Of a DNA stretch of 64,000 bases, positions 1-64,000 are shown piece by piece. Both the position numbers and the translations under genes were made by a program. The notes beneath the pieces are model-generated. The model was given only the letters and a program-made list of their open reading frames with translations. It searched no databases and was not told the origin of the DNA. How positions within the stretch are numbered: position 1 is the stretch's first letter; each line of letters starts with the position of its first letter. Source of the stretch: Apostichopus japonicus (taxonomy: Eukaryota > Echinodermata > Holothuroidea > Aspidochirotida > Stichopodidae); contig NC_092565.1 in NCBI RefSeq assembly GCF_037975245.1, positions 2,863,499 through 2,927,498 of the forward strand. The letters are read 5' to 3'.

Positions 1-138
1 TTTACTCGAAGGTGACGCCGCCACACTCTGCCATTTATGGTGTTTCTTGGGGAGGATTGTACACTAATATGTAGGTCACGCCAAGCAAAACCTTTATTCT
101 GAAAAAGTAAAATTTCTGACGTTATTGTGCCCTCTTCA

Positions 139-530
139 AGGGCGTAGGAACCGTAGCCCCCAGTGAAAAATATGGGGGGCGGAAGTATCATTCCGCCCCC
201 CCCCCCGCTTCGCAAGTCAGAAAGCCCCTTTTTCATTTCTCAATAAATGATAACAACATTCGTCATTTTACTCAGAACATTTTGGCAGAAAAAAAAGTCT
301 CATTTGGAGCACCAAATTGCATCTAAGGCCAGGTGAAAATGCAAAATTATTTACAAAATGGAGTGGGTTTTGAAGTGTGCTATATTGCACCAAATTGCAT
401 CTGAGGCCACCTGGAAATGCAAAAAATTTCCAAAGGGGAGGGGGACACCCCCTTAGACCTCTCCCCCAGGCCGGCCATCAGTCTTCAGCCCCCCCCCCCA
501 CACTCAAAAGTACCTTCCTACGCCACTGGT
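139..530. mobile_element. short TIR element (MITE) with 8-bp TSD
   Basis: The segment starts AGGGCGTAGGAACC and ends CCTTCCTACGCCACTGGT, imperfect inverted ends sharing GGCGTAGGAA. It is flanked on both sides by the perfect direct repeat CCTCTTCA (131-138 and 531-538), as expected for an 8-bp target-site duplication. It contains poly-C tracts and no coding sequence. The end motif TACGCCACTG recurs alone at 14816-14830, 51331-51342 and 54298-54312, so this is a multi-copy family. An 8-bp duplication fits hAT or related superfamilies; I do not assign one. Confidence 0.7.
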
Positions 531-574
531 CCTCTTCATGTACTATTGCGCGATAGGGGCACAACCATCTCTTT

Positions 575-648
575 TATAGCAATGGGGAGGGGAGGGGAGG
601 GGAGGGGAGGGGAGGGGAGGGGAGGGGAGGGGAGGGGAGGGGAGGGGG
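575..648. repeat. (GGGGA)n microsatellite
   Basis: About 14 tandem copies of GGGGA run on the plus strand, giving many GGGG runs spaced by one base. This is a strong formal G-quadruplex pattern. The flanks to about 1450 contain other G-rich low-complexity stretches (1309-1350) and a poly-C run (1201-1214), but no gene I can support. Confidence 0.9.
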
Positions 649-1453
649 ATAGGATATGATGGCATGTCGTGCAGGGCAGTGGTCTAAGAGGAGGGGTGTC
701 CTTTCCCATTTGAGAAATGTTTGGAAACTGGAGGGTGCTTAGTTGCACAAACGTTCTTTAATTTGCAACTTTTGAAACAACATTGAAGAAGTTTCGACTG
801 TTTAAGTTGTTGCCGCACATATATGTTATGTGTACTGTACATGTAACACTAGGGATTTTTGTAATATATATGTATAAACCATATTTGGGGAACTCGTGAA
901 AGCAAGTACACATCACAGGAAAATTATAGCTAACAATCAACTTAACAAATAAAACCTCACTATGGTTGTATAAGACCCAGCCAGTGTTGTTATGCTGGAA
1001 TTCTAAGTAATCTGCGAGAGTTCTCATTGTTAGTTCAAGAAAAATCGTGGTCACTGTGAAGGGCTGAGGATCCGCTTGCCTCAGGGCGGAAATACCTTGC
1101 GGATGTAGCTGGCAGTGAATAACGTCTATGTTGAATGATTGCCAAGCTTGACTCGACTGATTTAGAAATTGGTAAAATTCACTGACAGATCTCTTCGAAC
1201 AACCCCCCCCCCCCCCTTCCAAGTGATGTATTTTAATATACATGGTTTATAACATGCACATTACAATTAAAAGAATATTCAGGTGTGGAGGAAGACGTTT
1301 AACCTGGGAGGAGATGGGGTGGGAGGGGTAGGAGGGGGTGGGAGGGGGCACAAACTTAGAAGGACAGTGAGACATGTAACTTCAACGGGGAAAACAACAA
1401 AGTGGCCGCGATACTCGCCCACAAAATTGATGATCATCTCCATGGGTATGCTT

Positions 1454-2865
1454 TAGGGATGCACCGGATCCAAATTTTTGGATCCGGCCGGAACCGGATT
1501 TTGCCGGATAGTACATGAAATCCGGCCGGAACCGGATTTTTTCATTACACAAAAGAAAATCATTAATAAGAAGTAGAAGTATGAAACAAGGAGCAAATCT
1601 TAGGTGAGGTATATGCATATTATAAAGAAGGTGAAATTAAGACCCCATTTATGAGATTAAATATGACTTGAAGTGGTGTAATCTACATTCTGTAATAAAA
1701 TAACTGCAATATAATTGTTGACAAGCTTGAAGCTTGATACAGTATGTAAATTTGTTTGCTGGAAAAATACTGCATACTACCTATGAAGTTTGTTTTAAAA
1801 CGGGAAGCTACATTTCACAAATCTCATACTTTATACTGAATAAAAAGATTATTTAATTGTTGTAGTAACACTACTATCAGGATTTAGAATTGTCTTTCAT
1901 TATTCATTATTTGGTAACAAATTTTTACACTGCAATATTATCTGTAAAAAAAAAGAAAAAGCATTGTACCTTTCCAGAAGTGGAAGAAAATTCTCATCTA
2001 TCTTTTATCTATCCTTTAAAATGGAATTGAATGTTCATTAGAACACTTAATGATTTAGGTTTTTCATGAACTTTTAGGAACTTTCATGGTGACAAGAGAT
2101 ATCTCTTTCTGTGAGAAAATTAGACACTGTTTTTCTGTGACTGGCACCCCATTTGGTGGAAACTCTTCTGGTCCATTGCTTCATCTATTTATAAAAGTGC
2201 AAAGATTACAATTTGCATATTGCCATGACCACAAACAATAAGTAACAATTGACAGCTTTCTAGACAGGAAATGGACTGTAGTGGTCCACAAAAAGATCCA
2301 TTGTTTTGACTTAAGGTCCTAATGCACATGTTTGGATTTTGGACATTTCATTTCATGCAAGTGTTTCTCTCTGACCATATAAGAGATTGTTTCACACATA
2401 AAAATTCAGAGAAAACATGAATGCCAACAATAATGGGAAAGTAAAGATTCAATGGAACAGTATTTTGACTGATAAGTATATGAATGGTCTATTTTAACTG
2501 CACAATATTAAACTGATGAAGGCTGCAAGAAATGATTTCACTGTATTTGTTATATACAGCTTCATATTATTACAGTAGTTGTATTATTTTGGTTGATCTT
2601 TAGAAACAGTGGGTCAGACCATTGAGAAAATTAAATTAAACATGTTAAACCTAATTTTTCCTTACTTTGAATGTTTTTATTAATTTTTTATAATAGTTTA
2701 CATTGATTTAAGTTAATACCAACACCTTTTCAAGGAATAATTCAGGCCAGATTTTGAAAAAGATCCGGCCGGATATTTTTCAAAATCCGGCCGGAACCGG
2801 AACCGGATAATTTCTCACTATCCGGCCGGATAGTCCGGCCGGACCGGATATCCGGTGCATCCCTA
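1454..2865. mobile_element. non-autonomous hAT-like transposon
   Basis: The ends are perfect 16-bp inverted repeats TAGGGATGCACCGGAT. The flanks are GTATGCTT (1446-1453) and GTATGCGT (2866-2873), an 8-bp target-site duplication with one mismatch. The TAGGG-type end plus 8-bp duplication is the hAT signature. Both subterminal regions (1470-1545 and 2763-2855) carry repeated CCGG-type words such as GGCCGGAACCGGATTTT, probably transposase-binding repeats. The AT-rich interior has no transposase ORF, so mobility would depend on a transposase supplied elsewhere. Confidence 0.88.
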
Positions 2866-2873
2866 GTATGCGT

Positions 2874-5160
2874 ACCACAAATTCCTGTATTTGAATGTTT
2901 ATCACTAATAAGGCACTTTTTAAGTAATTTATGGAATTGTCAATAACGGGCACTTTTAAATAACAGAAGTGTATTTCCTTGTTATTGAAAAAAAATCGGG
3001 AAAAGGTGTCGTTCTTATAAAAGGAACACTTTATGAATAGGGTTTTTCGCAAAAGTAAGTGGGGTTGGGGGCGGGGGACGTTCGATTTAGTCGAACGTGC
3101 CCTCGGCAGCGACGATTCTGGGTGAAGTTTGTGTTGAAGGTGTTATAGGCTGGTGATACACGACCGCCAAAGGGAAAACAGGTACGTAAAAGCAAGGTTG
3201 TTCCTTTTGGTGAACCAAAACCGCATCGGAATATAACTTAAGGTTTGCAACTGAAACAAAATAATAGCCTATACGTTCAATTTGCGAAACACAAAATTTC
3301 CTTGGTTTGAGTCAACCGTTAAGTATTAAGTTTAAGTATATCGAATGGCTGTATAACTTACATACTATGATTGTAGCGTTTCCAATTGTGTTAAAATATC
3401 ACGTGGTCTAATCAGAATGACCAAAAGGTACAACCCAAAGTACATACCCAAACATGCAGATTTAAGAGAACATGCATTGTACTAACCAACAACAAACTAA
3501 CGGATGACGCAATGATGACGTAACATAGAGTGATTATTCCCTCATTGAGTTTGACAAACTTTGACGTTGTACATGTCATTTCTTGAAATATTTACAATTT
3601 ACATATAATACTTTTAGTTGATCTGCACATAATTTCTTGGTAAACTAATAACCGACCTAATCAAGGATGGCAGTCAACTTTATCATGCTGTGGGTAAACT
3701 CTACTTTACAAATCTGTTATCTTGAAATTCGCAGGCGGTCTACAACAAATACATGGTAACTGGAAGAAAATATAAAGGTCACGAGAAGTTGACTCTCAAA
3801 TCCATGCATCTCCTACTTTTGGTCAGAAGGATTAATTTATTTTAAAGAAAAGAAAAATGCTAACTCACTGTCAAGGAGACAATTTTATTAACTCTCCTAA
3901 ATATGCTATTTTTTTTCATCTGGCACGCACGCAAAGCTAAATATTATGAAATTATTCTATTCCCCAATGAGCCGACAAAGTGAATCCTTCAGACACCAAT
4001 AATTACTGAGACATATCAATCCCTTTAAACATATAAAGACTACGACTACCAGATCCGTGGCTTGCATATCACATTATCTGATTAACCGGTAAAGTGGATT
4101 AAACATTATATGACATTGATTTAATAAACTTCAAAAGCTCTTGAGTACAGCTTACACCAGTTAAAGGAGTATACCGAGATCATACATACCACAGATGGCT
4201 TAATACTGTATATGGACGAGATCCGGGCGAACTGACGTTACAGTGTAATTAATTGAACAGGTGTGTAAGGGTGGAGAGGTGGAGGGGTGGAGGGGGGCGA
4301 AGCTGGAGAAGACACACCTCCTCTAAAGAAACATCAGAATATTTGATGCTAAATGGTGTATTCTGAGGCATATGTAGACAATAAATTATAGGTGTATAAT
4401 TAGGTCTAACGCAAGTGTTAAAAAAGTACAATCGCATCATTGTTTGAGGCTGAAAAAAAGGGGGGGGGTGTACACCCCTTACTATGGTTTGACACAATAA
4501 ATGGGGTTGGACTGGGAAGGAAAGGCTCTTTCCAGAATCTGGAAGCAGTCTTCAAGAACAAGGACAGTTTGTCAGAACGTCGGTGGAAGAATTTGTAGCT
4601 CAGCAAGCTGCGATAGGTATCACCATCACTATAATTGTACTTAATATATCTTTTTGTTTATAACGTGAGAAGTGTCTCCAGTAGTGATGTAACAGCCATC
4701 CTGGCCCTAGTGCATATGTCAAGAATACATCAATAAGTATATATTATCGGGTTATATGCTGCTTTAATATTGAGCCGTTTAGTGGAAGAGCGAGCGAACA
4801 CCGGATATAGGGAAATGTGCTTGACTTGGCGCGCATCGATGTAATGTACGGTACCATTATTCAAACATATTATATAGAAAATGTTGTATGACCCTCTGCT
4901 TGCATTTCTAATCTGGGTTCGTAGTGTTATAAATAAACAGCAAAAACACAGGATATATACTGTCATCACTGTATAGAAAGATGACGATTGTCACTGTTGA
5001 AAGTGTGACAGAACAAATCATTTCTACGTAGTTTACTCATCTTTATAAATGTGTGCAGCATTTCTTTCATCGTAGAATAATCGATTGAGCAATATCATCA
5101 GTTAAATGGAATGTATAAAAGTAATATTTAATCTCGTGTCGTTTCATTTATCTCATTTCT
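2874..5160. other. intergenic, no gene seen
   Basis: I see no conserved coding sequence. Short ORFs here lack splice context and recognisable motifs, and several are produced by poly-G or poly-C runs (4449-4459). Confidence 0.5.
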
Positions 5161-5193
5161 GATGCAAATTCATCATCATCTAAGCTCATTGAG

Positions 5194-5242
5194 AGAGAGA
5201 GAGAGGTGGAGAGATGGAAAGCGGGGGGGGGGGGGGGGGGGA
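5194..5242. repeat. (GA)n followed by a G18 run
   Basis: A GAGAGA microsatellite passes into AGAGATGGAAAGC and then an uninterrupted run of about 18 G. It is purine-only on the plus strand and lies immediately upstream of the foldback-like element. Confidence 0.85.
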
Positions 5243-5293
5243 TTGCAATGTCAGCAGCGACTATACCACTGATCGCATAGTCGGTAATTACAG

Positions 5294-5735
5294 CTCCCGT
5301 TAGTTTCTGGACCCGTTAGTTTCCTCCCCGGAAGAAAACGTTAGTTTCCTCCCCTTAACCATAGAGGAGGAAAGTAACGTTTTTAAGGGGAGGAAACTAA
5401 CGTTTTTCAAGGGAGGAAAGAGAGAAAGCACATTGGCTAGGCTATGTGGCAAGCGTTTATTAAGGTAGTGAAGCAACTGTAGTAAATGTCATTTATGATT
5501 AAGTAGATTTTAAGTGAAAGAAAGTAACATATTTCTGGGACTCGGAGGCTATGTTGGAAGATATTATACAAGTTATATACACTCACACAACTTTCTTTAG
5601 CTTACTCTACAAAGAAAATATGCCGTCAGAGCCTACACCAGAACAAACAGTCTCCTCCCTTGAAAATAGTATGTTAGTTTCCTTAACTTCCAAACGCGTT
5701 ATTTCCTCCCTTATCGTTACTTGTCTCCCTTAAAT
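5294..5735. mobile_element. foldback-like element with GTTAGTTTCCTCC arms
   Basis: The left arm repeats GTTAGTTTCCTCCCC and then its complement AGGGGAGGAAACTAAC. Within it, 5335-5358 and 5383-5406 form a perfect 24-bp inverted repeat around a 24-bp loop. The right arm (5648-5732) carries diverged copies such as TTAGTTTCCTTAAC and ATTTCCTCCCTTA. A further inverted pair, TTGGCTAGGCTATGT near 5433-5447 and its complement near 5777-5793, lies outside or within the arms. I cannot set the ends or find a target duplication, so the boundaries are approximate. Confidence 0.5.
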
Positions 5736-6635
5736 CATTTCCTATAGTTATTCCACTAACTACATATATTCTTCCTACATAGCCTAGCCAATATGCCTCT
5801 ACTGAAAAACGCTCATACTATTACGGTTAGATTTGTCTAACACGGCAACATGCAGAAACACTGTACTCAAAGCCGAAAGCTTCATTGGTACAAATCCTTT
5901 GACCAGCGGAGGCCAGACGGTCATTCCTCAGAAAGTTTGCTATTACTAAAAACATAGGGCCAGCACTGCTTGTCAACGTGAGAAGAAGAAAAAAATAGCA
6001 GTTAGGATAAAATTATCAAAGGAGTATTAAAATTGTACTTGGTACTATTAAAATTAGTAAATGTTGATAATATTATGTATTTAACATATCCTTCAATGTT
6101 AAAATATGTTGTGTTTGATACAGAAATTGTTAACCACATATACAATAATCCATGTACCGAAAGCGTTGTAGGTTAGTCCATTATGTTGATATGGGTAACG
6201 TTAGATGGCTTTAAATGAAAAACAAAATTGGATGTATATATCTATAAGAAAATAACTGCTTGTTTGGCAGATGGCGTATAAGGAACACATTTCCTTTTTA
6301 TGTAGGCCTTTTCTGAAGTAAAGTTCTCATTTGTCTACTCACAAATGTATATTACATGCCAACCTAACACAATGCGAGTAGAACCCCCGTGACAAATCTT
6401 ATGCGGTACAGGTAGAACCCCTGTAATGTCATCTGCGAATTAATCGGGTCACAATTCCGGAGTCTATATGCACGCTAATTTCTTCAATACCGCCCAAATT
6501 ACCTTTCGGGAAAACATTTAATACTGTAGTTTTGATTTATCTCCTTTTCTGCTCCAAATTCATCAACTTCAAAGATCATCATGAAACGGGTTGACGGTCG
6601 TATACGAACAGTCATGTGTTCCGAGAATGTTGTTA

Positions 6636-7217
6636 ATGTATCAATCTGTAAGAATCCTTCACAGTATCAATCCCTAAGAATATTTCACAGTATCAATCTG
6701 TAAGAATCCTTCACAGTATCAATCTGTAAGAACCATTCACAGTATCAATCTGTAAGAATCCTTCACAGTATCAATCTGTAAGAATCCTTCACAGTATCAA
6801 TCTGTAAGAATCCTTCACAGTATCAATCTGTAAGAACCATTCACAGTATCAATCTGTAAGAATCCTTCACAGTATCAATCCCTAAGAATATTTCACAGTA
6901 TCAATCTGTAAGAATCCTTCACAGTATCAATCTGTAAGAACCATTAACAGTATCAATCTGTAAGAACCATTAACAGTATCAATCTGTAAGAACCATTCAC
7001 AGTATCAATCTGTAAGAATCCTTCACAGTGTCAATCTGTAAGAATCCTTCACAGTGTCAATCTGTAAGAACCATTCACAGTATCAATCTGTAAGAATCCT
7101 TCACTGGATCAATCTGTAAGAATCCTTCACAGTATCAATCTGTAAGAATCCTTCACAGTATCAATCTGTAAGATTGTAAGAATCCTTCACAGGATCAATC
7201 TGTAAGAATCTTTCACA
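6636..7217. repeat. 26-bp minisatellite, about 22 copies
   Basis: Tandem units read CACAGTATCAATCTGTAAGA followed by ATCCTT. Most units end ATCCTTCAC; others end ACCATTCAC, ACCATTAAC or ATATTTCAC. The last class is preceded by CCCTAAG instead of TGTAAG, and its two copies (near 6660 and 6885) are about nine units apart, suggesting block duplication. An irregular junction near 7168-7180 shows a partial unit. Confidence 0.95.
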
Positions 7218-7230
7218 TTATGTATATGGG

Positions 7231-7342
7231 TAGTCTATACTGTATGAATCATAACCAGGGGGTCGCCATGGGTTCAACCAGTTCTGTGTCTATAACCATG
7301 CATACAGGGAAATTCAAACCGCGTCCCTTCCTTTAACTAACG
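7231..7342. repeat. interspersed repeat, copy 1 of 2
   Basis: This matches 10342-10456 at roughly 80 percent by eye. Shared words are GTCTATACT, TCATAACCAGGGGG, GGGTTCAACC, TTCTGTGT and GAAATTCAAACC. Same orientation, about 3.1 kb apart. I do not recognise the family and see no coding potential. Confidence 0.7.
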
Positions 7343-9449
7343 TAACAAATAATGCATATTTAGGCTTCACTTTGTAATTCTGTCAATATTCATTTATGGT
7401 TTCATCAGAGTGTGGCAAATGGCTGTGGAAATCATAGAAATATTAAAGTTTATCTTTCAAATCAAATCCTGTAATTTCATTTTCCCTCTTTATGAAGCTG
7501 TCTAAACATTAAACAGTTAAGACACTCACCGAGTCATCGAATATTCATTTTGCTATTATTTCGGGGCTAAAGGTCACATAGTTTACCCCAACCCCCAACG
7601 ACGAGGGCGCAAAACTACCATTTGTAGCAGTGTAAACCAACCTCTCCATTGAATTGGCTTCTGATTAGCACATTGACCTTGGAGGAATAAAGGTGGCCAC
7701 CATGTGTTCGGAAAAAATAGCAAAATATTATCAAAAATTGTTGAATATTATGACTATCAAATTTTCCTTTGCGGAAGGAGTTTACAGTAAATTGTCCGTG
7801 ACCTGGGTTTTGACTAGCCAGTATTTAGGCCTGGGTGGTCTATTAATTGTTGACATATCAATCCATAGACTGTGGTTACGAAGATTAAGATTGTCAGGTC
7901 GAAAAATATTTCGTTCAAGCCTATGTGGGGGAGGGATATGTACAGGATTTGGTTGACGATATTCCACAGTGTTTACCTGTGGTCCCCCAAGATCACAGCC
8001 GTACATTTACGGACCTGTCCCGGATTAAGGGATAGCGTCTCGTGTCAGCAGTGATTAGGCGATGTATAGATAAGCTTACAGAGAATGGAGGGTCCTTAAA
8101 GATCATCGCTATTGGTCGCAAATATGGCTAGATAATCAAACAATTGGTCACTCATACTCTAACTTCAGCAAGCATTTTACTACCACACTCAACATACTGT
8201 TTTCCTCTCTGAAACATTTAATTGTCTAATTTAACCAGGGAAATTTAACTCTCCGACTGTCTAGAAGTAACTTAAAAAAAATCTGGGGCCAAAAGTGATG
8301 AGGCTTAGCCTATAAAGTAAGCTCTGAAGACAGATTGTAGTGTCCGTTAAAGCCAGCACTTTATCGTGAAGTAAACATTCGTCCTCTAGTGTGAATCGGC
8401 AATATTACTACGAAGCGACCATTGTTTCCGTCCAGAAAGGGGGGGGGGGGTATAATTGGGCCAGGGGAGAGGGGGTTGAACTAGTTTGTTTATTAAAGGT
8501 TTTTTATTTCGCCGAGGTGCCCTACATAATATCAGTAATATGAGCAACAATTTGTGTTTTATCGTTAAATTACACAGAATTGAAGGGACAAAACTGACTC
8601 TGCCGGTAGGCCATGTCAAAATATGATTGCAGTTAATGGAACTAAACTATGCCGCAGTCATTCGCTTTAACTAGCTATTAGTTGATAGTTCCTGCATACG
8701 GTTATGATAAAAAAGAGACAAATTTGTTTCATCCGTGCTGATTATTTGATCATAAGGTAGGTCAAAGCGAACACTGGCTCAAATTTAGTATCGGCAACAT
8801 CATTTGTTTCTTGAATTGAACTGTTGAATCTTACTCTAAGACAACCCAACTTGTTGTATTTTTAACGTTCCTCTTCTCTCGCCACCAAATACTACTGAAA
8901 CATACTCTTCATTATAACGTGTTGTAGTAATGGCTCAGCTGCAGATGCACAAATTTTGTGTTAAATTTGTCACACTCCGGCGTTAGTATGTACTCTTGGA
9001 AAGACAAGGGACTTGGAGACAGTATCTATTACTGTTATTGGTCGTCACCACGGTTCTACGACTGGGTGGGGGTGTTTGCATGGGGGGGGGGAGGTGTTGG
9101 TACGTTTTCTTGACAAACATCTGTTCGTCCCGAATATCCCATAGCCCATGCTCCTATAGCTCAGGCGTCATGGATATTGACTGTCCGTGCTACCAAAAAA
9201 ATAATGAACAATAAAGTCAACAATATTTTTCTTTCATAACCCGTCGAAATTTCAATTATGTATACATATGAGATAACATTTCGAGACAAAATGTCGACAA
9301 TTTTGGATACAGTGTCGAAAATTAGGGATAAAACGTCAAACATGACGATGTATAAGCGAAAATCATTCTATCATGAAGCATTTATTCTGAATAATTAATA
9401 GAATCACGGGAAGCGACGAGGGCAAAGAGAGTGTTTCGCCAGGACTCTA
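7343..9449. other. intergenic, no gene seen
   Basis: I see no coding region with conserved motifs. The stretch has poly-G runs (8439-8450, 9080-9090) and, at 9240-9345, a loose array of TCGAAA/GTCGA words like the one at 50310-50530. Confidence 0.45.
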
Positions 9450-9811
9450 CAGCAGGGAGTTCCCTAACTTTATCCCCCCCCCCCACGAACCCCCAGTGGA
9501 TGTCAGAATTGTCCACGAACCTCCAACTTTTCGAGACACGATCTGAGTCATTATTATACTATAATACGCATAACAGGCTGTTCCATTATTCAATTATTTT
9601 ATTCCATACACGGTACGGTACCACTATGGCAACATATGCGTATGGAACGCGAAAAGAGTTTGTCGATACTTTTGTACATTACTAAATTATATGATATATC
9701 AGATTTTAGTTCAACAAAAGTACTCTAGTTTTGACTTTCAGAAACGTCTCACGAACCCCCTGGGATGGACTCACGTACCCCCTGGGGGTTCATGCACCCC
9801 AGCACAGGGAG
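9450..9811. mobile_element. hAT (Charlie-like) MITE remnant
   Basis: The left end CAGGGAGTTCCCTAACTTTA resembles the common hAT end CAGNGGTTCCCAAACTTT. It is followed by a C-rich CACGAACCCCC block. The right side has CACGTACCCCCTGGGGGTTC and CACCCCAG, a typical subterminal palindrome of such elements, but the right terminus is degraded. I found no matching target duplication. Confidence 0.45.
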
Positions 9812-12730
9812 CCCATCAAGAAAACTCCCAAACATTATTAAGGAATAAAGAGTATAGCATAACAAGAAATAAAACCACTATTTGCCTGATTTATCGCATC
9901 TTCATTACGTACGGCTTATTATATACATATAGCCCCCAAACTTGTGTACGGTTTGTAACCTTCCTATAGTTTGAATCACACCGTGTGCCCTTTCTATAAA
10001 TGTAATTCAATAGATAGATGTGTAACAAAGTCACTCCATAATGAACTGAAAAATAACACATTCACTAAATGTTAATACACACTTTAAAATTAATTTCCGT
10101 GTGTGGATGTGTTGTTCATACAATAAACGTGATGTTTCGCATAATAATTCAATTGGACTCTTTTCTCAGGTCGCAACGTGACATACAAATGAACACACAC
10201 AGAACCATGTGTTTCATAATAATGTCAAAAGATGCTGCCTACTTACTTCAGTGGGGGGAGGGGTCACAGTGGAGGGGTAAATGGGGACGACATTCCATCA
10301 AATGTCCCCCCCCCCAAATACGATGTCTGTCATTATGTTAAAAGTCTATACTTTATGAGTCATAACCAGGGGGAAGTGCCATGATGGGTTCAACCCATTC
10401 TGTGTATGTTACTATATGCACACAGTGAAATTCAAACCACGCTCCTTCTTTAAGTGAAATTTAATTGACAAAAGTAATCATTATGGCTACGGTAACAAAT
10501 GTAGTGACCACTGAGAGTAAGGCCTATACGGTATGCAATATGCACTAAAGAAAAACACTAGATATCGCCAACTGAAACAATACATCGGTTCTCGCAGGAA
10601 TGAGCAGATGAGATAAGAACACATGTATTCCCCACAGCTTTATAAACTATATTTAATAGACCTGTTGTAGCAATTTGCCCTCTAGTGTGGTCTCACAAAG
10701 TTATTTTTTGCAAAATAGTTCGTATTTATAGGCAAACTTTAATGAAACAATATTTTCAGCGTTTTGGAAATCTCCGACTGAAAATGCTAGCCACAAAAGT
10801 GAAGCAAACGTACGGTTTATCATTAAATGTGATAAATTTTTCTATCCAAAAAGAAGGGATGAACTTTTTCAACTCTCCCCCCCCCCCCTCCAACGAATCT
10901 TCCCCCTGAATATTGATTGACGAGTACTTTACTAAACTTAGTCCTGGTAAAAGTCCCTTCTTGGAACCCCCTCCACCGCCCGCTCCACTTTGTAATTCTT
11001 AGGCCGTAATAATTTTGTTCCCTACCAATATGGAATTGGAGAGGGATACTGACTTGCTTACATAACAAGCCTTGTATATTGACCGCGTCACGTAATCCAG
11101 TAGGTATGCACTCTACCTCCCATACACATACACTCACGCATCAACACGCGTCAAACCTATAGCCAAGTACATAGCTGTATTTTTTATATATATGTATGCC
11201 ATGCTTGGTTACATCATTGCCAATTCCAGTATATGCAGTTCTAAACTACCATGGCTTCTCCAATCAGATTTGATTATAATTTAAATGAAAATGACATCTT
11301 ATCGTAATTTCTCTTCTACATAATAAATCGATGTTTTGTTTTATATTAACCAAAGACCTTGAAGAAAGACCATATCTCCGAGGGTGACCACAATATGATT
11401 GTTTTAATGGGCCACAAGCTGAGGGCAAAGTTGCCAAGGAAAGCGGAGACGGCAAGTGGTTTAAATGATAGCCGACTATTCATTACTGTTACCATGACAA
11501 CCCACGATTAAAGTAGGACATGTGTTCTTTAATACTGACCAAAAGAACAAAGGATTTATGTAACGGCATAATAGACCTATACTTTTACTTAAAACCTGGA
11601 AATAAATTATTTAAATTGTTTCTGTTTTTTTTTCCAGATATTAGGCCTACATAGAATACGCCCTTGTAGAGTGGACATGCACACAAACACATCGTCTCTA
11701 TGCATGATCTTTGGGCCGCTACAAAAGATGCGATCGTGGTCGACTGATCGAAACAAACTGAAGTGCAGTTTATTTCAGTTTCTTTAATCAAGTAGTAAAT
11801 AGTGTATTTTCGTCTTCACACTTTCATTGTCGGCATGAATCTCATTGTTTTGTCCCGATTCTGTTTCAAACTACAGATTCGCCTACATATTATAAATACC
11901 AAACTACACATTTTCACATCTGCTCAATTATAGCAATACAAACCCCAAATTATTAGTTGCGAGTCCATTCGAGTAGAAATAGTACTACACTAAACCGCCG
12001 TGTGAATGTCTGCCGATGATACGGCTACAAATTTCTTCGAAATGGCGAAAGGCCAACTTAAGGTAGAAACACATACTGTTATATATTTACGTACATCGGA
12101 TTAAAATCCGGGCATAAAGACGAAAAATTGTTTTCGAATGCATTTCATTTCTTGGCAAAATATCGCTTTGAAAGATAACCCAGTTTTCTTAAGAAACCAG
12201 CATTCTCGCAGCGGTGATTTTAAGCTCCTAAAACATGAATCATTGTGTGGCCCGAGCATTGCACTTTAATCAAGTACGAGCATTGCGTGACCTCATGTCA
12301 AATTTTATCATGTCTTGGCAATTTTATTACTCATCATTAAATTAAAAGTGACCTTTAATTCTTTTGAAAGAAACAAGACATCCGTGAATAACGTCACATC
12401 GCTTCGATAACGGGCGATAAACTTTAGCTAACGAGATTGCGGAATTCAGAAGGCGGCGGGATACACAGTTTTTATCATTGTCCCTTGTCATGTTATACAG
12501 ATTCTGTTATACCAGGGAGCTGCCATCTGAATGTCTGGGTAAATTTGTTAAGGCCGTCATTGCATTGTCGTACAACCTACTGCAGTCTGCATTTGAATCA
12601 ATCCCAGGTACGTAATATATTTCACACAAGAAAAAATTAAAAATGTAAATTGTTAGCAAAACTAGTACTTGTGTATGTGCTTAAAAAGCTACACAAGTGC
12701 CAGCATTTGGCATCTGAGCACCTTCAAATA
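9812..12730. other. intergenic, no gene seen
   Basis: Only unsupported short ORFs occur here, several created by poly-C or poly-G tracts (10303-10313, 10876-10889). The second copy of the 7.2-kb repeat lies at 10342-10456. Confidence 0.45.
10342..10456. repeat. interspersed repeat, copy 2 of 2
   Basis: Diverged copy of 7231-7342. The shared blocks run from GTCTATACT through CATAACCAGGGGG and GGGTTCAACC to GAAATTCAAACC. Confidence 0.7.
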
Positions 12731-13570
12731 TCGAACAATATCTCACCCCCTCCCTCTTAGACCCCTCCCCCAGGACGGCGATCAGTATACCCGGCACTCA
12801 GGAAATCCTGGGCAAATCCATGCATATGCATTTTCTCTCAGATATATTTTGGTTTAACCTAAACTTGAACGAGACTATAGTAACATTGTACCATCCTTGG
12901 TTGTATAAAATCCTGATAAACATTGAAAAGTTGCAGATTGTTCCTCTTCTTCAGTTTATTTCACCACTTCTAGGCCTTCTTCATATAGTATTCTTTACAA
13001 CTGAAGACTTTGTTTACAAATAAATTCAACTTTATGTTGTTGATTTGATATCACGAAGGATCAAAGGCCGATCAATGTTGTGACGTCACATCCTGTTATT
13101 TTGTGACACCCACGAAGTCAATCACCAGTAAACATAATTCAGAGGAGTGTATAGTTTTATTTCAATCAGATAATTCGTTTAAAGGCATCACGTGTCCTCT
13201 TTATCAAAGAAGCGTTTGCGTTAAATTCGCCACATAGGGCCTTCATTAATGTGGTGATGCGATACCAGTCAAAGAAACAACAAACGTGAAATGTTATCTG
13301 TTCTTTTAATCTATAATTCATTTCATGAATGGTCAGTGAAATTGCGATGTCATAAACTTATAAGGTCTGCAAACAAAAGAGAGTTCATTAACATATAAGT
13401 TTTTGGCACAGAGCTTTTCGAATATTGAATGAAACGGCCTTCTTTGTAATTACTGGTTTGAGAGTCAATGGTTGTAATCACATGCATAGGTCTCGTATTT
13501 ATAAATACCAGTGAATTTTAAAATTTGCTTGTTCAGTAGGACCCGAGAAGCGTTACCACGCTATCATAGA

Positions 13571-13590
13571 TGTGACGTCACTATATAACC
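13571..13590 (+). promoter_or_regulatory. CRE palindrome next to TATA-like box
   Basis: TGACGTCA is followed directly by CTATATAACC, so a CRE/ATF palindrome abuts a TATA-like sequence. No coding exon follows; the next feature is the transposon at 13703. This may be chance or an orphan promoter. Confidence 0.2.
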
Positions 13591-13702
13591 CACCTCAAAA
13601 CTCGAGTAGCCATCAACCACCAAAGCTCTGTGATATCTCCTTGTTGAAATATTTATTATTTTAACTAATCTGAGATATTCTAGTAGTCTGATCATATATA
13701 GT

Positions 13703-15652
13703 CAGGCGCGTATCCAGGGGGGCGTTGGGGGCGCGCTCCCCCCCCCCCCGGGTAAGAAAGAGAGGAGAGAAAAAAAAGAGAAGAAAAAAGGGAAAAAAGA
13801 GGGGGAAAAGAGGAGGAAGGAGAGGAAGGAAGGGAAAAGAAAGAGAAAAAAAAGGAGAAAAGGACGCACCCACCACTTCTTGAGATTGTTCCCATATGCA
13901 TGAAAACGCGCGCCCACAGCCCTACGGCCCCACCCCTCTCATCGCTTCCCAATGAGTTACGAAACTTAATTAATGACCTTCACCAGTAGTACCAAGACCT
14001 CTTGACAAAATCCGGCAACACACCACTTCATCGATAACAAGTGATTGGGTTGCGTATTAGTGACGTCTAGAGGTCGTGCACTGACCTACATGGAGTGTGA
14101 CCACCCCCGACTTTGCAATTTCCCAAGATCAGGCCCCGAGAAAATCCAAAGGGCACTGTACTGTATATGGACATTTAGCAATATCTAGCGATATCTAGGG
14201 ATGAAAATCCCAATATCTTCCCTAAACTGAAGGCAGATAGAGAATCGAAGCCTTCAGTGTGTAATTAACTTGAAACTGTGCGTCTTTCGAAATGAAAAGA
14301 ATGTGGGGCGCAACTCCTATGGGCCCTATGCTTAGGTTTGATAACTGTATTTGTACAGTAGTCTCCATTATACTCCATACAGTATGGGGGGTGCACTTGC
14401 CCACCCCTGGAAAATTTTTTAAAAAGTTAAGCATTTGACATTTCAATGATTTCCCTCAACCAACAGTTCTCTAGTTATGTTCATTGCATACTGACCCATA
14501 ATGCATTACTGAAATTTTTGAAAGTCAAAATCCTCAGTAAGACATGAGATCTCAAAATAACCGATGTGTAAATGCAACTTGAACGGGAAGTGTCTTTTCC
14601 GACGATCTAGGAGTATATTTTGGCAAAAAAAAAATCGTCGTACGCTCCGCGCCAACCGATGGTGGCGCTCCGATTAGATAGTATCAAGTAGTGTGTTACA
14701 CCTATATGACCTACTGACCCACCCCCCCCCTTGTACTACGTTTCTGCGGACGCCCTTGCTAGGCCTCCTGGTAGGGGGCCCCTTTGGGCCAGGAGCCCCC
14801 CCCCCCCAAGGCTCATAGTTACGCCACTGGTGGAGCATTGCACAATAAACAGATAATAGTTATTTATTTCAGTCTCATTTCAATTATTCGAATATTTAAA
14901 GCAAACTGCAGATATCACATCATATCAGTGAGCATGAAAATGGCGTTCCGGGGACAACAGCCTCAAAACTGTAGATGTGCGTAGTGTTCGGTTCCGGTCC
15001 GGAAATATCTGGTATATTTTAATTTCCTTCAACGAAGTTTTATAGTATTAGTAGCCGTTAAGAGAGGTTTAATATTTGTACACCAATAAATTAACTGTGT
15101 CTGAATTTTCGAAAATTCCCTGACCACCATTCTTCATCATACTTCCCGGCCTCTACTCGTGCAATTTTGACCGGTCTGTTAGGGGTTGAAGGAGGTTTTT
15201 CTATATTGGTGTCAATAGATGAAATGTTGTGCAACATTATGGGTAATTTTTGAAGTGAATTTATTCACGAGAATTGTGAATTTTCAAATTCTGAACAAAT
15301 AATGGGCTTAAAACCTTGAAAAATGGTGCTTACGGGTATTGTGGGCCGCGACGTAGAATCACCTACAAAAAGCAATGATCCACAGGAGATGCAATGAGGT
15401 CGAACAGGATGTGTGACTGGTGACAATCTTCAAAAAGGTTATGGAAGAAAAAACAACTGTTGGGAAATTCTTGGTTCTCAGGCAAAAGTGTACATTTGGT
15501 TGGTCATTTCAAGCCCGAGAAGTGCCATTTCCGGTGATCTGGGGGGTATCAAAACCCGAAATTTTCTTGTACGCTGCGCGCCAACCGATGGTGGAGCTCC
15601 GCTTAGATAGTAATTCGCGCCCCCGGGTTAGAAAATCCTGGATACGCCCCTG
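13703..15652. mobile_element. composite TIR element with 6-bp TSD
   Basis: The ends are CAGGCGCGTATCCAGG and its near complement CCTGGATACGCCCCTG. They are flanked by TATAGT on both sides (13697-13702 and 15653-15658). The interior holds a second right-end copy near 14757 and a duplicated block: CGCCAACCGATGGTGG at both 14652 and 15580, each preceded by similar sequence. It therefore looks like related copies inserted in or beside one another. A TACGCCACTG end of another family sits at 14816-14830. No transposase is visible. The superfamily is not assigned. Confidence 0.7.
13751..13865. repeat. long purine tract
   Basis: More than 100 bases of almost pure A/G on the plus strand lie inside the composite element. 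Such tracts can form triplex (H-DNA) structures. The apparent minus-strand ORFs across it are Phe/Leu/Ser/Pro low-complexity artefacts. Confidence 0.85.
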
Positions 15653-15658
15653 TATAGT

Positions 15659-18368
15659 GACATTCAACTACAACATATATGTTGACAACTCATACTAACT
15701 TCACTGTTTAGGACACTCATATAAGCCCATGAGCTTACAGTTCGAGACATGAAGGGAAAGGGTTTGAGTGACGTAATAAGATCTAATGTAATTGAGTTAT
15801 ATAGCTCGGATTATGAGACCGAGTCCAAGTTTCTATACGTATCTGAAAAGCACTCACATCTGAAAGTACTGACGAACGTATTCATGTTATGAAAGATTGG
15901 TACACATTATAACGCAAGCCAAAGAAATCTTATCTCTTTTTTTTCTGTGTGCGGGCTTTTCTTGACTTCACATATTTTGTATATGCATGTATAGTGTTCA
16001 TGGTCGTGGTGATGGGGGGGGGGGGTGGGGAGGGGGAGAGGGGCATATGCGAGATGGCATGTAGGGTTCTGATTTGCCTCGACATCGGCCTGACTTGCAT
16101 TCCTTTTAAGTCGTCTCGGAATCATAATAGTATAGTTGGATTTGGATCTGACTCAATAACTTAGCTCTGAATTCTTCGGGTATATGGATTATTTTTCATA
16201 GATTCGTTCTTTGCAAGATATGCGTAGGCCCTACAGTTTAATAGGCTTTCAGTTAATATTTTCGGAAAGAAATTATATCAAAGACTTCTGTTGACTCGAA
16301 GACCTTTACAAATTCTGGTTGACAATTCATGAGACAAACACAAAAGGTGCCAGGTACGTTCTGTTCAAAAAAGAAAAACAGGGCAGTTTCACAGCGTGGG
16401 TGATCTTGTGTGGAGGCTCAACGTTTTGAAACATAAGGTGCGTAAGTGCGTAGCCAGAGGTTGTGGTGGGTTCACGACAAGCAAACCAATTTCGCTTGCT
16501 CCAAAAGTGACATTGCCTGGCATACCCGCCAGAAAATTCAGTTATCAAACAGAACCAGTGTTCGTACTTCTTGCGCAATTTGCTTCTCAAAATCCCTGTA
16601 GGAAGCCATTTAATTAATGTCCTTTACTTTTTATGGCCAACAAGTACATACCACGTTGTTCAATCTCAAAATACAATGTTACCGTAATAGTACTTCTGAA
16701 AACTGGATGCCACGAAAGAAGCCTTAGGCCCCAATGCACCGTACAGGATTACTTTTTGTGTACGTCTTAATTTCTCAGAACAGCGAAACCGTTTGACACA
16801 CATTTACTAAAACGTATTGAGACAGAGTTGTTTTTAATGCTGTAAAGTTCAGTCTCAACATGCGCATATTAATTTACTTGACATGTGTTATGCTCTTCAT
16901 GCCCGTATTATAGTTACATTGCCCTATACATGAAACATAACCTATACATATACAGTATATACCGGTGATCACATGCGGCGACGTTAACAGTTACAATTTT
17001 ATTACCCCTCTGCTTAATCGCCATCGAAGATTTATTTGATGAAGGATTGTAAAGGAATAAATAGCTGCAAAATTACTCGACAAATGATATCAGATTATCT
17101 GAAGATGCTGCTGGAAGGCGGAGGATAAGCTCCTCTTATCAGTAGAAATGTTTTGAAATGTAAGCGATAACTACATCAATTATGTCGTCTGTCATTTTCC
17201 TGCCGTGTGCAGCTGTATGCTTGCGGGGCGGTTGTCTCCCGTACAGAGAAACTATTGAATAACTTCAAAACTGAACTACTTTCATTTAAAGCGAAAGAGA
17301 TCGTGTTTGATTGACTTCGCAGGGCTCATGTTGGTATACAGTGCGGCGTCAAGAGATAGGTGGGCCCCGGGGAAATTCGGTACGTCACTGACACCCCCCC
17401 CCACCCTTTCTCGAAGTCGTAAGTATGAAGATGAGAGTGAATTATTATTATCCCATATTTTCTCGAATCCCCGAATGGACGCCGTCGGGACTGTAGTCCA
17501 CCTGACCCCTCTTTCGGTATACAAAGCGCGCCCACAAGACCGACATTTAAATTACTCTGCAGGCATTATCTAGAAAGGGACGCTACTGGCATTTTGATCA
17601 ACTCTTTTCTCTCTTTCGCTAATGCTTCCGTAGGAACGATGACGGTCTCGAAATAAATAACACATTGTGTACATAATTGTGTAATTGATTACTAATGACG
17701 TCCCAATATGAAAGGAGGGTAGAAAACATGCGCATGCTCATATTGCAATTCTCACAAAGACGGCGAAAGTTCCAACCATGTGCTACGTGTTTGACAAAAA
17801 AAAAAATATGAACACTTCAAAGAGAAATATATGATGTGACCCAGTCTGTGGATTATGCTGAGGCCAACATAACATTCACTTAACTGTGTAACCCTCGGAC
17901 ACAAAAAGAAAGAAAGAAAAGACAGAGGATCAGTTATTATATGTTGGAAAAATTCCACGACCGTTAGTCTGTAAGTATATGGCGCCATAATTCACAGTTA
18001 CACTTTAAGCAACAAGTGACATTTAGGCATGACATAATTATAAAGATACAACTCTCTGTGCTAGGGGCGACAAACTCTCAGCTGTTAACGAAGACAACAC
18101 CATTTTTTTTTTTTTTTTTTAAAAGAACATGAAACACACAAAATGATCTCCCCTTGACTTTGTCGGGTCGGATTTATGAATAAGTTCGAAATAATTGAGG
18201 AGGGCGTGTGTACAACTTGTGAGCAGTAAGACGTCGAAATATATAAAGGATCCTTGCCAGCGATTACTTTAGAATTGAAGAAACACAGTAACAGACATGA
18301 AAAATATAATTTACAGCACTGACATTTTCTTTTGTGTCAACATAAAGGTGTGTCGAAATTTGGATGGA
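15659..18368. other. intergenic, no gene seen
   Basis: No supported gene. It holds a poly-G run (16013-16025), a poly-C run next to TACGTCACTG (17378-17400, probably another decayed MITE end) and a T18 run (18102-18120). Confidence 0.45.
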
Positions 18369-19433
18369 ACATTAATGTTTTGAATGTATCACATATATGG
18401 GTGTATGATCAATAACATGGGCATAGCGTATGGTTAGACTTTTGTCAATATGTTGTCTCGATTGCTGCATTACTATGATATGCATGCTTCAGTAGTTTAA
18501 GATGTTAAGATGTCAATATAACATTAATGTTTTTAACGTATCACATATACGGGTGTATGATCATTAACATGCGCATAGAGTATGGTTAGACTTTTGTCAA
18601 TATATTGTCTCGATTGCTGCATCACTACGATATGCATGCTTCAGTAGTTTAAGATGTTAAGATGTCAATGTAACATTAATGTTTTTAATGTATCACATAT
18701 ACGGGTGTATGATCATTAACATGCGCATAGAGTATGGTTAGACATTTGTCAATATGTTGTCTCGATTGCTGCATTACTACAATATGTATGCTTCAGTTAG
18801 TTTAAGATGTTAAGATGTCAATGTAACATTAATGTTTTTAATGTATCACATATACGGGTGTATGATCATTAACATGCGCATAGAGTATGGTTAGACTTTT
18901 GTCAATATATTGTCTCGATTGCTGCATTACTACAATATGTATGCTTCAGTAGTTTAAGATGTTAAGATGTCAATGTAACATTAATGTTTTTAATGTATCA
19001 CATATACGGGTGTATGATCATTAACATGCGCATAGAGTATGGTTAGACTTTTGTCAATAAGTTGTCTCAATTGCTGCATTACTACAATATGTATGCTTCA
19101 GTAGTTTAAGATGTTAAGATGTCAATGTAACATTTATGTTTTTAATGTATCACATATACGGGTGTATGATCATTAACATGCGCATAGAGTATGGTTAGAC
19201 TTTTGTCAATATGCTGTCTCGATTGCTGCATTACTACAATATGTATGCTTCAGTAGTTTAAGATGTTAAGATGTCAATGTAACATTAATGTTTTTAATGT
19301 ATCACATATACGGGTGTATGATCATTAACATGCGCATAGAGTATGGTTAGACTTTTGTCAATATATTGTCTCGATTGCTGCATTACTACAATATGTATGT
19401 TTCAGTTAGTTTAAGAAGCTAAGATGTCAATGT
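18369..19433. repeat. 152-bp tandem satellite, seven copies
   Basis: Units begin AACATTAATGTTTT and start at 18369, 18520, 18672, 18825, 18977, 19129 and 19281, with the array edge at 19434. Spacing is 151-153 bp. Copies differ mostly by single substitutions; the first unit is the most diverged. Each unit contains CACATATACGGGTGTATGATCA and ends CAGTAGTTTAAGATGTTAAG. The array lies about 570 bp beyond the ZCCHC4 stop codon. Confidence 0.97.
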
Positions 19434-20000
19434 AACATTATATGATTTATATTAATGGCTTCTTTATCCATTATTTTTATGTAATGAAGATTTTATCACA
19501 ATATAGTAAAGAGTTGGAAGATGATGCCTTCAAATAATAGACATAAGAAATGACTTATATTTGCTGGTGTCAGTAGTGGGATAGATGAATGGAACTATTT
19601 ATTTTACATTGCCTTCCATTTCAACATTACTCAGAGATTGTGATAATCACATGTCAGAGGTCCAATAATATCACATACACATTACTGGCTGAGTATTAAA
19701 GAAGTTTTCAGATTCCAGCTTCCATGCAGATTTGTACATTTTCTCTATTCATAAGATAAGGTCCATAACCTTATTTTAAGATACTCCTCAGTCTCTACAT
19801 CCGTAAGCAATCTTTGAAACATTCTTGCTTGGATTGATCTTACATTCTTCCTCCCATCAGCATACATTGCTAAATCTCCTGTTATGTTGATTTAATCATT
19901 TCATACATCTGTATGAATATTCAGTAACATAAATCATGTAATCAACATGTAAAGGGTAAATTCCATTGTATCTTGATTTAAATTCATTATCAATCATTTT

Positions 20001-23000
20001 TTAAGTGGTGATGCTAATTGTTGATCTCAAGCCTCTTAATCTCCGCCTACTGACGTATTCCCTGATGTAATCCTGGTATAAACCTCTGCGTAAGTGTTTG
20101 GAATAAGATCTCTTCTCGAGCTTTCTGCTTCCGAGAATGAATCTATTCTTTGAGTGTCTTTTTCTCTCTAAATTTTCATCTGTTTCGTTCGGTTGACCTT
20201 CCTCTCCTGACAAATTCTTCTCCTCTCTACTATGTAGAATATTAGGCTTGTCTGTTGTTCTGAAAAGAAATGAGAAGAAAAGTCACAAAACAATTCTTTA
20301 GTAAACTCATTATTAATTGCAGGGTAAACTTGCTCCTGACTGGGCTGACTCTGAAACCCAGTGATGCAAATATTAGTAGTAAGTGGTCCTAAGCTGAGAA
20401 ATACTATTGGAAGCTGTTTCATGCCAAACGCAGAAAGCATACATTCTTCATCGATTGATAATCTGATATGTTTTTACATTAAAAGCAAATGTTAACATGT
20501 TTATGCATTAATACTTTGTCCAAAAAAACGAACATTTTTCTCTTTAAGCCAGTACTATTTTTATTATTATTATTATTATTTTCTTTGTTGCATCTGTACT
20601 TTTGTATCTGACAAGGGTTAAATCAACCATTTCTTTCTCTTCAAAATCCTGATATTAACAGTTCCCATGATGGAACAATAGAACAATATTTATGTCGTTG
20701 TAAAAGCCACACATAGAGAACCCAGGTGACCAACAAACGTAACGTTAGTAAATTCAAACATACCTTACATTTGAGATGATATTCAAATTCTTCATCAGAA
20801 CATTTCCTTCCAAACCATATTTTGAGAATACATCTTCCTTTTCTACATTCATCTTCATGTTGATATTATCCCTACTATAAGCACTACTTTATCTGTTTCG
20901 TACATTTGTCAATATCCTGAGACATTATGCTTACACTCAGTACCACATCTCTCCTTTCTTGTGTACAGGCCATTTTGTTAATTAAAGATTTACTATTTGG
21001 TTCATTTTTAATAACGTTTCGTTATAGGCCTGCCATATCGCTATACCTTCCATCATGATATGCTAGTCTTTGGTAGTGTGCTTTTATTACTGCAAGCTCA
21101 GTCAAAGCATCAACATAGATAAAGTAAATCAATAATACGTAAGGACAATCAGTAATATCTTCCACTTGACCGAATCCCTAAGCCTGCCGCCGTTCGCTAC
21201 GCACTTTATGAAAACTAAAAATTATTCAAACGCATGATGGTGAGGTATTAATGCCAGTGTAAACCATCAAGACATGCTATCCACACCATGCTTATTATCC
21301 AGTCATTCACATATAAAATAAACTATGACGCAGATGCTAAGCTTAGAGTTCTTTGAAGGGTTTTAATGCCAAATAAACACTTCTGACAGGTGCAAACTCT
21401 GGCGTTTACTATCTACTGAGAGCAGGATAAGACAGTCATGGCAAAATAACATCAGGCTTTTACTTAGAGACATATTAACATGTAAATAAGCAGCTACATG
21501 ATAATATGTTGACCATGGGCATTCTCAACCAACCCGTTAAAAGCTGTCAATATAAGCAGCTGGTGAAAAGGCCATGGGAGGTCCATGTAAACTACGTACC
21601 GAGGAAAAACAATGAATCATTTTGGAAATGCAACTGGCAGTTAAAAATCGGAAGGTTGGAAAATTCAAAATAGATATTCGGAGAGTATAAATTCTTGAAA
21701 AGGACAATAATAGTAAATAACGAGATTTAAGGAATGATTCACAAATCATTCTGAGGTTATTACTATTAGGATGTCACAGCATTACTGGAGAAACAATCAG
21801 TATAGTTAAGGTAATTAAGGCAGTAATTAAGGAAGTATTGTCTTGCTCATCTAACGATCAAGTAATCTCATTTGTTGTTCAGTGTAAGGAGAAATACTTA
21901 AAAGTTTTTCTTTCTGTTTTTTGTTTGTCTCAATTTTATTGATTCCAGTTTTTTGCAAAAGTGTACACCTGAATTGAAAAGTCTTGTGTTGAGGGCACTC
22001 TCTTCTTTTATGACTTGAATCTCCACAAAGATGGCAGCCTGCTAAAACTCGATTGCAATTATGAGAAGGGAGTTCACATCTCTTGCAGAGAGCACAGTGA
22101 GTGTAGGCTGAAAAAAGAAATGCTTGGTAACAGTTAAATTGCCCCTTTATAGTAATATTTCTATCAACATTCTCTCAATTTTACATTTTAACCTAAAAGA
22201 GCTGCAGTTACCGGTATTAGCATTTGTACCTAAGAATATGTCACATGTTCTTTATGGAAAGCTCATTTGACAAATTTTCAGCCTGCTACAACTAGTTAAA
22301 AATTTCAAAGAGTACTTTCTGAGATGTACAGTAGTTTTGAGCATGACTAGCAATACTTGCCTTCATGACCTATTTGGAGGCATAAATGATGACCTTAACA
22401 GATTGGAAACTCTTCCTTGACCCACAAAACTGGATGAGTACGATATTAAATATCATAGGAAACTGTCCTTTTGTAACAAGAATGCAATAACTTGTATGTA
22501 GGCGAAAGTATTAGCCTGAAGCTGCAATTGGAGGGTTAGTTTATACTCTTTCCAGAGAAAGAAACAAAAACACTTCAATGATCCAGCTACTAATAACCTT
22601 TAACATACAAAGTCACAGAGCAGAGAAGGAAGGATATTAAGTGAATGTGTCTTTTCTTAATGCATGTCATAACTTGGTAAGAGTTAATTCCTTTCATAAA
22701 AACTAAACTCAATATAATATGGGAAACTAATTGCAGCTAAACTACATTATGAAGAGAATGGATTACTACATTAGGAATAACAGAGTAGAAACTAAAGGCA
22801 ATTTACATATTTTTACCCCATCGTATTATGGTAGTAAGATGAATTATTATTAAATGGAATGTCTCAGAACAAACAAAAAATACCAAATTACATCAGTTTA
22901 AAATAAGTAAAACATTGACGAAAGAAAATGCCAACTTTTGTCTGTAAGGGAAAACCCTAGATGGTTTTGATCTAAGGTAAGCATTACTAAGTAATTGTAT

Positions 23001-26000
23001 GTTTTAATTTATACACATTTAGAACAAACTTGGTTTGTAGGTAGGCTTTATTCAAGGTTTATAACAATTGAGGTAATACAAAGAAAAGACAACAAGGTTG
23101 CTGTTTGAAACCCTGTACCTCCCTTTGAAGGCATCAGGTATGAGATCCTCTCACCTGGTTTAACACAACGGTCACAGCTAGTACAATGGCGATATGTACT
23201 GCCATCCTTTGAGGGACATTTATTGCACTTGTCACAATGGAGATTTTCTGGAGCGGAGAATAGTTTGCACTTGGAACAATACCTTTAGTTTACAACAAAA
23301 GAAAGACCATCAACAGGACATTATTGTGATTTCATTATTAATGCATTGTGAACAGTTAAATTTAATGTACTTAGCAAAGCATTTAAGTTTTTTACATGTA
23401 AACCAGATGAGGGAGGGGGAGGGGGGTGTGGGGGAGGTGTAGAAGAGAACACACATGTGGGGAGGTGGAAGGCATGGAACAGTGATGATTGGTGGATGAC
23501 AGAATACGCCAGTATTTCTAATACTTGACACTAGTATTGTGTATAACCTACTAATGGTCCTGAAGAAAGGTTAATATCACAACATGTCAGAAATCATTCC
23601 CAAAGCACTTCAGGTATGACCTAGATAACATATTTAAGAAACCTTATATATAAACAAAGTAATGGATAAAATCAGATATCAAATGGATATGGTTATCAAT
23701 GTTGTTATTATTATCTGCATAATACTATCAAGTCAAGCAATCTCATATACGATTCTCTCCTAAGTTCCTGTGGGATCAGTAAACTCCCTTACCAGTAACC
23801 TTCATCAGCTGGTAATGAAATTTTTGCCGGGGAGATGTCGGTGAATATACGGACTGGTGAATTTTTGCTGGATTTTGAACCATTCTTGAAGAGCACATGG
23901 TTATCGTAAGACACCTGACAACAAACCAGATAAACATTCTTGAAGTTGTTAACTTTTCCGAGACATTAACTTTTATCAATATCTTGATAAATGCTTGAAG
24001 GATAAGACAGGCAAAGTCATTTTAACATTGTTGTGGGTACATTATACATTCTTGTACCACCCTCTCACCCCTCCTCCCTCACCCTCCTCCCTCACCCCGC
24101 CTCCCTCTCATTCCTCTTTCAAAGACAAGAAAAAATAATAATTCTCCTTACTTTATATCACTTCACTCATTTACTCTTTATTAAATGTTCAATTATATCA
24201 TAGTCATTGAGCAATCAAAGTGAAATTGGTGTTTGGTCATGAAAGCTTTTTGAATCATTTGAAAAAATTCTTCCTTAAACATTAAACAGGAACATCAAAC
24301 ATGAAAAAGAAGCACCATTGCTTTCTTACCTTGTAATCAAGCATATGGAAATTAGGAAGAGCTGATAATATTCTCTTTTCCATGAAATATGGAAATATCC
24401 ACATCACTGGTAAACTACCTGCTGAGTTGGTATCTTTGCAACGACGAGGAGAGTAAAATATGTATTTGATTATTATTATTATGTTAATATTACAGAAGTA
24501 TGTACAGTGATTGATAACCTAAACTGAAATACAAAGAGTCTCCCATATAGTAGGTAAATCACAGAAAGGTAATGAAAAGTACATAAATGGTGACCTGCTT
24601 AAATAAATATTGGGAGAAACACAAGAGAGTGCATAACAATTGCATGGAAAACTCTTTATTTGAGCGGCCAACCCGGTTGCTGATCAAAAGTTTAGCATAC
24701 TTTTCTTTGAAATTCCACATTTCTTCATTAAAGTGAGTGTCTTCACGAATTCTTTTTTTCTCTTTTAGTGTTTCTTATGCACCAGGCCATTGCAAATTCA
24801 ATAATGGTGCTTGATTAATCATTCCTCCCAACTACATAAATCAAGAAAACAAACAGATTATAGTTACACAAATACACTCAATTGTAACTAAAACCTAAAA
24901 GAAATGAGACAACCAGAGCTTAACCTAACCAATCTGAGCATTAACTGAACTGATAAAACACTTGTTGCAATGCCCTTCAAAATCATATGCCTCGCCCTTT
25001 AATCAAACAGATGTAAGTGCCTTCATAGCTATCTCAAATTCAATATATATCAAAGCTAAAAAATGTTGGCAATTCCAGAAATATCTGAACAAAATATCAG
25101 CAAACAGGTTTAAAATATTGTCTAGATGTACAAATTTATGAATGATTTCATGCGGTTTCTGTCATTTACTCAGCAGTTTCACAAACTTGCCATTCTGTCC
25201 TCTCAAATTTTCTAAATGGATTTGGTGCTCTCATGAAAGCTGAAGCATTGCCTTTGGTTTCTGGCCATTTTATTGGAAGTCCAAGGTTATTAGTTCTTAT
25301 TTGATCTATTAGGTTGCCTTGCCCCTCTTGATCATTAAAAAAATAGCTTTCAATACTTCCTTGTTATTTACAATCCTAAATTCTATGCACTTTAACACAC
25401 ACACAAAAGACAAAAGGAAAAGAAAATACATCTTACCTAAGCTAGAGGAATTTGTAATTTGAGATATTGTGAAGGCCAAAGCCTCTACCAAACCCCCAAA
25501 GGGTGGATCCATCACTAACAGCACCCTTTGGTTTCGGAGAAACGACTGAAGGGTGACTCGCGAGGAACCACAGAAGAAATAATCGTTGAACATGTTGTAC
25601 CTACAGAACTCAGATGAGCTGAAAAACTGAGCCTAGTAAGATAAAAAAAATAGAAGGCAACAACCAGTTAGATGAAAGAAACATGATTAAGTGACTTGAG
25701 TTAACACGATTATGGCTTGAGAAAACATGCTTAAATGACTTGAGTTAACATGCTTAAGTGACTTGAAAAACATGTTTAAGTGACTTGAGTGAACATGATT
25801 AAATGACTTGAGTAAACATGATTAAGTGACTGAAGTAAACATGCTAAAAGTGACTGGAGTAAAAATGATTAAGTGACTTGAATAAACATGATTCAGTGAC
25901 TTGAGTAAACATGATTAAATGACTTGAGTAAAAATCCTTAAGTGACTTGAGTAAACATGCTTAATTGACTTGAGTAAACATGATTCAGTGACTTGAGTAA

Positions 26001-29000
26001 ACATAACTAAGCTATGATTTAGAATCAAAGTCACCTTCTACTGAAATCTGGATGATGGACATGAACCATGACTTATCTGCTATAACAGGATCTTTTTTTC
26101 CTTTTGGAAAATTACTGGTACCTCAGAAAATGGAATCCCAAAAACAAAACACCAAAAGTAATAAGATCTATCGGATCAGGAAAATCTCAAAGGGATCAAA
26201 TATGAAGGCAAGCTAATGAAGCCACTGTATTAATCAGAGGACACATAAACTTCCATCATTTGTACCAAATGTAACATACAAGGTAAATTTTAAATCACAA
26301 TTTCATCAAAATTTAGCATATAAGTGTACTTACTATTTTTCGCAAATGGTAAATAAATTATTTACTTACAAATCTCTCATCGATATCAAGCAGCAAGCTA
26401 TCTATCTTGAGTTGAGCTTTGTCTTTTAGCAGAGTCTCATGAAGTCTGAAGAAGAGAATCATCAAATATTTCAACTTTCATCAGTAAACATGCATGTGGG
26501 AAGACAAAGTTCACTTCATGTGATTGCTTAGCACAAGGTTTTTGATAAAGCCTATCCACAGTTGATCAAAGTTTAAACTATTAGCCCTATGACATGAATC
26601 ATGTGTTCACAATGGAGGTGTTCAGAAACAACATTTCTGATGCTTGGAACAATAGCATTAATTTGAAACAAAAGAAAGAACAATCAATAGGATACTTTGG
26701 AAGAAATGTGTATAGTAATGATTTAACTTGTCAACTAGTGAATTGATATACTAAAGCAGAAAACTTAGCACGGTAATCAATGTTTCTTGTTGCGTATGCG
26801 GAAATATTATGACTATAGAGAGATGTGTCTTCATTATCATAGAACAACCAATATGTTGCAAAGAGCACAGGCTTGCTCTTTTGAGTGATGAAGGAGTTTA
26901 AAACAAATAAACAATGCTTTACACTTCACAGTTGTCTCCAGTAATACATTCAAAACATTGAGATTTAATTAAGTAGCTCATACTGTGTGGTATGTTGCAC
27001 ATTTACCTTGGAACTCCAACACAGAGGACTTTGTCAAAATGAAGAGACTTAATCGTCTTCACCAAGAATTCAGTTGTTCCTTTTGAAAACAGGTATTGCT
27101 GAAGAGAAGAAGTTAAGAGTAATTGCAGGAAAGTATTACATATTATCCACAGACATGAATACATTGAATCAGTACTAAATGTATGTTCAGTGCACCAAAC
27201 AGGATACACTTATCCAGAGAGAAATTTTATTCCAGCATGCAGCTCCCAAAGTGTAAACTGTTTTTCTCTTGTTAATTTCTGCTTTTTTTAAAGGCTGCTC
27301 AAACAGTTTTCATTAATTGTATTGTAAAATATACAAAGATAAAGACAAACCTGTAAAATATCATAGTAAAGGAATAATCTATAAATATTAACCTTTTTAT
27401 ATATATAATATGATATTGAAAACATACATACAATATCATCCTTCATCTATTGACACCTAAATGAAATTGATCTTTTCATTTTATTTGCTGACTTACTGCT
27501 TGGGACTTGTTGTTATTTCTGGCAGAGAGCAATTTGCTAGGTTGTTTCAACAGGGTATCAGAAATTCCAGTAGTAATCACATGATTCCTGTGCTCTTCAA
27601 TTTCAGTCTTGGTGGTTAGCAAATTGCAAGAATGGCAATAATAACGGTCTCTTTCTTTTACGAGCCTCAACGTCTCCATTCTGTATATGGAAGCAAAATA
27701 AAAATTCATGAAGCATTAAGAATAATCACAGAAAACACCTATAATGACAAATCTTCAGGCTGGTAACCTATTGATACACTTTCTTATAAGCTCTTACCAA
27801 AGTGGTCAGGTTTGCTTCCAACTTGATTGAACTGTAAGTTACAGATTGACAGATTGGAGAACAGTTGCAGATTAACCCAGTTATTCCTTCAATAGGCTTG
27901 CCAAAGGATATATTTTCTACCTCAGCAGTATAAATTGATGACATTTATTCCAGTGACTTTTTACTTGTGCATTAACCTTAATTTACTCACCGTGAATATG
28001 CATCACTAGAAGTTTCCTTCTCCTGGTTGTCTTCTGTTTTATTCATCTTTGAGCATTTCTGCCCTTTCAAATGAATGAAAGACTTCTCATCAAATGGTTG
28101 ATAAAACTTACAATATTTACGATCACGGTAGGCTGAGCAAGCAAAGAATCTTTTAACGTTGCCTTTGCCATAGTATTTCTCAAAGAGCAGTGTAGGACCT
28201 GTGTGTTTAGAATGACATATATAGAAAAAAATGGAACTCACGATAAATTTAGTCTGTCATGACAAATAAGACTTTTAGTTTGCTTTTTAATTATATCTTA
28301 CAGTTTGGGAACAACACTAGTTCTTATATAACAATTGTGTGTGAGGAACCACACCTTAAATGAACTAGATTAGCTTGGTATCAAGAGATATTCAGTCTTG
28401 AACCTGAGATCTAGGAGTTGTAAGTGCAAGATGGGCAACTCCTTGAACAGACATTTACAGTTCTCAAAAGAAAAGAACAGAGTAAACATCAGGATAGATA
28501 GACTAGGATAGATATAATATACATATGCATGATAAAGTGACAGGAATGTTGCACATCTGAAGAGAGTGAAACATAAACCCAACAAAGTTTTCAAGCTTAG
28601 AAGAGACACATTTTAAGTCTTTAGCACACAGATAGACAAATTCTGAGGTTTTGGGATCCTTTAATATGGGAGCAATGTTATTCTCCAACCATTCATCAAC
28701 TTAAACAATAAAATTCACATGTGCATAGGAAAGTTTGGGAAGTTTTTATCTGGGTTTATTTGTGATTTATAGGATATTTCAACATAACAGAAGGACAATG
28801 CATATATCTCTATCTTATGATCTTTTAATCATAAGATTTTTGGGAGATGGTACATCATTAAGTGTTGCATACATGATTTCACCACGGCCAAGATTAATTG
28901 AGTGTCCACTCGTGGCAACATATTTGCTATGTTCACAATATCTGTAAAATGGTCCGAAGTTAAATAACTTATGAAGTGGCTTCGTACCGTGTTCACAGTG

Positions 29001-29072
29001 TGGAGAAGTAGACAAGATATCTTCACTGATAAGAACATCACACCCTTGCAGATTTCTGTCTTTCCCAGACAT
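20001..29072 (-). CDS. ZCCHC4: ZCCHC4, 28S rRNA N6-adenosine methyltransferase
   Basis: Eleven coding exons, in order on the minus strand: 29072-28988, 28198-27991, 27680-27497, 27098-27007, 26445-26370, 25632-25437, 24418-24330, 23914-23793, 23282-23155, 22107-21969, 20259-20001. Every junction is AG/GT and the phases match throughout, giving 525 codons (human is 513). ZCCHC4 methylates one adenosine of 28S rRNA using SAM. Visible parts are a GRF-type zinc finger (C26, H28, C49, C58; GPTLLF at 29-34), a middle Cys/His finger in exon 3, and a methyltransferase core with FDKVLCVGVPR and the catalytic DPPF at 257-260. These are followed by a Cys-rich region and a CCHC knuckle (C418, C421, H426, C431). 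The tail is Arg/Lys-rich. A pyrimidine-rich acceptor just before the ATG (near 29083) implies a 5'UTR intron. Identity comes from remembered similarity along the whole protein. The start at 29072 fits the family length. Confidence 0.95.
20260..21968 (-). other. ZCCHC4 intron 10
   Basis: The intron separates the CCHC-knuckle exon from the basic-tail exon. It contains an (ATT)n microsatellite at 20557-20580. Otherwise I see no coding or mobile-element signal. Confidence 0.75.
24058..24122. repeat. CCTCC/CACCC pyrimidine tract in ZCCHC4 intron 7
   Basis: An imperfect repeat of CCTCCCTCACC on the plus strand, purine-rich on the gene's sense strand, between exons 7 and 8. Confidence 0.7.
25686..26008. 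repeat. 23-bp minisatellite in ZCCHC4 intron 5
   Basis: About 14 imperfect tandem units of the form AAGTGACTTGAGTAAACATG followed by ATT. Variants have CATGCTT, CACGATT or CCTTAAG. The array begins about 50 bp from the acceptor of exon 6, so length changes would alter the intron near a splice site. Confidence 0.92.
26612..26702 (-). pseudogene. decayed extra copy of ZCCHC4 exon 9 start
   Basis: This part of intron 4 matches the exon 9 acceptor region (23237-23325) at roughly 70 percent by eye. Read on the plus strand, shared blocks are TCACAATGGAG, TTGGAACAATA and AACAAAAGAAAGA. The copy includes the polypyrimidine side of the acceptor, but the Cys codons are only partly retained and the frame is not kept. 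It looks like an old local duplication and is not an alternative exon I would trust. Confidence 0.55.
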
Positions 29073-29396
29073 CTCTCTGTGGCATAAAAGAAAGATAGAT
29101 TAAATGCTTATCAGTCTGCCTCGTTATTTAGTTAGATGATAAACTAAATTATTTCCAAGTAATTTCTTTAAATTACACATGGTTAACCGTCACTTTAATG
29201 TGATACATCATGTGATAGTTACAATATAAACTAACTCCTCCAATTTGGAGAGTGGCCTATTCTTACCTCTGGTTTGATATCATTAATTGTGTCTAAACTT
29301 CATTCTCCCCCAACAACCAAAGTGTTTTGTTAGATAGAATATCATATCACATGATGAGTGGAAAAGGTATGGTTACCATACATCCTAAGATACTGT
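29073..29396. promoter_or_regulatory. 5' side of ZCCHC4
   Basis: The sequence just upstream of the ATG (TTTCTTTTATGCCACAG on the minus strand) looks like a 3' splice acceptor, so the first exon and promoter probably lie further upstream. An upstream ATG in this segment is out of frame and would be removed with the intron. I cannot locate the promoter. Confidence 0.35.
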
Positions 29397-30238
29397 GGTA
29401 TCCAGTCAAAACGTCCCTTTACCAAAACGTCCCCGCTTTTTTAAGACCAAAACGTCCTCGCTTTTTACCAAAACGTCATCGCAGTCAAAACGTTCCTGTG
29501 AGTCAAAACGTCCCCGCTTTTATAATCAGTTGGAATGCAAGTGTGGATGTTTTTAGTTCAAATCAAAGAGTAAGGATAAGTATAGTTTAGGTTGAAAACA
29601 CAGTTTTTTGGAGTTGGAAGTGCCGGTTATGAGGGCGGAAACATTTTTGAGTATATTTTTCTGAGGTAAGATAATATAAATAGAAAAGGGAAAGAGGGCT
29701 GTAGGGTAATAGGAAAGGTAATCGAACGATATATTCTATACTTCAAAATGTCAAATATCAACAGGTGCACGTACCTGTGACAAAATTTTACTTCGTAAAA
29801 ATAAACGATAAGTGATTTCACTCAATTTAAAATGTTATATAGATATATATATTGTATAGTTTACACATCCAAATTCTTTTTTTATTCCTCTTGTATAATA
29901 TTTTTTGTTTTCCTTATATCGTTAATTCACTGAAAAACATATAGTGTATACCTTTTTCATACCAAATATAATTAAACAATATAGTCCTTCATGATTTATT
30001 TAGCGCCTGTAAACCAACTTGCATGCTGATAACTTAGCCAAATTATAACTTAAAATTAATATATATTCACAACTGTGAATGAATGTGATAGACGGGGACG
30101 TTTTGACTTACGGGGACGTTTTGACCAACGGGGACATTTTTACCAACGGGGACGTTTTGACCACAAGCGGGGACGTTTTGGTACAGGGACGTTTTGGCAA
30201 AGGGACGTTTTGGTAAAGGGACGTTTTGACTGGTAACC
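29397..30238. mobile_element. foldback element with AAAACGTCCC arms, 8-bp TSD
   Basis: The ends are GGTATCCAGTCAAAACG and GGTTACCAGTCAAAACG (as inverted repeats). Both flanks carry GATACTGT (29389-29396 and 30239-30246), a perfect 8-bp target duplication. Each arm is built from many short tandem copies of CAAAACGTCCC with CCG or TTTAC spacers, in opposite orientation: about six on the left (29404-29520) and eight on the right (30090-30233). The 560-bp centre is AT-rich without coding. ORFs reading QNVPV repeatedly are products of the arm repeats. Confidence 0.85.
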
Positions 30239-30434
30239 GATACTGTATGGTGCTTTACTTTTTCCATCCAACACAACACTTGGCATGTTGTGAGAGATAA
30301 AAGATCAATGATGTCCCCAATTCAAAACAGTGTGGTGATGAGAGTCAACTCCCATAAGTTAAATGCCAGGTTTTAAGCACCTTTCTCTACTATAGCTCTT
30401 GATCCACACATGCAAATAATATGTTAACAATTAG

Positions 30435-31310
30435 ACATAAATTCACTCTGTAACTGGGAGTCAGCATGGCAGATGAGATTCAACAAATCAAAATGCTTCA
30501 TTATGCGGATGACTCACAAGAAGAATATTCCAAATCATGAGTACTCAATGGGCGACTCCATCCTTCAAGAGGTTAAACACCATCCCTACCTTGGAGTCGA
30601 ACTTTCAAGCGACCTTACCTGGTCAAAACACATCAACCAGTCGGTAAACAGTGCCAATAAAATCCTTGGTCTTATCAAACGTAATTTTTGGAATTGTGCA
30701 TCATCGGCAAGAGAAACAGCTTATAAAGCTCTTGTTAGACCCAAACTGGAATATGCCAGTGTAATCTGGGACCCTCATCAGCAAATCCACAAAGAATCCT
30801 TGGAAAAAGTTCAACGACGAGCTGCCAGGTTCGTCAAAAATTAGTATAGTCGCTTTAGTAGTGTCACAGACATGTTAAAAGATCTCAATTGGGATACTCT
30901 CGAAAACAGAAGAATCAAAGCACGACTTGTTACCATATATAAAGAGGCTCATGCCCTAATTCCAAGCAACATAAATAACCTTCTTGAAGACAAAGACAAA
31001 CCAACTACACGTCAATCTCACAGTTTGAATTATAAAATTCCTCAAGCTCAAAAGAACTGTTATAAATATTCGCTTTATCCTCGCACCATTCCTCAGTGGA
31101 ACGCACTCCCACCTGATCTAAAATCAGTACCAAACACCGCCTCCTTCAAGTTCATGCTGGGAAGTCAGCAGCACCACTAGCAAAACTTGAAGGACTGCAC
31201 ATCAACAGCCACATCAGGGGCGATTTGTGCAGTATCACACCAAGACCAAGACTATCTGTACTAACTACTATTAGTATTTCACTGGACACAGAACATGCAG
31301 GTTTCAATAT
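30435..31310 (+). mobile_element. LINE fragment, reverse transcriptase C-terminus
   Basis: The reading frame from about 30435 encodes the thumb/C-terminal part of a non-LTR retrotransposon reverse transcriptase. It has MRFNKSKC, YLGVELSSDLTWSKHI, LVRPKLEYASVIWDP and VQRRAARFV, then an in-frame TAG at 30842-30844. The same frame continues with LKDLNWDTLENRRIKARL and the usual ending PQWNALPPDL. The polymerase core and endonuclease are absent, so it is a 5'-truncated copy. It is probably of the CR1/Jockey group and dead because of the stop. Confidence 0.88.
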
Positions 31311-31650
31311 GTGATTCCATGTTTGAATGGCCAGGAGAATGTGGACTAACACTTACAATTTTTTCCTGACTGCCTGTCAAATATGAAAACATATGATGTT
31401 TTCGCCCCACAGCCGGACGAGTAAAAAGTACGCTTTATCTGTCCTGATGTCGTTTCAATAAGATCGTATGGTAGTCGCTAAACTAGTACCAACAACGTAA
31501 ACACGGCAGTTACCATATTCAAAAGGTAAACATAGATCAAGGGGAAACTTGCCTATTAAAATGTTTGGCAACAACTAAACATAATACGAAGCATAAGTTT
31601 GTCAAATTACATTAGAAGCTAAGATCAATACAACAGCTATGAATAATTAC

Positions 31651-31881
31651 CCGATTAATGATGTCAGTAAAGCCTTTGGAAACCACGAACCAGCAGATTT
31701 TTGCGCGAACTAGCATCGAGGTAAATGAATCTGGAGGATTCATGTCAATTGGGCGCCCGTACCATGCATGGAGGGTCATGTGATGTGTTCCAGGGTGGTA
31801 CCAAACTGATATTTCTCTGTAGCAGTTCGAGAACAGTGTTCGTGACTTCGTGAAAGATTTGCACCAAGACGGATCGGACAT
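31651..31881 (-). CDS. candidate orphan coding exon
   Basis: An ATG at 31881 opens 77 codons that run exactly to a donor (CGG followed by GTAATT), phase 0. Motifs are MSDPSWCKSF, WYHPGTHHMTLHAWYGRP and KICWFVVSKGFTDIINR. I do not recognise the family. The core is present again in inverted orientation at 32290-32400, with breaks. No downstream exon is visible before the LINE at 30435-31310, so it may be the stranded first exon of a gene or part of an unknown element. Confidence 0.35.
31690..31812 (-). repeat. inverted duplication, left arm
   Basis: This pairs with 32284-32402 on the opposite strand at about 85 percent by eye. The best block covers CCATGCATGGAGGGTCATGT through GTTCCAGGGTGGTAC. 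A second block covers GCATCGAGGTAAATGAATCT. Confidence 0.8.
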
Positions 31882-32283
31882 GGGAACTAACGGCGTAAGA
31901 AGGTACTGGTACTTCAGGCCTACGAAATAGTGCTAATATGCTAACGTTCAACCTTATTCTCTTGATGAAGGCAGGCCTTCTACATAATAGATCTTACTTA
32001 TTAATACAGCTCCAGGGGCAAGCTTTGTCTCATATGGCCTAACGTTATTACTACTTGCTATAAGTGAATGTAGAAATGGGAAATGTGGGGAAATGTTTAG
32101 TTCAGTGCAACCACGGAATTCTCCATGGAACAGAGCCTAATGCTGCTCGACGGGAGTATAGCTATCACGTTAGGCTACAGGCACGGTTATTGCTAGGTAA
32201 CGGGTGTCGTCTGCTGCTCTAAGCACGCATACACATTTACGTACTAGTTGGGTGAAATCATCATGCGTAATGGGGAGAGTAAT

Positions 32284-32402
32284 ATATGAGTACCACCCTG
32301 GAACACATCACATGACCCTCCATGCATGGTACGCGCGTATTTACTGTGTGATAGTTTCTCCAGATTCATTTACCTCGATGCGAACCAGCATGAAAGGTTG
32401 CA
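32284..32402 (+). repeat. inverted duplication, right arm with degraded exon copy
   Basis: The plus strand encodes YHPGTHHMTLHAWYAR and then DSFTSM, the same peptide as the minus-strand exon at 31651-31881. The segment between the blocks differs and the 5' part is not conserved. No donor follows in frame. Confidence 0.6.
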
Positions 32403-32844
32403 TTGATGTAAAATAAGTTTCACCCAACGGTTGACTTCATGCATTCGATAATTTAAATTGTTATTTGTTGGGTTGCAGGTAGTCACCAAAGAATCCCACT
32501 GGGAGCCATGGGAGATTTCCCTTGATGTCCCCATTAGCTACAGAGTTTCGTTATATTTCTTGGGCTCTCCCCAACTGTTAGATATTTCTAATTCCGTTCT
32601 AATTATCAAGTTGCCAAACACAAAACTGGATACTGTTGCTATCAGAAAGAAGAATTACTTTAAAATTTTCCGAGAAAATACCTTTAAAACCTGTTAAGGC
32701 TTTAATAAATAGATTGATTAAACTGTAACAAAAACTAACTTACTTGAGATACGATTGATTGAATGTAACCTATTTTGACTGGCTAAACACGTATTAAACT
32801 ACTCCAGGAAGTTGGCTCACACAAGAGGATCTGTGATTTCATAG

Positions 32845-33577
32845 ATAGATAGATAGAAAGAAACTTTATTGTCCATTACAGAAAACAGAAAACGGAAATT
32901 ATTTCCCGTCGACAGTAAACATAAAACAGTAGTGAATACAAACACAATCGTACAATAAACAAACTATAAGTGAACAGCTACGAAAATAAAACTAAATAAG
33001 CAGAACCAGAACAGTAACAGAGGCAGCACAGAGGGCTGCAAGTGACAGATCACACACTGTGGCCAAATCGCTTTGCACGCCGCGAGTTAAATAAGTGTAT
33101 TGCCTCAGGTAAGAAAGAATTACGGAACCTGGACGTTTTAGTATTGGGCACCTGTAATCGTATCCCGGATCTGTTGAAATGGTAAGACTATGAAAAGGGT
33201 ATGTGTGATCTTCTTTTATATTTTTTAGTTTCTTCATCAGACTCTCTTCATATATGGATGAGAGTGACGGAAGGCTTGAACCAATGCAACGTTCAGCTAA
33301 CTTCCGAACACGTTCCAACTCTGCCCTGTACTTCTTCGGCATACTGCCAAAGAAACATATAATACTAGTTATGACACTTTGGATGATTGACTGGTAGAAT
33401 AATTTCATGATGGTATAATTAACTCTGCATTGTTTTAATTTTCTAAGGAAATAAATTCGCTGGCAGGCTTTACCCTTAACAGCTTTTGTGTGAACATTCC
33501 AATTAAGTTTATTATCAATATAGTATACGTTCCCAGGTACTTGTAGCTTTCTACCCTCTCAACTACTTGGCCGTCAA
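32845..33577 (-). mobile_element. LINE 3' part (reverse transcriptase C-terminus and tail)
   Basis: The minus strand reads VERVESYKYLGT, then a one-base frameshift near 33515. It continues as IDNKLNWNVHTKAVKGKA, MKLFYQSIIQSVIT, and MPKKYRAELERVRKLAERCI to a stop near 32992. The 3' end has AATAAAGTTTCT followed by (CTAT)n, like tails of Rex1/Babar-type LINEs of the CR1 group. It is the downstream half of the LINE interrupted at 33578. Confidence 0.85.
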
Positions 33578-33773
33578 TTAAAGAGGCCATGACACGAAAA
33601 ATCCAACTCATCGAGAGTAACTTCCTCTGAATCTATGAGAAAATCTACGTTCAAAACTATCCTCAACACCTTGAAAACTTCAAGGACTAATTAGTAATTA
33701 ACGTTTTAATATTCGCAGCCGAAAATAGATATCTGAGAATGCGATTTCACAACAAGACAATGATGACGTCATG

Positions 33774-33781
33774 TTAGGAAC
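33774..33781. promoter_or_regulatory. TGACGTCA palindrome upstream of the THAP ORF
   Basis: A perfect CRE/ATF palindrome 158 bp before the THAP ATG, inside the left subterminal region. The right side has two copies in the mirrored position. Confidence 0.4.
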
Positions 33782-33938
33782 ACACGTGCAAAGCCCAGGC
33801 ATGTATCGGATGCGCGACGATCATACCGTTCCATATACAGTACACGCACATTTACACTGAGAGAACAACCACTGTATTACGCTATATCGTTAGAAATTTC
33901 AAGTTTGTTTTACAACTGTTGTAAACTATCCGAGAGAA

Positions 33939-34250
33939 ATGCCGGTCCGTTGTGTTGTTGAGGGCTGCATAAATATCATTACCCATGCAATTAGCCTTCA
34001 TCCATGGCTGAAGGACGAAAAAACACGGCGATTATGACCAAGTGAGTGCACAACACCAGCGCCGATTTCACTGGGCCTAGCCAGTATGCAGCTCCGAATG
34101 AAGCGAACACTTCACGGAAGCATACTACGATCCCTCCTTTTTGTTATGAAATAAAACAAATGGACTTTAACGGTTCGACATAAAAGAGTCATTCTTCTGT
34201 CAAGTAATCCACAAAAAACTACTCTGAAGACCAGATCGGGGAACAGGAAA
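33939..34250 (+). pseudogene. THAP zinc-finger protein remnant
   Basis: The ORF opens with MPVRCVVEGC, the characteristic THAP start giving the first two Cys (C5, C10). It continues to SLHPWLKDEKTRRL and stops at a TGA (34035-34037). After a one-base loss the next frame continues TSADFTGPSQYAA (about 34050-34100). A third frame then gives SEHFTEAYYDPSF, where the CSEHF box should be, and DFNGST follows near 34160. At least two frameshifts are present and the third Cys is lost. THAP domains bind DNA and occur at the N-terminus of P-element and Kolobok-type transposases. In this TTAA-bounded element it is most simply the transposase start, though a host THAP gene captured by the element cannot be excluded. 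Confidence 0.75.
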
Positions 34251-34991
34251 CCTCCAATGGGGCAAGTGGCGATCCTTAGGAGGTAGCGCGCCGAGCACTA
34301 GTAGTACTATAGTATTAGCGTTACTACACTGAAGTCGCAATAGACGAAGAGATTTTACTGTATCATCTAAATTAACACCCCCTTCATTGCTCTATTGTAT
34401 ACTAATAAGCTATGAGGTTAGCTTCAGAAGCGATGGGTTACATCTTCTTGTGAACAAATCTCAGTGCCCCAATTTATTTCTGGAATATGCTGGATCAGTT
34501 AGTTATAGCAATAATTTCTTATTCCTATTCCAGGAAAATCATTTTTTATGTTGTGGAGGGAGTGGGGGTAATGGGGATGGGTCAAAATAGGTAGGTAAAA
34601 AGATTTTATTCCAAAGGGTGTTTAATTAAATCTCAAAGCGATTTATTTTAAAGTCACAGAGCCAAAAATTCACACCACATAGTTCAAGTGTTAAATCATT
34701 GAACAAAATTTATTCAATATCAGTTCTAGACAGTCATTCTGGACAATCTGAACTAACATTAACAACAATCATTGTATTATATGACATAAAAGTAAAACTG
34801 TACTTTCCATAAACATTATCATTCTTAAATTACACTAATGTAATTTGTGACATCAAAGGAGGTTAAAAGAAAACAACTTACATGAATTTTTTGGCTTTAA
34901 GCCTACAAAGCAGTTGCATGTCCATCGCTATCAATCGTTGTTATGACAAATTAATTAGAATAATCCAGAAGCAAATACAATAAAGGGTTAT

Positions 34992-35297
34992 TTAAACCAA
35001 GAAACACTGCACAAAGTAACTCACATGCAAAAATGTTACACAAGCACGACGACACGTACAACACTGATGGGCAATGTGAAACACAGCATCACACGTATTA
35101 AAACAATCGAAGACCATTAACAGGGTGTACTGCTGAGTTTTTGAAGAAAGACTACAAAACAAACCAACTGCTGCTGAAGAAACAAAGTCTAAACATTCAA
35201 GAGTTCTGCTGCCTCCATTGGTGTTTATTATGACATTTCTGTCAAATATCATTGGTGATATGGATATTTTGGCTTCCAGATTAAAGGTACGAATCAA
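34992..35297 (-). other. unassigned ORF inside the TTAA element
   Basis: A 101-codon open stretch between the THAP and ballast-like remnants, Cys-rich near its end (HQCCTCRRAC). I cannot relate it to a transposase or to the ballast domain. It may be a degraded exon or 3'UTR of the minus-strand gene. Confidence 0.2.
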
Positions 35298-35483
35298 ACG
35301 TCTGGGAGGTAAATGCCCCTAAAAGGGTCAATGCCCGTTCCCTTATGCACATATTATATGACATCACGGTCACGCCAATACTTGTGTCCAAATGCTTCAA
35401 AACATGCCTTTTCTTTCATTGTTGATGTTGGGTCTGGAAAATAACCTTTTCATCCTGAATTAAAAGTCTTGAATTTCAATATA

Positions 35484-36448
35484 TCAACACTGAGGGAACC
35501 CTGACGGATTGATAATCCAACACAATCGTAGTTTAGAAAAGGTGTTTCTGGAGGAATTTCTCAACCAAGGCTTCCTATACAATGAGTTTTCTCCTGGCAA
35601 CTTGAATCCAGTGTAATGACCATTGGCTGGAAAATCACTTCTGATCCTTTGGACTGCACATGATGGTAGCACAACCCTGACGTGTCTTGCTAGGAACCCC
35701 AAGTATCCTTGAACCTGTTGACCGTAGACTATGTATCTCTGTACTGCCTGGGAAAAAAATTATGAAAGTTCAAAATGTATTAATGTTGGCCATGATGTCC
35801 ACAATATCAAGCAGGCATACAATGTACAGTTATGGTTACATTTGTTGTGATATTACACCTTCCATGTATCATGAAACATTCTTTTGTTTCAGAAAATTGA
35901 TTTGCAAAACTCCAGGCCAAAGTACTAGCCAAGTAATAATGAGTATGAAATAACACATATGCCTACCTAGCATGGCTGCATAATGCAACTTACATCCCCG
36001 AGCCAAACTTTCAGTATGCAACCAACCCTACTAGTACTACACACTCTACATATGGGTTGTAAGTTACCGTAACACAACGCTCAATACGGTTTAGGGTGTT
36101 CCGCGAATTCCAACAACACATGCACAAAATGGACTGGATTTTGTTTTTAAATGCTTCGTTAATAAATTCTTACCACGTTGTATGTTCCTTGCAATGGTTT
36201 CGAACGGATTTCTTCTTCGATATGTTGTGGAGCTTCAATTTCGGCTCGTTTAACAGGCTCGAACTGATACGGTTCTAACACCTCCGCTCCACCCTCAACG
36301 TTCGGTTCAATATTGGAATGATCATCGCCTTCACTCTCTGCTTCGAATATGAGAAAGGGCACTCTAATTATAGCCCAATTTCACTGCCTAGTGAAGAACC
36401 ATTATCACTTTGAACTTCGGTTGCCGCAATTGGTTCTGGATCCGCCAT
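35484..36448 (-). pseudogene. P2X7 ballast-domain-like gene, broken
   Basis: Exon 1 runs from ATG 36448 to a donor at 36174. It starts MADPEPIAATEVQSDNGSS but hits TAA at 36368-36370. A shifted frame resumes with EAESEGDDHSNIEP, VLEPYQFEPV and GTYNV, then GTAAGA. Exon 2 (35747-35484) has a good acceptor in the same phase 0. It encodes RYIVYGQQVQGYLGFLARHV, RVVLPSCAVQRIRSDFP and YTGFK before the stop. PYQFEP and the RHVRVVLPSCAV...YTGF block are typical of P2X7 C-terminal (ballast) domain proteins, which form large families in invertebrates. The CxC zinc-binding middle expected between the two parts is absent here, and the intron contains no obvious copy. The gene is therefore probably dead. 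It lies wholly inside the TTAA element. Confidence 0.72.
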
Positions 36449-36592
36449 TTCACAGGAAATTTTGATTTGATATCGTACTTGTGATCGGTGTTTTGTTTAG
36501 TAACTACTAGTGGTATGTGTACTTGTCTACTGTGTACGTGAATGGTATATTTGGAGGATCGTAAGCAAGCGACAACAAATGTGTTCAAAACG

Positions 36593-36610
36593 TGACGTCA
36601 CATGACGTCA
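36593..36610. promoter_or_regulatory. paired TGACGTCA sites upstream of ballast-like gene
   Basis: Two perfect CRE/ATF palindromes at 36593-36600 and 36603-36610 (10-bp period) lie about 145-165 bp before the minus-strand ATG. They mirror the single site at 33774 near the other end. Confidence 0.45.
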
Positions 36611-36796
36611 TGCGAATCGGAAAATTTTCGAGTAAACAAAGTTTCAAACGCCGAAAAGGGTAAATTCATTCTCAATTTTCGACTTGAAAAATCAAGTTTT
36701 AAACTGGCAGATTGGTTGATACATGTTCTAGAGAACATTCTTTGATGGATCCCAAAAATATAGGACTTTGAAATTTTCGTGTCATGGCCACTTTAA

Positions 36797-38010
36797 GACA
36801 TGATCATGGACAAAATTTCCTTTCCTAAAATCGAACACTAGTTCCTTAGTTTTATTTATATTTAACATCAGACTGTTACTTTAACACCAACCAACAAATT
36901 TCTGTACTTCACTAACAAAGGCAGAGCTGTCATTATTATAAAGAAGACCAGTCAGCACGGTATCATCAGCATATTTGATAATATTGCATTAGTCACTCAG
37001 TATTTTACAATCATTTGTGTACAAGCAGAACAGCACTGGTGAGAGCACACATCCTTGGGGGGCACCCGTACTAATGACACACTGGTCAGATCTGGAATAA
37101 CCCATTCTGACCATCTGAGGTCTACAACGCATATAATTGAGGACCCACAGAACGATGTTATAGTTTACTTGCATGTCTCACAGTTTTTGTACTAATATAT
37201 TGGGCTTAATAGTGTTAAATGCACTCGAGAAGTCAATGAAGATTGACCTCACAGACGTTTTGGGTTGGTCTAAGTGCTTCAAGACCCCATGCAGGTAAAC
37301 AAGTATTGCGTCATCTACACCTCTTTTGCTTTGGTAGGCAAACTGATTTTCATCTATAACAACACCTTTTTCAGCTAGAAGAAGTTTTAGTACCACCCTT
37401 TCCAGACATTTCATGATATTTGACGTGAGTGATATCGGACGGTAATCATTTAAACATGAGACCACTTTTGTTTTAGGAACCGGGATTATGATTGAGGTTT
37501 TCCATATCTCGGGAATAACGCCCTCATCAAGTGTTCTTTGGAAAATCGGAGTGAACACTGGCGCTAGCTGAGAGCTACATGTTTTTATTAACATATTTTG
37601 GACCCCGTCTGGGCCTGTGGCTTTATTTATCTTAACACTAGAAAAATATTTCCTGACAACAGTTTCACTTACAATAACTCTGTCACTACCAGTGTTAGCA
37701 CAATTGAGACTATTCCTCAATTTTTATCAATTCCTGCATTAACCAATTTATCGCTACTCACATCAAACCTACAATAAAAGTCATTTAAGTCATTAACCAG
37801 TTTTTGTCCATCTCTAATAGGTCCACTTTTATGTTTCCCTTTATAATCAGTTATACTTTGCATCACTTGCCAGGCTGCTTTCGAATTACCCCCCTCAAAT
37901 TTATCTTCCAATTTCTTTCCGTACTCTTTTTTACATCTCTTAACTTCCTTAACTTCATCTGGGCAGTCATCTGGGCATATGCTCTTCAAAAGCTTCACTT
38001 AGGCTATAAT
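36797..38010 (-). mobile_element. LINE 5' part (reverse transcriptase core)
   Basis: On the minus strand the linker KLLKSICPDDCPDEVKEVKR leads into INKATGPDGVQNMLIK, LNDYRPISLTSNIMKCLERV, IFIDFSSAFNTI (motif A), GAPQGCVLSPVLF (motif B) and YADDTVLTG (motif C; codons at 36962-36973). Stops occur between motifs B and C and again after C. The copy is 5'-truncated near 38010, without an endonuclease. With 32845-33577 it forms one CR1-group LINE split by the TTAA element. Confidence 0.9.
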
Positions 38011-38049
38011 TATCCTCTTGTTGATGTATCATTGAAGCCTGTTACATTT

Positions 38050-39626
38050 GCTTAACTGATTAAGTTCTCTGTAGAATTTCATCAAATGTATCTAATTTTG
38101 TAGAAATATTTCCTCTGTGAATAAATTACACCAATTATAAAGAGGAACAAACACATTTCCTCCTGGAGTGCTCTGATGACATCATCAAGATGCATTTACA
38201 AAATATCTCAAAATTTAAAACTTCATAGCTTCACGATCAAAAATGCTATGAGGATGTGGTTTTCACCTTCGATATTCACTGCAGAAAATTGTCAGCATAT
38301 CTGCTAAGCAACCAACTTCGGCCACCAGAAAACCTATTTATGAGGATCCATATTATCTTGTAGCGATTTTGAAGCCCCATCCCATGCATCACCACCCCCC
38401 CCCCTCCATCCCTCCCTGTTGTTTGCATGGTGTGTTTTCGCTATGGATTTTAGATAGATTCGCATACTGCATTTCTACGACTTGGATGCATTATCCTTTG
38501 TCATATGAACATGATTGTAAGAAGACTACTTAGACGTAAGACCGAACTAATACCTACTTTTGAATGATTGCGTGAATTTAAAAATGGGTTTTCCCCTGCC
38601 CTTCTGGATCCGCGTCTTGCAAAGTTCCCTCAGTAAGGATGCTAAAAATAACGGCCACGTAAGTGAGGGTTTGGCATTAATAATTGATGATAGCGTAGTT
38701 TTTGAGGCACTGGTCATGAAAACGGCGTTCCATGTTGATTCCACACGGTTGTGTGACACTTCAAAATACGTAGAACAAGTGACGTATATATTACTTAGAA
38801 GCACAAAATTATTCATTCCCTTCCTAGCTCGATACACCAACAGAGGCTAACAGTTTCCGTCGTTGTTTTCTGTCATTTTGAAGTCCGTGCAGAAAGGATC
38901 ACCAGCTCAATTCGCACAATATCATGGATTAAGTTAATCCAAACTAGCGAATTGTGAAACTTTGTAATGGTAAATTTTACCTTAAAAAAAAAACATATCA
39001 CATAGCCTGTGCCTAGATCTACGTCAGGCCTAAGTTAGGCATACAGTTACTTAGTGTAGTCCTAACTGTAATTTTGTAAATGTAATGTAAGCAAAGGGGC
39101 CTACCAGTTTTTCCTTACTAGCCAAGCCCAAGCCATGGGTTAGGACTAGGATAATAGTCAGGACAAAGTTGAACATCATATGCGTAGGGCCTGGACTATG
39201 TAGCATGGTGGGCCCATAATTGACGCACTTAAGGATTGGATTGACGATGTTCGTCAACATAAAATCCAAATCACTCAACTGCATGCATTTTTCATATGTG
39301 TAGTTCCTCAGAAATGTAATGATCTCAAAATATTTATTGTTCTGTGCCTACGCAATGTACAATTGAGAAGAATTTAAATGTCTGCTGTGTCAAGTTCTTT
39401 CATACCCCTAAATTGACACATTCGTCGATAAGCTAACTGTAGTGTAGGCCTAAGTATACTTCCATTGACTTTGGATGCAGTTTGCTATGCTCTGAACCTC
39501 TAAGCTCAGATAGGTCAGGTCCCAGAGAGTAGTTGTATCATATTGAAGTAATTTTGGATGTTTTTTGGGAGTAAGATTTCCAAATGTCCGAAATACGTGT
39601 AAAACTGGGGGAAGAATGTTAAAAGC
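38050..39626. other. intergenic, no gene seen
   Basis: I find no supported coding sequence. Short ORFs on both strands near 38547-38850 overlap each other and carry no known motif. A C-rich run sits at 38390-38405. Confidence 0.4.
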
Positions 39627-39630
39627 TTAA

Positions 39631-40244
39631 AGCAGCATTTTGCGTCCTTTTCTATGATTTTTCTCAACCTCACTGACTCCACTATGCCATAATGACATAC
39701 ATAACTAGCTTATCTATTTAAATCTTACTTCATATGGTGGCATAAAAGTCGAAAAATTTGCAACTTTCAACTTTGTTTTTCTCCAAGATATTTACCGTTA
39801 GAACCCAATAAACCTCGCCCATAATATGAATATTTAAACACTACGAACGTCATTGACCAATACGTAACCCAACACCAAGCTTAATTGTGTACAGTCTATA
39901 TGGCAGTTGTACCAGAGAGTTCCATTACATCTCCCAGTTGTACCAACGCAAAGTCTTGAATCTATTTTTAGCAACGGCTCATAACTAAACCTGCATCTCT
40001 GATTGGTTGAATTCAAACTAGTGGGTTTGGCGGAACTGGGATGCGATTAATTTTAACTGTGGAATTTGTCGAGGACACTCTTCTCATTATCTGCAAATAT
40101 CCTTAATTACTCGGCAATTAACGTTGTTTTACAGGGAAAAACTTGGCTAATATCTTAGTTTGCTGTTTTGTGGTTGATATATGTAAAAAAATGGATGGAC
40201 ATGTCAAAAAAGTAGAAAACGGCGACCAAACGCAAAATGCTGCT
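39631..40244. mobile_element. TTAA-flanked MITE (Kolobok-like)
   Basis: Perfect 15-bp inverted ends AGCAGCATTTTGCGT lie directly inside TTAA duplications (39627-39630 and 40245-40248). The 614-bp interior lacks coding. The AG-starting ends and TTAA duplication match the larger element at 33582-36792, although the end sequence differs, so it is a separate family. Confidence 0.85.
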
Positions 40245-40802
40245 TTAATAAATACCACAATTTGGTCAGCAAATAGCTGAAATGGATTCAAACTCATGAA
40301 ATATGTAATTATGCTTGACTGCAAAATGTTTAGGTGGCCTGCTGTATCGTTGCTAGTAATAATTGAAGGTGCGTCAATTACAGGTTTGCGTCAATTATGA
40401 AGCCTTTACTATATAGCCTAGGTCCTTCTGTACTGTTTACTCATTACACGCCTTTGTGCAGGTGTACTTCAGTGGTTTCCAAAATTGAAAACTTGTCTAA
40501 TACTATAGTTATTCACAGTTATTCAATAGCCTAAGGGTTGCTATCTTAAGACATTCTCACAATATAACCGTATTAAAGTTCAGCAATTACTTTTACTCCA
40601 GTCCTCATAGCACTATAAATTCCTTTTCACTGGTAACAGATTTGAAGTTAAAATAAAAGCAGTATATGCGTTATTTTACAATCAAAATAAGTGAAATGCT
40701 TGACTTTAAACTATGTGCCTTTCTGTGCACAAATTGGAATAGCTAGATAGCCAAATCACAGTAAATGTATTTTCCAAGTATTTATTACAATTATTGGAAG
40801 TA

Positions 40803-41110
40803 CCAGTGCTGGGGCCGAGTGGATAAATGCAGTGGCATTTGAAGCAATAAGGCTTAGCAATCAGGAGGTTGCAGGTTTGATACCCGACCGGGTCATAGTA
40901 AGGTGGGTGTTTCATCCAAGAGCAATCTACAGTTTTCCATCTGAAATGACTTTCTGAAATTGAAAAGATTCCAAATTTGATTTAAAATGTTGAATTGGAA
41001 GCCACCGACGTGTTAATTGTAATCCATAAGCCCTTGCGGGTTTCTCCCACATTTGTGGTCGCTTAAGCGTCGTAAAAGTAACTGCTGATATATTATTACC
41101 CAAAAGTCAG
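40803..41110 (+). mobile_element. tRNA-derived SINE
   Basis: A tRNA-like head has box A-like GGCCGAGTGGATAA and box B-like GGTTGCAGGTTTGATACCC with tRNA-like spacing. The anticodon arm is not convincing, so this is not a functional tRNA. The body continues to TTGCGGGTTTCTCCCACATT and GCTTAAGCGTCGTAAAAGTA. Internal boxes A and B would give RNA polymerase III transcription. Confidence 0.7.
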
Positions 41111-41885
41111 GATATATTAAATGTTGTTTTACGCCCAAATATTCATGTAAGATAGAAAAAGAGGACACAACCCAGGAATCCCAGTTGCATGCAATGTACC
41201 TAAATGTGTCTGAACATTTTTAAAGTACATGAGGTTAACTTATATCTACACAGTATTATAATGACAAACAAGAATAAATAAGCTTAACTGGCGTAATTTG
41301 TCAGGGGTATTGGTTTGGCACAGTTATATACTTTGAAATATAATTAATATGACATCCAGGCTGAGAAAGGGCCATTAATGAGAGAAAACAAACATAACCC
41401 AAAGGTCTAAATTGAAAATTAAAACCATGCATATTGAATCACTAATTACACCTTACCATCTGGGTAGCCCAGGAATGCCTAACTTTGTTCGGCCTAACAG
41501 TAACTATATATCCTTTAGGCTATAAGTTTTTTCTTGTGATTGAAATGATGTAGGCTTGGGTGTTACCCTTAAAATTCAACTTCCATTTGGCCTAATGCCA
41601 GGGCCTACAGTAGGGCTGGTAACAGTTAGGTTAGGTTAGGTATGTAACAACATATTAGGCTAATTAATTTCTTAGAAAAACAAAACAATAGATAAAAAAT
41701 AATGTAGTTTGGTAAAACTACCAGGAATTCCTTAACTTTAAGACAATTATTGTGATCAATTGAGATGCTTGCCTAACTATTACATCCATTAACTAACTGA
41801 TTGAAAAAACACTTTCATCTATTTGCAGAATGTAATCAAATTATCAAAATGATGTAAACCTAACTGATAGTGATGTTCATGTTTT

Positions 41886-42330
41886 TTGGGCTTGTCATTC
41901 CAATATTGTGGGGGGTATGTTAGTATAAAATACAAGGCCACTTTGGAGACCTATCCTAGAGTCAAGATGAGGTATGCGTCTAGGCTTTTTGATTCCTTTC
42001 TGAAAGCAAAAGGAATCATTGTGTATGAGACGCTTTGGCTTGTAAATGCGATACCTCAATATTTTAATGTTAGATGGATTTCAAACTTTGTATGCAGATG
42101 CACCATATTGAGTTCTCGGTTGCTAATGTTTTTTTGGCTGGGATCAAATGCCACACCAGGTCACCACAGGTCAAACTTTGAAAACCTTGTAAACACATAA
42201 TCTCAAGAGGGGAAGATTTGATGGATATCATATTTGACATGTGGATGTCCCATATTAAGTAGAGGAACCCTACAGATTTAGGTGTAGGTCATTTGAGGCC
42301 ACCGGATGTCAAACTGTGAAAAGTTTGCTT
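41886..42330. repeat. probable interspersed repeat upstream of YKT6
   Basis: Repeated words such as AGGTCACCACAGGTCAAACTTTG and GAGGCCACCGGATGTCAAACT give the look of a degenerate repeat family. Similar wording occurs at 60340-60400 (GGAGGTTAAAGGTCAATTCATG). A 104-codon ORF across it has no known motif and I do not treat it as a gene. Confidence 0.35.
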
Positions 42331-42467
42331 AACTTTTTTTGTCTTTGAGTGCATAAACAAGAAACTTTATTGTTCTATTGTATAAGGTATGGTGCTTGTG
42401 TGTAGATCAGATTCTTAGAACCTTCAGCTTATTACATAATTGAAATCTTGTTTTCCTTTTCTTTCAG

Positions 42468-42567
42468 TGACCTGTCGAGATAGTCACAAGTCTTATCCAA
42501 TTTTCAATTTTTAACGCTTAAAGAGGGAGGTTCTTACTGTTTTTGTCAAATTTGCATTTTGGTCAAG
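42468..42567 (+). other. YKT6 5'UTR exon part
   Basis: A pyrimidine-rich acceptor (CCTTTTCTTTCAG) ends at 42467, 100 bp before the ATG. This implies that the first exon and promoter lie further upstream, beyond an intron in the 5'UTR. Confidence 0.55.
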
Positions 42568-45500
42568 ATGAAGCTTCATGCCATCTGTATCCTCTATAAA
42601 GGAGGAACGAAAGTTCAAACTCTCAAATCAGCCTATGATTTGTCCTCCTTTGGCTACTTCCAAAAATCAAGGTAAGGAAATTTGATGAATTTATAAAGAT
42701 TGTTTGGAATTTGGTATATAGATAATTGTTCTCCACTCCTAGTTGTCTCCACTTTTACTAGTTAGAAAAGAAGTAATCAATCCTAAAAGTTGGGTGGTAT
42801 TTACAAACAATCGGCTATTGTGTACTTTGGTTATGCCTTTGTAGTACAAAGTAGTTGGAGAACTATTTGAATCATATACAACAGTCACTTGTTGTGGGGT
42901 TAAACAGTAACGGACAATTGCAGATTGTTATCCAATCCGTCAGGCACTATCAAATATCTGCAATGGAAAGCTCTAATTAAACTTTATATGTACCTTTTTT
43001 GTGAGTGCTAATGTGATGTACATTAAATTGTTATTGTTTTCTTCCTCCCCTAGTGCTCAAGAATTTATGAAATTTACAAGTCAAATTGTTGTCGAAAGGA
43101 CCCAACCTGGACTCCGACAGTCAGTAAAAGAAAAAGGTACAGTTTCTTGGCTAAATGAAACAGAAATCATAATTCCATGCATTCCTCCGACATAATTTGG
43201 TTTGGATGTTTTGAAGGATGTTACATTCATACTATGGTTCCTGAGTAGGAAAATTGCTAGAAATGTCTTCGCAGTCTTAGAGCAATTTTCCCATCTTGCG
43301 TCTAGCGTTCTCAGTGGGACTGGATGAATTATTCCCTGTAATGATTTGTCAGTTGACACTGCTTTGCATAATAATTGAGTATAGCACACAAGAAAGTTGC
43401 AAGCAACTTTGACATATTGTAAGTAGGCACTAGCTTACTTGTCCTTAAATGATATTTAGAAAGATACCACATTCTTTTGAGTAAAGGACTGATGATACTG
43501 GTCAGTTAATATAGATCTATATGAGTTTGAAGAAATTTTAATAGTGAAAGAAATGATCACAATCATGTTTGTCACAAGTTATATGTGTACTTCATTGGTT
43601 ATTAGATATGCACAGCGGTATCAGTCGATAAGACCTTGACTTGCTTGTCAGTGGTGTAGTGTGTGCTGCTTCTTAATGTTTGGTTTCTGGTTTGTTCTTG
43701 CAGATTATATCTGCCATGTATACGTCCGTTCAGATTCCCTCGGCGGTGTGGCCATTTGTGATCATGAGTACCCACCAAGAGTGGCTTTCACATTCATGAA
43801 CAAGGTAATCATTACATTAACGGAAGACATCTTAAGTATGCTGAAAGGTAGTCAGGGCTATAATTCTTAGCAGGCTTAGTGGATATGTCACATGTTTGCA
43901 TCTACTTTAACAATTCCTGTCACCACAAATTGCATTACCATGATATTTGGACAAGGGGACCAGTGGGTTGTTATTCATATACTATTAAGAAAAATGCCAA
44001 TTTTGGTTATTTCATGCAAGCCAGGACAATGTATTGGAATTGGTGGCATTATTTATGTTTATATGTGTAATGACAGCTTGTAAACACTGAGAAAGTGGAG
44101 CAAAGACAAAGTCTGTTGCATTGAGATATACACAGCTAGTGTATATTAAAGAGCTCACTTTACTCCAGCAGATGCACAGAGCCTGTTTGTCGGACCTTAC
44201 AGTGGCTACAAGGCTGACTAAAACTTGTACCATAAATCATGATGTTTCATTGGAATACAAGAGCTTTGTTCTTAGCCTTACACATTGAGCTATTAACAGC
44301 TTTTGTATGTTCAAAATCTTGTGAATTCTTTGTACTTGCACCGCAAACTACGACATCAGTTTGATATTCCTTTGTCTTGACATTTTTGCTTTATGTCTGT
44401 TATTGCTGCATTCAGCCTGTTTCATTTCTAATCCATGTCACAGCTTCTTGATCAATTTGCCAATGAAGTTCCTAGTGGGACGTGGCCTTCCATTCCTGAA
44501 GATGGTGCAAAGTTCACTGGAGCCAGTCATTTTCTAACAGAGTACCAGGTTTGCCTCCATTTTGTTACATTCTAACTTGATTTTCTTTAACCTAGATTGT
44601 GAGACTTTTCTGTTGTTTCATTAGTCCCCCAGTCAAAAACCTGAAGCATCAATCAATCAAACAAAAGAATTGATATAGCGCTTATTATCCAAAGTCAACT
44701 AGTTTCAGTTTCTGTGTTGCTTGGCGTCAAGAAATGCTCTTGAGAACAGATAAGTCTTTAGTTCCCTTTGATAAGTGTTGACATTAGGAGCCGGTTTAAT
44801 GTAAGTGGGAAGTTTATTCCAAAGTTCAAGATGAAAAGATTTAAAAAGATATGCACACTAGGAACTAAGTAAATGTATCAATATTGATTAAGAACATATC
44901 AGACTACTGTAAACTAACTTTGGAATTAGTTTCTGTAATCTTTCCTGCATTGTTCTTGCTTTCATATGTAAGTTTTAGTTGTGCAATCTCTCACTTTCTC
45001 CCTCAAAGTTGTTTCCGTCTCGATTCCAGTGCATAACAATAAACAGTGGTCACAAATGAACTCAATTTGTGACATCTTTAAAGCTTTTAGTCCTGACAGT
45101 TTTCCATGCTAGTTTTATTATCTTCAGAAAACCTGATGAAGATGCTGTTTTACAGTTACTGCTGTTTGTTCTGTTTACAGGATCCCAGTAAAGCTGATGC
45201 AATGACCAGGTTACAGAAGGATCTAGATGAAACAAAAGTGATAATGGTGAGGAAGATAAGGAATGGATTGGGGGGAAAAGGGGGCACATTGGAGGCTGAG
45301 TAAGGGTGACTGAATGTGTGTAAATATTAGTTTAAATTAGGCATTGTTTGTTTACTGTCATCGTTTTGTTTCAGTGCCATCGTTAATTCAGGGTGTAAAC
45401 ATAAACAAAACTGCAGTACAATTACTGCAAGGCATGTATCAGAATAGACTTTGGATTGTTTTCATCCATGCTGGGAAGCTCAAAATAAAATAAAACTGTT

Positions 45501-47226
45501 AGCAAACTGCTTATCCACTAGAGAGCCTGTGTAAGAGAATGTGTAAAGTAAGTTGGCCTGACGTTTCAATCCTAGCAGGATCTTCTTCAGATGCTAAATG
45601 ACAAGTAACAGTAACAGAAGGTCCATAAAAAATAGGTTAATGAGCATGGTGAACACAAAAGAGATAGAGGTAAGGGGATTAGTAGACAAGGGATGGAGAG
45701 AAGAAAGAAACCAACAGGGGGAAGAGGAGAGGTAGGAGATAAACAGTGGAGGGACAAAGAGAGGATTAAGGGAAGTGGGTAGGGAATAAACTGGAGAAGG
45801 ACAAAGACAGAAAGGTGGTGAGAAAAAAGGGTGGAAGAGAGCTATGAGAAGAGGAGTGATATGGGGAGAGGGGGGTGGGGGAAGCTAACGCATTGTTGGC
45901 AGCTTGACTTCCTTTCTTCCTTGCTGTCTGTTTGCAAGCAACCTCCAGCTGATCAAGGTTCTCAGGTGAACTTGAGGCATTAGTTTGTTTCTTTGTCATT
46001 TCTTCTTCAGCATGGTACGATAGAATCGATGTTGGAAAGGGGCGAGAAATTAGACGACTTGGTGGAGAAATCAGATGCCCTCAGCTCACAGTCTAAGGCC
46101 TTCTATAAGACGGTTAGTAGCTGGTTAATGTTGTTCACATGTCTTTAAATAATCTATCTAGGTGGGGCAATAACAAAATGGTTACATAGACCTAGTGAAT
46201 GGTGAAACATGATAAATTTACCAGTTATATTCAACACAATCCTGAACTACTGGAATATAACTGCAATATGTCTGTATCATATTTAGGGAAACTTTCTAAA
46301 TAAAATCTTTATCTGTTTCTTTGAATATATAGAAGGATAAATTGAAAGCAAAAGCTATTGTCCTGTTTCAATCCCTAGTTTAATCCTTTTCCTGATAAGA
46401 CATAGTTAAAGCTTCCAGTGTTTTGTCATCTCTCATTCATTTTGCATAGTTTCAGTTGACCTGCCTTTATTTGATCACCCACGGAAAGCCTGTTTCACGA
46501 TTCCTGCACACGCTATGGAAGATATTGCACACACTCATGTGTGACATATCGATACACACTGTACATAGATCGATCAGTCTAAACTTAATTAGATGAACAT
46601 CTTAGGTTGTTTATCTTGGACAGTTCTCAATTGCAGCAGTCTAACCTGAAATCTAACTTACATGACTTCCTGGTGATTTTGATTGGCTGTTAATCCAAAG
46701 AACAGCTGTTGTAAGTCATTGCAGTCAGCATATGTAGTACACTCATAAAAATTGTTTCCATTTTGAAGTCTGAAGCACCATCACATCACCTCTTGATGCA
46801 CTGCCAAGTTTTTTGGGTGAACAATCATAATCTGGATGAAATTTTACACAAGTTTGTGTTTCTCAGAGTGATGCTATCCAGCTTTTAAGTAAAATAAGTT
46901 GTCAGTATAAAAGTACAAATTGTAAAGTACAAGTTGTATAAAGTTAAAGGTGTCTTTAAAAAGTGTATGGACTTCTCTTTTAAGGTTGTCTGAACAGCAG
47001 AGTTGTTAATAAAAAATAATACTGTTTAAATAGTCAAAAATAATCCTGTTTAAATAGAAGGTAAACCTGAGTGTTTTATTTTCTACTATCATCTCGCTCC
47101 TAAGTTTGACATATTCTTGCCCTGTTTTTTAATTTAATTTAAGTTACATTTGCAATTATTTTCTTCTTCTCCTGTTTTCCATTTCTACAGGCAAAGAAAA
47201 CCAATTCCTGTTGTGTTATACAGTAA
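42568..47226 (+). CDS. YKT6: YKT6, R-SNARE (v-SNARE) of the longin family
   Basis: Seven coding exons: 42568-42671, 43054-43136, 43704-43804, 44444-44548, 45181-45246, 46011-46112, 47191-47226. All junctions are AG/GT and in phase, giving 198 residues, the same length as human YKT6. YKT6 is a lipid-anchored SNARE that drives fusion in ER-Golgi, endosomal and autophagosome-lysosome traffic. The longin domain fills residues 1 to about 130 ([45 protein letters not shown]). The SNARE motif follows with the zero-layer Arg163 ([16 protein letters not shown]). The C-terminus NSCCVIQ has Cys194 and a CaaX box at Cys195, matching the double-lipid anchor of the family. The X residue is Gln, where human has Met. 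The gene looks intact. Introns 4 and 5 hold a LINE piece and a purine-rich stretch. Confidence 0.97.
44655..44880 (-). mobile_element. LINE 3' end in YKT6 intron 4
   Basis: On the minus strand it encodes [18 protein letters not shown] and [14 protein letters not shown], the usual end of a CR1/L2-like reverse transcriptase. A 3'UTR with AGCGCTATATCAATTC and a (TTGA)n tail follows. Antisense to YKT6. Confidence 0.8.
45655..45890. repeat. purine-rich stretch in YKT6 intron 5
   Basis: The plus strand is strongly enriched in A and G (GGAGAGAAGAAAG, GGGGAAGAGGAGAGG, GGGGGAAG). It lies about 120 bp upstream of exon 6. Minus-strand ORFs across it are Ser/Leu/Pro artefacts. Confidence 0.6.
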
Positions 47227-50200
47227 TAAACATTGGTTAGCACGATATTGATTAATGCACTTTGCACAATTGCATGATGATATAAAACTCTATATTCAAG
47301 TCGGTATTGAATATCTAAATAAGGAACGTCGAAACCGCGCAGTTTGCCTCTGGTGTGGAGAGATATCAAGCAAGGATGTCTTATGTGTTGAGGACAGAGA
47401 GACTAGTGAATGTCATTTGCAATCTTTCACCAATTGATTAGTCAGGAGATGTACTCATTCCTCTTGTTGTTGTTGCTGCCAAATGCTATCATGACGATGA
47501 GTACATCACTCCCTGCTAGTGGGCACTTGTTTTAGTCATACAGTTCACCAGCATTTCTGCATCAGTGGAGCATCAGAGATATCCAATCAATTTGAAGGGA
47601 CAAATGAAGAACAAAGAATATTTAATTTCACACCGTGATTCCATCTCGGAACGATCAATTATGCACCTTTTCATCTACAACAGCTCCACCTTGGAATCAC
47701 ATTGTTCCCTTTTGTCTGAAATAGGGTAAATTGAACAAAATGCAATTAATGAAGATAATGTAAATGTATCATTTTCAAATTTATGTGTTAATTCACTCTG
47801 ACGGTAAGTAACTTGTGTTCTATGTCGGATTTCAATGTTTCCACGGTGATCAATGCTTGCACAAGTTGTATGTCTTGCACTCCGAAAACGTTCCCTTGTT
47901 TGGTGGTTTGTGCCATAAAACTTTGTGCTCACATAGATGTTACATTCTGAGAAATTGGTAAATGTCAGTCATTCATGCTTGGTTACCCAAAGAAACAGAT
48001 TGATATTGGTCGTGAAGTAATATTATTTTCATACAAATTTACCCGAAACTCGGCTACTGCCTATTTCGTTTTTGTCAATAAGCACTTAAGCTATTAAAGG
48101 GTCTTGGAATAATGTCAAAATATGTATATAAAATCATGACTTTGCTATGTGGGTTCAACAAATTAGCTGTGTCTAATACTCTAAATGATCGTGAGGATTT
48201 TGTTAAAGCCTCTTGGTTTGCAAGCAAACCTGCCTTTGAAATAAATATTAATATTGATAACAAATGGACAGTTAAAGTTGCAGATTTAGCATGTTCAGTA
48301 TTACTTGGTATACCACATCATATTTATCACTCTGTTACTTATCCATTGCTAATGAATCTTGCCTGATAATGCAGGTAAAGGCCATCATATTAAATGCATG
48401 ATGTCTTTAGTCATGTGTGTGGTACACTGTTATAAGGCACTCTTGTCTCATTCTACAATAGTATTAAGACTCCTGAACAAAAAAGGTATGAAAGTGATTT
48501 TCGAGATGTAGGAACTGAACACTGAGGATTCCCAAAGATGTTCTTATGGATTCAATTTTTCATATGTAGCAGCAAATATGCAAGAACAGATATTAATATA
48601 TGTGAGATAAATACTTTCAGTAGTTCTCTTGGTGAAGGCAAGGTCTTGTGACTGTGCAGTCTGGTTTCTGTCCCTGTCAAGGACATATGTTTATAGTACG
48701 AGAGTTATCATGGACTGGTTTGAGTTTGCATTTAAGCTGAAGACATCTGTCATCAAAATAAAATAATGATATATCTGGGACATCCCTCTCCTCAAGTATT
48801 AAAACTCTTGCTGTTTGTCTCAGTTAGACTTTACATGAAAATAACAGGAGTTAGGACAAATGGTTTGATCTATTACAGACGAAGGACAATATCAATAAAC
48901 CAGAAAATAGGCACCAGTAGTTATCCTAGTTAAATCTTAAAATCAAAGATATCACTTAATTGTTGAGTTTTCGTCACTAAAGCCATTTCTCGTTAATCGT
49001 AAAGGAAATAGTTGAATTCATTCAATATGCTCTTACAGTTTTATCAGGAATGTGCATTTATGCTTGCTTGCTTTAACTGCTTTATTGCTATGAATGCATG
49101 CTGAAAGTCTATTGAAATTGTATTTATCAAAACTTGAGAAATCTTTATATTAGCTGGGAAATGGTAAATTTCATAGAAGAAACTTTCAAAAGCTAGTGTT
49201 ACTAGTTTTAATATGATATCACAGTCCCTCTGTGATGGATGAGCATGACTTGAACTTGAAGGTATGGAATTGTTAGATACTTTAATTTAAATACAGTTTA
49301 TTAGAACAAAGGTAGAAATGAGTTAGCTTGTATCCTAATAGCATAGTTTATGCATGAATATGTGGAGGAAGTTTTACCAGTTTTGATCCAACACTTATAA
49401 ATTTACTAATTACAAACCCTTACCTCGGGTAATGTTACCTTTCCTTGCTCTCCCTTGAGGTCAGTTTTGCCAGTTACTAGCCCTACATAGAGGTCATCAC
49501 CAGCTGGCTCAAGTGGTTATTTATTAGCTCCGATTAAGGTTTGGTGAATGGTTACTTTCCGAACTTAGGTTTAGTTTCCTAGCCCGTATGGAGGGGTGTT
49601 TGTGTACTAAGGTGTAGGTTTCCTGATCATTTAAGTTAAACTGATCGTTAGTTCTGTGCTGACATAGTACTATTGATCACATAGTTGTTGGCCTTCTGGA
49701 CGCATGATGGTTAATGAAATGAGTATGTTTTATCCAGATGGTCCATGGGATGAAAGAGTGAGAGATGTACATCTCTAGTCTGGTAGTTGACAACTACGTG
49801 CATTAGAGTCTGCTTGAGGCAAAAAGAATTTATCTGATGGTCATGGTTGTGGAGTGTCATGATGTATGTATGTGACACACTTTGCTTATCAACACAATGA
49901 CACAAAAATATGTTTTTAATTTCATACTTGGTGTGTACAAGAACCTTATCCATGTCCAGAATAAACACCACAGAGACCAATCATCTATGTGTGGGAGATG
50001 GAATCTGGTAAATACCTCTTGAAAGGTTGAAAGAAATACTGCTTGGTCAAATCTGGTATTAGTATTACTCCAAATGTGATTGCTGACAATTTGTGTTGCT
50101 ATGAAATGCTATACAGTCATACAAGTAATGGTGAAATGGTTTTCTCCTTTTTAACTTTTTTTTTTTTAATAAACCATATTTATTTCTTATTCAATGTACC

Positions 50201-52130
50201 TATGGATAACAGGTAATCTGATGTCTACAAGAAACAAGTACATTTTGTGCCTCTTGTGTTTTGTTTTTTTCATTACAGTCTCTGTTTACTTTTAAAAACT
50301 AATTTATGATGCAGAAATTCGAAATTTTGAAAAACAAGTTGCAAGTATCGATATAGACCATCAAGCAAGTATTCGAAAGGTTTATATAAAGTAGTCGAAA
50401 GTTTCCAGCAAAGATTGAAATATCGAGAAAGTATTCGAAATGTATGAGATGAAAATAGTCGAAATTTTGCAATATTAAAAAGAGCGGGAACTTTTGAGAT
50501 AAAAAAGTCAGAAATTTCCTATCGCAACAACAGCCAGATATTTCGGGACGAAAAAAGAACGGCCAGAACCAAAAAGAAAAAAAAAAGGTAAAAGAAAACT
50601 TAACAGCCATGATATATATGATGCTGGGTTAGGTTACTTGGTTTTTATCGCACTTTGTGATCTGCTTCTCAAAAGGTTTTTCATCTTTAGCCATATTTAG
50701 CATAGCAAGATATAACAAGTGAGTCTTGATTCAGTGACTGACACTTAAGTCAAAGTTCTGTGCATTGGATGGAACTTGATTTTCATCTTCAATCAAATCA
50801 CATCTCCATTTGGGTCATGTAATCAGGGAGTTGTCAGGATAGATAACAAATCCCTGGTGTAGTAATATAGAGATGTGAGAAATCAGCGTGTACCTCTGAT
50901 AAACACCCGCATTATATTTTTGAAAATATGTTGATAACGTTTATAAAGGGTCGTAGTCACTGCGTGGGTGTATAGGGACGTGTGCTTCCTCCCTTCCCGT
51001 CCTCTCCACTTTCTAAAAATTTTCTTCCAAATTGTTATTATTTTATTACTCGTGCACACAAATTTGTACACACTGGTAACTTTTAAAGTTGTTATAGACA
51101 ATAATTAGTTGAAAAGACGGTGACGATGGCACCATTTTGCAGCATATTCTTATCGAAACAAAAATATCCAGAAGAGGAGGCAACCCCCTTCCCATATCCC
51201 CTCCCCAGGACCCTAACCATAGACCCCTCACCTAATCCCTCCCATAGACCCTTCCCATGACGGGTCTGTTTATATACCGTACTAAAGTACTTAAATACAA
51301 CCGAGCTCCCTCCCGGGTTATCTACCTACGCCACTGGGTTTAATGGATAGTATTGAACCCTTTTGATACTAATAACAAATAAACGCGGACTCTTGTAGTT
51401 GTATGGTTGATGGCAAATCTGACAAATAGAACGCGCGTCCTCTATTTACGAGATGCCAAATGACGCGTACTGAACTTAGTCCTCTCATGTTGCACGGGTC
51501 TAGACTTCTGTTCTGGTTCTGGTAAAAATCATCTAATCAGCAACCGTACTTCTACCGGAAACACATTCTTTATTTCTAAACACAGAATAATTAGTCAAAT
51601 ATGTGTAGAATATCTGGTGTAAGCTATTTCGTTATTTTTTCGATAGTCACGCAACATGCAATGTCAACCAACAGCAACTAATTCGGTAATGTGCGCTGTT
51701 AAATGTGCACGCGATGTATAATGTGCGCTGTGTAATCTCTTTGTCTTCTGTTGGGGAAGATCCCTGTACATGTTCCTCTATACATGAGTCATGTCAAATG
51801 TAGCAGAGATACAGCCCTTTCTCAGACAAATAGTGATTTCTCAAGAGTTAAATTAGTTTTTTGGTTCGTTTTACACTACACAGTAAAAATATACTCTATT
51901 AAACACTGCCCCCTGCCCCCAAATTGTCATATACCTTTTCACCGCGTTTCCCATATGTTGCTATCTTATTTTATTTTCGTTAGAAAGAAATCATAAGTAA
52001 TCCCACTATTTGGTTACTGTTTGACTGTTGATGGTATGATCTAATGATCACTCACCGAGGCACATCCGGTTCCATCATGCCCAGACTTATTCCCAGGCAC
52101 CTACTTTGACAGTGCATATAAGGTTTACAG
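47227..52130 (+). other. YKT6 3'UTR and following intergenic DNA
   Basis: The YKT6 3'UTR must begin at 47227; I cannot set the cleavage site, though AATAAA-like words occur (for example near 48757). Nothing here looks like a gene. At 50310-50530 there is an irregular array of ATTCGAAA/GTCGAAA words like 9240-9345. 51170-51342 is C-rich and ends CCTACGCCACTG, a solo end of the MITE family seen at 139-530. Confidence 0.45.
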
Positions 52131-52500
52131 ATTAGGAGGAATTAAAAGCGTTTGACCTCATGAGTCTTATGCTGGGTCACGCCTCTGGAATGAGCTGCCA
52201 GCTGAACTCAGAACTGTTTCTAGTCTAACAACATTCAAGTCAAAGCTGAAAACCTACCTTTTTAGACAGCATTACTGCAATATATAAACTGTGTATACAA
52301 CTCTATTCATGTGCAATACTCCAACACACTCAAACGTACATGCTTTTTATTCTTCATACTTATCTATATTGTATTTTATTCTGCAGTTTTACTACATATT
52401 ATGTGACTGAATTTTTTTACTGTTACATAGCGTTTTAGAGCACGTTTGTGGATTTTACGTTTTATAAAATAAATTATTAATTATTATTAATTAATACGAT
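52131..52500 (+). mobile_element. LINE 3' end
   Basis: The plus strand encodes ESYAGSRLWNELPAELR and TFKSKLKTYLFRQHY before a stop, the common C-terminus of CR1/L2-like reverse transcriptases. The 3' tail is made of AAATAAATTATTAATTATT. Confidence 0.8.
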
Positions 52501-53847
52501 ACAAACATTCAAAATCTGATTTCTTACCCGGGAATGATAATTTCGGTAATTTTATTATGCATACCGAACTATGCATAGGTTTGTCTATGCTTTCGTGGTA
52601 ATGCCCCTATATTTTTAATGCCCTCGACCTTTCCCCATACGACGTCATCACTCACTAGAGGCTGAACAATCCATACCTAGGCAAAAATGTATCAGATTGG
52701 AAGTCCATTGGGTGGGCGGTTAAAGGAAGGCAATGGCACCGTGTTTTACCCTAATTCGGCCAAGGTTCACAGTCGACCTTCATTGAACAAATGTTCTTCG
52801 AATTAACCCCACCATGTACATTTTGTGTACACACATTGATACACACATCATGTCACACGGGTGTGTGTATATCAATAAACACATTACCGTTTCATCACCA
52901 CTACCCTCGCACCACCTTCAAAAGACAAGTTATTGCTTTACACTCTTCTTACCCATTCCCCTTCCCCCACTGTCCCCTTATGCAACCGGTTGTACACAAA
53001 TTGTCATGAACTTACAGAAAGGCATCTCACACCCCCGGTGCAATACACTGGAATGAGATCAAAATTATGAGCATGACACCAAGCATAAACATTGACATTA
53101 TATCCAGTGAACAAGACAACTGCTTTGTGTTATGGGTTTCAATTCAGTGTGCTTATATAGCACTCCGGAGCAATGTGTGGGCAACTAATAGAAGAGTCAT
53201 AATGAGTAATACGGGCCGGGATAGTAGTCTAGCAACCTCAGCCTAGTACTTAGCAGTTACTTTTCAGCTGGACATTAATATGACAAGTCCATAAACACAA
53301 CTGAGGTGTGGATATAAATGGCTACTACTGTATCAATCCCTGATTTTGGAGAGGTAAGCTATCGTTTTGGTTAAATTGGGCTTGGGCTGGCTTCTTATTT
53401 AGGCCTACGGTATACTCTAGTACTAGTAGTATAAAGATAACGTTACTGTTGTTTCTAGCATGGCTACTAGTACTATCTACTGCCCTACTGAAAGTAATGT
53501 TTAATTTACAAACCTTAGCGGGAGTAAGAAGATGACAGCTCCCAATTCAAGAGCACTATCGTAGGGCTTAAGAAAGACATGACTTCAGTGCAGCTATGGC
53601 TCACATTATAGACTAGGCCCTTAGTACCAGCATAGTTACTATTTTCCAGTGAGGTAGATGACTTTAGTCACTCATAGTCATAGTAGTAATATACTAATAC
53701 TAGGCTGACTACAAAGTTTTGAATTTTACAACTTAAATAAACTCAATGACATTTGGAATTATTTCTGCAGTTGGTTATAAAAATCAACATCTTTTCTTTG
53801 CTTTCTTCATGAATAAATTTTACTCTTGCTAGTAAATAAGAAATAAG

Positions 53848-54783
53848 GGGACAAATTTAAACGAATGACAGCGAATGACCAAATGACAATTGACTTTGTA
53901 CAGGGTTCATTATCATTCGCGAATGACAGCGAATGACAACGAATGACAACGAAGGACGTTGGTGAGTGGAGATAGAATGATATCAGACTTACAATTTCGC
54001 TTCGATTTTAATTTAGGTCGGATTTTGGGGGAAAATTTCTGCCAGGGGGGCGACCGCCCCCTTGCCCGGGGGGGGTAATAAAAACGAAAACAATAATTTT
54101 TTTACAGCAACAAATTTTTTCAATTCCCCTTAGTTCATGGGGTAAAATCCCACAGGGCAAGTCAAACATCTTGTTCAAGAATTTCCGAAAAGGCGAAAAC
54201 ACCGGTCACAGTCGCAAAATGTCAAATCAGATTTTTGCGATTTTAACCCTGATTTTCCAATTTTTTGGGGAAAATTTCCGCCAGGGGGGCACCCCCGCCT
54301 CGCTTCCCTACGCCACTGTTACAGACTAGCTCCATAACTGGTGCAAATTTTCTCCTTTTCCAGTCCCTTTTGCACCCCCCCCCCCAAAAAAAAAAAAAAA
54401 ATGTTCATAGAAATGTCCAATATAAGGGCTCTTCCTGAAATTTGTAGCCATTTCAAGATTATAGTATTGTTAGTTTCTTACAATTAATATCGGAAAAATG
54501 ATGTTAAAGTTACTTTTTTAAATCAGACTTACAATTTAGCTTACTATAAGGTGCGTTTGTATCTTGTCCCTACTTAACTAGATCTGTAAGCCACGCACTT
54601 CGCGTCCACTCGGTTTGCGTGGCTTTAATATACCCACGAAGTCTGAACTGTGATATCGGGTTGAAGCAAATGTCTGTGCTGTCATTCTCTGTCATTCGTT
54701 TTAGTCAAAGTAATTTTTTAGTGTGTACAACATATTGTCATTCGTTATGTGTAACGCAATTGTCATTCGTTTTAGCAACACTC
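53848..54783. mobile_element. foldback element with ACGAATGAC arms
   Basis: Left arm: several tandem copies of GCGAATGACA/ACGAATGAC (53860-53955). Right arm: the complement GTCATTCGTTTTAG and variants (54680-54775). The flanks carry a perfect 8-bp GAAATAAG (53840-53847 and 54784-54791), a likely target duplication, although the outermost 10 bp of the ends match poorly. Its interior contains another insertion (see 53982-54545). Confidence 0.65.
53982..54545. mobile_element. nested insertion bounded by direct repeats
   Basis: The word ATCAGACTTACAATTT occurs at 53982-53997 and again near 54523-54538, bracketing about 530 bp. Inside are two copies of GGGGAAAATTTCYGCCAGGG (54027 and 54266) and a MITE end CCTACGCCACTG (54300-54312), plus C and A homopolymers. 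This is either a long target duplication or an internal duplication. Confidence 0.5.
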
Positions 54784-54894
54784 GAAATAAGTAAGATGGA
54801 ACTTAAATGACAGATAGCTAGGCTACAGTAACCAGTGTTGTGATTGGGCTCCAAATTTTTCTGAATTTATTGCTGCAGTAAGCTTGAAATGTTT

Positions 54895-55063
54895 TAATTT
54901 GACACTTAAAACTTTCAACTTTCAAAAGTCTACTTAAGACCCATTTTTTCACTTGTTCTTTTGTAAATTAATTTACTTTCTTTGTAAAGCGCTTTGAGCA
55001 GTAACTTTTGTTTACTGATTTGGCGCTATATAAGTCTCATTTATTATTATTATTATTATTAAA
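54895..55063 (+). mobile_element. LINE 3'UTR and (ATT)n tail
   Basis: The sequence AAGCGCTTTGAGCAGT...GATTTGGCGCTATATAAG followed by about seven TTA repeats is the familiar 3' end of CR1/L2-like LINEs. A decayed LKTFNFQKST-type reading lies just before it. Confidence 0.75.
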
Positions 55064-55381
55064 AGTGATCTGGTATTACTAGATGTCTTCCTAGTCACAG
55101 AAGCATTTAATATCGCAGAGCCTTTTTTTCTTAAGAATTTTACCTTTTCCCCATACGCAAAGTAAACTGCAGACATAGACCTGCATTCTACCAAGTGCAG
55201 AAAGTTTACAGCGATTTTTGAAACACTAAACTTTGTCCACTACAGTATTCGGCTATCTAGAAATGTGTGAAGAAAGGACATGAATTGTAACAACTAATTT
55301 ACTGTCTTATTTGCTTTCAGGTTTTCCTGATGTTTAAATAATTTGAAGTTTTGTGGTTGAATTTGAAAGTAATTGATCACA

Positions 55382-58300
55382 ATGAGTTATGATAACGGTG
55401 CACCGAAGGGGCGAAGAGGCCGTTCAAAAGGTCGGGGTGCCGAAGCGCTCCCCAATAATTGGAAGGATAAGAAATGGGTTCAGAGCTTTGCTAAGGATGA
55501 GCCAAGTCCATTGGGAGATTTAATGGATATGTCACCAGCTTTTGCTTTGAGAAAGGTTCTGCTACTCATCGAGAAACAAAAATATCAGGATGCCTCACAA
55601 GTCATCAACCAAATGGGACAAGACACACTGAGTGCTATTATTACAGATATGCCGATAGCATCACTCATTTTAAAAATACCATCGTCCTTGATCTTATTGG
55701 AAAGTATTTACTCCAAATTATTCCTGCTTAAAATGGACAATTTTCCTCGTGAGAAAATGGGTGTGGAGGGAATGGTCTTCCAGATAGTGAAATACCTTTC
55801 GACGACGGATACTTCAGGTGGAAAATCCGGTCGCAAAGAATCCGAAATTTATAAATCTGTTACAAACATATTAAGGATAGTCTTATTTGTGGATCCTGAA
55901 ATTGTGAAAGTCTTACAGGGTCGGGTCGACCTGATGGAATCTGCGATGGAAGGGATCGGTGAGCACGGCATGGTGAAGCTCGGAGAATCAGTACTAAATA
56001 TGCACGATGCCTTGAAACAGGAGCTGGACAGAACTATAGTGTCTTACAAAACGGCCATTCAGAAGCTGGATCAACTAAGCCTTGCACATAACAAACCGAT
56101 CACACTAACGGTTTTAGTCAATAAACGCTCGTCCTTCAACAATCATCAGATGCTGATGCGGTTTACCCAGGATGCTATTCAGGAGCGATTATTCAAAAAC
56201 AAGACCATTCTTAACACCATCGAGAGCAGTCTCAACCCTCATCTGCCTTACTTGATAAGTAACTTAAAGCAACGTGTGGAATATGACAAACATGCCCTTC
56301 TGGCATTTGGACGTCTGAGGAGAGAAATACCGACCATTTCTCCTGACGCGAAAGTAGCTCCGATCGTCTCTCAGTATCTCAAGAGTCTCAAATCGGTCTT
56401 GGATATTTTACAATCTCTGTTGAAAGAAGAATATCCTGAGCATCTTGTGGTGCATCGTAAAGTGGTGGCAGCAGAGCGAGACTCAGCCGTCCTTGATCTG
56501 GATGATGTCTTCCACGTGGCCGGGCATGATGGAGATGGAGATACATCTGGTCTCGGTGATTCAGAAACTCAAGAAGATTCATCTTCAAATGGTAACGTAA
56601 TTCAGTTTCTCTTTGAACAGTGTATTTCACATATGTTCATTCTCATGTACATAAGTCTATCATAATTGGGCTGTTCAGGAATTTGAAATGCATGAATACA
56701 GATCTATTTAAGAAAATATCATACAAGTGCATATATAACTTATTGATAGCATTATGTAGGTCATTTGATAGCTCAAAGTTGTCTTCATACATTTTTGATA
56801 TAAAAATTTGATTTGCACAAGTATTTGAGTTGGACTTGAAATGATCTTACTTATAGAACCCTGTTATTCAGAGTAGGGCTCGCGACCCTTTTTGGGGTCA
56901 TGAAAAAATTGCAGAAAAAAAGGAGATTTCTGATATTGGTGGGAGAAAATCTTGATCATGTGTGATAAATTACTTAATTACTGTAATTGCAAGATAGTAG
57001 AACATCTTGCAACTACTATAAGACCAATGAATCATAGAAAACTTTCTCAATGTAAAGGGGTACCTACTCCCTCTAGACCCCTCCTCCAGGGCCACAACAG
57101 CTGCCACTGGAGGGTCCTAAAAAGATGATGAAGGTGAAAAGTGGGGTCACCAAGAATACCAGGGATCTAGAAGAAATCGCGTAACTTCTGATATTAACTT
57201 GCCCGCAATACTTGAGCTCTGTGCTAAATGCCACAAGAGCATGTACTGATCTCACAGTCACACCTACAGTATTTTAACTTTGGAGGTTCAAATATGTGAA
57301 TAGATTCCAGTCCATCACTCGATGGTTACTAATGCTACAGTAGGGCTGTTGCATTTCTCCCTATATTGTGTACACAGAACTTCCCATAAACTCCCTCACT
57401 GACTTGATGAGTTGTCATGTTGTCAAGTTTTCAACAAGACGTACCCTTCCCCTCCCCCCCCCCACCCGAGTGGTTAAAACAGACTCTTGTTTATGAAAGA
57501 TTTACTAGTTTAAAGTTAGGTGTTAACCGGTTAAGCTATTAATTGCAAACTGTTTAACAGACCAGTGATTTTTTTGTGGTTGGTTAACTAGTTGTAAAAC
57601 CCAAACTTTGCTTACCCCCCTGGAAACAGCACTTCAATTAATAAGCAACATTAACAGTACAAATGAAATTACGACAGGTTAGACCTACATATTACAATGC
57701 AAGCAAGATGAAAATTAAATCATTTTTTTGCTTACAGCAAAATGTGTGATTTATAGCAAGTAAATATTAACCACAGGTACATAGGATGCTATCAACTATA
57801 AAGTTACAATTAGTCTAGCATTTAACATTAAGGGTGCTTTTACACTAGATCCCGATCAGATCCACTGATTAATGTTATCAGAGGATCATCTCTCCATGGG
57901 GTAATCTTAGTTATGCATTGATCTGGATGCATTTATACTTGAGTCGTACTCTGATCCTCCCCAGCTATTAACCCGATGTTGGTAAAAAATCGGATTGGAA
58001 ATGTGTCATGTGCAGGCCTGTATCGCGTAGGAGGTATACTCCAAACTTTTGTTGTCATGGTGTACAGCCTTAGGCCGACAATACTACACTATGTATGGCC
58101 CACATGCTCTCAGTCTACGTAGGAATTAGCACATGCATGCATGATACAGGACTGGAATATCACGCGAGAATGCATGTGACGTAATGAGGTCACCGGATAT
58201 CTCTGGTCACTGTTGATGCGGGAGTGTCTACAAATGTTGCAAAATTGATCTTGACGTCCGGATCAGATACTGGTCTCTGCCAGCATCAAAAACTGAGGAT

Positions 58301-61300
58301 CAGATCCGGATCTGAACTGCGTTTACACTACAGCCTTGATCACGAAGTCAGGATCAGATCCTGACGTTGATCCAGATCTGATCCGGATCTAGAGTGAAAG
58401 CACCCATATACACACAAAGACAAAGAAGCTTGGTAGTACAGAACCTTATTCAATCGTTGGAGGAAAGCTAACTGTGTAAGGTACCTAAACATATAATCTG
58501 CTAAATTACCAAATTAGTCCACCCATGGAGGTAAAACAGACCTCCATGGTCCACCGAACATGCACCAGAATGGATGGAATAACGTACATTAAGGGTTTGC
58601 AAAAGGAAACACTTAGAAACACAAGTACTTGAGAGACACAAAAACATTCTGTGAATTGAAATAAACTGTTGGAACAGTAATGCACTAACCAGGAACAACC
58701 AAATGGTTGTAACCACAAAGATCTCTTAGTTTCATTTTGGTGGTATCCAAATATCTGTGAACAAGGAAAACATGTCAGGCAATGATGCACAGGTACAGTA
58801 TCGAATTTAAAATTTGTTTTAATTTTGTAGGGTCAATTTATAACAAATTAATACATTAAAGACGTTAATTCCATCATGGATTTTGACTGTTCAATCATTT
58901 TATAGCCTGTATACTGTTATTGGTTGCTGTTTGGTTCTCTTCAAGCTCAAATCTTTTGTAGAAGGTTAATTTTATTCAGTATGACTCACTTTATAAGCTA
59001 CATACCCTTAGTTAGCCACCTCAAGTGCTCTTGAAGCCTTATTAAACTATTGCAGGTTTGGGAGTGGGATTGTTTATACAGTGTATACAGACAACTTCTG
59101 ATAAGGTTTCCTGCACTGGGAACAGTCTGTCCTGCTAGGTCAAAAGCGAAACAGTCAATTCCTCTGACTGACTGCTGAAGTGCTAAACAAATATTAAGCT
59201 GGCCAAAAATGAACATGTTACCCCTATTTCTGCTGCATCTTTGGAACACTTTTATAATGAAGCTACAAATCATTGAAATAAATATATTCATGTCTGTAAG
59301 CAATGTGGAAGATATAACCATTGCAGTAGATACACGTAAAAGTACTTTCAACCTTTTGTGGCGATTTACACCCTATTTTGCAGAGTTTGGCAGATTATGC
59401 AGATATTTGCCAATTTTAAGCTAAGGAATGTGAAAAATTCCTTCAGCTCTAATGAGCAACAGTCTTGTGATAACATCACTTAATCTTGGTATAAACTTAT
59501 TGCAATAATCATGACCTCTTATTTTATATACCAGATAAGGATTTACAAGACAGATTTACAGTGTTCAAACAAAATAAAAAATTATAAAGAAAAGGACGTA
59601 ATAGTGGCCTAGGTAATGGAAATGCTTGTTTTTGTTTTATATGGTATGAAGAATATTACCATGAAGTTAAAGGTTTGATTTGTGAACTCTTTTATGAAGC
59701 TAGGCCCAATGGTGTGATTGAATTTCGGATCTACAGTATAATTATACTGTAATTAGGCACATGTAGGGTACTTTCACTGTGGGATCCAGTACACATATAT
59801 ACACAGTTATGAGCTGTACTGTAATATGCTGTATATATTTTACCATATGGCATGATTTAATAAACTAACTGTAAGGCTAATCTTTCAAACTCTGCGAAAT
59901 TGAGTCTTGTTTGACTCCATACAAAGACTATTGTAGATTAGTTTATCAATATCTATACAGATGTTGGCCCTTAAAATATCATCTGCTAAAAAATGTTACG
60001 AGCTGTCAAACAGAATCATATTTTAACTAAGTTATGGTCTGAGATAAGACAGAATTTAGTATGGAGAATACCTTTCACATAGCTCTCTCCTATGAACAAT
60101 TTTTCCAATTAGGAACACTACGTTTAATATTGCTTTTTTATTCTTTGCCCAAAGGCAAGGGGATTCTACACAACATTGCTACTGTATGTATGTGTAGAGC
60201 TATACAGTATGTGTCTGTTTGATAACTCAAAAAACACAAGGAAGTCAGTAAACTTGACAACTCACAAAGTGTAGCTTGAATGAAGTTTATACTTTGTATA
60301 TATAGATCCCTCTGGGTTAGTACAAGAATTTTATGTAAATTGGTGGAGGTTAAAGGTCAATTCATGTCAACATAGGTCAGGTCAATGTCAGAAAAGCTAG
60401 TAAACATAACTCACTAAGTGTAGCTTTCATGAAGTTCATACTTTGTATGTACAGTACCCCTCTTGAGTAGTACAAGAATTCCTTAATAAATTGGTGGAGG
60501 TTATATGTCATTTCATTTCATCTATAGGTCAGGTCATTGTCAATTGAAAGCCAACAAAGACGTTAGTTTGTGAAACTGTTGTAATCACATTAGTTCCAAA
60601 AGTAAAACTTGGTACAATTCACTTTTGGTATGTTGATCCACTGTGTAAAATTGGGCAAGGAAATAACTGTGGTGTTCTGGTTCTTCCATATCACTTCATT
60701 TACAAGTGCAGTATTCTGTCTTTTGAGAGTCCTTGTTATGTGCCTCATTGGCCTTCAGAACAAAGGCAAAACCAGTTATTGGGCTACCAGCAAAGCAGGC
60801 ATCACCCCCAGAGTTTGAATAAACTGACTTTCTTCGTCTAAAGTCAAGGCTTGTTCTATATCCTAATCAAAATGAAAGAGCTGTCGACTTCCCCCATAGA
60901 TAAAAAGCTTTGTTCTTTGAAAGGGATAATGGTAGCTTTGGTTGAGGCTTTTTGTAATCACTACATGGCAGTGTTGCCTTCTCTGTGTTGAATACAGTGC
61001 ATTCATCCAGCTTCAAGGTTTTAGGAAATATGGTATAAAGGTCTGTTAAAGATTAGCCAGGCTGATAAAATTATCATAGCTCAAAAAAATCAATAATTTC
61101 CCATGCAAAGGAATGTTGTTGTCATTTTAAAAGTCAAAACAGAGTATTTGTTTGTTGCTCAGTTGAAGTGGTCATTGCATTCATACTCAGTAACTTTAAC
61201 TGTTTGGATTTTGGAGAACCTTCAACTTTGTGTTAAACACATGGTAGTATGAGAGGAATGATAGTATATTGGCAGTGGTGGCTGAGTTTAAAGAAAGGAA

Positions 61301-63682
61301 GGCCAGTAGCCTAGGAATTAAACTGTCATTTCCCTGTACACTATTGATTGTAGCACTACTGTAGCCTGTGGGGTCTCTGGAGCCTGAAGGCTATAAAATA
61401 ACACAGAATGACAGTCTTTTACTGCAATATGAAATAAAATATAGATGTCATGTATGGTACTTACTTGGTTAACTTTTACATGATACACATTAAAGTATCA
61501 GGTTGTAAGCGTTAGTGTGAAATAGGTTGCAGACAGTTAAAAACACTGGTCTTGCTTCATATTTTTTGACTAATAAGACATTGAAACAAATCTACTTGCA
61601 TGATTTTTGAACAGATCTATAATCCATGTATAATGTGTCATCTTATAAAGTAGAAAATCTCAGAGATGGAGTTGCTTCAGCTTACTTTAGTTGAATAAAT
61701 TGATTTGTTGCAGAAAGAAGTTTAGAAGATGTTTGATCTCAGAAATAGTATATCCATGTTTAAAGTAAATAATTGAATGTGTAGTGTAGTAAAGACAATT
61801 CCAGGAGTGTGACAAATAAGGTAAGAGGAAACTGGAAAGTTCAGTGACACTCAGTAACCCGAATTTAGTACATCGTTTCATATTTCCAATTTTTTCCCTG
61901 CATGATTTCCATTAAAGGTACTCGATATAAGGAAGTGCCCGTCGATGTTCCTACCGACCCCATCCCCATCCCTCCTCCGCTTCACATCACCTCCCCTCTA
62001 CGAGGTCGAAGCAGGTCTGCAGACAGATGGAGGTCAAGGAGGAAGGGCAAGAAGCAGTCCCGTGCCGATCGGCTAAGATCTCTCTCTGCAGACAGAGGAG
62101 TGTTATTAATATCACGACCGGAACAGAAGGAAGTGGAAAGTAACCCCGAGTTTCAGGTCATGATGAAACGAATCAGCACCGTGTCATCTTCGTCACCAGG
62201 TAATGTGAGGAAACAGTCACATAGATATATATAAATAAATCGTCTTTGCATGCATTCCCAAGATCATCTGTTACTTCAGCTGTTTCTCTGATATTGATTT
62301 GAATACCTTTCCTCCATATGTTGTTACAAGAGGAATTTAGAAGTTGTCTGCATACATTGCTTGTGTAATGTTGCAAGGGAGGAAGTACTGGGTAAATGGA
62401 AAGCAGACTGTAGTGGTAGTGTAACTATGGTGATGAAAACCAAAGAACTTCTTACTAGTTTGGGGATGGTTAATATTGGATTTGTGCAGGTAGTCACAAA
62501 TGTTATTTGCATACATCTAATAATAATTGTCCTCAAACAATGGCAATGCCGCAATAGGTTGTATATGATTAGAAAGAAGATACCAAACTTCCATAAAGAC
62601 CTCTGGAGCAGTACATGTTTTAGATCTAGTATTTTCTTTGGGGGGGGGGGGAATCATCCATAACTCTTTTTCTTGGTTTGAGAGGGATGTGAGAGGGAGG
62701 GAGGGGGGGGGGGAGATTGGGTTGCTAGGGGGAAATTTACAAATGAGTGGAGGAGTACAGAACATTAGCTTAATATAATATATGCAGTGGGTTAAGACTT
62801 GTTTTATAATTTGCAGTGGAACTACCATGTATGATGAATGGTGTTATCCACAGAAGAAGCATATTAATTGTTTGATTTCATGACGTAAAACATTAACTGG
62901 AAGAAGACTGTGAATAGGAAACAAGTTTACCATGTCACTGATATAATAGGTAACATCTGTTGCAATCTTTCACATGTGAGATATTTAAGGCCTAAAGACT
63001 TTACCTCCTGTGTTGTCTCTCTGTGGCCTCCCGAACAAAAAATAATTCGTTTTTGAATGTGAAACCACTACATGTTGCTTTGGTGTATCTGGTGCTTGGG
63101 TTTAATGTGACATTGCATAAGACAAAGGTAGCCATTGATGCCCTGTTTAGTGAGAGATGTTTGTTAATGACAGTGACAGTGGTAATATTACATTGTTTTC
63201 ATCACCTAATACCTCAGCCGTCGGCAGGAGGCAACTGGAGCGCCGCGGCATCAGCCCTGCTCGGGCTAGCGTCAGAAGCTTTGCCAGCACCAGGGATGGA
63301 TCCGTCTCTCCACAGCTGAGACGTCATTTACTGGGAGGAGATGTTTCTCTTTCCGTCATCTCTCAAAGTGAGATTTTCAGTCAAGCCATCAACTTACTCG
63401 TGCTTTGTAGATGCCTTCGGAGCCAGGCATGCTTCATTGTAGAATCCACCCTGAGCTACTGTATGCACACCTGTCAAATCATCATTGCTGCTTTTATTTT
63501 AACCTCCATCCTTCCATCTTTCATGCTCTATGGTCATAAAACTTAGTCCACTGCTTTTAATGTCTAGAAAGAAAGTGTCTAGAAAGGTTGACATTTTTGG
63601 CCTTTCGTTGTTAAACTACACTAATAGATGACCAGTGCAAAAGTAACTCTTCTTCTCTGTGTTTCCATCAGGCTGCATGTGA
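55382..63682 (+). CDS. unrecognised gene, helical N-terminus and Arg/Ser-rich tail
   Basis: Coding exons: 55382-56591, 61918-62199, 63218-63367 and probably 63672-63682. All junctions are AG/GT and every intron is phase 1. The last exon would add only SCM and a stop, for about 550 codons, and is the least certain. The ATG at 55382 (ACAATGA) follows a strong 5'UTR acceptor. Residues 1-25 are basic (GRRGRSKGRG), then NNWKDKKWVQSFAKDEPSPL. Residues about 40-365 look all-helical (ALRKVLLLIEKQKYQDA, NILRIVLFVDPEIVKVLQ, LKQRVEYDKHALLAFGRL). An acidic Ser-rich stretch ends exon 1. Exons 2-3 are Pro- then Arg/Ser-rich (RGRSRSADRWRSRRKGKK, RLRSLSADRG). There is no signal peptide or membrane segment. 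I do not recognise the family; the long conserved-looking first exon argues it is real. Confidence 0.85.
57832..58405. mobile_element. palindromic MITE with GATC-rich ends
   Basis: The left end GGGTGCTTTTACACTAGATC and right end (inverted) GGGTGCTTTCACTCTAGATC are long inverted repeats. GATCAGATC and GATCCGGATC words recur in both halves. The GGGTGCTTT-type end resembles PIF/Harbinger MITEs, but I could not confirm a 3-bp target duplication. No coding. Confidence 0.7.
60241..60545. repeat. two tandem copies of a ~155-bp unit
   Basis: Both copies contain AACTCACNAAGTGTAGCTT, GAAGTTYATACTTTGTAT, GTACAAGAATT, AAATTGGTGGAGGTTA and AGGTCAGGTCA in the same order, starting near 60241 and 60397. Identity is roughly 75-80 percent by eye. 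Confidence 0.75.
62639..62715. repeat. G-rich tracts in intron 2 of the unrecognised gene
   Basis: Two poly-G runs (about 62639-62651 and 62704-62714) with GGGAGGGAGG between them, capable in principle of G-quadruplex formation on the transcribed RNA. No exon is visible in the 1-kb intron 62200-63217. Confidence 0.7.
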
Positions 63683-64000
63683 CAATCTGTGTCTCCCATG
63701 AAATCTTTGAGAGAACTTCAAGAACTGTAAAATCTAAGGATTGAAAGAGAGATGTCTCAAAAATTAGCATCTCTAACTAACAACTCTTGACTACAGTGAA
63801 TCTTCCTAGCATGTTCCACCCACCCCCCCCTCCCCACCCTACTTTGAAATTTAGGAGTCAGAAAGATTGGGAAGTTAATATCTACATATTCACTCTTACA
63901 AATACTGTCAAAACAAAAGGAAGATGGCATCATTTCCTTGTATAAAGGTCTATCACTGTAAGAATGAATTGTGGTTAATTTCCAACACATTCTTTGTGAA
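63683..64000 (+). other. 3'UTR or intron at the window end
   Basis: If the short last exon at 63672 is right, this is 3'UTR. Otherwise it is intron of a gene that continues past the window. A poly-C run lies at 63818-63828. I see no coding motif. Confidence 0.4.

Follow-up and report, generated by a model that had tools for sequence, protein, structure and literature searches.

A probable non-autonomous Kolobok transposon with a broken P2X7-ballast-like (KolX) gene in the sea cucumber Apostichopus japonicus

Why should a DNA transposon of a sea cucumber hold the remains of a domain that is otherwise known as the C-terminal ballast of P2X7? The question is raised by an element inside a 64,000-nucleotide stretch of the Apostichopus japonicus genome (the window), for which an earlier note proposed that the standalone ballast domain had spread with a transposon and had then been captured by a P2X gene. 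In essence this idea stands, but it is already published. As set out in the accessible part of Kojima and Bao (2022, PMC9587614), KolX is the second protein of the Kol0 lineage of Kolobok elements and has the cytoplasmic ballast fold, and P2X7 originated when a P2X4-like gene was fused with KolX. In the literature searched, the name KolX is found in that paper only, as is the combination of Kolobok with sea cucumbers; P2X7 and Kolobok occur together there and in a review (PMC9319628). Among the Kol0 hosts named in the accessible part of Kojima and Bao (2022) there is no sea cucumber. Rump et al. (2020, PMC7016195) describe, in the sections at hand, the capture of the ballast without a transposon. 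Since the core idea is in print, the value of the present analysis lies in confirmation, numbers and test material, and what is new is a dead, non-autonomous member of the family in a sea cucumber. The window element is very probably a non-autonomous Kolobok member, copied at TTAA and derived from an ancestor with two genes (a THAP-DDE transposase and KolX), of which the DDE core has been deleted and KolX has gone out of frame.

The element (33582-36792, exactly the boundaries that had been proposed) is a complete TTAA-flanked DNA transposon with AG...CT ends and 25-bp inverted ends (Table 1). Its termini are of the 5'-RR and YY-3' type, which together with a TTAA target defines Kolobok (PMC9587614, accessible part). 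With TTAA counted in, the segments 33578-33606 and 36768-36796 are complementary at 26 of 29 positions, and the first two bases of the element are AG, in agreement with the near-identical, AG-starting inverted ends described before. Joining of the flanks at a single TTAA yields a reading frame that is continuous over the junction. A genome search with the joined 204 bases yields 37 rows, 28 of which span the junction, while 7 are shorter pieces and 2 belong to the window's own locus; these last two cover bases 1-104 and 101-204 and overlap by 4 bases, the TTAA. The continuous frame and the uninterrupted copies of the joined site point to transposition with duplication of TTAA and not to a chance inverted repeat. 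An Rfam search over the window gives 0 matches.

Table 1. Features of the window element and of the site that it interrupts.
Feature	Position	Strand	Basis
Host site: 3' portion of the non-LTR retrotransposon into which the element is inserted	32992..33558	-	Joined flanks read through ...FRKGNFVHDHVLIDGQVVERVESYKYLG; uninterrupted copies elsewhere
Left TTAA target-site duplicate	33578..33581	.	Sequence; empty-site search
Left terminal inverted repeat, AGAGGCCATGACACGAAAAATCCAA	33582..33606	+	End-to-end comparison; exact genome matches
Remnant of the THAP-domain exon of a transposase	33939..34181	+	Sister copy L072, 61.5% identity over 52 aa
Middle without transposase ORF; DDE core presumably gone (from comparison with other families)	34182..35485	.	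Longest ORF; Pfam
KolX / ballast exon 2	35487..35747	-	Pfam P2RX7_C; tblastn with P0001 (matching part 35586-35738); 3' splice AG 35749-35748
KolX / ballast exon 1	36174..36448	-	tblastn with P0001; ATG 36448-36446, TAA 36370-36368, then frame change, 5' splice GT 36173-36172
Right terminal inverted repeat, AGTGGCCATGACACGAAAATTTCAA on the minus strand	36768..36792	-	End comparison; genome matches
Right TTAA target-site duplicate	36793..36796	.	Sequence; empty-site search
Host site: reverse-transcriptase portion of the non-LTR retrotransposon named in the first row	37178..37723	-	Pfam RVT_1, E 3.3e-11

TTAA plus the 19-base end motif has 352 exact matches in the genome (179 forward and 173 reverse); the reversed motif, used as control, has none. 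The first 100 ends in the list form 33 pairs at most 10 kb apart, of which 28 are spaced 3114-3221 bp. Twenty copies were fetched as the best matches of a search with the left end, and are therefore biased towards near-identical copies. All 20 contain sequence of the element, both ends are found in 18, and fetched copies with these ends do contain the ballast gene, as the transposon reading had led one to expect. The two-ended copies are flanked by TTAA in 17 of 18 cases and by TTTA on both sides in one (L026). The alignment, which omits L022 (4286 bp) and also L013 and L020 (one end found in each of these two), consists of 17 copies and the window, and these 18 sequences are 98.5-99.5% identical to their own consensus. 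As represented by such best matches of a search, the family is homogeneous and has spread recently.

Additional sequence is present at one point each in L069, L070 and L022; judged by eye, the insert of L022 apparently has inverted ends of its own, and that of L020 has a retroelement-like ORF. L071 is a deletion form of 1447 bp. The longer copies (L069, L070, L022 and L020) were considered as autonomous partners and rejected, and in the part of the genome that was fetched no intact transposase is seen between the ends of the window family.

The minus strand of the element had been described as carrying a two-exon gene that ends in a YTGF block. The two exons and the domain are real, but the gene is a pseudogene, interrupted in exon 1 by the TAA and by the frame change. 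The RHVRVVLPSCAV..YTGF exon matches Pfam P2RX7_C with an E-value of 5.1e-7 (30.2 bits, above the cut-off of 23.5). The best protein match for the remnant comes from the sea cucumber Holothuria leucospilota, in a cluster listed on 9 contigs; a query that had to be pieced together from the broken gene is 38% identical, over 93% of its length, to a sea-cucumber protein of 224 aa that is named "P2X7" but stands alone (P0001). In tblastn, P0001 aligns to the minus strand of the window from residue 1 on, its residues 1-33 corresponding to 36448-36350 and 28-92 to 36368-36183 (exon 1, E 1.6e-12), and residues 174-224 to 35738-35586 (exon 2, 72.5% over 51 aa, E 3.5e-23). KolX and the ballast hold two zinc ions surrounded by seven cysteines (PMC9587614, accessible part). 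Between the two exons of the window remnant no such cysteine core can be made out (12 of 300 shuffled sequences do equally well), and the only one of the seven zinc-binding cysteines found in the aligning part is that of the SCAV motif.

The lesions are shared. The bases of the exon-1 TAA occur in 18 of the 18 aligned copies and are in frame in 17; the exception has a 2-base insertion just upstream. A TGA in exon 2 is present in 17 of the 18, the window being the one without it. Because the stop in exon 1 is common to the copies, the family must have multiplied after KolX broke, presumably mobilised in trans, and a KolX protein from the same copy was thus not needed.

On the opposite strand, the first reading had placed the start of a THAP gene, a domain that is usual in Kolobok transposases (PMC6004289, accessible part). 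Translations of the window and of the family consensus give no Pfam THAP match, and none of the 3 candidates for the remnant in the protein database reaches E<=0.001. The THAP start is borne out through the sister copy L072, in which an open THAP domain (C9:22148760-22149017; Pfam THAP, 9.2e-14) lies 350 bases inward from an exact copy of the window-family end (C9:22148410) and aligns with the window remnant at the identity given in Table 1. Against the family consensus, the identity of L072 is 77% in the initial 779 positions and 92% in a stretch of 296 near the right end. TTAA, the AG ends and the THAP domain seen in L072 agree with the Kolobok-type assignment made in the earlier note, and THAP and ballast do occur together in the element, on opposite strands, although both have decayed. 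A DDE transposase with the C/DxxH signature is not found in the window element, whose longest stop-to-stop ORF (108 aa) is without Pfam match.

Intact counterparts of both genes are found elsewhere in the genome. The best 150 of 471 candidates were scored in a genome search for P2RX7_C, a search that yields no matches in 14 control genomes, and 89 of the 150 ballast rows (the first 57 and the next 32) were compared with transposase loci. Some of these 89 are themselves window-family copies, for example C3:20786847, which lies inside a 3160-bp end pair. The last 61 rows, left out of the comparison, have one TGA each, start at profile position 138-143 and, by reading, resemble window-family copies. 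Six ballast loci were fetched at length; four of these have a transposase ORF of 548-575 aa on the opposite strand, and L061 and L064 have none. For the L064 ballast, the protein database gives 30 candidates, none at E<=0.001. Pfam PF20700 is present in three of the four ballast-paired transposases (L062 has no Pfam match), and all four contain GDxR, TDxH, DVWH and ESF blocks, the DVWH block being consistent with the C/DxxH signature given for Kolobok and its kin in the accessible part of PMC9587614. Their assignment to Kolobok is based on TTAA/RR ends in one family, on PF20700 in three of four and on the DxxH signature, rather than on a tree with reference sequences.

The transposase of L059 has 93 matches in the genome, which cluster to 61 loci. 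A transposase lies within 8 kb of 33 of the 89 ballast rows (32 of the top 57 and 1 of the next 32), and in all 33 cases the two genes are convergent, which cannot be counted as 33 separate events, given the dependence between copies of the same family. Taken with 8 kb to each side, the 61 loci make up about 0.15% of the genome, so that about 0.1 of the 89 rows would be expected near one by chance. Around the other 56 rows, the 8-kb range contains no transposase row, with one about 10 kb away in two cases; among the 56 are open genes (L030, L031, L041, L042, L043 and L057) and some window-family copies. Between families the transposases are 44-57% identical, and the ballast gene lies in the same convergent place.

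One such family can be followed to its ends, and there, in line with the transposon reading of the earlier note, the ballast genes are found within TTAA elements and next to a DDE transposase. In the stretch made up of L067, L062 and L068, TTAA-AG ends 10,768 bp apart surround two open frames, one of a ballast gene and one of a transposase. The ends match at 14 of 16 positions, the best of 300 block-shuffles reaching 13. The end motif of this second family, TTAAAGNGGCGTGGTCGT, has 52 matches in the genome (control 0), and its 14 plus/minus end pairs within 20 kb enclose ballast and transposase rows in 11 cases and a transposase only in 1; the remaining two, of about 16.7 kb, have neither inside. 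The ends of the L059 element are not found within 12.8 kb.

THAP domains were also searched genome-wide, with 145 matches among the best 150 of 557 candidates scored. In the 71 of these 145 rows that were compared, at least 8 THAP-transposase pairs occur. One locus (C17:20707092-20715426) has ballast, transposase and THAP rows arranged as in the window relic; at C12:21120509-21132388, THAP, DDE and ballast lie within 12 kb in another order. The THAP list contains no row inside C9:3886614-3897381, the one ballast-bearing element that was followed over its full length.

Intact KolX proteins resemble the P2X7 ballast in sequence and in predicted fold. The seven cysteines are invariant across 9 ballast proteins, six of them from this genome. 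The sequence of L059 KolX matches human P2X7 465-592 with an E-value of 4e-22, and its AlphaFold model (9 sequences; mean pLDDT 73, pTM 0.61) finds 14 chains at E<=0.001, all of them P2X7, in which the C-terminal ballast has been solved (9e3m, 6u9v, 8tr5). KolX differs from the P2X7 ballast in that it is a standalone protein, has its own N-terminal stretch and resides in a transposon.

The earlier note suggested that the ballast domain may have spread as a passenger; a true passenger would be a host gene picked up by chance and without a role in transposition. The window family fits such a history, as its ballast gene is dead and the family has spread all the same, and so do the intact ballast genes listed above that have no transposase row within 8 kb. 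Selection bears on the same point. In NG86 comparisons of 20 pairs more than 70% identical, which share members, dN/dS is at most 0.33 in 10 of the 13 pairs with dS of at least 0.07, and the other three of these older pairs (0.49, 0.72 and 0.75) are the ones that would suit a chance passenger; recent pairs have dN/dS above 1 or no synonymous change. An example of the low values is L032-L033, with dN 0 and dS 0.17 over 119 codons in 3.4-kb stretches that are 88% identical. Although the pairs are not independent, the low dN/dS suggests past selection on the KolX protein, which would imply some use, most simply in transposition. The presence of the ballast in several divergent families, the convergence of all 33 near pairs and the low dN/dS fit a resident second gene, as which KolX has been published for the Kol0 lineage (PMC9587614, accessible part), and make a chance passenger improbable.

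Whether the element belongs to KolobokP or another named sub-lineage, instead of being Kol0-like, has to be asked because KolobokP is reported from Apostichopus japonicus itself in the accessible part of PMC9587614. According to the same source, KolobokP carries a His-Me nuclease and not KolX. Its long terminal direct repeats, of about 450 or 660 bp, are not found in the window element, the ends of which match, in self-comparison, only through the 29-bp inverted repeat; membership was rejected on this ground, and this placement is very unlikely. An assignment to piggyBac, which shares the TTAA target and a few families of which have a KolX-like protein (PMC9587614, accessible part), was likewise rejected and is extremely unlikely, given ends that start with AG (the Kolobok RR, contrasted there with piggyBac), the THAP exon, the lack of any ORF above 108 aa in the element and the DxxH signature of ballast-paired transposases elsewhere.

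A non-autonomous, Kol0-like Kolobok member can be set beside the systems already described. In common with Kol0 Kolobok elements that encode KolX (the Kolobok-1_XT type, as far as presented in the accessible part of PMC9587614) are the TTAA target, the 5'-RR..YY-3' termini and a transposase together with a ballast-fold protein of seven conserved cysteines, this accessory protein being a remnant in the window and intact in other families. Unlike those elements, the window copy is a 3.2-kb non-autonomous relic in which the DDE core is gone and KolX and THAP are broken. The Xenopus Kolobok elements XKol and T2-MITE (PMC6004289, accessible part) share TTAA, AG ends, THAP transposases and non-autonomous offspring, whereas neither "KolX" nor "P2X" occurs in that text. 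Standalone ZCD or nanor-like proteins contain the ballast domain and no channel (Rump et al., 2020, PMC7016195, accessible part), in a paper, however, the main text of which does not contain "transpos", "Kolobok" or "THAP".

From these comparisons we infer an ancestral Kolobok with two convergent genes, in which reading would have started from the left end for the THAP-DDE transposase and from the right end for KolX, a small zinc-cysteine protein that has the P2X7 ballast fold. Deletion of the DDE core and loss of the KolX frame would have left a 3.2-kb relic with working ends, which was then copied in the genome at TTAA, presumably with transposase supplied in trans. In the intact relatives KolX most likely aids transposition, a putative role deduced from gene arrangement and sequence. 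Somewhat more likely than not, KolX takes a working part in Kolobok transposition and has been kept by selection, staying convergent with the transposase in families between which transposase identity falls to 44%, and non-autonomous copies do not need it in cis. On this view the ballast of P2X7, a captured KolX according to the published proposal, would be a domesticated transposition factor with a fold that first served a transposon, and sea-cucumber elements in which both genes are open would give direct access to its ancestral role. Should the ballast indeed derive from a transposon protein, transposition is where its original activity ought to be looked for. Recent elements of the A. japonicus genome in which both frames are open provide test material for the role of KolX; in three copies, transposase matches of 100% identity are adjoined by open ballast frames.

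In the host genome, the Kolobok elements that carry a THAP domain and those that carry the ballast (P2RX7_C) gene look like partly separate groups. A THAP match lies on the same strand as the DDE transposase, 2.8-5.1 kb upstream of it, at no fewer than 8 transposase loci (contigs C7, C16 and C17; 71 of 145 THAP matches compared). Since just one of these 8 loci, C17:20709390, also shows a convergent ballast match among those checked, the two features appear to be divided in part between different elements.

Some ballast genes stand apart from the transposase matches listed. The stretch L064 includes an open ballast ORF of 213 aa (L064:1347-1985; C19:11523823), with none of these matches within 8 kb and no homologs at E<=0.001 in a protein search, and is a candidate host gene or orphan family. 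The ballast family of L061 (C17:16720000-16727200), which is open and multi-copy (members L030, L031 and L041), likewise has no matching DDE transposase among them, and the neighboring ORFs of 392 and 274 aa gave no Pfam matches above the cut-off.

In the second Kolobok family, pairing of the end motif TTAAAGGGGCGTGGTCGT across the host genome delimits two intervals, C16:19310234-19326905 and C16:19481523-19498215. Each spans ~16.7 kb, unusually long for this family, and contains no ballast or transposase match among those listed. At C23:15500381-15517519, two head-to-tail elements of 8.57 kb each, both with ballast and transposase, have one TTAA in common. The window-family copy L026 (C9:31558900-31564200) is flanked on either side by TTTA, a non-canonical target, instead of TTAA.

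Tandem repeat arrays detected in the window by self-comparison
Feature	Window position	Offsets (bases)
Tandem repeat array	6638-7221	multiples of ~26
Tandem repeat array	18364-19448	~152
Tandem repeat array	25673-26010	~67-90
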